Shown in pieces: positions 1 to 30,724 of a stretch of DNA of 30,724 bases. The DNA comes from a virus. Both the position numbers and the translations under genes were made by a program. Below the pieces are notes generated by a model. The model ran no database searches. It was given only the letters and a program-made list of their open reading frames with translations, and was not told the DNA's origin. The number at the start of each line of letters is the position of its first letter. Position 1 is the stretch's first letter. The stretch covers positions 1 through 30,724 of the IMG/VR virus record IMGVR_UViG_3300047461_000024. One strand, 5' to 3'.

Positions 1-1177
1 CCAACTCCATTAGGGTATCTTCGTCATATCCACCCTTGAGTCCACCAGCTTCTGGAACATATAGAGTACCATTCAGCATCTTTACTACAGCATAACCAGT
101 CTCGTCAGAGCCTCTACCAGAGGGGTCAATAGACATTACTGATCCAGTGTACGGAATCATATCACCTACAACCTTCATAGGTCTATAGTAACGATCTCCA
201 CGGAGTCCCACATTAGGTAGGGCATCCCATTCTAAGTCTGGGGTCTTAGCCCACACTAGTTTCTCTGGAGCTACATCTGGGTCAACAGATTGTACTATAA
301 GGTTACCTAGTTTGAGGGGGAATCTATCCACATCAGACAGGCTAGGGTTAAGCATGAACTGTAGTGCATATCCTACCGAACCGTAGGACACTTTACGCTC
401 ATTTAAATCAAAGTCGGTAAATCTAGACGGCTCAGCTGACTCACCTTCGTTCTCATCAGAAACACATAGTTCTGACAAGGTATTGTTGTAAGTCAGCTCA
501 GACTTCTTTAAGGACACTTTCTCAGATGTCCATACCTTTGGGCTATACCCTCTAGAAGCTAGTTTCGTGTACACTGAGTCCTCACACTGCGGTGTACCTA
601 GAAAAAGGATCTTAGAGCTTTCTAGGGGCTTTAAAATAGCATCAAATTCTTTTATTTGTTCCGAGAGCTTGTCTCGCATTTGTTGCGTGGCGGAGTTAGT
701 TGGGACTTCAATATCGTCTGCAATGATGATGTCAGCACGGCTACCTGTAAGTTGGGAGGTAACCCCCAGAGACTTAACCGAAGGTGCATGAGACGCAGGT
801 GCAGGTCCAACATCAAAACTAACTTTTGAAAATCTTTGATCAGTTTTAGGTTTAAGATGCTTGAGAAGAGGGATTTCATGAAGAAGTCTAAGAGTGAAAG
901 TAGAGAAGTCATCGGCACGAGTTTTAGATGCAGACACAACTAAGATGTTCTTAGCAGGGTCTAGTAGTAGTTGGTGAACAACGAAGGCAGAACAGATCCA
1001 AGACTTACCTACACCACGGAATCCTTGTATAACAGCCCTCTTAGGACCATGCTGCATAAAGTCTGCAATGTCATACTGTATAGGAGTAGGATCTCGTTTT
1101 ATCTGCTCAAGAGAGTGCCAGATAAAGTACAGGAAGTTTCTAAAGTCCTTGAGCTTTTCTGGTATCTCCGTCTTCAT
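1..1177 (-). CDS. terL: Terminase large subunit (gp19-like), 3'-truncated by window edge
   Basis: This is the ATPase-nuclease motor that packages phage DNA into the prohead. The frame is open from an ATG at 1177 to base 1, giving 392 codons; the C-terminal part lies outside the window. Residues 52-60 read GFRGVGKSW, the Walker A loop (K58), nearly identical to T7 gp19. Residues 149-157 read DIIIADDIE, the Walker B and catalytic acid, followed by NSATQ as in T7. The adenine/coupling region ends in FLGTP. Near the cut end IDPSGRGSDETGYAV matches the first acidic motif of the RNase H-like nuclease. The start lies inside the small terminase gene (38-base overlap), and an in-frame stop lies seven codons upstream, so ATG 1177 or TTG 1180 are the only plausible starts. 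No clear Shine-Dalgarno site is seen, so coupling to terS translation is likely. Confidence 0.96.
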   Translation of the reverse strand, partial: MKTEIPEKLKDFRNFLYFIWHSLEQIKRDPTPIQYDIADFMQHGPKRAVIQGFRGVGKSWICSAFVVHQLLLDPAKNILVVSASKTRADDFSTFTLRLLHEIPLLKHLKPKTDQRFSKVSFDVGPAPASHAPSVKSLGVTSQLTGSRADIIIADDIEVPTNSATQQMRDKLSEQIKEFDAILKPLESSKILFLGTPQCEDSVYTKLASRGYSPKVWTSEKVSLKKSELTYNNTLSELCVSDENEGESAEPSRFTDFDLNERKVSYGSVGYALQFMLNPSLSDVDRFPLKLGNLIVQSVDPDVAPEKLVWAKTPDLEWDALPNVGLRGDRYYRPMKVVGDMIPYTGSVMSIDPSGRGSDETGYAVVKMLNGTLYVPEAGGLKGGYDEDTLMEL

Positions 1178-1373
1178 CAAATGGTAGTAAGTGTACTAAC
1201 TCCTTCAACGGTGTCTCTTCGTTGACCGCTGTCGTGATCTGATTATCTTTAAGTAGTTGCCTAGCAACATTCAGCACAGCTGGTGACGCTTCTCCAGATT
1301 TAATAGTTGCTATCAACTCTTGGATAGTAAGCGAAGCTAGTTCTTCTAGCAGTTCTTTATTTTGATTTGCCAT
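1140..1373 (-). CDS. terS: Terminase small subunit (gp18-like)
   Basis: This 77-residue protein is the DNA-recognition subunit of the packaging terminase. The central segment ASPAVLNVARQLLKDN (residues 29-44) is the conserved core of T7-type small terminases (T7 gp18 has a very similar LNVARQFLKDN stretch). The N-terminal third is predicted helical (LLEELASLTIQELIATI), as expected for the oligomerising region. The C-terminus is acidic then polar. Length is close to T7 gp18 (about 89). The gene begins 17 bases before the holin stop and ends 38 bases inside terL, so the three genes form one overlapping lysis-packaging cassette. There is no room between terS and terL for the T7 Rz-like gene 18.5. 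Confidence 0.9.
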   Translation of the reverse strand: MANQNKELLEELASLTIQELIATIKSGEASPAVLNVARQLLKDNQITTAVNEETPLKELVHLLPFDEDGDTRKAQGL

Positions 1374-1521
1374 CTTTTAGTTCTTTGTATATCTTGATAC
1401 CAAGGTAAAACAAAGTAGTCAAGCCCACAAGGATTGCTACTGATGTATTTACACCATCTAAGGTAAGTGTGCCAAGTAAACCAGTAACTGCGATTGCAGG
1501 GGTTAAGTGCGGACTATTCAT
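1357..1521 (-). CDS. Small holin (gp17.5-like, class II type), 54 aa
   Basis: This short gene sits between the gp16 homologue and terS. The translation starts MNSPHLTPAIAVTG and ends YKELKDGKSK. It has two hydrophobic stretches, about residues 8-21 (PAIAVTGLLGTLTL) and 27-42 (SVAILVGLTTLFYLGI), followed by a short basic tail. That two-segment, charged-tail pattern and the position directly upstream of the small terminase match T7 gene 17.5, the holin that permeabilises the inner membrane at lysis. The ATG overlaps the gp16 stop by 8 bases (ATGAATAG), and the gene's own TAA lies 17 bases inside terS. Sequence identity to a named holin cannot be tested here; the call rests on size, topology and synteny. 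Confidence 0.8.
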   Translation of the reverse strand: MNSPHLTPAIAVTGLLGTLTLDGVNTSVAILVGLTTLFYLGIKIYKELKDGKSK

Positions 1522-4500
1522 TTAAGTTTAGTAGGTTAGTTATTACATCCTCAGAAGCTCCAGCTTTACCTGCAACACTCGCTTGACGAATCTGCATATA
1601 CTTAGCCTTAACATCTGGGAACTCTTCTAGCATCTGAGCAAAAGCTACTCTACGATATCTAGATATTATTTTATTTAAAATCTGTATTCTAGGACTCTTG
1701 ACACCACCCTCAGAGATTGTTGATAACTTCTGATAACGCTTATCTTTGATTACCTTCTCTAGAGATTGTCTAAGTGTTTTACCTCTTAGTTTAAGTTCAC
1801 CAAGCATCTCAAGTTGTCTATCATAAGCTGATTGATTCTTATCGTTCTTATACTCGGTCATATCAATCAATCTATGAAGCTTAGTCTTAGGATTAGTAAA
1901 GCCGTGTTCTAGTCGTGCTAGTTCTTCAAACACTGCATCTCCCTTACGAGTAGATACTCTAGAAGGATTGAACGGTCCTACGATAGGATAGTTCTCTGCA
2001 ATGATAGGTTCACCTAGAATGTTACGCTTAGGATCTAAGATATCATTACCGTTAGGTAACTTCTTGAGGATCGCATCACCAAGGTTACGAACTTCTCTAG
2101 TAGTAGTATCACCACCAAGAGACTGACCTTGGTATAAAATGTTTGGTACGAATCCACCAGCAAGGTTAGTGAACAGCTTCTCCATCTTTCTATCTGGATC
2201 TGATAACGCATCAGAGATCAACTGAAGACCTGCTAGGTATGACTTATCAGTAATATTACGAGTCATTGAGATCGTAGCCGCTGCGAACACTTGTTCTCCA
2301 ACTGTTGAGTTGATCTCACCAGCTTCATCAAACTGATCTACTATGTCAGCCAATACACCAAAATGAGTACCGAAAGGATCAAGTCCAGAATAACTAAAAT
2401 ACTTATCACCCACTCGGAATGAATACCTCTGCCAGCCAGTTTGCTCAAGTGTTTTAAGCTGTGCAGGATCTTTTGGACCACCAGAAGTAATAAACTCACG
2501 ATTAGATAGAATCATATAGAGGAGTGTCGCATTCATCATGGACGCTGTTGCTAATTTACCAGCAGCTCTAGCTTTCTCTATAGGATTACGACTGTTAAGT
2601 TCTTGACGAAGTTTACGCTGAGTATCCTTGATCATAGGCATATCTGGCATATTAGCAAGAACTTGACGAGATGCTTCTGGTGCAGCAAAGAATGCACGAT
2701 CAAATGAGAACTTTAAAAGATTGATAGGAGTTCTAACGAATGGGAAGATAAACTTCATGAAAGGTACAGTCTTGACGACTGCACCAGCCAACTCAGCAGC
2801 TTTACCTGCATCATTTGTGAATGTACCGTAGCGAGCAAACTCTAAACTACGAGCGGACATGTTATCAATTTCGTTTAGGTTTTCAAAACCAAGACCTCCG
2901 TCTTCGTATTTCTTTAGAGCGTCACCACGGATCGCTGTTTCTTGATCAATTATTTCTTGGATTTTAGCTGCTCTTTCAGACGGTAGTAAACGCTTACCAC
3001 CTGCTGCCAAAGCATCTTCATCCATTTTTTGAACTGCTTGATTTGCATATTTAATTACTCCTGTATTTGAAAAGGCACGCTCACCTTGTACCATAACAGT
3101 GTCCATACCTTTTGCTACATATTCAGCAAGGTCGTCTGGATTCTTGATACCTAGTTTCATACCTTTAAGGGTTAGTTCTAGTTTTGCATTCTGACGGAAT
3201 AGAGATTGTTTGAACACCTCATCCATAGATAGCAATAGTTTAGTTGGAATGTTTACAACATTATCACCAAACCAGTTAAAGGCTTGACGCATAGTTTGCT
3301 CTGGAGCTGCGTCTGCAAAGTAAGTTGGACGCTCTGTCTTAGCTGTATTCTCAAGTGGAGACCGTCCTACATCTAGTAGTTGTTCATCTAACTTGTAAGC
3401 TTTCAAGAAGAAGTTCATACCTTCTCTGAAAGATTCTAGTGTAGCAAACTCTTTCATGACATGACGAGTGATAGCTTTGTCTACGAACACACCACCAACA
3501 GCTGCTTCTACTTGTAGTAAAGTCTGTGCTACCATATTACCTACAGCATTCTTTACGAAAGTACGAGGACCAGATAACAATGAATTGATATACCAGTTCT
3601 GTGCCTTCTCAATGAAACCGTTTGGATCTACTTTACGAGCTTGTTTAGTAAGCCCAAGCATATTTTGTATAGCATTCTTTGGATCACCATCACCAGCTAA
3701 TAAGATTCTGTTAACAATCTCATTAAAGTTTTGTTTACCCATGTTATTTGCCATGTATTCATTAACAATCTCTTGGTTTCTGATCTCTATCTCATTTAAA
3801 GTAATCTTACTGCGTTTGAATTGTGTAGATTGTAGACCTTGTCCAAATCCTCTACGAAGATTAGAACCAGCTGCGGAGATACTCATTAGTTTCTTGATCT
3901 CACCTATAAGCTGTGCTTTGTCTATGTCTGTTACACTTGGACCTTTCTTAGAAATATCATCTGCTAACTTGAACACTGTATCAGCTTGACCTAATGCTAA
4001 AGATTCTACTGCGTACATACGAGATGCGATTCTACGAAGTTCGTTAGCATCTTTCGTAGCAGCGTTTACTTCAGACATAATGAAATCTTTATCTGTTCCA
4101 GTAAGTTCTGAGAATCTATTTACAGCTTGTGCAATACCTCCAGCTTCTAAAGATTCTGGGCTTAGTTTTGGATTTGCGGATAACTCAGCTTCTACAACTG
4201 ATTCAGTTTTAGCAATCAACTCACCAAGGTCATTAGCTGTTTCTACTTGTCCTAGTGATTTAGAAACACCTTTTACAGCGGCTTCCCCACCTCGTTTCAA
4301 ACCACCAAGATCTACCTTTGCTTCGTTGAATGCTTCACTTACAACTGCACTTCGTTTTTGTTCGTGTATTTGTCGGAAAGCTTTTGAGCTTCGTGTTGGG
4401 AACATTCTACGAACATTCTCTGGTGCATAGTCCACAGCACGGAAGCGTCTCTTATCTTTACTAACTAAGTCTGAGTATGCTGTTACAACATCTTCTAACG

Positions 4501-7500
4501 CTGTACCTTTAGCATCAAAACCTAGTAATTCTTTAAGATAAGATATAATCTCATCAAATAGATTCTTACCACCTTCACCCTCAATACCTTTGAGATAGTT
4601 TTGGAAGTTAGGGCTAGACATAGCTTCAGCGATAAACTCATCTACATTAGATAATCCATACCATTCTGAGATGGAATCACTGTTTGATTTTGCGTAATCA
4701 TCAATGTCATTAAGAGCATTACGGATATTCTTAAATTGATCTGGTGCATTGTCTACAGCTTTTAGATAAGTTCTAAGAAGTTTACGAAGTGGTTCTGATT
4801 GGTTAGCATCATCAGCATAAGCTGCAACTGTTGATAGATAGTCTTCACCTTTTAAGTTTCTATTTACTGCTGAGATCTCTACAGGAATCTTTGTTACAAC
4901 ACCAGCGTGAATTGTTTCGTGTAGTAATGTTCCTTCAGAGAACACAGTGTCCGCATCTATCTCACCTTCAAATACACCTTTACGATTAGTGTACATACCG
5001 ATTGATCCTCGTCCTGTAGTTACATCAAATGGATTATAGTCACCAGCAGCACCGTTACCAAAGCGAGCTTCAATATCAGTACGCATAAACTCTGTATCAC
5101 CTTCATGTAGTTTTAGTAATGCTTTAGAAAGTTTACGGACTTCTGGTGTAGAGCCATTGGTTGCTAAACGATTCAACGCAAACTCTGTAGTTACAGACTT
5201 ACCAGTAACTGTTTCTATAACTTCATCCTTATCAGCTCTAGCTTCTTTCGCCATAGCTTTTACAATGTTATATGTTTCAGCTTCGTTAAGTCCTAACGCT
5301 GTGCGTAGCTCTGGATCTTTAATATTAGAACCGTATGAGTTTTTAGCGGAGCTTTTCTGACCCCAAAGAGATACACCTTTGGTTACTGAGTCTTTCATCT
5401 CTTGGTTAATGTCAATTACATGAGCATCTTGTTGTACTTTACCTTTACCTGCGTTTAGTATGACATCGTATCTCTTAGCTAACCTACCGTTGTTAAGGGC
5501 TTCTGCAAACATAGCAGCTTCATCATCAAGATTATCATCACCCCATCCTATATAATCATTAAACTCTTTAACCTGCTCATCATCGTATACATCAATTTCT
5601 CTTCGTAATTGTTTATCATACAAACCAAAACCGCTTTCTTGTAGAGTGTCCATAAAATTTACAAGTGGCATCTCATTGTTCCCATCAAATCGTATGCTAC
5701 CGTCATCCAGTAATTCTGCCGAACCAAAACTATGGATATATTCTGCATTTAATTCTACCTTTTCAAACTGTCTACTAAATTCAAGTTGTTCAGTTCTTGT
5801 TTGTGACCCAAAGCTTTTAGCAAATCTATCTAGAGCAGCTGGCATCTTCTGGTCATATTGTTGAATAAACGGAGAAGCGTTAACTTTAACTGAGTAATCC
5901 TCTTGTGACCAACCTTCTGGTTTTTTAAGTAAGTCGTCTCCAGCTTCTTTTCCAAACATCTCTTTCAATTCTTTGTCGTTTTTCACAACAACAGTTTGGG
6001 TGCTATCGTCTCTAGTTACATCAAACGATCTACTACCATCTTCATTAATAGCATTTAACTTAATGAAATCTAAATCAGCGTCATATAAACCTGCGACATC
6101 TACGCCTTTAGGAAACGACACTGAATCGTAACCTTCTCTAGATGCAAGTTGTAAGATTTGACGGATACCAGAACTGATGTAACTATCTTCTAATGGTACT
6201 CTACCAGTAAAATCTTTTTGTTCTCTTCTCTTTTTCTTAACAGCTTGAATGAAATCAGATTGTAATTCTTCTATTTGTAGAACAGTTTTATTTCCTAGTT
6301 TGCGATCTGTAGTACGGAAATGCATTACATTAGTTCTACCTTTATCACTTGCTACTTTCTCGTAGTGAGAGTTATATTCTCCTAAATCATCTCTAGCTAA
6401 CACGAAGTCATCCACAGGTGCTTCCACCGTAAACTCACGATAGTTCTTACCTTCTGGAGATTCTGGTCTAGGTTGTCTAAACTGAGAATAGGTGTCTTTC
6501 GGTGGTTGCTCTACAAGTGTAGTCTCCAACTGTTTGTTTTCTATCATCTTCTTAACCTGTTCAGTCTGTACTCTACCTTTAGCATCTTTAGGTAACAGGT
6601 CATAACTTAGATTCATCCACTTTAATTCTTCTGCTGTACCACGCTCACCATACTTAGTTAGAAGCTCAGTAACCTTTTCTGGACGCATTGCAGCAGGAGC
6701 TTTATCAATAGCTCGTAACGCAGGGCTATACACATTGTATGTATCTACTTCACCAAAAGTTTTTATTTGATTAAACGCTGATTCATTCTTACGGAGAAAT
6801 TCACCACCTACATTTATATTCACAGCATATCGTTTTCCATCAATTTCAATATTGTTTGGATCGTATACTGTCTCCTCTGGTAACTCAATACCATATTTTT
6901 CTTTTAACTTTTTAACTACATCCACTGACAGATTACCATTAGTACGGTTGACCTTCATCGCTTTCAACCCTGCAATCAATCCTGTAGCTACACCAGTAAG
7001 TCCAAGACCTTCTAGAGAGTTCTTGAATCTTCCTTCTATTACTCCTTCATCTTCTGTAGATTCTAAGAAATCTGTAATAGGGTTACGAAGTGTGGGGAAA
7101 GTATTGATAAGGTTAGATAGTCTTGCTTCTTGTTCCTCAAACGCTACGAAGTCAGTAGCTGATTCCGCAGCTAGAACACCTTTCCAGTTAAGAACATCTT
7201 TACCTTTCTTGTTTACGGTAGTGAATTGTTTACCAAAGCGTCCAATCTTAGAAGCAGCTTTAGCACCTTTAGCAATAGCTCCAAATGGTACAAGGAATTG
7301 TGTTACACCTTCAGCTAAACTACCTGCAATTGTTTCGGACTGTCCTAAGAAACGGTTATCGTAGTCTGGTAGTGTGTCACCTAGAGCAAAGTCAGCTAAG
7401 TTATATACACTTTTAACTGCTCCTTCTACACCTCTAAAAGGTGCTGCCATTAAATCTTTTAATTGATTTGGGTTCTTAGAAGGGTCTTGATCATCTAAGA

Positions 7501-7528
7501 GTAGATCTGGTTTGAATCCTAATGCCAT
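1514..7528 (-). CDS. Internal virion protein D (gp16-like), giant, with HEXXH metallopeptidase-like site
   Basis: At 2004 residues this is far longer than T7 gp16 (about 1318), the ejected core protein that forms the genome-translocation channel. Position after gp14 and gp15 homologues and before the holin supports the assignment. No lytic transglycosylase motif of the T7 type is apparent in the N-terminal part. Instead I see: a hydrophobic N-terminal stretch (about 70-95); around 403-425 the string HFRTTDRKLGNKTVLQ followed by IEELQSDF, resembling a module that recurs in large polyvalent phage proteins; HETIH at 870-874, an HEXXH zinc site; EFIAE at 964-968 downstream, a plausible third ligand; and LLSGPRT near 1317-1323, a motif I associate with the same polyvalent proteins. 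The C-terminal 700 residues are probably the channel-forming part. The ATG follows the gp15 stop by five bases. Confidence 0.88.
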   Translation of the reverse strand: MALGFKPDLLLDDQDPSKNPNQLKDLMAAPFRGVEGAVKSVYNLADFALGDTLPDYDNRFLGQSETIAGSLAEGVTQFLVPFGAIAKGAKAASKIGRFGKQFTTVNKKGKDVLNWKGVLAAESATDFVAFEEQEARLSNLINTFPTLRNPITDFLESTEDEGVIEGRFKNSLEGLGLTGVATGLIAGLKAMKVNRTNGNLSVDVVKKLKEKYGIELPEETVYDPNNIEIDGKRYAVNINVGGEFLRKNESAFNQIKTFGEVDTYNVYSPALRAIDKAPAAMRPEKVTELLTKYGERGTAEELKWMNLSYDLLPKDAKGRVQTEQVKKMIENKQLETTLVEQPPKDTYSQFRQPRPESPEGKNYREFTVEAPVDDFVLARDDLGEYNSHYEKVASDKGRTNVMHFRTTDRKLGNKTVLQIEELQSDFIQAVKKKRREQKDFTGRVPLEDSYISSGIRQILQLASREGYDSVSFPKGVDVAGLYDADLDFIKLNAINEDGSRSFDVTRDDSTQTVVVKNDKELKEMFGKEAGDDLLKKPEGWSQEDYSVKVNASPFIQQYDQKMPAALDRFAKSFGSQTRTEQLEFSRQFEKVELNAEYIHSFGSAELLDDGSIRFDGNNEMPLVNFMDTLQESGFGLYDKQLRREIDVYDDEQVKEFNDYIGWGDDNLDDEAAMFAEALNNGRLAKRYDVILNAGKGKVQQDAHVIDINQEMKDSVTKGVSLWGQKSSAKNSYGSNIKDPELRTALGLNEAETYNIVKAMAKEARADKDEVIETVTGKSVTTEFALNRLATNGSTPEVRKLSKALLKLHEGDTEFMRTDIEARFGNGAAGDYNPFDVTTGRGSIGMYTNRKGVFEGEIDADTVFSEGTLLHETIHAGVVTKIPVEISAVNRNLKGEDYLSTVAAYADDANQSEPLRKLLRTYLKAVDNAPDQFKNIRNALNDIDDYAKSNSDSISEWYGLSNVDEFIAEAMSSPNFQNYLKGIEGEGGKNLFDEIISYLKELLGFDAKGTALEDVVTAYSDLVSKDKRRFRAVDYAPENVRRMFPTRSSKAFRQIHEQKRSAVVSEAFNEAKVDLGGLKRGGEAAVKGVSKSLGQVETANDLGELIAKTESVVEAELSANPKLSPESLEAGGIAQAVNRFSELTGTDKDFIMSEVNAATKDANELRRIASRMYAVESLALGQADTVFKLADDISKKGPSVTDIDKAQLIGEIKKLMSISAAGSNLRRGFGQGLQSTQFKRSKITLNEIEIRNQEIVNEYMANNMGKQNFNEIVNRILLAGDGDPKNAIQNMLGLTKQARKVDPNGFIEKAQNWYINSLLSGPRTFVKNAVGNMVAQTLLQVEAAVGGVFVDKAITRHVMKEFATLESFREGMNFFLKAYKLDEQLLDVGRSPLENTAKTERPTYFADAAPEQTMRQAFNWFGDNVVNIPTKLLLSMDEVFKQSLFRQNAKLELTLKGMKLGIKNPDDLAEYVAKGMDTVMVQGERAFSNTGVIKYANQAVQKMDEDALAAGGKRLLPSERAAKIQEIIDQETAIRGDALKKYEDGGLGFENLNEIDNMSARSLEFARYGTFTNDAGKAAELAGAVVKTVPFMKFIFPFVRTPINLLKFSFDRAFFAAPEASRQVLANMPDMPMIKDTQRKLRQELNSRNPIEKARAAGKLATASMMNATLLYMILSNREFITSGGPKDPAQLKTLEQTGWQRYSFRVGDKYFSYSGLDPFGTHFGVLADIVDQFDEAGEINSTVGEQVFAAATISMTRNITDKSYLAGLQLISDALSDPDRKMEKLFTNLAGGFVPNILYQGQSLGGDTTTREVRNLGDAILKKLPNGNDILDPKRNILGEPIIAENYPIVGPFNPSRVSTRKGDAVFEELARLEHGFTNPKTKLHRLIDMTEYKNDKNQSAYDRQLEMLGELKLRGKTLRQSLEKVIKDKRYQKLSTISEGGVKSPRIQILNKIISRYRRVAFAQMLEEFPDVKAKYMQIRQASVAGKAGASEDVITNLLNLNE

Positions 7529-7533
7529 AATTT

Positions 7534-10044
7534 TTAATATTTAAATACTCGTTTTAATACTTGGGAATGTGCTATTGCTTGTGCTTTTAAAAATCTTTGT
7601 CTCAATACACTATTGTTTGGATCTAAGTTCAGTACAACCATGTACGCTGTGATCTCTTCCTCGTAGTCTTGTGACTCTTGAATCATATCATAAGATATAA
7701 TAGGATTCCGTGTAAAGTCTAAGTTCTCTACATTGATAGGTACTTTACCTTCTAGTTTACCGTCTCGTATTTCTTCTATAGTAACGATAGGTTTATCATT
7801 GTCTAAAGATCTTTGTGTAGCTAGAACAGAAAAGTATTTTCTTCTACGGTGAGATTGTAGAGCTTTGTCTCGGAAACCAAACTCAGAAGCTGGTTCTTTA
7901 GTCGCTTCATCTCGTAGTTTACCTAGATCTTCTTTTTGAGACTTTCTAATTAATTGATTACGATTGTTTTTACGATCTGCATAGCCAGCATCACCAGCTC
8001 CAGCAGGAAACTGTGAAGTACCAGCTTCTCCTTCTGGATGGTACATAACATCACCTACTGTTACAGAATCACTGTAGGGATCTTTGTACATAGTTTGTTT
8101 CTTAGGATCACCAAACTTTTCTTGAATCTCTGGAGTAATCTCTGCTTCTTCTCGTTCTTGTTGTGATTGAATCCTAGCGTTAAGAATATCTTCAGATGGG
8201 TTCTCAAACTTTTCGTCTATAAACTGTGCCATAGATTCATCTAAATAATTACGAGCAGCTATCTCTCTGTTTTGTATAACCGCAGCCATGTTACCAGATG
8301 ATCTTTCTGCCTCTGTGAGAGGAGCGTTTAGAATGTTATCTACACCTTCTCGTAACTCAGCTACGAATGGTTTAGTCATGTCTAAAGCTTGTGAGTTAGA
8401 GTACACGGACATCCCAGTTAACTCATCGTTAGCGGTTAACTGTCTAACTAAAGCTTGACTAACACTATTGTTAGTAGCAGATAAACCAACACTGTTATAG
8501 AACTTACCTGTTTGTCTAGTGGTTATGAAAGTGTCAGAATCTTGTCGTTGTTGCTCTGCGATAGCTCTTGACTGTTTATATACAGCTAGAGTAGCTTGAT
8601 CTTTCTTTTGCTCACCATCTAATGTAGGATCATTATATATTCTTTTTAATTCTACTTCTAACTCTTGTGTTAAACTAGATACCTTACTAGTAATTTCCGT
8701 ATCTTCTAAACCATACAAGTTAACACCTTCAATACTCTCTCCATAAGCTGTCGTTAACTCTGCTTCAATTTTATCTAAACCAGCTTTACTGTAAAAGTCA
8801 CCTTCCGCATCTTGTAGAGCTGTGATATCTTGGCTTAACCCAGATATAATCTTCGCTCTAGTTGTAGCATCTGGGTTGTTGTTTACATATTGATCTCTAA
8901 TTGTAATATATAAATCTTCATTTGTTTTTACCTTAGATAAATCTACGGTAACAGTTTCATCTGAATCTAGCAACGGTAACTCTACTTCTCCTAACGACTG
9001 ACCTTGTCTAAGAGATTCACTAGAACTTAATATAATTTGTGCTAAATCTTTTTTAGTGTTGTTTATGTCCGCCTCTTCTCGTTGTCGGTTTGTTTCTTCT
9101 TGTGCCTCTAATACATCATTAAGATCGTTAAGTAAACTATCACCTAATTCAGAACCACTACCAATAGTTAAGAACCCTTCATCTTTTTCTAACTTCTCTA
9201 CAAATGCACTAGCAGTTGCAATATCTAACTCAGCTGCTTTTGAAACGATATCTTTAAGCATCTCTGTTTGTTCTGGTACTGTCTTATTATTTGTACCTAA
9301 CTGAAACTGTTGAGTAAAGTCATCTAAGTTTTCATTACCTATAGCAGCGATAAGATTGGTTTTAGTATTGTGATCTACTTCTCCTTGGAAGTATTCGTCT
9401 TGTCTCGTATTAATTACTAACTCTTCTTGAGCTTCAAACTTCAATCTAGATTCATTAAACGCTCTAAGTGCATATCCAGATAAATTATTATCTTGTATCA
9501 GTTGATCAGCAATGGTGTTCATCTGATCTCTAACTGGTATATAATCACCATTCTCGTCTCGCTTAGAAGCGTAATCCTCTATGTTTTCTCTTAGATCCGC
9601 TTGATACTGTTGAGCTAAACGATCACCAACGACACGACTAGCACGAATATAGTTATTAGGATTCTCTGAGAACTTGATTAGTTTCTTTCTTTCAGCTTGA
9701 TCTAGCTTACCAGAGAACTCATCAAACTGTTCTTTAACTGGATCTATGTCACCTTTTTGAATAGCTTGTAAGATCTCTGTCGGTGTGGACGCTGCTAGAT
9801 CCTTAAACTCTTCTTGTCGTTGTTGCTCTATGTTACCTAATCCTCTAGCAATAGGTCCAGCATACTTACCTAGAGCGTTTGATAACTGACTAGCTGTATT
9901 AGATTGGGTGTATCTAGGAGCTGCTACAGTATATCTACCAGCTTGTACACTAGGAGCGTTGAACACTTGATCATCAAGATTGAGTTCTACTTGCTCTCGT
10001 TTGTCAGAGAGTCCTAGTAATGATTTTAAAGTTTGTTTAGCCAT
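7534..10044 (-). CDS. Internal virion protein C (gp15-like)
   Basis: This 836-residue protein is a component of the internal core that is ejected into the host and, with gp14 and gp16, forms the trans-envelope channel. The assignment rests mainly on position and size (T7 gp15 is 747), between a clear gp14-like gene and the giant gp16-like gene. The composition is hydrophilic, with long helical, Gln/Glu-rich segments and no signal peptide or membrane helix. The N-terminus (MAKQTLKSLLGLS) followed by a Pro/Tyr segment (VAAPRYTQSN) is like other marine podovirus gp15 proteins as far as I recall. Translation is probably coupled: the ATG at 10044 overlaps the gp14 TAA in a TAATG junction. Confidence 0.82.
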   Translation of the reverse strand: MAKQTLKSLLGLSDKREQVELNLDDQVFNAPSVQAGRYTVAAPRYTQSNTASQLSNALGKYAGPIARGLGNIEQQRQEEFKDLAASTPTEILQAIQKGDIDPVKEQFDEFSGKLDQAERKKLIKFSENPNNYIRASRVVGDRLAQQYQADLRENIEDYASKRDENGDYIPVRDQMNTIADQLIQDNNLSGYALRAFNESRLKFEAQEELVINTRQDEYFQGEVDHNTKTNLIAAIGNENLDDFTQQFQLGTNNKTVPEQTEMLKDIVSKAAELDIATASAFVEKLEKDEGFLTIGSGSELGDSLLNDLNDVLEAQEETNRQREEADINNTKKDLAQIILSSSESLRQGQSLGEVELPLLDSDETVTVDLSKVKTNEDLYITIRDQYVNNNPDATTRAKIISGLSQDITALQDAEGDFYSKAGLDKIEAELTTAYGESIEGVNLYGLEDTEITSKVSSLTQELEVELKRIYNDPTLDGEQKKDQATLAVYKQSRAIAEQQRQDSDTFITTRQTGKFYNSVGLSATNNSVSQALVRQLTANDELTGMSVYSNSQALDMTKPFVAELREGVDNILNAPLTEAERSSGNMAAVIQNREIAARNYLDESMAQFIDEKFENPSEDILNARIQSQQEREEAEITPEIQEKFGDPKKQTMYKDPYSDSVTVGDVMYHPEGEAGTSQFPAGAGDAGYADRKNNRNQLIRKSQKEDLGKLRDEATKEPASEFGFRDKALQSHRRRKYFSVLATQRSLDNDKPIVTIEEIRDGKLEGKVPINVENLDFTRNPIISYDMIQESQDYEEEITAYMVVLNLDPNNSVLRQRFLKAQAIAHSQVLKRVFKY

Positions 10045-10601
10045 TATTCTGTTTTGATTCCACTATACACAGAGAGACCAGTGCTTACACCACTTAGTAA
10101 AGCTTCTCCAAAGTTTGGTTGTTCTATTGGTTTATTTATAGTCAACAGATTGTTGTAAGACTGTTGGTTCATATCACGCATAGCAAGGTTTCTAGCAACA
10201 TCTCTTTGTTGTCCTTGTCTCATCAACCCAAAGCGATATTTAGATTCTTGTCTAGAGAAATCATTAAGTAAAGCATCTACAGAGTTACCCTTCACTCCAG
10301 CTTCTCCAGCTGCTACTCTTGCTCTAGAACGAGCTTGTAAAGCTTTGATAGAAGCATTCTGTAATTCTTGAGCTTCTTGCTCCATTTCAAATCTTTGTTG
10401 AATACGAGCTGCTGAAGTCTGTTGACGATATCTTGCTATTTCAGCTTTAGAAGATCTAGCTTGAGCTGCTGCTTGTGCTTTAGCACTAGCTTTCTGTCCT
10501 GCGAAAGATAGCCCTGCTTGAGCTATACCAAGTCCTGCTCCGACTTTTGCCGCAGTGGACATTGCTCCGACTTTTGCTACGATTGGTGCTGCGAATCCCA
10601 T
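10044..10601 (-). CDS. Internal virion protein B (gp14-like)
   Basis: This 185-residue protein corresponds to T7 gp14 (196), the core protein thought to form the outer-membrane part of the ejection channel. It has the family's typical build: an N-terminal Ala/Gly-rich hydrophobic segment (about 1-38, MGFAAPIVAKVG and on), a long Ala/Gln/Arg-rich helical or coiled region (40-125) with the motif GVKGNSVDALL, and a small hydrophobic C-terminal segment (GEALLSGVSTGLSVYSG). The gene begins one base after the gp13-like stop and ends in a TAATG junction with gp15. Confidence 0.85.
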   Translation of the reverse strand: MGFAAPIVAKVGAMSTAAKVGAGLGIAQAGLSFAGQKASAKAQAAAQARSSKAEIARYRQQTSAARIQQRFEMEQEAQELQNASIKALQARSRARVAAGEAGVKGNSVDALLNDFSRQESKYRFGLMRQGQQRDVARNLAMRDMNQQSYNNLLTINKPIEQPNFGEALLSGVSTGLSVYSGIKTE

Positions 10602-10602
10602 A

Positions 10603-11094
10603 TTATTTTGATATTATTATAAATTCATAGAAGCGAGACCCATTGATGTCTAGCTCCCTTATAAACTTAGCTCCAAGCCATTTTAACCATTTGATAGAAG
10701 TTTCATAGCGTGAATACACTAAATTACTTACTACACCGTATGGCTTGATAAGTTTTGGTAAAAGTTTTTTAGAATGTTTTGCGAACTTTAAAGCGTTATC
10801 TGCGACTCCTTGTGTACCTAATAACCAGATATACGCTTCACTCCCTTCTGTTCCTACACCAAACATAGCAAAAGGTTCACCATGTTTGTCTAAAGCTGTG
10901 TATGTATGGTCATCGTTCTCTAGACCGTAGATCAAAGCTTCTTCATTACTTGTTAAGAACGCTCCTACTTCCATACAGTCATAGTGTCGTAACTTAGGTG
11001 CAAGCTTTAGTGCGTGGTCTAGAGTTGCCTTGACCACGCTTGAATCATCATAAGTATTAACAATATTAGTATGGTCTTGCTCGGTCACGGACAA
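10603..11094 (-). CDS. gp13-like internal virion/assembly protein with GNAT-like fold
   Basis: About 160 residues, located between tail tube B and gp14, exactly where T7 has gene 13. The middle and C-terminal parts look like an acetyltransferase fold: AMFGVGTEGSEAYIWLLGT (beta strands 4 and 5), then a helix, then SNLVYSRYETSIKWLKWLGAKF with a final strand. The ending WLKWLGAKF resembles the FLKTIGAVF of T7 gp13. The usual acetyl-CoA pyrophosphate loop (Q/RxxGxG/A) is not evident, so catalysis is doubtful. The start is uncertain: TTG 11094, GTG 11088 and GTG 11037 are all in frame and no ATG precedes residue 41. The first two overlap the tail tube B stop (11066), suggesting coupled re-initiation. 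Confidence 0.72.
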   Translation of the reverse strand: MSVTEQDHTNIVNTYDDSSVVKATLDHALKLAPKLRHYDCMEVGAFLTSNEEALIYGLENDDHTYTALDKHGEPFAMFGVGTEGSEAYIWLLGTQGVADNALKFAKHSKKLLPKLIKPYGVVSNLVYSRYETSIKWLKWLGAKFIRELDINGSRFYEFIIISK

Positions 11095-13927
11095 TAGATT
11101 CTATATTAACATTCTGGAAATTAACTTGGTATTTATAAGGTTGTTCTAGAGATATCTCTACATCTTCCGCAGATGTAAATACTGATACAGTAAAGAAACC
11201 ATCCACCAAATCATATAACTCATACTCATCTTCACCAAAGGTTGTTGTATGAGGATTACCTTCGGCTAAACTTGTTCTTGGAGATTTTATTTTTAATTCA
11301 AACCTTGGTCCAATATTACCACTAGTTGGTCCTTTTGCGTTTGTATAATATAAAGACATATTTTTCAATCTATGATCTACATTAATCGCTGTTTGTATGT
11401 TTTCGTTTTTCTGTTTAATTACAAATTCTGAAAACTGGTACACCATATTGTACTTTAAACCAACCGTCAAACTATCCACAGAGTTGCTTATGTGAGAAAA
11501 GTTTAGTGTATTAAGAGTTGAACTATAAGAGACAAGACTGTGAAAAGTCTTATCACTAACCTCCCAATCGCTTGCATCAGTAGCTAAAGTTAAACCAGCT
11601 GTTGGAAAAGGTATTGGAACATTTGTAGTAGATCCAGACCCATCCATAGTCGCTGTAAATGCCATATCTACAAGTACTTGGGATCTATCACTTGCTGACA
11701 CTGGGTATACCTCTGTAGGTTCTAATAAATCTGTAGAAAAGGTCATCTCCGTCTGCATTAAAGCGTCATTAGAACCATCCGCATACTTCATGATTATAGT
11801 TAAAACATCTTTTTCAAAGTTTAGTCCGTGTACATCAAAAGGTACAGTAAACTTAGACCAAGAGTTTTGGACTTTCTTACCGTTGAGGTTTAAGAACTTA
11901 TAGATATAAATTGTTTTAAGATCTGTACCACTTGTTAATGCTACACAACTTTGTGTTGTAGAATAAGTCAGCTCCCTAATACCAGCTGGAATGTATGTAG
12001 GAACAGCATTAGTTATGGTAAATGATTCATAACTCTCTGTAGTTTTGTTAATGAGATATTCTCTCATCTCTAGATACTCCGCTTTATCTACAGGGAAGTA
12101 TACAGAATCTCCTATAACTTTTGGGTTAATATTAGCAACCGCATCAAACTCTGTTAAAGGTGATACAGATACTGAATTCGGACTTAATAACTGTCCTGCT
12201 GTATCCAGTGAAAATTGTGTATTATCAGAGAATAATATTAAGTTGTCTTGGAAAGGTATAGCAGATCTAAGATTAGTTATCTTATCTGTTGCTACTGTAA
12301 TATCTATTGGGTCGCTGTCTAGTAATGTTTGTACAGTAGTTCTAAAGAAGTTATAAGTAAGAATACCATCATCTTTCTTTAGACCTAACCCAGCTTCACT
12401 AAGAATAACTTTATCGTTGGATAAGATTCCTAGTCGGTTTCTATAGAAGAACACATTGTTAACACGCTCTCCGACAAAGGATGGTAGAGGATTTGTAGCA
12501 TCATCCCCTACAATTCTCTCAGTTACATTTAAAGTTCTAAATGTAAATTCATCTTCAGATGTTAAAACCAGTTCGTGAATAAAAGTATCAGCGTCATATC
12601 CTTTAACAATATTAAAACCTACCGTTTCTACCCAATAACCGTTACCAACATCTATGTTATCTTTAGTAACAAACTTTACATAGTAGTCATCAGCGGTATC
12701 GTTACCTCCTATTACTTTGGTAACAAATCCATTCTTACAATACAAAGGTAAGTCGGTAATACTATTAACTTCTTTATAGATAACACCTAGTCCATTATCA
12801 GCTAATCCATCTGTACTAACGATAGAATATTGCATATTCGTAACTTGAGTATCGTTTACAGAAAGTTCTATTAAGTTTTCATTTAGAGTAGCTGAAAAGA
12901 AATCTCCAGCACTAGGTGTTTGCGATGTAATTGCACCAGAAGTATGACCTACTAAATCCGCATAAATTGCTTCAGCAATTCTTTTTGTGGTGCTATCGTT
13001 AATAGAATGATCGTACCCACCATCAGACTTAGAAGCTGATTCTGAAGCTGTTCTAGTTTGGATAACTGCTTCAGTAAAATTGGGTGGGTTTGGGTTGTCT
13101 GGTACTGGACCAGTGTAAGTCCAACTACCAGCAGGATTAGCAAAACCATACGCACCTTTATCTACTATACTTACTGATGTAGCCACACCGTTTGTAAATG
13201 TTACTTTAATTACTCCTTGACGATAAACTTCTCTTGAATCAGCAGGGAGAACATTATACTCTCGTGTTCCGTTTAAATATCCAGCTCCACCATTAAGAAC
13301 ACTAACAGAGGTTATGCGTGTAAAAGGTCCTTGACGAGCGGTTTGAATTTCTGTTGTTACAGTTATAGTAAACAGGTCTGGAGATCCTCCTTGATTATGC
13401 GTAATCCTTAAATCATAATTAGTTTTTTCAGCTCCTTGCTTAACAAAGATTAGAGCTGAATTAGATACCTCATCAGTAAGATCAGCGTTTTGTGCAACTT
13501 GAATCTCTTTATTTACCACATAAGTTGTGTCACCTACAGATAAAAACTTTAAATCTTCTCTGTAGTTAGAGCTTTCTAAGTAATCTCCAGAAGAAATAGT
13601 TAAACCACTTGAATGGGAAGTACCAGAAGAATCTACAATAGTAGCTTCTTCACCGTCATCTAGATTAAATATTCTTAACTTATCACTAGAGGTAACCGCT
13701 ACATACTTTTCCTCTTTGTCTCTAGTAATGAACTGACAGATGTCATCATCTTCTATGGTGATATCTTTCTTTCGTAGAAAGTCTATTCTATTTCTTTTAC
13801 GAAGTCCGTTAGTAGGATCGCTGTACGCATTTATCTGTTCAGTACACTGACCTTCAAGTCTCATAGCGTCTGGTTGTTGGCTTACACCTCCAACAAGATT
13901 TGGTATAGTCTGTCTAATTAATGGCAT
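11066..13927 (-). CDS. Tail tubular protein B (gp12-like, tail nozzle)
   Basis: This 953-residue protein is longer than T7 gp12 (794), which forms the tail nozzle through which DNA exits. Its N-terminus, MPLIRQTIPNLVGGVSQQPD followed by RLEGQCTEQINAYSDPTNGLRKR, is the family hallmark. Further matches include RNRLGILSNDKVILSEAG with NFFRTTVQTLLDSDPIDI, and the Asp/Tyr-rich beta-propeller region. The C-terminal region, ending in VRDRARPY, is the usual terminal pattern. The start codon overlaps the tail tube A stop in a TAATG junction. Extra length appears to lie in the first 450 residues, where a Gly-rich segment (about 215-275, GGAGYLNGTREY and on) may be an inserted domain. Confidence 0.95.
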   Translation of the reverse strand: MPLIRQTIPNLVGGVSQQPDAMRLEGQCTEQINAYSDPTNGLRKRNRIDFLRKKDITIEDDDICQFITRDKEEKYVAVTSSDKLRIFNLDDGEEATIVDSSGTSHSSGLTISSGDYLESSNYREDLKFLSVGDTTYVVNKEIQVAQNADLTDEVSNSALIFVKQGAEKTNYDLRITHNQGGSPDLFTITVTTEIQTARQGPFTRITSVSVLNGGAGYLNGTREYNVLPADSREVYRQGVIKVTFTNGVATSVSIVDKGAYGFANPAGSWTYTGPVPDNPNPPNFTEAVIQTRTASESASKSDGGYDHSINDSTTKRIAEAIYADLVGHTSGAITSQTPSAGDFFSATLNENLIELSVNDTQVTNMQYSIVSTDGLADNGLGVIYKEVNSITDLPLYCKNGFVTKVIGGNDTADDYYVKFVTKDNIDVGNGYWVETVGFNIVKGYDADTFIHELVLTSEDEFTFRTLNVTERIVGDDATNPLPSFVGERVNNVFFYRNRLGILSNDKVILSEAGLGLKKDDGILTYNFFRTTVQTLLDSDPIDITVATDKITNLRSAIPFQDNLILFSDNTQFSLDTAGQLLSPNSVSVSPLTEFDAVANINPKVIGDSVYFPVDKAEYLEMREYLINKTTESYESFTITNAVPTYIPAGIRELTYSTTQSCVALTSGTDLKTIYIYKFLNLNGKKVQNSWSKFTVPFDVHGLNFEKDVLTIIMKYADGSNDALMQTEMTFSTDLLEPTEVYPVSASDRSQVLVDMAFTATMDGSGSTTNVPIPFPTAGLTLATDASDWEVSDKTFHSLVSYSSTLNTLNFSHISNSVDSLTVGLKYNMVYQFSEFVIKQKNENIQTAINVDHRLKNMSLYYTNAKGPTSGNIGPRFELKIKSPRTSLAEGNPHTTTFGEDEYELYDLVDGFFTVSVFTSAEDVEISLEQPYKYQVNFQNVNIESIVRDRARPY

Positions 13928-15297
13928 TAGTTTAGATCGTAGTTGCGATTAAATCCAATTCTCTCGTTAGTATCGTAATTGTCAAATATATTATAGTTAC
14001 CTTGATCGTTCTCACGGTCTTTGAAGTAAGTCTCTAACTCAGCTTCTTTCTTTCTAAGTGATTGAACCTCTGCTATAGATTCTGTATATAACTCAGATAA
14101 AGTAAGTGCGACTTTTACTTCTAAGAAGTCCCTGTATTTTTGAGGAACTTCTTGTGTAGTAATACTTCTTTTAACAATTCGTGTACCTTTGATAGTACCA
14201 GAGAACTCGTCTATGGTATTATCTTTTAAATTCTTTAGAACAATATCTGACCCATCTAACACTCGTGTTGTGTCGTAATCATCTAACTCCTCATATAATT
14301 GTGTGGTAGTATCTACAACAATCTTACTAGATGTAATAGTAAATGTTACATCTTTCTCTGTATTGAACCACCACCCACGAGATTGTAATTCTAAGTCTGT
14401 ATCTACTAATAAATCTCTAGCTTCTGACGCAAGAGCGTGTTCGTTAGTGTTGGAACTAACTTTACTAACTCCTATATATCTGAGTATCTTATTTACAGAA
14501 CTGATGATCTCAGCATCTGTATCAGAAGTCGCACGGTCTGTTCTAAGTTGATCTGCATCTTTTAATAGTTCACCTTTTTTGTAAGCTGGTAGAGCTTGAA
14601 ACGCAGCTTCTTGAATACCCATTATACGGAACTCTGGTCTATAATCTTTGTAAGTTTTATGTCCTACTACTCCTATCCAACTATAACCGCCATTCTCGTA
14701 AAACGATTTCTCAGCAGTAACCATATAAGCTGTCTCAGCGTCTAGCTTAGTCTTCTGTGATTGTATTAACTCTGTTTCAGCTAGTTCTCTTCCTAATTTT
14801 AATGTCCCTAGCTTTTCTTCTAAATTACTTTGTAGGAACATTACCCCTCTTACTCCAAGATTTTCTATCTCTTGTGGTAAGGCGAATGTTACACTACTAT
14901 CTTCTTCAGCATCCTTAGCTTCTAGAACAGCCTTGGAATACATTTCTTCTTCACTTGTTAACTTGTGAAGAGTTTCATCTGTGATGTATCTGGTTTGTAA
15001 TATACGAGCAGCACGAATTGTTACATACCTACGGAACTCTTCTGGGTGTGACGCATTCCACGCTCCAACCGTACCACTACCTAGACCTATAATCTGTCCT
15101 CGTGAAGATTGAAACCACCAACCTCTAGCCTCTACATCTTTATTAACTTCATCTAGTACTCTCACAGCTAAATCAACAACTGTGTTTCTACCGTATGTTT
15201 GGATACTACTAAGGGTCGTAACTGATCGCTCACCTAAAGCGGTTAAGCAGATGTTTACTGATTCTAAAAAGTTTGTGGATGTTCCGAAATCTGTCAT
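13927..15297 (-). CDS. Tail tubular protein A (gp11-like), with internally duplicated domain
   Basis: This adaptor joins portal and tail nozzle. At 456 residues it is over twice T7 gp11 (196), and it contains the gp11-type domain twice. Copy one (about 13-120) runs SVNICLTALGERSV, RGWWF at 58-62, then FRRYVTIRAARILQTRYIT. Copy two (about 267-420) runs SVNKILRYIGVSKV, RGWWF at 307-311, then YRDFLEVKVALTLSELYTE. A 140-residue, partly coiled linker lies between them. I start the gene at ATG 15297 (MTDFGTSTNF) because an upstream in-frame extension to 15342 would translate through the capsid terminator hairpin. The leader is U-rich with no Shine-Dalgarno site. The TAA overlaps the tail tube B start. 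Confidence 0.9.
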   Translation of the reverse strand: MTDFGTSTNFLESVNICLTALGERSVTTLSSIQTYGRNTVVDLAVRVLDEVNKDVEARGWWFQSSRGQIIGLGSGTVGAWNASHPEEFRRYVTIRAARILQTRYITDETLHKLTSEEEMYSKAVLEAKDAEEDSSVTFALPQEIENLGVRGVMFLQSNLEEKLGTLKLGRELAETELIQSQKTKLDAETAYMVTAEKSFYENGGYSWIGVVGHKTYKDYRPEFRIMGIQEAAFQALPAYKKGELLKDADQLRTDRATSDTDAEIISSVNKILRYIGVSKVSSNTNEHALASEARDLLVDTDLELQSRGWWFNTEKDVTFTITSSKIVVDTTTQLYEELDDYDTTRVLDGSDIVLKNLKDNTIDEFSGTIKGTRIVKRSITTQEVPQKYRDFLEVKVALTLSELYTESIAEVQSLRKKEAELETYFKDRENDQGNYNIFDNYDTNERIGFNRNYDLN

Positions 15298-15300
15298 ATA

Positions 15301-15344
15301 TAAAAAAAATAAAAGCTGGAGGTCACATTTAGTGACCCCCAACT
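15301..15344 (-). terminator. Intrinsic terminator after capsid gene (Tphi equivalent)
   Basis: On the transcribed strand, bases 15344-15314 fold into a 13-bp stem (arms AGTTGGGGGTCAC and GTGACCTCCAGCT) closed by a TAAAT loop, with two G-U pairs. It is followed directly by TTTTATTTTTTTA. It lies 11 bases downstream of the capsid stop and before tail tube A, the same place as Tphi after T7 gene 10. It should trim transcription of the tail and internal protein genes relative to the capsid. Confidence 0.9.
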
Positions 15345-15354
15345 AAGTTAAGAA

Positions 15355-16380
15355 TTACTGTACTTCAACGCAGCACTCTGGGCGGATAACTCCGTGACCC
15401 ATAGCGTATTTAGCTACGAACAATGTACCTTGTCGTTCCATTTGGTACTCAGACTCTGTTGCTAAGTCAAGTAATTTGACTGTACCAACACCAGCTTTGT
15501 GACCAGCTACGAAACCAGTAGATGCTAAGTTACCATTGTAACCAGTACCGTTACCAGATCCAGCGTGATTAACATCAAACACATCGTTGTTTGCGTTATC
15601 ATCGTCTTGATCTTGGTTAGCTTCAGCTCCAAGGGTAATGATATCTTGTAAGTGGTTAGACTTGTACAATGAGATACCAGCGATTTGAGGGATGCTACCA
15701 GTAGCGATAGAACCAACACCACCGAAGTCACGGTTAAGAGCGTTATTAGATGACGCATCTGTGATCAACTTGTAGTATTGTGTTGGTGTTAAGATCGCAT
15801 AACGATCATCTTCTGGGACATCTTTCTCATCAAGCTTTTGAGCTACATCGTAGATAGCTTGTAACAATCCAGTACCAGAATCCAAAGTAGCACCAGTAAT
15901 CTGTGTACCACCTACACCACCAGAGATGGTTGAGTCTTGTCTAGCACCAGCGATAAGTGTTTTAAGCACAGCGATGTCAAAGCGTTTAGCTAAAGCTTTA
16001 CCAAGCTCTGCTGCATAGATGCTTCGTACATCGTAGTGAGTTTTTAGCTCATCAATGTTTGCGAGGAATGTTGAAGAAAGAAGAACATCGTCAATTGAGA
16101 TTGTGATTTCATTCTTCTTGATATCTGATAAATAGCTATTACCACTATCAGCAATGTTTTCACCTGCTGTATGATACTTGGCTGTAGCTATGCCTGTTGC
16201 TGGGAACTGTGCAGTTTTACCGTTACTGATTGTGCGAACTGTGTGAAGTTCCTTCATCACATTTGCTTCTTCAAATGTGGTTAGGATCTCACCAGAGAAC
16301 ACTTTCAGAAACAATGCATCTACATCATTCGCAGAATTGATTTGTCCAACTCTTGATGGACTTGTATTACCATTTGCCAT
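15355..16380 (-). CDS. Major capsid protein (gp10A-like)
   Basis: This 341-residue protein, close to T7 gp10A (345), forms the HK97-fold shell of the head. The N-terminal segment (VDALFLKVFSGEILTTFEEA), the following HTVRTISNGKTAQFPATG and the TAKYHTAGENI box are typical of T7-like capsid proteins. The C-terminus includes MERQGTLFVAKYAMGHGVIRPE, also characteristic. It starts with an AGGA site 10 bases before the ATG and has a 122-base untranslated leader, the longest non-coding gap in the window. It is followed by an intrinsic terminator. I see no slippery sequence that would give a gp10B-type frameshift product. Confidence 0.96.
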   Translation of the reverse strand: MANGNTSPSRVGQINSANDVDALFLKVFSGEILTTFEEANVMKELHTVRTISNGKTAQFPATGIATAKYHTAGENIADSGNSYLSDIKKNEITISIDDVLLSSTFLANIDELKTHYDVRSIYAAELGKALAKRFDIAVLKTLIAGARQDSTISGGVGGTQITGATLDSGTGLLQAIYDVAQKLDEKDVPEDDRYAILTPTQYYKLITDASSNNALNRDFGGVGSIATGSIPQIAGISLYKSNHLQDIITLGAEANQDQDDDNANNDVFDVNHAGSGNGTGYNGNLASTGFVAGHKAGVGTVKLLDLATESEYQMERQGTLFVAKYAMGHGVIRPECCVEVQ

Positions 16381-16502
16381 GATTATTGTTTCCTATATTT
16401 AGGGTTATTATTGATTGTGTTTTGGTGTCCTTTATCTACATTTGCTGACCGAATGTTATCCTCCGCAAAGGGCATTGTGCTACTAGTATTATGGACGAAA
16501 TT
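16381..16502 (-). promoter_or_regulatory. Capsid leader: non-coding gap, possible phage promoter
   Basis: This 122-base gap between the last basic mini-gene and the capsid gene is unusual in so compact a genome. On the coding strand it contains TAATACTAGTAGCACAATG (about 16492-16474), which shares the TAATAC start of the T7 promoter but little else. A short inverted repeat, TTTGC and GCAAA, lies about 20 bases downstream. T7 has a strong late promoter just before gene 10, so a promoter here is expected from synteny, but the sequence alone does not identify it. A 30-codon open frame (16383-16475) crosses the gap without a ribosome site. Confidence 0.35.
16391..16394 (-). promoter_or_regulatory. 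Ribosome binding site of the capsid gene
   Basis: AGGA lies 10 bases before the ATG at 16380 in an A-rich leader. This is one of few recognisable Shine-Dalgarno sites in a genome where most starts overlap the preceding gene. Confidence 0.65.
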
Positions 16503-16754
16503 CTATTTTTTGATACGCAACTTTACACGAGCCTTCTGGGTATTACTTACGAACTGTTTACCTTTAGCTCCTTCTCGTTTCTTTTTCTTTGCTGTTGCTG
16601 CTCTATCACCTTTGGAGAGGCTTTTAGCTTTGGACATTGGGAGACATCTGTCTGGATTCTTTTTGTTTTTGCTAGTGCCACAAGGACCTTTGATATTACC
16701 ATCAGTCCCAATGCGAACCCAGTTCTGTTTTCTCCACTTAGCTAACTCTCCCAT
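16503..16754 (-). CDS. Lys-rich DUF5872-like small protein
   Basis: 83 residues and strongly basic, with about a third Lys or Arg. The N-terminal half reads WRKQNWVRIGTDGNIKGPCG and, at about 47-52, DRCLPM. This W..G.PCG...CLP pattern is what I recall as the DUF5872 type, found in marine phages and also large algal viruses; the link is from memory. The C-terminal half (LSKGDRAATAKKKKREGAKG) is a nucleic-acid-like basic tail. It is last in a chain of overlapping mini-genes just before the capsid gene, and its ATG overlaps the previous TAA (TAATG). A structural, DNA-condensing or assembly role is possible but unproven. Confidence 0.75.
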   Translation of the reverse strand: MGELAKWRKQNWVRIGTDGNIKGPCGTSKNKKNPDRCLPMSKAKSLSKGDRAATAKKKKREGAKGKQFVSNTQKARVKLRIKK

Positions 16755-16900
16755 TACTTCTTCTTAACTGAAAGTTTCTTTCTCTTCCCATATGTTGGGG
16801 ACTTACAATATTTTGATGCTGCCATATTAGCATACGCTGATGGATACTTATCAAAGGTACGCTTTGCCCAAGCGATACCAGCAGGACATATCTTAGCCAT
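16754..16900 (-). CDS. 48-aa basic protein with CPAGIAWAK motif
   Basis: The translation begins MAKICPAGIAWAKRTFDKYP, continues SAYANMAASKYCKSP and ends in a basic tail (GKRKKLSVKKK). Two cysteines (C5, C32) flank the conserved-looking aromatic core. I recall very similar short proteins (CPAGIAWAKRTF and SAYAN) in marine phage genomes, with no known function. Support for reality: same strand, TAATG junctions with the genes on both sides (ATG at 16900 on the previous TAA, own TAA at 16754), and a residue pattern too regular for chance. Too short for routine gene callers with a length cut-off. Confidence 0.72.
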   Translation of the reverse strand: MAKICPAGIAWAKRTFDKYPSAYANMAASKYCKSPTYGKRKKLSVKKK

Positions 16901-17004
16901 TACTTACCGTATTTAACTTTTAGTCCTTTTCTTTTAGCTGCTGCTTTCGCTTTAGCCATACCTTCTTTATTATAAGGGAATTCTTTTTTACCTACCTTTG
17001 GCAT
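16900..17004 (-). CDS. 34-aa Lys-rich mini-protein
   Basis: The translation begins MPKVGKKEFPYNKEGMAKAK and ends AAAKRKGLKVKYGK, so 14 of 34 residues are Lys or Arg. The start MPKVGKKxFPY followed by a helical Ala/Lys segment resembles short proteins I recall from other marine phages. Its ATG lies 17 bases inside the preceding 26-residue gene, and its TAA overlaps the next ATG (TAATG). An AAGAAAGGAAAAAAC stretch just before the ATG offers a Shine-Dalgarno-like AAAGGA at 7-12 bases. Function unknown; the charge suggests binding to DNA, RNA or the capsid interior. Confidence 0.65.
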   Translation of the reverse strand: MPKVGKKEFPYNKEGMAKAKAAAKRKGLKVKYGK

Positions 17005-17068
17005 TGTTTTTTCCTTTCTTTATTGTTAAAGACTTTCGCATACATTTATCACAACCACAACCTTTCAT
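16988..17068 (-). CDS. 26-aa cysteine-rich mini-protein (CGCDKC)
   Basis: The translation begins MKGCGCDKCMRKSLTIKKGK and ends NNAKGR: three cysteines in the first nine residues (C4, C6, C9) and a basic tail. The CGCDKC cluster could bind a metal ion, but one more ligand would be needed. The ATG overlaps the previous gene's TAA (TAATG), and the stop lies 17 bases inside the next gene. It occupies space that would otherwise be an unexplained gap in the coupled series, which is the main argument that it is translated. Very short, so confidence is moderate. Confidence 0.5.
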   Translation of the reverse strand: MKGCGCDKCMRKSLTIKKGKNNAKGR

Positions 17069-17307
17069 TAGCATTTCCACTTTCTAAGTGCTAGAGCTTT
17101 ACGAGTTGGTTTACCTTTTGAATCTTTCATAGGTCCTTTCACTCCACTCATCCTTGCACAAAAAGACCGCTTCCTTGGTCCTCCCTCTGGTTGCGGTCTC
17201 TTAAGGTTTGAGCCTGTCTTACGGTTGTAATATTTTCTACCAGCTTCTGAAAGACCACCAGATTTATTCTTGTGTTCTTTACGAAGCGACACGCCTTTTC
17301 GTTTCAT
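17068..17307 (-). CDS. Basic DUF6321-like protein (GGLSEAGRKYYNRKTGSNLK)
   Basis: 79 residues, very rich in Lys, Arg and Gly. It contains GGLSEAGRKYYNRKTGSNLK (18-37), then RKRSFCARMSGVKGPMKDSK and a C-terminal RKALALRKWKC. This GGL..GR..YNR.TGSNLK...SFCARM.G.KGPM order is what I recall as the DUF6321 type, found in phages and bacteria, function unknown. Two cysteines, in SFCARM and at the C-terminus, are conserved in my recollection. It is coupled by TAATG to the membrane protein upstream and to the cysteine-rich mini-gene downstream. Placement between scaffold and capsid suggests a virion or assembly role; this is inference. Confidence 0.78.
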   Translation of the reverse strand: MKRKGVSLRKEHKNKSGGLSEAGRKYYNRKTGSNLKRPQPEGGPRKRSFCARMSGVKGPMKDSKGKPTRKALALRKWKC

Positions 17308-17702
17308 TATTTATTTAATGTACTGCTTCCAAAATAAAATCCTATTATTGCATATAAACTTTGAATTACTGAATCGTGAATCAAGAGACCTTCTTGTGTC
17401 TCATACACCATTGTGGTAAAGATCCACCAACCTTTCTCTACAGGGATAGTTACCCCAATATCTGTAAAGGCTACAATGAATGGAGCGACAACGATAGCAA
17501 ACAGAACGGTTGCTACAATACCTCGTCTTACCCATTGACCAGCTACCCTTTGAGCAGCTCTGTCGGCTGAGTCATCAGCAACTTGCTGAGTCTCTATCTT
17601 AGATTTAGCTAACTCTATTTGGCTTTGAACCATCACACCTACGAGCTTAAACACGAAGCCGCTGATTGATCCACCAATTAAACTAATTAATTCCATATTC
17701 AT
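17307..17702 (-). CDS. Three-segment membrane protein, holin-like
   Basis: 131 residues. A hydrophobic N-terminal segment (about 4-26), an Ala/Gln/Asp-rich amphipathic helix (27-58), a strong membrane helix (62-81, IVATVLFAIVVAPFIVAF) and a final hydrophobic segment (113-127, IQSLYAIIGFYFGSS). The layout and ending IIGFYFGSS resemble the three-TM holin family of phages and gene transfer agents. It could be a second holin, or a membrane factor acting during head assembly, given that it lies between scaffold and capsid. An AGAGGGA stretch precedes the ATG after the scaffold stop. Its TAA overlaps the next ATG. A second in-frame ATG at 17696 is possible. Confidence 0.68.
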   Translation of the reverse strand: MNMELISLIGGSISGFVFKLVGVMVQSQIELAKSKIETQQVADDSADRAAQRVAGQWVRRGIVATVLFAIVVAPFIVAFTDIGVTIPVEKGWWIFTTMVYETQEGLLIHDSVIQSLYAIIGFYFGSSTLNK

Positions 17703-17714
17703 AAAGATGTCCCT

Positions 17715-18482
17715 CTAGAAAACTTGAGTGACAGCGAGTCTCTGTTCTACATTCTGACGGTAGGCTGGATCGCTTTTATATCTAGAGTCTTTCATTGCCT
17801 CAGTAACTTGGGCTGCTGAGTTAAAAGGTTTAACAGAAGCTCCTTGTGTAGCTCCCATAACAACTTGTGGAGTCTTACCACCAGCTGCTGTAAATTGTGA
17901 GAACAATCCTTGGACTGCCATCTTAGCTTGGTCTACTGTACCAGACTCAACAACTTCGTTGTATGCGTCCAATTGTTCTTCCGAGAGGTTTTCAATAGCC
18001 CACTCAGACATCGCCTCGTAGTTCTGAGGACCTCCAATAAGCTCTTGAACTTGTGCTGTTTGGTTATCAGCGATAGCTGTCTGACCAGCCACATAAGCCT
18101 CAACAAATTCTCTTGATAACCCAGCCTTAGCCAACGCTTCAAACGCCCCATCAGAGAGTTCTCCTGTTTCGTTAAACTCTGTAGTTGCCTCCCCAATTGC
18201 GGTGTCAAGATGATTAGTCTCTTCTGTGGAATCCTGTTGTTTGGTTTTACTACCTTTACTAGATTTAGAAGACATCTTGGATTGAAGACTGTCGTAGGCT
18301 TTTGCCATTTCTTCTGGAGAATTAAACTTCTCTGGTAACCACTCTGGACGAGTCTCTTCAGTTGTTTGAGGAGCTTCCCCAGTAGGTTGGTTCTGAGCAT
18401 CTTGTTTAGCTGCTTGTTCTTCTAGAGAGATGTTTTCACTCTCTGTGTTTTCATTGATTGATACTGATTGATAGTCTGCCAT
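17715..18482 (-). CDS. Capsid assembly scaffolding protein (gp9-like)
   Basis: 255 residues, acidic and Gln/Glu/Ser-rich, with little hydrophobic core, as expected of a T7-type scaffold (T7 gp9 is 307) that is removed from the prohead on maturation. The segment RPEWLPEKFNSPEEMAKAYD (about 45-64) is a recurring motif in podovirus scaffolds. The middle is helical with a Ser/Lys low-complexity patch (MSSKSSKGSKTKQQ). The C-terminal KDSRYKSDPAYRQNVEQRLA is basic and helical, suited to binding capsid subunits. It lies between portal and the capsid cluster, and its ATG begins two bases after the portal stop, with no Shine-Dalgarno site. Confidence 0.92.
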   Translation of the reverse strand: MADYQSVSINENTESENISLEEQAAKQDAQNQPTGEAPQTTEETRPEWLPEKFNSPEEMAKAYDSLQSKMSSKSSKGSKTKQQDSTEETNHLDTAIGEATTEFNETGELSDGAFEALAKAGLSREFVEAYVAGQTAIADNQTAQVQELIGGPQNYEAMSEWAIENLSEEQLDAYNEVVESGTVDQAKMAVQGLFSQFTAAGGKTPQVVMGATQGASVKPFNSAAQVTEAMKDSRYKSDPAYRQNVEQRLAVTQVF

Positions 18483-18484
18483 AA

Positions 18485-19996
18485 TTAAACTTGTTCTTGA
18501 TTTGGAATGTTATCTGATACTGCTTTTATTCCAGCAGGTCCTAGCTTCTCTGTCAAGGCTTGTTCGTTAAATTGTTGTTGTTCAGCTTGTATCTCTTCTT
18601 GGGTCTTAATCAGTCCAACTGTCTTAATACCTAGTGAAGTAGCTCTTCGTTTAAAGTATTCTGGAACATTGACGAACTGCATTAGAGCTTCTGGTCCAAC
18701 GATCTGAGATGCTCCACCAAGGAATAGGTCAAGCTTCTGTAGGTCGTTACCTCGTCCTAGAGCTTCCACACCAGTAATGATAACAGGATTTACGAGATCC
18801 TTTGGAAGTTTAGGTAGAGCTTTCTTCTTGTTCATCACATCCATAATGCGATTGACCATAGGCATTTGTAGTTCTGTACTGAGTAAAGAGTACAGACCAC
18901 CAATAGCAGTCTCTAGTTCTTGACTGAGCATTCTAATCTCCTCAGCTGTAACACGCTCTGCGTTACGAACTACACCAGAGGTAAGTAAGAACGCATGACC
19001 AATACGGTCTTTGATTGCTGCCATAGTTTCTTGGGCAACTCTAAAGTCATTGAATTTATTGAGCTGTAGTACAGAGATATCCTGTGCATTACCTTGTGTG
19101 ATTGCACCATTAGGGGATGAAGCAAGTGTACTAGCTCTTGTTGTACCGTTAGGATTAACAAGGAATAGAACCTTAGCTGCTGCTGCACTACCTTCTACAA
19201 TAGCTCTAGTAAGAGACTCTAGTGATTGTACATCACCTAGATATTCTTCTACATAAGATCTACCATAGTCTTCTCCATCTACACGAGAGAATCGTAGAGG
19301 TATGAAAGGATTCTTATCTAGATCATAGAGACCTTCCATAATTGTTACACCCTCTACATCTTGTTGGACTCTCCATTTGTTATCCTCACGACACACAGAA
19401 GTATATAAATCTAAAGTGTCGTTATCGCTTTCCGAGCCAATCGCTTGTTGGATATTTTCTGCTAGAGCAGAGTAAGCTATGTTTTCTTTGGTAGCTATTT
19501 TAATGACATTACCCATTGGATCACGCTTAACCACAAAGCGATCCAAATGAAATACACGCATCCCACCATCATCTGGTAAATATAGTAACGCATTACCTGT
19601 TATAATTAAATGTTTAAGTGCCTCATGAATACCAGTCCTGTATGTTTCCCTGCTAATCTCATCCATCACAGCTTCCTCTACTTGCTGTAGGGAAGTCTCT
19701 ATCTCTGAGATAAGTTCTTCTGGAGAACCTTCAGCTCGTAATTGATAGGTATCAATGTTCAATCTAAAGAACGGAGCGTTAGGTGGGAGTAAAGCTAGTA
19801 GCAGTTTAGATGCCAAATTGTTTACACCTCTAGCACCGATTCCTTGGAAGGGTGTTTCTAATCTACTGTGAGGACCAAAGCCTTCGTCTGGCATCACATA
19901 AGGAATCGTTAGTTTAGAGCATTGTCTAGCTCTGTCTACATATTGGTAGCGATTACCTTCTAGAGTGGTGTATATTGATTTAGCTGTTTTATGCAT
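18485..19996 (-). CDS. Head-tail connector (portal) protein (gp8-like)
   Basis: 503 residues against 536 in T7 gp8. It forms the dodecameric portal through which DNA enters and leaves. Supporting segments: an N-terminal RARQCSKLTIPYVMP, then GARGVNNLASKLLLALLPPN (T7-type portal signature), LIITGNALLY, and RVTAEEIRMLSQELETAIGG towards the C-terminus, plus EALGRGNDLQKL. All are typical of Autographiviridae portals. Its ATG lies 8 bases inside the preceding 82-residue gene, so the two are probably translationally coupled. Confidence 0.96.
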   Translation of the reverse strand: MHKTAKSIYTTLEGNRYQYVDRARQCSKLTIPYVMPDEGFGPHSRLETPFQGIGARGVNNLASKLLLALLPPNAPFFRLNIDTYQLRAEGSPEELISEIETSLQQVEEAVMDEISRETYRTGIHEALKHLIITGNALLYLPDDGGMRVFHLDRFVVKRDPMGNVIKIATKENIAYSALAENIQQAIGSESDNDTLDLYTSVCREDNKWRVQQDVEGVTIMEGLYDLDKNPFIPLRFSRVDGEDYGRSYVEEYLGDVQSLESLTRAIVEGSAAAAKVLFLVNPNGTTRASTLASSPNGAITQGNAQDISVLQLNKFNDFRVAQETMAAIKDRIGHAFLLTSGVVRNAERVTAEEIRMLSQELETAIGGLYSLLSTELQMPMVNRIMDVMNKKKALPKLPKDLVNPVIITGVEALGRGNDLQKLDLFLGGASQIVGPEALMQFVNVPEYFKRRATSLGIKTVGLIKTQEEIQAEQQQFNEQALTEKLGPAGIKAVSDNIPNQEQV

Positions 19997-20237
19997 CTTC
20001 TGATATTGGGAATGTTACACTAGTAACAATAGAGGGGAGTTCCTCCTCTAGTAATTCGTAGTCCGTAACGAATAAAGCATATTTGCCATCAGCAGTCGCT
20101 TGTGGGTAAGTGTGATAACGAGTACCAGAACCTACTCTGTGGTAAGCATAGCCTCGTCTAGCACCCTCTATGTCTGCTCTTGCAATCGCATCAGCCTCTG
20201 TGTCGTATACTAAGTAGTTAATTGTTTCTTCGCTCAT
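19989..20237 (-). CDS. Hypothetical protein, 82 aa, upstream of portal
   Basis: An acidic protein starting MSEETINYLVYDTEADAIAR and containing GYAYHRVGSGTRYHTYPQAT, then GKYALFVTDY. The pattern YDTEADAxARAD is one I recall from small conserved proteins near head genes in marine podoviruses and other phages; no function is known. Neighbours support a structural or assembly role: TAATG coupling with the fibre-like gene upstream and an 8-base overlap with the portal downstream. No membrane segment or signal peptide. Confidence 0.7.
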   Translation of the reverse strand: MSEETINYLVYDTEADAIARADIEGARRGYAYHRVGSGTRYHTYPQATADGKYALFVTDYELLEEELPSIVTSVTFPISEDA

Positions 20238-22459
20238 TATGAAATATTATTTGCTAATTTAAGATTATTTTCAATTTCTGTAAAATCTGATGTTTTATCT
20301 GAACCATATACAATAAATGAATCAAAGAATACACCCTTGTTTGAATTATTATTTTGATGTCTAAATAAAAACTTCATTGGTCTTATTTCATCATCTACTC
20401 TTGCAAGTGAATCTATTTGAGTTCCATTTTTTCTAAGTACAGCAGTACCTCCATTTTCGGCACTAAATAAAGTTACTACTGAATCAAATGTATTGGTGGT
20501 TGATGTAAGTCCAAAGTCATCTGTTGCATTAAGCAAAGGATGTATTCCATTTGTATTTAGCAAAAGTCTAGGTGAACTACCAACATTGTTTCCAGCGAAT
20601 AATAATGAAAAACTTCTAGTGGTATACATACTACTAAACATTGTGTATGGGTCTGATATGCCAGTATCCATTTCTAAAAATTGTATTGCATTACTAGCAT
20701 ATCTAGCACCCATTACTGCTGGGTTGCCATTTGTCATTTTGCATTGACCACCATTCTGCACAACAAAAGGTTGTTTAACAGCCGAAGATTGACTAGCATT
20801 ATTACCATTTCCGCTTTGGTCATATAGTGTTTGTACAACACCATTACGAGCTATACGAGATACCTTAAAACCAGATATAGTACAAGTTGGATTATCTTGT
20901 CTTATTTGAAAAGTTATAAACTTAGCATTAGCATCAGTTGATGTAAGCGATGCAACACCAAATCCATATTGTGGTAAAGTGTAAGATGCAGAAGCATTTG
21001 CTCCAGTTACTGTACTAGCTCTTAATCCTACTAGTGTGCTTTCGCTATAAGCATTGTGACTACAATTAAATGAAATATAAACTGTTTCTCCAACTGGTAC
21101 TGATTGTTTCAACTCAATTCCAACAAATGATTGTGTTTGAGTTCCAACAAATGTAAATCCATCTTTTGAATTATTAGTGTATGTACCAGAACTTCCAGTA
21201 AATTCAGTTCCTTCCAAATCATTCGCATCATTGTACAAACCATAATAGTTATTTACATTAGATGCTATCTTAAATAACTCATCCTTTTCATCTGTCTGGT
21301 ATGCAAATGTTTCATATATCTTACCTTGGAATGTAGCTGTTCCAGTAGCTACACCACCAGTATCATTTGCCAATCCCAAAGCACCTATAACAAAAGAGTT
21401 TTGGTTAGATATATATACTACATTTCCCCAATCTGCTCCATTGTTATTTCCAAATGCTCTTCCAAAAATAGATACTTCAGCATCTGTTTCAGAGTTAGAA
21501 CCTACTCTACCTATAGTAAATCTTTTTAATTCACTACTGTTATCTACTGTATGAGAAACAGATGTAGAGTTTCTTGTAATAAATATAGATGAACTAGATG
21601 CTTCTTGTATACCAAAAAATCTATTAACTGCTGATTGTCTGCTCACAGATACTGGATACATCCCACTACCAGTAGTATCTAATCTATCTGATACACATCC
21701 TAATGTAAGTGCATCGTCAAAATTAATAGATGTATCTACTAAGTATTGGTCTGTAGCGGCTGGTGTTGTAACTGTACCACTACCCTCAAATAATATATGG
21801 TCTAATACTGTACCATTACTTGCAATCTTGGGTTGTCTTAAAGCAGAATTTTGTGTTGCTCCAGTTGTTGCACCAGATTGGTTATACCAAGTGTGGACAA
21901 AAGCATCTGTTCCACTAATAAAATCTCCAAGTGTAGTAGCACTTGTGCTTCCACTTTCGCCACCTTGTTCAGCTACATTTGTAATAGCAGAGCTTGCACT
22001 TACCTTATCGTCTGAATCAAAAGCTACATCTACTTCTACATTATCCGAGCTTCTACGAATACGAAGAGCATTGCCATTATAACCAGACCTAATCTTTCTG
22101 AGGCTATGTAAAGACCTAGCAGTAGCAATATCACCTAGTGCTGTATTCTCTAGTTTACCATTTACCCAGTTCTCTAATTCACCTCCAGATACTTGAGAAG
22201 CTGTGAAGTTCTGCTCATCATTAATAGTAGTGTCAGTATCATGAGGCTCTCTACGAACTCTTACCACTGGTTCGTTATAAGATCCTAAAGCTCTTAATGA
22301 ATAGGCAGCTGCGGCATCTTTAGCAAACCCTTGAGACAAGAATGTTTCACCCCTACCATCTCCAAGAATATGTGATAGATCTCTTGTGAGTGGGAATGAT
22401 AATGAATCAGTAGAACCTGTGTAAAGGTTCTGCGTCTCTACTTGTTTGCGTACCGTCAC
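20237..22459 (-). CDS. Fibre or adhesin-like structural protein with two glycan-binding-type modules
   Basis: 740 residues, rich in Ser, Thr, Asn and Gly and predicted beta-rich, with no signal peptide. The N-terminus contains FPLTRDLSHILGDGRGETFL then AYSLRALG and VVRVRRE. Two repeated modules follow the pattern W/LY-(D/N)QSG-n-ATQ-n-QPxI/V: TWYNQSG near 190-196 with RQPKIASNG, and TLYDQSG near 544-550 with KQPFVVQNG. The first is preceded by SLRKIRSGYNGNALRIRRSS. I associate this set with arabinofuranosidase-B-like and lamin-G-like sugar-binding folds in marine phage tail proteins. It probably recognises the host surface. Translation starts at GTG 22459; no ATG lies close. It is not homologous by eye to T7 gp17, whose usual place after gp16 is empty here. 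Confidence 0.72.
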   Translation of the reverse strand: MTVRKQVETQNLYTGSTDSLSFPLTRDLSHILGDGRGETFLSQGFAKDAAAAYSLRALGSYNEPVVRVRREPHDTDTTINDEQNFTASQVSGGELENWVNGKLENTALGDIATARSLHSLRKIRSGYNGNALRIRRSSDNVEVDVAFDSDDKVSASSAITNVAEQGGESGSTSATTLGDFISGTDAFVHTWYNQSGATTGATQNSALRQPKIASNGTVLDHILFEGSGTVTTPAATDQYLVDTSINFDDALTLGCVSDRLDTTGSGMYPVSVSRQSAVNRFFGIQEASSSSIFITRNSTSVSHTVDNSSELKRFTIGRVGSNSETDAEVSIFGRAFGNNNGADWGNVVYISNQNSFVIGALGLANDTGGVATGTATFQGKIYETFAYQTDEKDELFKIASNVNNYYGLYNDANDLEGTEFTGSSGTYTNNSKDGFTFVGTQTQSFVGIELKQSVPVGETVYISFNCSHNAYSESTLVGLRASTVTGANASASYTLPQYGFGVASLTSTDANAKFITFQIRQDNPTCTISGFKVSRIARNGVVQTLYDQSGNGNNASQSSAVKQPFVVQNGGQCKMTNGNPAVMGARYASNAIQFLEMDTGISDPYTMFSSMYTTRSFSLLFAGNNVGSSPRLLLNTNGIHPLLNATDDFGLTSTTNTFDSVVTLFSAENGGTAVLRKNGTQIDSLARVDDEIRPMKFLFRHQNNNSNKGVFFDSFIVYGSDKTSDFTEIENNLKLANNIS

Positions 22460-22463
22460 TGTA

Positions 22464-22742
22464 TTAGACTACTAATGGTTTAACTGCTACTGTTATACTT
22501 GTACTTGCACCGTGTGATGCTAAGTCTACTCTTAATTCTGATTGAGGAGTAATGAATTGTCCTCCACCAGCAGATGATAATGTAACATCTGATCCAAGAT
22601 CAACCCATTCAGAACCGATCTTGTGTTGTAGTTTAACTGTTGCTCCATCAAATGTACCAGAAGCTAAGAAAGCTCCGAGCTTACCATTCCATGAAACATC
22701 AGTTGTCCCTGTAGTAGTTAATGTTGTTACTTCTAGTGGCAT
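22464..22742 (-). CDS. Small beta-rich structural-type protein, 92 aa
   Basis: The sequence alternates polar and hydrophobic residues: GKLGAFLASGTFDGATVKLQ, then SEWVDLGSDVTL, then ELRVDLAS and SITVAVKPLVV. This looks like a small beta-sandwich of the sort found in head-decoration or fibre-associated proteins; similar short proteins occur in many marine phages as far as I recall. No cysteines, no membrane helix. A strong AGGAGG precedes the ATG by nine bases, the best ribosome site in the window, implying high expression. It lies directly before the fibre-like gene (gap 4 bases). Confidence 0.68.
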   Translation of the reverse strand: MPLEVTTLTTTGTTDVSWNGKLGAFLASGTFDGATVKLQHKIGSEWVDLGSDVTLSSAGGGQFITPQSELRVDLASHGASTSITVAVKPLVV

Positions 22743-22744
22743 GA

Positions 22745-22951
22745 TTAGTATCCTCCTAGTCCTGTTCCTCCAATGTTGGAGCGTGTCGCACGAGGTCTAC
22801 GGATTGTTAGTGAACCGATTCCTCCAAAGCGTCTTCGTCTTGAGACTGCTGATCCCATAGAACCTCTTGCAGTTTCAGCTACTTTAGCTGTAGGTGTAGG
22901 AGGTGGGGGTGGAGGTGGGGTCTCTGGTATATTTACTTTAGGTCTTCCCAT
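22745..22951 (-). CDS. Proline-rich small basic protein, 68 aa
   Basis: The protein has a run of seven prolines (residues 12-18) in a PETPPPPPPPTPTAK segment, then a basic Gly/Arg/Ser part (SRRRRFGGIGSLTIRRPRAT) and a Gly-rich end. It is likely disordered. I do not recognise a family with certainty; short Pro-then-Arg proteins are known near head and tail genes of podoviruses. The ATG lies 14 bases inside the upstream gene, and the stop is two bases before the next ATG. The run of prolines would stall ribosomes without EF-P, which could be relevant to its expression. Confidence 0.6.
   Translation of the reverse strand: MGRPKVNIPETPPPPPPPTPTAKVAETARGSMGSAVSRRRRFGGIGSLTIRRPRATRSNIGGTGLGGY
22752..22757 (-). 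promoter_or_regulatory. Strong Shine-Dalgarno site AGGAGG for the 92-aa gene
   Basis: AGGAGG sits in the last codons of the preceding proline-rich gene, nine bases before the ATG at 22742. It is the only perfect AGGAGG I see at a start in this window. Confidence 0.8.
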
Positions 22952-23150
22952 GATTATTTAATATATTTTCGTTTTGGATTTTATATTGATGTTTTAAGTA
23001 TTGAATTACAGAACGCTGTCCGTAGTGGTAATTGAGTTTAGCTACATCATTTGTAGCTGGAAAGTCTTTAGTTGGAAAGACATCCTCATCTAAAGTTTTA
23101 ATCAAAACCTTAGACAACTTTGGAAACTGTTTTGTATCTTCAATTTTCAT
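22938..23150 (-). CDS. Hypothetical protein, 70 aa (LNYHYGQRSVIQYLK)
   Basis: The start is set at ATG 23150 (MKIEDTKQFPKLSK) because a clear AAGGAG lies ten bases upstream; an in-frame GTG at 23177 would give nine more residues but has no such site. The central LNYHYGQRSVIQYLKHQY segment looks like a conserved helical pair and is reminiscent of small hypothetical proteins in other marine podoviruses. No catalytic motif is seen. It overlaps the gene upstream by 11 bases and the gene downstream by 14. Confidence 0.62.
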   Translation of the reverse strand: MKIEDTKQFPKLSKVLIKTLDEDVFPTKDFPATNDVAKLNYHYGQRSVIQYLKHQYKIQNENILNNHGKT

Positions 23151-23448
23151 ATAGGGTGGACTCCTTCTTTTTATCACACTCTCGTTGTAGATTAGCCATA
23201 GCTCTCCAAGCTACAGCTGCCCAGTCTTCTTCAAGTAGATGACGCATCATACTATCTAACTCATCAGTAGACTTTGACTTGTCCCAGTGAACATCCTTGT
23301 CTGGATGGTGTTGGTTGTTACCACGCACAGAACACTTCGTTACTTCAACGATAGCATCTGGAAAGTATTTAAGGAATCCTCTATAAATAGGGATTGCTTT
23401 TCTTTCTTGTGCATCAGTAGGTAGGTTGCCAATTGTATTTTTCATCAT
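23140..23448 (-). CDS. Putative dATP/dGTP diphosphohydrolase (N-terminal-domain type)
   Basis: 102 residues. The order PIYRGFLKYFPDAIVEV (20-36), GNNQHHP (43-49), VHWDKSKSTDELDSMMRHLL (53-72) and AAVAWRAMANLQ (77-88) matches, from memory, the family annotated as dATP/dGTP diphosphohydrolase N-terminal domain (PF18909, also near the MazZ proteins). Family members are thought to hydrolyse purine dNTPs to the monophosphate. Conserved His, Asp and Glu (H47, H48, D62, E63, D65, H70) could form the metal site. It lies right after the exonuclease gene, with a 35-base overlap, so a role in nucleotide recycling or host genome degradation fits. PurZ, the partner in 2-aminoadenine genomes, is not seen in this window. 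Confidence 0.7.
   Translation of the reverse strand: MMKNTIGNLPTDAQERKAIPIYRGFLKYFPDAIVEVTKCSVRGNNQHHPDKDVHWDKSKSTDELDSMMRHLLEEDWAAVAWRAMANLQRECDKKKESTLYEN
23161..23166 (-). promoter_or_regulatory. Shine-Dalgarno AAGGAG that fixes the start at 23150
   Basis: AAGGAG lies ten bases before ATG 23150, inside the end of the preceding gene. It favours ATG 23150 over the upstream GTG 23177. Confidence 0.75.
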
Positions 23449-24130
23449 AGTTTCTTAGTATTCTTGCTAGTCTAGCATTACGAGTACAGTCCTCTTCTGT
23501 CAATCCTTTACTTAGGAAAGCATCAAGAACAGATTGCCAAGTGTCTCCATGTTTCTGTATCCACTTCAGTGCTGTGACTGGACCAAACCCTTTCACACCT
23601 TCAAAGCCATCAGCCTTATCACCTATCATAGTTTGTAATCTTAGGTTAGAGTCTGCGTTCTTTTCACTGATACGCAAGTAACCGCTAGGTCTAAGTAGTT
23701 GACTAGGTATAGTAAGGAAGTCTTTATCAATAGCCCATATGATATTTGTTTCTGGATCAGACCAGATACCAATGACATCATCAGCTTCTATGTCATTCAT
23801 CCAAACTCCCATATGTTTATCTATTAGATACTGCCTACACGATGCAAGCCCTAGAGGTTTGCGTGTAGCTTTACGATGAGCTTTGTAGTTTGTATCTATC
23901 TCCTTACGGAAGTTAGTTGGGCTACTCACAGCTATCTGATAGTTGTCAGTGTTTGTCTCTGCCATAGCTCGTTTGATTTCAGACTCAAGAAGTTGAAACA
24001 TATCTTGTTCAGAAGAATGAATCGTCCAAGTATCTGCGTCCCACTTCAATGGCTGTTCACAAGCACAAGCTGAACGATAAGAGATTTCATCTCCATCAAT
24101 CAGAACTGTTTTCACATTTTTCATCGTCAT
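23414..24130 (-). CDS. 5'-3' exonuclease, FEN/gp6-like
   Basis: 238 residues. The PIN/FEN acidic site is complete: D12 and D14 in LIDGDEISYRS; FRKEIDTNYKAHR (74-86); E115, D117 and D118 in EADDVIG; D135 and D137 in AIDKDFLTIP; D171 and D174 in MIGDKADG. The helix-hairpin-helix DNA-binding loop GVKGFGPVTALKW follows at 178-190. In T7, gp6 removes RNA primers, breaks down host DNA and takes part in recombination. It stands after DNA polymerase, as in T7, with two small genes between. ATG 24130 is used; ATG 24124 is equally possible. It overlaps both neighbours by about 35 bases. Confidence 0.93.
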   Translation of the reverse strand: MTMKNVKTVLIDGDEISYRSACACEQPLKWDADTWTIHSSEQDMFQLLESEIKRAMAETNTDNYQIAVSSPTNFRKEIDTNYKAHRKATRKPLGLASCRQYLIDKHMGVWMNDIEADDVIGIWSDPETNIIWAIDKDFLTIPSQLLRPSGYLRISEKNADSNLRLQTMIGDKADGFEGVKGFGPVTALKWIQKHGDTWQSVLDAFLSKGLTEEDCTRNARLARILRNYDEKYNWQPTY

Positions 24131-24629
24131 ATTTTTTTACTAATATTACAGGTAAGCGTTTAGTAATTGTCTTCATAGGAATCAAACTACATAGAGATTT
24201 ACAGTTGCGTCTACTATACTTGCGAAGGTGAGCATCAGCTACATTAGTAACGATCTCATCTTCTACGATAGCCTCACACAAAGTAGCAAGCTCAGCTCTT
24301 GGTACGACAACAAAGTCTCGTAGCCTTTCAAAAGCCATGTGTGTTTGCTGTCCATAGAGCCAACCTTTTCTACCAGTTGTACCTAAGAACTCTACCCACA
24401 CATATTCATCTTGATCACCTCCACTTCTTGATAATCGTTTCCTAGCTTTCACATCTACTGATCCATCTATTTGGATGAAGAAGTCTATGTGTTTCATTTG
24501 ATCTTGGAACTCAGCTTCGTCTGTAGTGAATCCAAAATAGTGTAGTGACTTAGCGAAAGAGGTCTCAGCCTTCTCGCCTCTAGCACTACACGAACCGTCT
24601 CGGTCTTTATGGTGTTTATAATATGTCAT
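24096..24629 (-). CDS. Putative PD-(D/E)xK nuclease-fold protein
   Basis: 177 residues. A core pattern fits the PD-(D/E)xK fold: GEKAE with E22, then HIDFFI with D49, then SVDVKARK with D59 and K61 (DxK), followed by EYVWVEFLG and GWLYGQQTHMAFER. I recall similar proteins as unnamed neighbours of DNA polymerase and exonuclease genes in marine podoviruses. It could help degrade host DNA or process replication intermediates. The C-terminal 60 residues are basic and have two cysteines (RRNCKSLCS). It overlaps the gene upstream by 14 bases and the exonuclease start by 35. The enzymatic call is inference from three spaced residues. Confidence 0.62.
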   Translation of the reverse strand: MTYYKHHKDRDGSCSARGEKAETSFAKSLHYFGFTTDEAEFQDQMKHIDFFIQIDGSVDVKARKRLSRSGGDQDEYVWVEFLGTTGRKGWLYGQQTHMAFERLRDFVVVPRAELATLCEAIVEDEIVTNVADAHLRKYSRRNCKSLCSLIPMKTITKRLPVILVKKYDDEKCENSSD

Positions 24630-24876
24630 TCAGTTTTGATATGATTACCCAGTTGGCAAACTCACCTCCTAACCCCACAACATTATAGTCTGTATACTCC
24701 AACGCTTCTTCTCTCTCCATTCCATGTGATTGGAAATGTCGTACAATCTTTTCGTAATCGTACACAAGATAACCGTTATGTGTTACACCTATTATTGCTG
24801 ATCCCAAACCATCTAACTTATTAGCATCATCAGCTAAATGTTCTTGGATCATGGTCATGTTAAGTATCTTAACCAT
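24616..24876 (-). CDS. Conserved-looking hypothetical protein, 86 aa, after DNA polymerase
   Basis: The start is set at ATG 24876, one base after the polymerase stop, because a GGAG lies ten bases upstream. A longer in-frame version would overlap the polymerase end by about 90 bases. The sequence MTMIQEHLADDANKLDGLGS, then YLVYDYEKIVRHFQSHGMER and EEALEYTDYNVVG, is like small proteins I recall in phage early regions, where a similar EEAxEYxxxN pattern occurs. No catalytic motif. Function unknown. Confidence 0.68.
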   Translation of the reverse strand: MVKILNMTMIQEHLADDANKLDGLGSAIIGVTHNGYLVYDYEKIVRHFQSHGMEREEALEYTDYNVVGLGGEFANWVIISKLNDIL

Positions 24877-24877
24877 A

Positions 24878-26677
24878 TTAATGAGTCTCCGCCCAGTTGT
24901 TACCCACCTTGTATTCACCATCAAGTTTACATTTGAAGTTAAGTTCTTCTCCTGCTTGTACGATGGCATCTACGAAGGCTTGTCCTAGTTGTTCTGAATG
25001 CTCACTGTCGCAACTAAACTGTACTTCATCATGCACATTGGCGTGAAGTTCGTAGGGTAGGTCTAGTTCCTCAGCTATATTAGCAAAGCAGATTAATGAT
25101 TGTTTCATTATCACAGCCCCAGCGGATTGTAATAATAGATTCAAAGCACTGTGTGGTGAACGACAGGGTAGCTGTCTACCATCCAGTCCTCTGAGAAAGT
25201 TTGTTTGTTTTACTTTAGATTCAACAGCTTTCAATAACTGTGCTACAGCTGGTATCTTTTCTTTGAATGAGTTCTTCAATCGTTTACCATCAGCTCTTGT
25301 ACCGTTCACGATCTTACCTATCTTCTCATCACCAGCTCCATACAAGAACGCATAGATGAAAGTCTTTGCTTGGTCTCTTGTATCTAAGCCAGCTGCTTTC
25401 TGATTCTCTGTGTGGATATCTCCTTCAAGAATAGTCTTAGCATATGCACCCTTATCCCAAGGATGTAGGTAGTGTGCTAAACATCTAAGCTCTAACCCAC
25501 TAGCATCAGCTCCAACGAGAACCTTACCTTGTGGTGCAGTAAAACACTCACGACACTCTTTCCCAAAGGTAGCTCGTACTGCTGGTACTTGTGCTACATT
25601 AGGATTCATATGTGTACACCTACCACTAACTGCTCCGTTGGTATTCACACCACCATGTATCCTACCCTTCCTCACTAACTTAGTCCAAGCTTGATTACCT
25701 TCTGCTACCTGTCCAAGTCTCTTAGTTAATAATAAATACTCACACAACTGTAGTGCCTCTGGTGTACCTATAGATTTAAGAACACCTTCGTTGATTGCTG
25801 GTCGCTTCCCTTCGTACTGGCTAGGCTTCCAACCCATCTCTATCAAGCGTTCACATATCTGATCACGGCTGTTAGGATTAAATGGTATAGTTTTAGTTTT
25901 GTTTCTACCTACAAAGATATCACTTTGTTTGTATCCAACTTCAAGCATAGCTTTCTTGGATGTGAACTCATCACCGTTTCTATTTTCAAAGAAGGTAGAC
26001 TTCATATCTACTACAGTAGCTGGGAATGTTTTACTTAACTCATCCTTTAGCTCAGCTCTACGCACCATCAGTTTCTCTGTAAGTTTGTCAGCTGACTTAG
26101 AATCAAATGGGAAACCATTCAACTCTTGTTTACGCATCAACACAGCGAAGTAATGCTCAAGCTCTAGCATCTGCATACTAGGTTTCTTAGCCATCAACCA
26201 AATGTATAACGCTCGTGTAACTCTAACATCCTGCTTACAATACTCAATCATTTCTGGAGTACATTGAGACCAGTCAGTTGTTTCTCCGAACTCTCCTTTC
26301 AGTATACCAATCCGTTTACCCCAAGCCTTCAAGCTGTGGCTACCAATTAGTTCCTTATCAAAGTCATCCTTACGGAAGTCAATGCTTCGTACATCTGGGA
26401 ACATACACCTACCCATAAGAACAGTGTCTATAATTTGTGGGTATTTAAAATCATAGAGTTTACATAGAGCTGGTACATCAAAGCTAACTGCGTTGTGTCC
26501 AACGATTGCATCCATTGATTCTAAAATCTCAAGGCATCGTTCAATAGATGGACTATCTGTACCGACATAGACTTGATCCTCGTGTGCTACCACCATACAG
26601 TGTATCTGTTTCAAGTCTGAGAGGGTTGCGAAATCTTCTATCGCATTTGTTTCTATATCAAAGTAAGCTGTGTTCAT
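24878..26677 (-). CDS. DNA polymerase, family A with 3'-5' exonuclease (gp5-like)
   Basis: 599 residues (T7 gp5: 704). The proofreading domain is intact: D7 and E9 in FDIETNAIED, VGHNAVSFDVPAL, and YCKQDVRVTRALY. The polymerase motifs follow: motif A GADASGLELRCLAHYL with D391, motif B RDQAKTFIYAFLYGAGDEKI, and motif C NVHDEVQF with D550. The residue equivalent to E. coli Pol I F762 is tyrosine (last Y of KTFIY), as in T7. Between KTFP and FNPNSRD the thumb segment has 47 residues, clearly shorter than I recall for T7, and lacks the long basic loop that binds thioredoxin, so the processivity factor may differ. It starts one base before the primase-helicase stop region ends, with no large gap. 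Confidence 0.97.
   Translation of the reverse strand: MNTAYFDIETNAIEDFATLSDLKQIHCMVVAHEDQVYVGTDSPSIERCLEILESMDAIVGHNAVSFDVPALCKLYDFKYPQIIDTVLMGRCMFPDVRSIDFRKDDFDKELIGSHSLKAWGKRIGILKGEFGETTDWSQCTPEMIEYCKQDVRVTRALYIWLMAKKPSMQMLELEHYFAVLMRKQELNGFPFDSKSADKLTEKLMVRRAELKDELSKTFPATVVDMKSTFFENRNGDEFTSKKAMLEVGYKQSDIFVGRNKTKTIPFNPNSRDQICERLIEMGWKPSQYEGKRPAINEGVLKSIGTPEALQLCEYLLLTKRLGQVAEGNQAWTKLVRKGRIHGGVNTNGAVSGRCTHMNPNVAQVPAVRATFGKECRECFTAPQGKVLVGADASGLELRCLAHYLHPWDKGAYAKTILEGDIHTENQKAAGLDTRDQAKTFIYAFLYGAGDEKIGKIVNGTRADGKRLKNSFKEKIPAVAQLLKAVESKVKQTNFLRGLDGRQLPCRSPHSALNLLLQSAGAVIMKQSLICFANIAEELDLPYELHANVHDEVQFSCDSEHSEQLGQAFVDAIVQAGEELNFKCKLDGEYKVGNNWAETH
24887..24890 (-). promoter_or_regulatory. Shine-Dalgarno GGAG that fixes the start at 24876
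   Basis: GGAG in the last codons of the DNA polymerase gene lies ten bases before ATG 24876 and supports this start over the upstream in-frame codon. Confidence 0.6.
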
Positions 26678-26678
26678 A

Positions 26679-28283
26679 TTAGAAGGGGTTGTTTGTGTCT
26701 GTGTCCGCTGGTAAATCTTCTAATGTTTCTTCCACTAGTCTACCAGTTTGGTTATTGTAACGGAGAAAGCAAGCTTCACCTGTCTCTCCACTGAATCTAT
26801 TCTTTAGGATACGAACAGTAGTTCTATTCTTTAGATCCTCATCTTGTTGGTTACGCTCCACACCTATCACCATATCAGATAGCTGACCTAAACCAGCTGA
26901 CCCACGCAAGTGTCCGAGTGTAGTTTCTCTCCCCTCTTCAAAACCTCTTCCCTCTGGTCTCTTCAAGTGACTGACTAATAACATACCAACTTGTGTTTCT
27001 TCTACCAAGCTACGAAGCTTAGTCATTAGCATATCTATCATCTTTCTTTCATCACCATCTTGTCCACTGACTACGATACTAACATGGTCTAAGAATATCC
27101 ACTTACATCCTAGAGCCTTGTTCATATATCTAATACGATTGATTAGGTTATCTGATTCAATAGAACCCCAGTGATCATAGGTAACAAAGTTCCCACTACC
27201 TACTGTAGCTTTGAAAGCTTGATCCATAACTTCGTCTGGTACTACTTCACCTAAGTGTAGCTGTGTGTTGCAGTGTAGTCCCATAATACCTAGAGCTGTA
27301 CGCTTGATGCTTTCCTCTAGTGCTATGTATCCTACCTTCTGTCCTTGGTTCAGTAATCCATACGCTATCTCACGACAGACGCTTGACTTACCTACCCCAC
27401 TACCAGCACAGAATGTAGTAATCTCTCCCACTCGTATACCACGAGTAACTTTATTCAGACCAGCATATGGATACTGTGCGGACTCTACTTCTGTATCATC
27501 AGTAATCAACTCCCACATATCAGTACCTTCAACGATACCGTCTGGTCTCCAAGGTTTAGCATTCCATCCAGCTTGTACAATCTCTGCACCTCTACCCTCT
27601 GTCAGTAGATCGTTAGGATCTTTAGCTGATAGATGTGCTATCCTTGCTTTACCTATAGATAGAATAGATGCACAGTTTTTTGCGGCTTGTCTCCCAGCTT
27701 CATCTTGATCAAACATCAGAACAACTTCATCAAATGATTCAAAGTATTCTAAGTGATCCTTGAAAGTTTTGTTAGCATTACCAGCTCCACTTGGTAGAGA
27801 TACCACAGCCCACTTTCCTTCTAGGACTGTAGCCACAGAGAGAGTATCTATCTCTCCCTCTGTGACTGTGATTCTTCTACCACCTTGGAACAGATGCCAA
27901 CCAAACGGTGTATTTACTTTACCGACAATACGAAAAGTTTTGTCTGGGAATCTTATCTTCTGTCCTATTACCTTACCATCTTTATCTCTATAGTTAGCAA
28001 TATGACAGGGCTTCCCATCCTTCTGACCTACACGATAGTCATACTTACGACAGATGTCTTCTTGTATACAACGCTTAGGTAGGTCTTGAAATTCTCCACC
28101 AACAAAATTAGTAGGTAAAGGTTGGTGGGTTACGGTTGTTGTGGAGTGACTTGGTGTAAACTTCTCACAACTGAAACACTTAGTTGATCCGTCAACATTA
28201 AGTGTGAGTGCATCGCTTGACCCACAATCTGGGCAAGCTAGGTGTGTTTTAAGGGCGGTGATTTTTTCTTCTGTGTTAGCCAT
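26679..28283 (-). CDS. Primase-helicase (gp4-like)
   Basis: 534 residues. The zinc ribbon uses C17, C20, C36 and C39, the same positions as in T7 gp4, which fixes the start at ATG 28283 rather than the in-frame TTG 28313. The TOPRIM domain shows VTEGEIDTLS (E142, E144) and VVLMFDQDEAGRQAA. The helicase has Walker A AGSGVGKSS with K299, then WIFLDHVSIV (Walker B), LLVSHLKRP (motif 3) and ILKNRFSGETGEACFLRYN (arginine finger region). The C-terminus is acidic and polar (LPADTDTNNPF), ending in Phe as in T7 gp4, where the tail contacts DNA polymerase. It overlaps the endonuclease gene by 46 bases; the T7 lysozyme gene that normally lies here is missing. Confidence 0.97.
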   Translation of the reverse strand: MANTEEKITALKTHLACPDCGSSDALTLNVDGSTKCFSCEKFTPSHSTTTVTHQPLPTNFVGGEFQDLPKRCIQEDICRKYDYRVGQKDGKPCHIANYRDKDGKVIGQKIRFPDKTFRIVGKVNTPFGWHLFQGGRRITVTEGEIDTLSVATVLEGKWAVVSLPSGAGNANKTFKDHLEYFESFDEVVLMFDQDEAGRQAAKNCASILSIGKARIAHLSAKDPNDLLTEGRGAEIVQAGWNAKPWRPDGIVEGTDMWELITDDTEVESAQYPYAGLNKVTRGIRVGEITTFCAGSGVGKSSVCREIAYGLLNQGQKVGYIALEESIKRTALGIMGLHCNTQLHLGEVVPDEVMDQAFKATVGSGNFVTYDHWGSIESDNLINRIRYMNKALGCKWIFLDHVSIVVSGQDGDERKMIDMLMTKLRSLVEETQVGMLLVSHLKRPEGRGFEEGRETTLGHLRGSAGLGQLSDMVIGVERNQQDEDLKNRTTVRILKNRFSGETGEACFLRYNNQTGRLVEETLEDLPADTDTNNPF

Positions 28284-28645
28284 GTGTCTGGTATGTGCGG
28301 TCCTTTGCACCAAGGGTAGCCAAGCTTGTCAGCCCAGTCACAGTTCCTTGTCTTAGAACCTTTGTAAATTTTGTTGTATGGGTTTTGAAATACAAAACGA
28401 ATATCTAACTCTGGATACTGTTCCTTTATCCATTTGTGTTTCTGTCGGTCAGAGGGTTTAAGATACCCTTTGACTTCAAGAATGATATTGTTTGAGAGAA
28501 CGAAGTCTGGAGTGTATCGTCTGTTCTGTGCAGGTTGCACGAACTTGATTACATCTTCCTCGTAAGTGAAGGACAGCCCAGTCGTAGATAAGAACTGAGC
28601 TACCCTCCCCTCAAAACGAGATCTAAAAGTCTCCGCTGACATCAT
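28238..28645 (-). CDS. Endonuclease I, Holliday junction resolvase (gp3-like)
   Basis: 135 residues, against 149 in T7 gp3. It cleaves branched DNA and helps degrade host DNA and resolve packaging substrates. The catalytic set is present: E12 (SRFEGRV), D47 (RRYTPDF), E57 and K59 (ILEVKGYLK). The following DRQKHKWIKEQYPELDIRFV and KIYKGSKT stretches match T7 closely. ATG 28645 is chosen because AAAGGA lies eight bases upstream; ATG 28642 is next to it. It overlaps the SSB gene by 23 bases and the primase gene by 46. Confidence 0.95.
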   Translation of the reverse strand: MMSAETFRSRFEGRVAQFLSTTGLSFTYEEDVIKFVQPAQNRRYTPDFVLSNNIILEVKGYLKPSDRQKHKWIKEQYPELDIRFVFQNPYNKIYKGSKTRNCDWADKLGYPWCKGPHIPDTWLTQKKKSPPLKHT

Positions 28646-29210
28646 CAAACGATTCCTTTAATGACTCACCGCCACTAACGAAACCATCTTCGTCTTCAAA
28701 CCCAAAGCTGTTGGCGTTACCTCCACCTCCAAACTCTACAAGTTCTATTACTTGTACAGCTTTTAGTGTTAGTGTCATACCGAATCCCATTGATGGTGCA
28801 AACCAGCAACGAGGTTGAACAGCACATTTTACAATACTACCTCCACCTACATTGGCATCAATCATATTACCTTTAGCATCAAACAACTTGATAGAGAACT
28901 CATATACTTCTCCACCCTTAGCAGTACGCTTAGCAGGTTGTTTGGTTTTGATAATGTAATCGCCTTCATCATCAACAGAGATTGGAAACGAAGGAGCTTT
29001 CTTTAACTTCTTCCCCTTGATCTGACACTCTCTGTCGTAGGCTTGTTCGTATGTTTCTTTAAGCGTTGCTTCAAACGCTTTACCTTCTTCCTCTGATACA
29101 ACTATATCACAGGTATAGACCCCATCCGAATCAAATGTTGTGTTCGGTGTATTAACATATGGGTATCTCGCTTTACCTTTCGGTGTTACTATTGATTTAT
29201 TTTTGCTCAT
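28623..29210 (-). CDS. Single-stranded DNA-binding protein (gp2.5-like)
   Basis: 195 residues (T7 gp2.5: 232). It coats ssDNA at the fork and recruits polymerase and helicase. Features: an N-terminal TPKGKARYPYVNTPNTTFDS, an OB-fold core with many beta strands (GDYIIKTKQPAK, YEFSIKLFDAKGNMI, VKCAVQPRCWF, MTLTLKAVQVIELV), and an acidic C-terminal tail ending DDVSGDF, with the terminal Phe that is essential in T7 gp2.5. Located between RNAP and endonuclease I exactly as in T7. Starts four bases after the RNAP stop, with no evident Shine-Dalgarno site. Confidence 0.95.
   Translation of the reverse strand: MSKNKSIVTPKGKARYPYVNTPNTTFDSDGVYTCDIVVSEEEGKAFEATLKETYEQAYDRECQIKGKKLKKAPSFPISVDDEGDYIIKTKQPAKRTAKGGEVYEFSIKLFDAKGNMIDANVGGGSIVKCAVQPRCWFAPSMGFGMTLTLKAVQVIELVEFGGGGNANSFGFEDEDGFVSGGESLKESFDDVSGDF
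28654..28659 (-). promoter_or_regulatory. Shine-Dalgarno AAAGGA for endonuclease I
   Basis: AAAGGA, within the last codons of the SSB gene, lies eight bases before ATG 28645 and favours that start over the adjacent in-frame TTG 28648. Confidence 0.55.
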
Positions 29211-29213
29211 AAT

Positions 29214-30724
29214 TTAACTGAATATGTATTTTGAATTTTGTATATCTTGTATATTAAAGTTACCATAACACGGTAACTCTGGAAGTGTCAAGTCATTAGC
29301 TTCCTCAAGATTGTTTTTTAAGATAGCTAACTGATCTTGTTCAAAGATCTCAACTAATGTTTGTCGGATCTGATTTGCCATAGTATCGCAGTTCACACTA
29401 TGTGTACCATAGCTGTCGTGTACCATTGCGAAGTCTTTGATGCCGAGTTGTTCACACTTATTAACAGTCATATGTAAACAACTCGCATCAAGACTATGAA
29501 CAAAATTTGGAGAGCTACCTTGTGCTTGTCTTTTCGGAGACATCTTATCTAAATCTTCTCGGAACTTTACTCGTAATACTTGCTCACCTATCTTGGTGCG
29601 TATACTTTTCTGTTCCCATTTCTGATAAGCTTGGTTACAAGGGAAGCCACTTGGACTGACCCAATAGAATGGTCTATCAAATTTTGCTAGAGTTCTAGCT
29701 GTGTTCTGTAACCAAGCCATAGCTTCTCTTGGTTTACCTACCACTTGATTGATTGCTTCCCATATCTTTGAGGATAGGTAAGCTGTAGCTTGGAAGCGGT
29801 TGCTCTCATCAAATGGATCGTCAGCTCCACCTCGTACCTTTTCTAGATACCACTGATTAACATATGACCTAGCACTGTGTGGTGTAGAACCATACGGTTG
29901 AGTCATTGTTGGTCTCTTGGATGCTGATCTGTTTACCCCAAAGGTCAGCCACTTGTTTGCAAATGGATTACTACCTGCCTCAGCTCGTAGATATTCACAA
30001 GCTTTCTCAGCTACGATTCCATAGATGTCCTCTGGATAATTCGTAGGTGCTACATTAGTAGCGATGCAAGACGATTCATCACGAGTAAGCATTCCAAGAA
30101 TCTGTAGTCCGTTGTTACTAGCATCCATCTGACAAGGTAGATGAGTAGAGAACTTGCTCCCCTCTCTATGCATCCTTTGAAACTCGTAAGCAAATGCGAG
30201 GAATTGGAATGTTTCATCAGCTTCATTTAAAAAATCTAAAGCGGATAGTGGGTTAGTAGCTAGTTGGTCTATTTGTTTAGTGTTCTCTATGACCCAATCT
30301 ATCCGCTGTGTATAAGTTCCTTTGAACCCAAAGCAATTAGCTCCATGGATGAACAACCATTTCAGTTCATCATCTGTGGTAGCTCGTACCCCTCTATCAA
30401 AATGCAGTAATGCCTTAGCAAAATCTGCTCCCATATGATTCACATAAGCAGGCACAGCATATGCTCTACCTCTGAAGTCACATTGGTGGGGTAAATAAAA
30501 TCTAGTGTTGTTATACTTCTGAGCTAGACCAATAGTATTTAATACTAGTAGCCTACGACTTTTAGTGGATGCATTGAAGTCATATATCTGAGCCGCCTTG
30601 CGTTTCCATATAGTCTTAGCTATCTCATCTGTCTCATCCTGTGGGAAGGGAGGTAACACTTCATCCTCTCTTGATGGTAAACTACCAATAGGTATACCTT
30701 CATCCCAAAAAGTTTTCAATGTAC
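29214..30724 (-). CDS. Phage single-subunit RNA polymerase, N-terminus beyond window
   Basis: The frame is open from the stop at 29214 to the window edge, so the gene is cut at its 5' end; about 500 codons, the palm, fingers and thumb-adjacent parts, are present. Catalytic features match T7 RNAP: the first metal-binding Asp in CQMDASNNGLQ (30123-30125), Lys and Tyr of the O helix in SASKRPTMTQPYGS (29916-29918 and 29892-29894), and the second Asp in AMVHDSYGTH (29415-29417). FRGRAYAVPAY corresponds to T7 WRGRVYAVSMF, and PNFVHSLDASCL to PNFVHSQDGSHL. It drives transcription of the phage genes. The C-terminus, SKYIFS, differs from the T7 FAFA foot. The first in-frame start-like codon in the window is internal, not the true start. 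Confidence 0.97.
   Translation of the reverse strand, partial: TLKTFWDEGIPIGSLPSREDEVLPPFPQDETDEIAKTIWKRKAAQIYDFNASTKSRRLLVLNTIGLAQKYNNTRFYLPHQCDFRGRAYAVPAYVNHMGADFAKALLHFDRGVRATTDDELKWLFIHGANCFGFKGTYTQRIDWVIENTKQIDQLATNPLSALDFLNEADETFQFLAFAYEFQRMHREGSKFSTHLPCQMDASNNGLQILGMLTRDESSCIATNVAPTNYPEDIYGIVAEKACEYLRAEAGSNPFANKWLTFGVNRSASKRPTMTQPYGSTPHSARSYVNQWYLEKVRGGADDPFDESNRFQATAYLSSKIWEAINQVVGKPREAMAWLQNTARTLAKFDRPFYWVSPSGFPCNQAYQKWEQKSIRTKIGEQVLRVKFREDLDKMSPKRQAQGSSPNFVHSLDASCLHMTVNKCEQLGIKDFAMVHDSYGTHSVNCDTMANQIRQTLVEIFEQDQLAILKNNLEEANDLTLPELPCYGNFNIQDIQNSKYIFS

Follow-up and report, generated by a model that had tools for sequence, protein, structure and literature searches.

Results

A probable zincin domain in a giant gp16-type protein

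Residues ~790-1020 of P0001, a giant gp16-type protein encoded in the window (the whole 30,724-nucleotide stretch of viral DNA analysed, IMG/VR record IMGVR_UViG_3300047461_000024), are best read as a zincin metallopeptidase domain, not as a chance motif. This reading, put forward in the initial annotation from a HEXXH motif and downstream glutamates, is well supported: homologues, invariant residues, selection and the predicted topology all agree with it. The source is a marine virus infecting bacteria that appears to have a zinc-dependent protein-cutting domain inside a giant injected protein. This type of zincin is already known from the N4 virion RNA polymerase (vRNAP) and polyvalent proteins, and the P0001 domain is not unique to this phage: sequence comparison found what seems to be the same domain in many well-known short-tailed phages, where it is often labelled as a cell-wall enzyme. 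The features discussed below are listed in Table 1.

Table 1. Features of P0001 and its neighbours, with window positions (A1 and A2 are the alignments described in the text)
Feature	Position	Strand	Evidence
gp16-type internal virion / ejection protein P0001	1514..7528	-	intact ORF, PHROG_6651, C-terminal gp16 matches
N-terminal gp16 module, residues 1-200	6929..7528	-	common to HTVC025P (29-192) and L075 (21-195, 50% identity); dN/dS 0.044
Second conserved module 'EELQSDF', residues 401-580	5789..6328	-	53-56% identity to L055/L056 over 401-500; L003 22%
Fast-evolving segment before zincin, residues 581-774	5207..5788	-	60% identity, dN/dS 0.61 vs L002
Putative zincin metallopeptidase domain, ~residues 790-1020	4469..5161	-	A1 and A2, own HMM, AF2 model, dN/dS 0.088
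HETIH 870-874, two predicted zinc-ligand histidines and predicted general-base E871	4907..4921	-	invariant in A1; 35/35 similarity-fetched loci
E964, first E of EFIAE, predicted third zinc ligand	4637..4639	-	A1 invariant; 58/59 in A2; second conserved helix of model
E968, second E of EFIAE, non-ligand	4625..4627	-	column variable in A2
C-terminal gp16 module, residues 1251-2004	1517..3778	-	AP013544 (29%), HTVC025P, CRP-118 gp16 matches
gp15-position gene, 836 aa	7534..10044	-	assigned from position alone
gp14-type internal virion protein	10044..10601	-	PF24072, E 1.6e-27

Gene context of P0001

The window covers part of the genome of a T7-like phage. Its right side encodes an RNA polymerase, endonuclease I, a primase-helicase, a DNA polymerase and an exonuclease; the middle encodes the portal, capsid, tube, nozzle and gp14-type proteins; and the left side carries the gp15-position gene, then the gp16-type gene, then the terminase gene (the portal, capsid and scaffold genes were named from a reading of their translations). 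P0001 is translated from an uninterrupted ORF of 2,004 amino acids. Its residues 1571-1994 matched the internal virion protein family PHROG_6651 (E 2.4e-44), and its C-terminal part was similar to gp16 proteins from pelagiphages, roseophages and cyanophages. This homologous C-terminal region, together with the order gp14, gp15 slot (by position only), gp16, terminase, places P0001 in the T7-type gp16 position, and the protein is presumably delivered with the DNA. The gp15-position gene gave no Pfam match, no significant PHROG match and no lysozyme domain.

Other observations concern the neighbourhood. A 740-aa protein encoded upstream of the portal gene (20237-22459) is possibly fibre-like, while the interval separating the gp16-type and terminase genes holds no large fibre gene, a difference from T7. 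A small protein with apparent membrane segments, encoded between the scaffold and capsid genes (17307-17702), is possibly holin-like.

Homologues of the domain

A tblastn search with residues ~772-1021 against 50,697 phage records returned 434 records at E <= 1. Pectobacterium phages supplied the top matches (7e-8), which were ejection proteins. Others came from Klebsiella, Pseudomonas and Vibrio phages (internal core proteins), from N4-like phages (virion RNA polymerases), and from crAss-like and other phages (large proteins). HExxH was present at the equivalent place in 14 of the 14 distant phage proteins fetched, including those of KP34, VP46, RHph_TM29 and Bp5, in which the BLAST match lay only downstream of the motif. 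Two giant viral proteins of 3.7-3.9 thousand residues (L106:253-11898 and L091:1-11211) carried the same zincin, beside an inorganic pyrophosphatase domain in the former and an ART-PolyVal domain in the latter.

Two alignments were built: A1 (15 sequences), in which the window and L002, a near copy of it, were aligned with 13 phage virion proteins that are very distantly related; and A2 (59 sequences, window included). As A2 takes in loci picked by a HELIHAAT-like pattern, its HExxH conservation is biased, whereas that of E964 is not; HExxH conservation was therefore judged on A1 and on 35 loci found by similarity and not by motif. All 35 of these loci had HExxH, although two, L050 and L051, were short and doubtful. 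In the domain tree, the window grouped with L002, L055 and L075 (support 0.92).

An HMM built from A2, with the window among its sequences, covered P0001 residues 759-1071. When PDB sequences were searched by profile, matches were obtained to PhiM1 gp48 (8vb2, residues 295-555, E 3.5e-57), an internal virion protein (9sfn, 4.3e-55), gp10 (23sg, 4.5e-39) and a virion RNA polymerase chain (11fw_A, E 2.8e-12). Positions 2092-2248 of PHROG_2206 (virion RNA polymerase) matched the window domain (E 7.9e-6) as well as 13 of 15 relatives. None of the Pfam and NCBIfam models recognised the window domain. The MPTase-PolyVal family PF18818 matched only one of 15 relatives (E 0.085) and not the window. 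Likewise, the SprT family and lethal-factor-type families were matched by some relatives but not by the window, and were set aside; for SprT-like PF10263, five of 15 relatives matched (best 4.9e-7).

Predicted zinc-site residues

HETIH was found at residues 870-874 of the translation and EFIAEAM at residues 964-970 (window 4619-4639), 90 residues past H874, as initially annotated. Only four columns were invariant in A1, namely H870, E871, H874 and E964. The initial annotation had left open whether E964 or E968 was the third zinc ligand. E964 is the likely one, judging from the aligned sequences, because it is among these invariant columns; it was also present in 58 of the 59 A2 sequences, the exception being misaligned and having its own HELVAY. 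E968 was ruled out as a ligand by the variability of its column (W in 22, E in 14, Y in 7 and Q in 5 of the 59 sequences).

HExxH alone is weak evidence, because it appeared in 0.9% of 2,000 shuffles of P0001 and because T7 gp16 has a chance HERLH at position 559, where the domain profile gave no match. For HETIH, a chance origin was rejected on homology.

Predicted structure

The AF2 model computed from A2 had a mean pLDDT of 78.5 and a pTM of 0.79; a single-sequence prediction (pLDDT 38) was useless. In model numbering, two helices (7-17 and 21-33) were followed by three strands (44-49, 55-58 and 68-73), HExxH (96-100) on helix 91-106, several helices, and E964 (190) on helix 188-197. The model thus gives a predicted mini-zincin topology, with a helix, three strands, the HExxH helix and the E964 helix in zincin order.

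In BFVD, Foldseek matched the model to 21 viral models (E <= 0.001). Those with names were in many cases internal virion proteins, polyvalent-domain proteins, structural proteins or virion RNA polymerases, and one was a crAss protein whose name describes it as a zincin protease fusion. Against the PDB, matches were weak: the best was 4l7a, a putative zinc metallopeptidase (E 0.27), and N4 vRNAP was among the others. At the level of helix order, the model gave no sign of the non-convergence of histidines and glutamate that the initial annotation had named as evidence against a zincin.

Close relatives, selection and modular organisation

Loss of HEXXH in close homologues had been named as evidence against a zincin. 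The motif was kept in all four of the closest (L002, L055, L056 and L075), as was DEF[IVL]A; overall identity to P0001 was 90% for L002 and 43-46% for L055 and L056. Between the window and L055, the motif blocks formed local identity peaks (49% and 61%). In L056, the gp16 gene was broken into two ORFs near residue 1598, by a frameshift or an assembly error.

Between the window and L002, the zincin domain was 97.5% identical with a dN/dS of 0.088, versus 0.29 for the whole P0001 gene, and is under strong purifying selection. Residues 581-774 evolved far faster than both neighbouring regions; they may serve as a linker, form a recognition surface or be a region that is cleaved.

The gp16 of the pelagiphage HTVC025P aligned with P0001 residues 29-192 and 1313-1974, and that of the roseophage CRP-118 likewise has the N- and C-terminal backbone modules in common with P0001. 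Both proteins differ in being ~800 residues shorter; relative to HTVC025P, the extra residues lie between the two modules and contain the zincin and module 401-580. This module ('LQIEELQSDFIQ...') had no Pfam match; L055 and L056 have relatives of it, as does L003 within a large ORF. Neither HExxH nor a zincin profile match was present in gp16 of HTVC025P, CRP-118 or AP013544. Since related pelagiphage and roseophage proteins do without it, the zincin is, on sequence comparison, an optional insert or module in this gp16 backbone.

Comparison with known phage systems

The HEXXH domain of N4 vRNAP was described in 2017 as a zincin, the commonest domain of polyvalent proteins (PMC5512222). The P0001 domain resembles it and polyvalent MPTase in having a HEXXH helix, a downstream glutamate helix and a three-strand core within a giant late phage protein, and in its profile match: the region matched in PHROG_2206 is the one that Iyer et al. 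unified with zincins in N4 vRNAP (PMC5512222). The three features used by these authors were all seen in the model, namely the HEXXH helix, the Glu helix, and an N-terminal helix with a three-stranded sheet before HEXXH (PMC5512222). Unlike in N4 vRNAP, the P0001 zincin lies in a T7-type gp16 backbone, without an RNA polymerase, and the H874-E964 spacing is long (90 residues).

By position, the tetrameric ejection protein gp48 of Pectobacterium phage PhiM1 (8vb2) has the same role as P0001, although it is shorter (1,263 aa versus 2,004 aa). Its residues 268-528 have been called endolysin/exotransglycosidase-like, not peptidase (PMC11440229). The internal virion proteins phiKMV gp37, LUZ19 gp37 and KP34 gp48 also had HExxH and a domain match; they differ from P0001 in being shorter and in having no match outside the zincin region.

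T7 gp16 is like P0001 in its internal core gene position and order, but gave no zincin profile match and carries a transglycosylase, as stated in the initial annotation: Pfam SLT matched residues 15-127 (E 1.7e-31), and with this positive control no SLT domain was found in P0001 by Pfam. A simple swap of zincin for transglycosylase is not supported, as backbone relatives without the zincin were also without SLT. Deposited records of phiKMV-type gp37 and relatives frequently bear the name 'endolysin domain' or 'peptidoglycan lytic exotransglycosylase', yet Pfam did not detect the T7 SLT domain in phiKMV gp37. We infer that the region forms a zincin and inherited its name from T7 gp16; the zincin reading probably holds for many of the ejection proteins annotated as 'endolysin'.

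Discussion

The domain is probably a zinc-dependent gluzincin peptidase of the N4 vRNAP/polyvalent type, packaged uncut and cutting protein after ejection. As conservation and topology suggest, H870, H874 and E964 would hold zinc and E871 would activate water. The domain would travel uncleaved inside the T7-type core protein, which would leave the virion before the genome or together with it and would refold at or inside the inner membrane; the refolded peptidase would then cut protein. On our analysis, the domain most likely acts by proteolysis after ejection, its substrate being either the phage's own ejected polypeptides or a protein of the host. The former substrate, whose cleavage would release or dismantle parts of the ejectosome, is slightly favoured because hosts range widely, at a probability that we put somewhat short of even. 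In N4, the authors reported no degradation of purified vRNAP (PMC12633501); spontaneous self-cleavage is thus not supported, and something would have to trigger it once the protein has been ejected.

The polyvalent zincin has been proposed to act in self-processing or in attack on host proteins (PMC5512222), and the alternative of a specific host target (a defence, transcription or envelope protein), cleaved by the peptidase early in infection, is only slightly less probable than cleavage of the phage's own polypeptides. It gains from the domains found alongside: relatives lie in giant proteins next to polyvalent effector domains, ART-PolyVal, LPD39 and a pyrophosphatase among them, and host proteolysis is one of the options given by Iyer et al. 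(PMC5512222). A 2025 preprint on N4, which places HExxH in subdomain C1, models the C-terminal part as cytoplasmic and membrane-tethered (PMC12633501). A single conserved target is harder to reconcile with a domain common to phages of very different hosts, and the low dN/dS, from the one close pair compared, does not point to an arms race. Cleavage before or during packaging, of gp16 or other core proteins, has a precedent in the proposal for P1 DdrB discussed by Iyer et al. (PMC5512222). We consider such maturation very unlikely, because N4 vRNAP is reported to be packaged unprocessed (PMC5512222) and the PhiM1 protein was modelled at full length in the capsid with the zincin region present (PMC11440229).

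Of the substrates suggested in the initial annotation (peptidoglycan cross-links, virion core proteins, a host protein), peptidoglycan is the least supported. An endopeptidase that opens peptide cross-links for passage of the ejectosome through the wall, replacing the T7 transglycosylase, would fit the failure to find an SLT or lysozyme domain in P0001 or the neighbouring gene, and wall degradation was suggested by the authors for the PhiM1 region (PMC11440229). This role is nevertheless improbable, because a separate lysozyme adjoins in a phiKMV-type relative (phikF77 gp40), so that the zincin is no simple substitute, and because VgrG2b, a periplasmic gluzincin effector, did not hydrolyse peptidoglycan when tested (PMC6899460); the gp16 proteins that lack both zincin and SLT also speak against it. 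That the domain is catalytically silent, its motif being kept for folding or metal-stabilised packing, is highly unlikely. The literature searched reports no activity for any member, and HExxH is found in other metalloenzymes too, as the N4 authors point out (PMC12633501); however, the predicted general base E871 is as invariant as the ligands, and a purely structural zinc site would need none.

The zincin domain ties together ejection proteins of phages with little else in common. In the part of the literature that we searched, a zincin had been stated for N4-like and polyvalent proteins only, and we found no earlier statement for T7-like ejectosomes. Our results suggest that 'endolysin' or 'exotransglycosylase' is a wrong label for the zincin region of the large ejection proteins of phiKMV, KP34 and PhiM1 types. 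A wider and more doubtful idea is that the genome-entry machines of otherwise unrelated phage groups all require the same conserved zinc protease as a working part. If true, these groups would be the T7-like phiKMV, KP34 and PhiM1 types, the N4-like and crAss-like phages and this marine lineage; they would have in common a step such as the freeing of the ejectosome or the cutting of a host membrane protein, overlooked in T7-like phages because the region was labelled endolysin. In the domain itself, HExxH and one glutamate offer a precise, testable set of residues for an unexplained step of phage entry.
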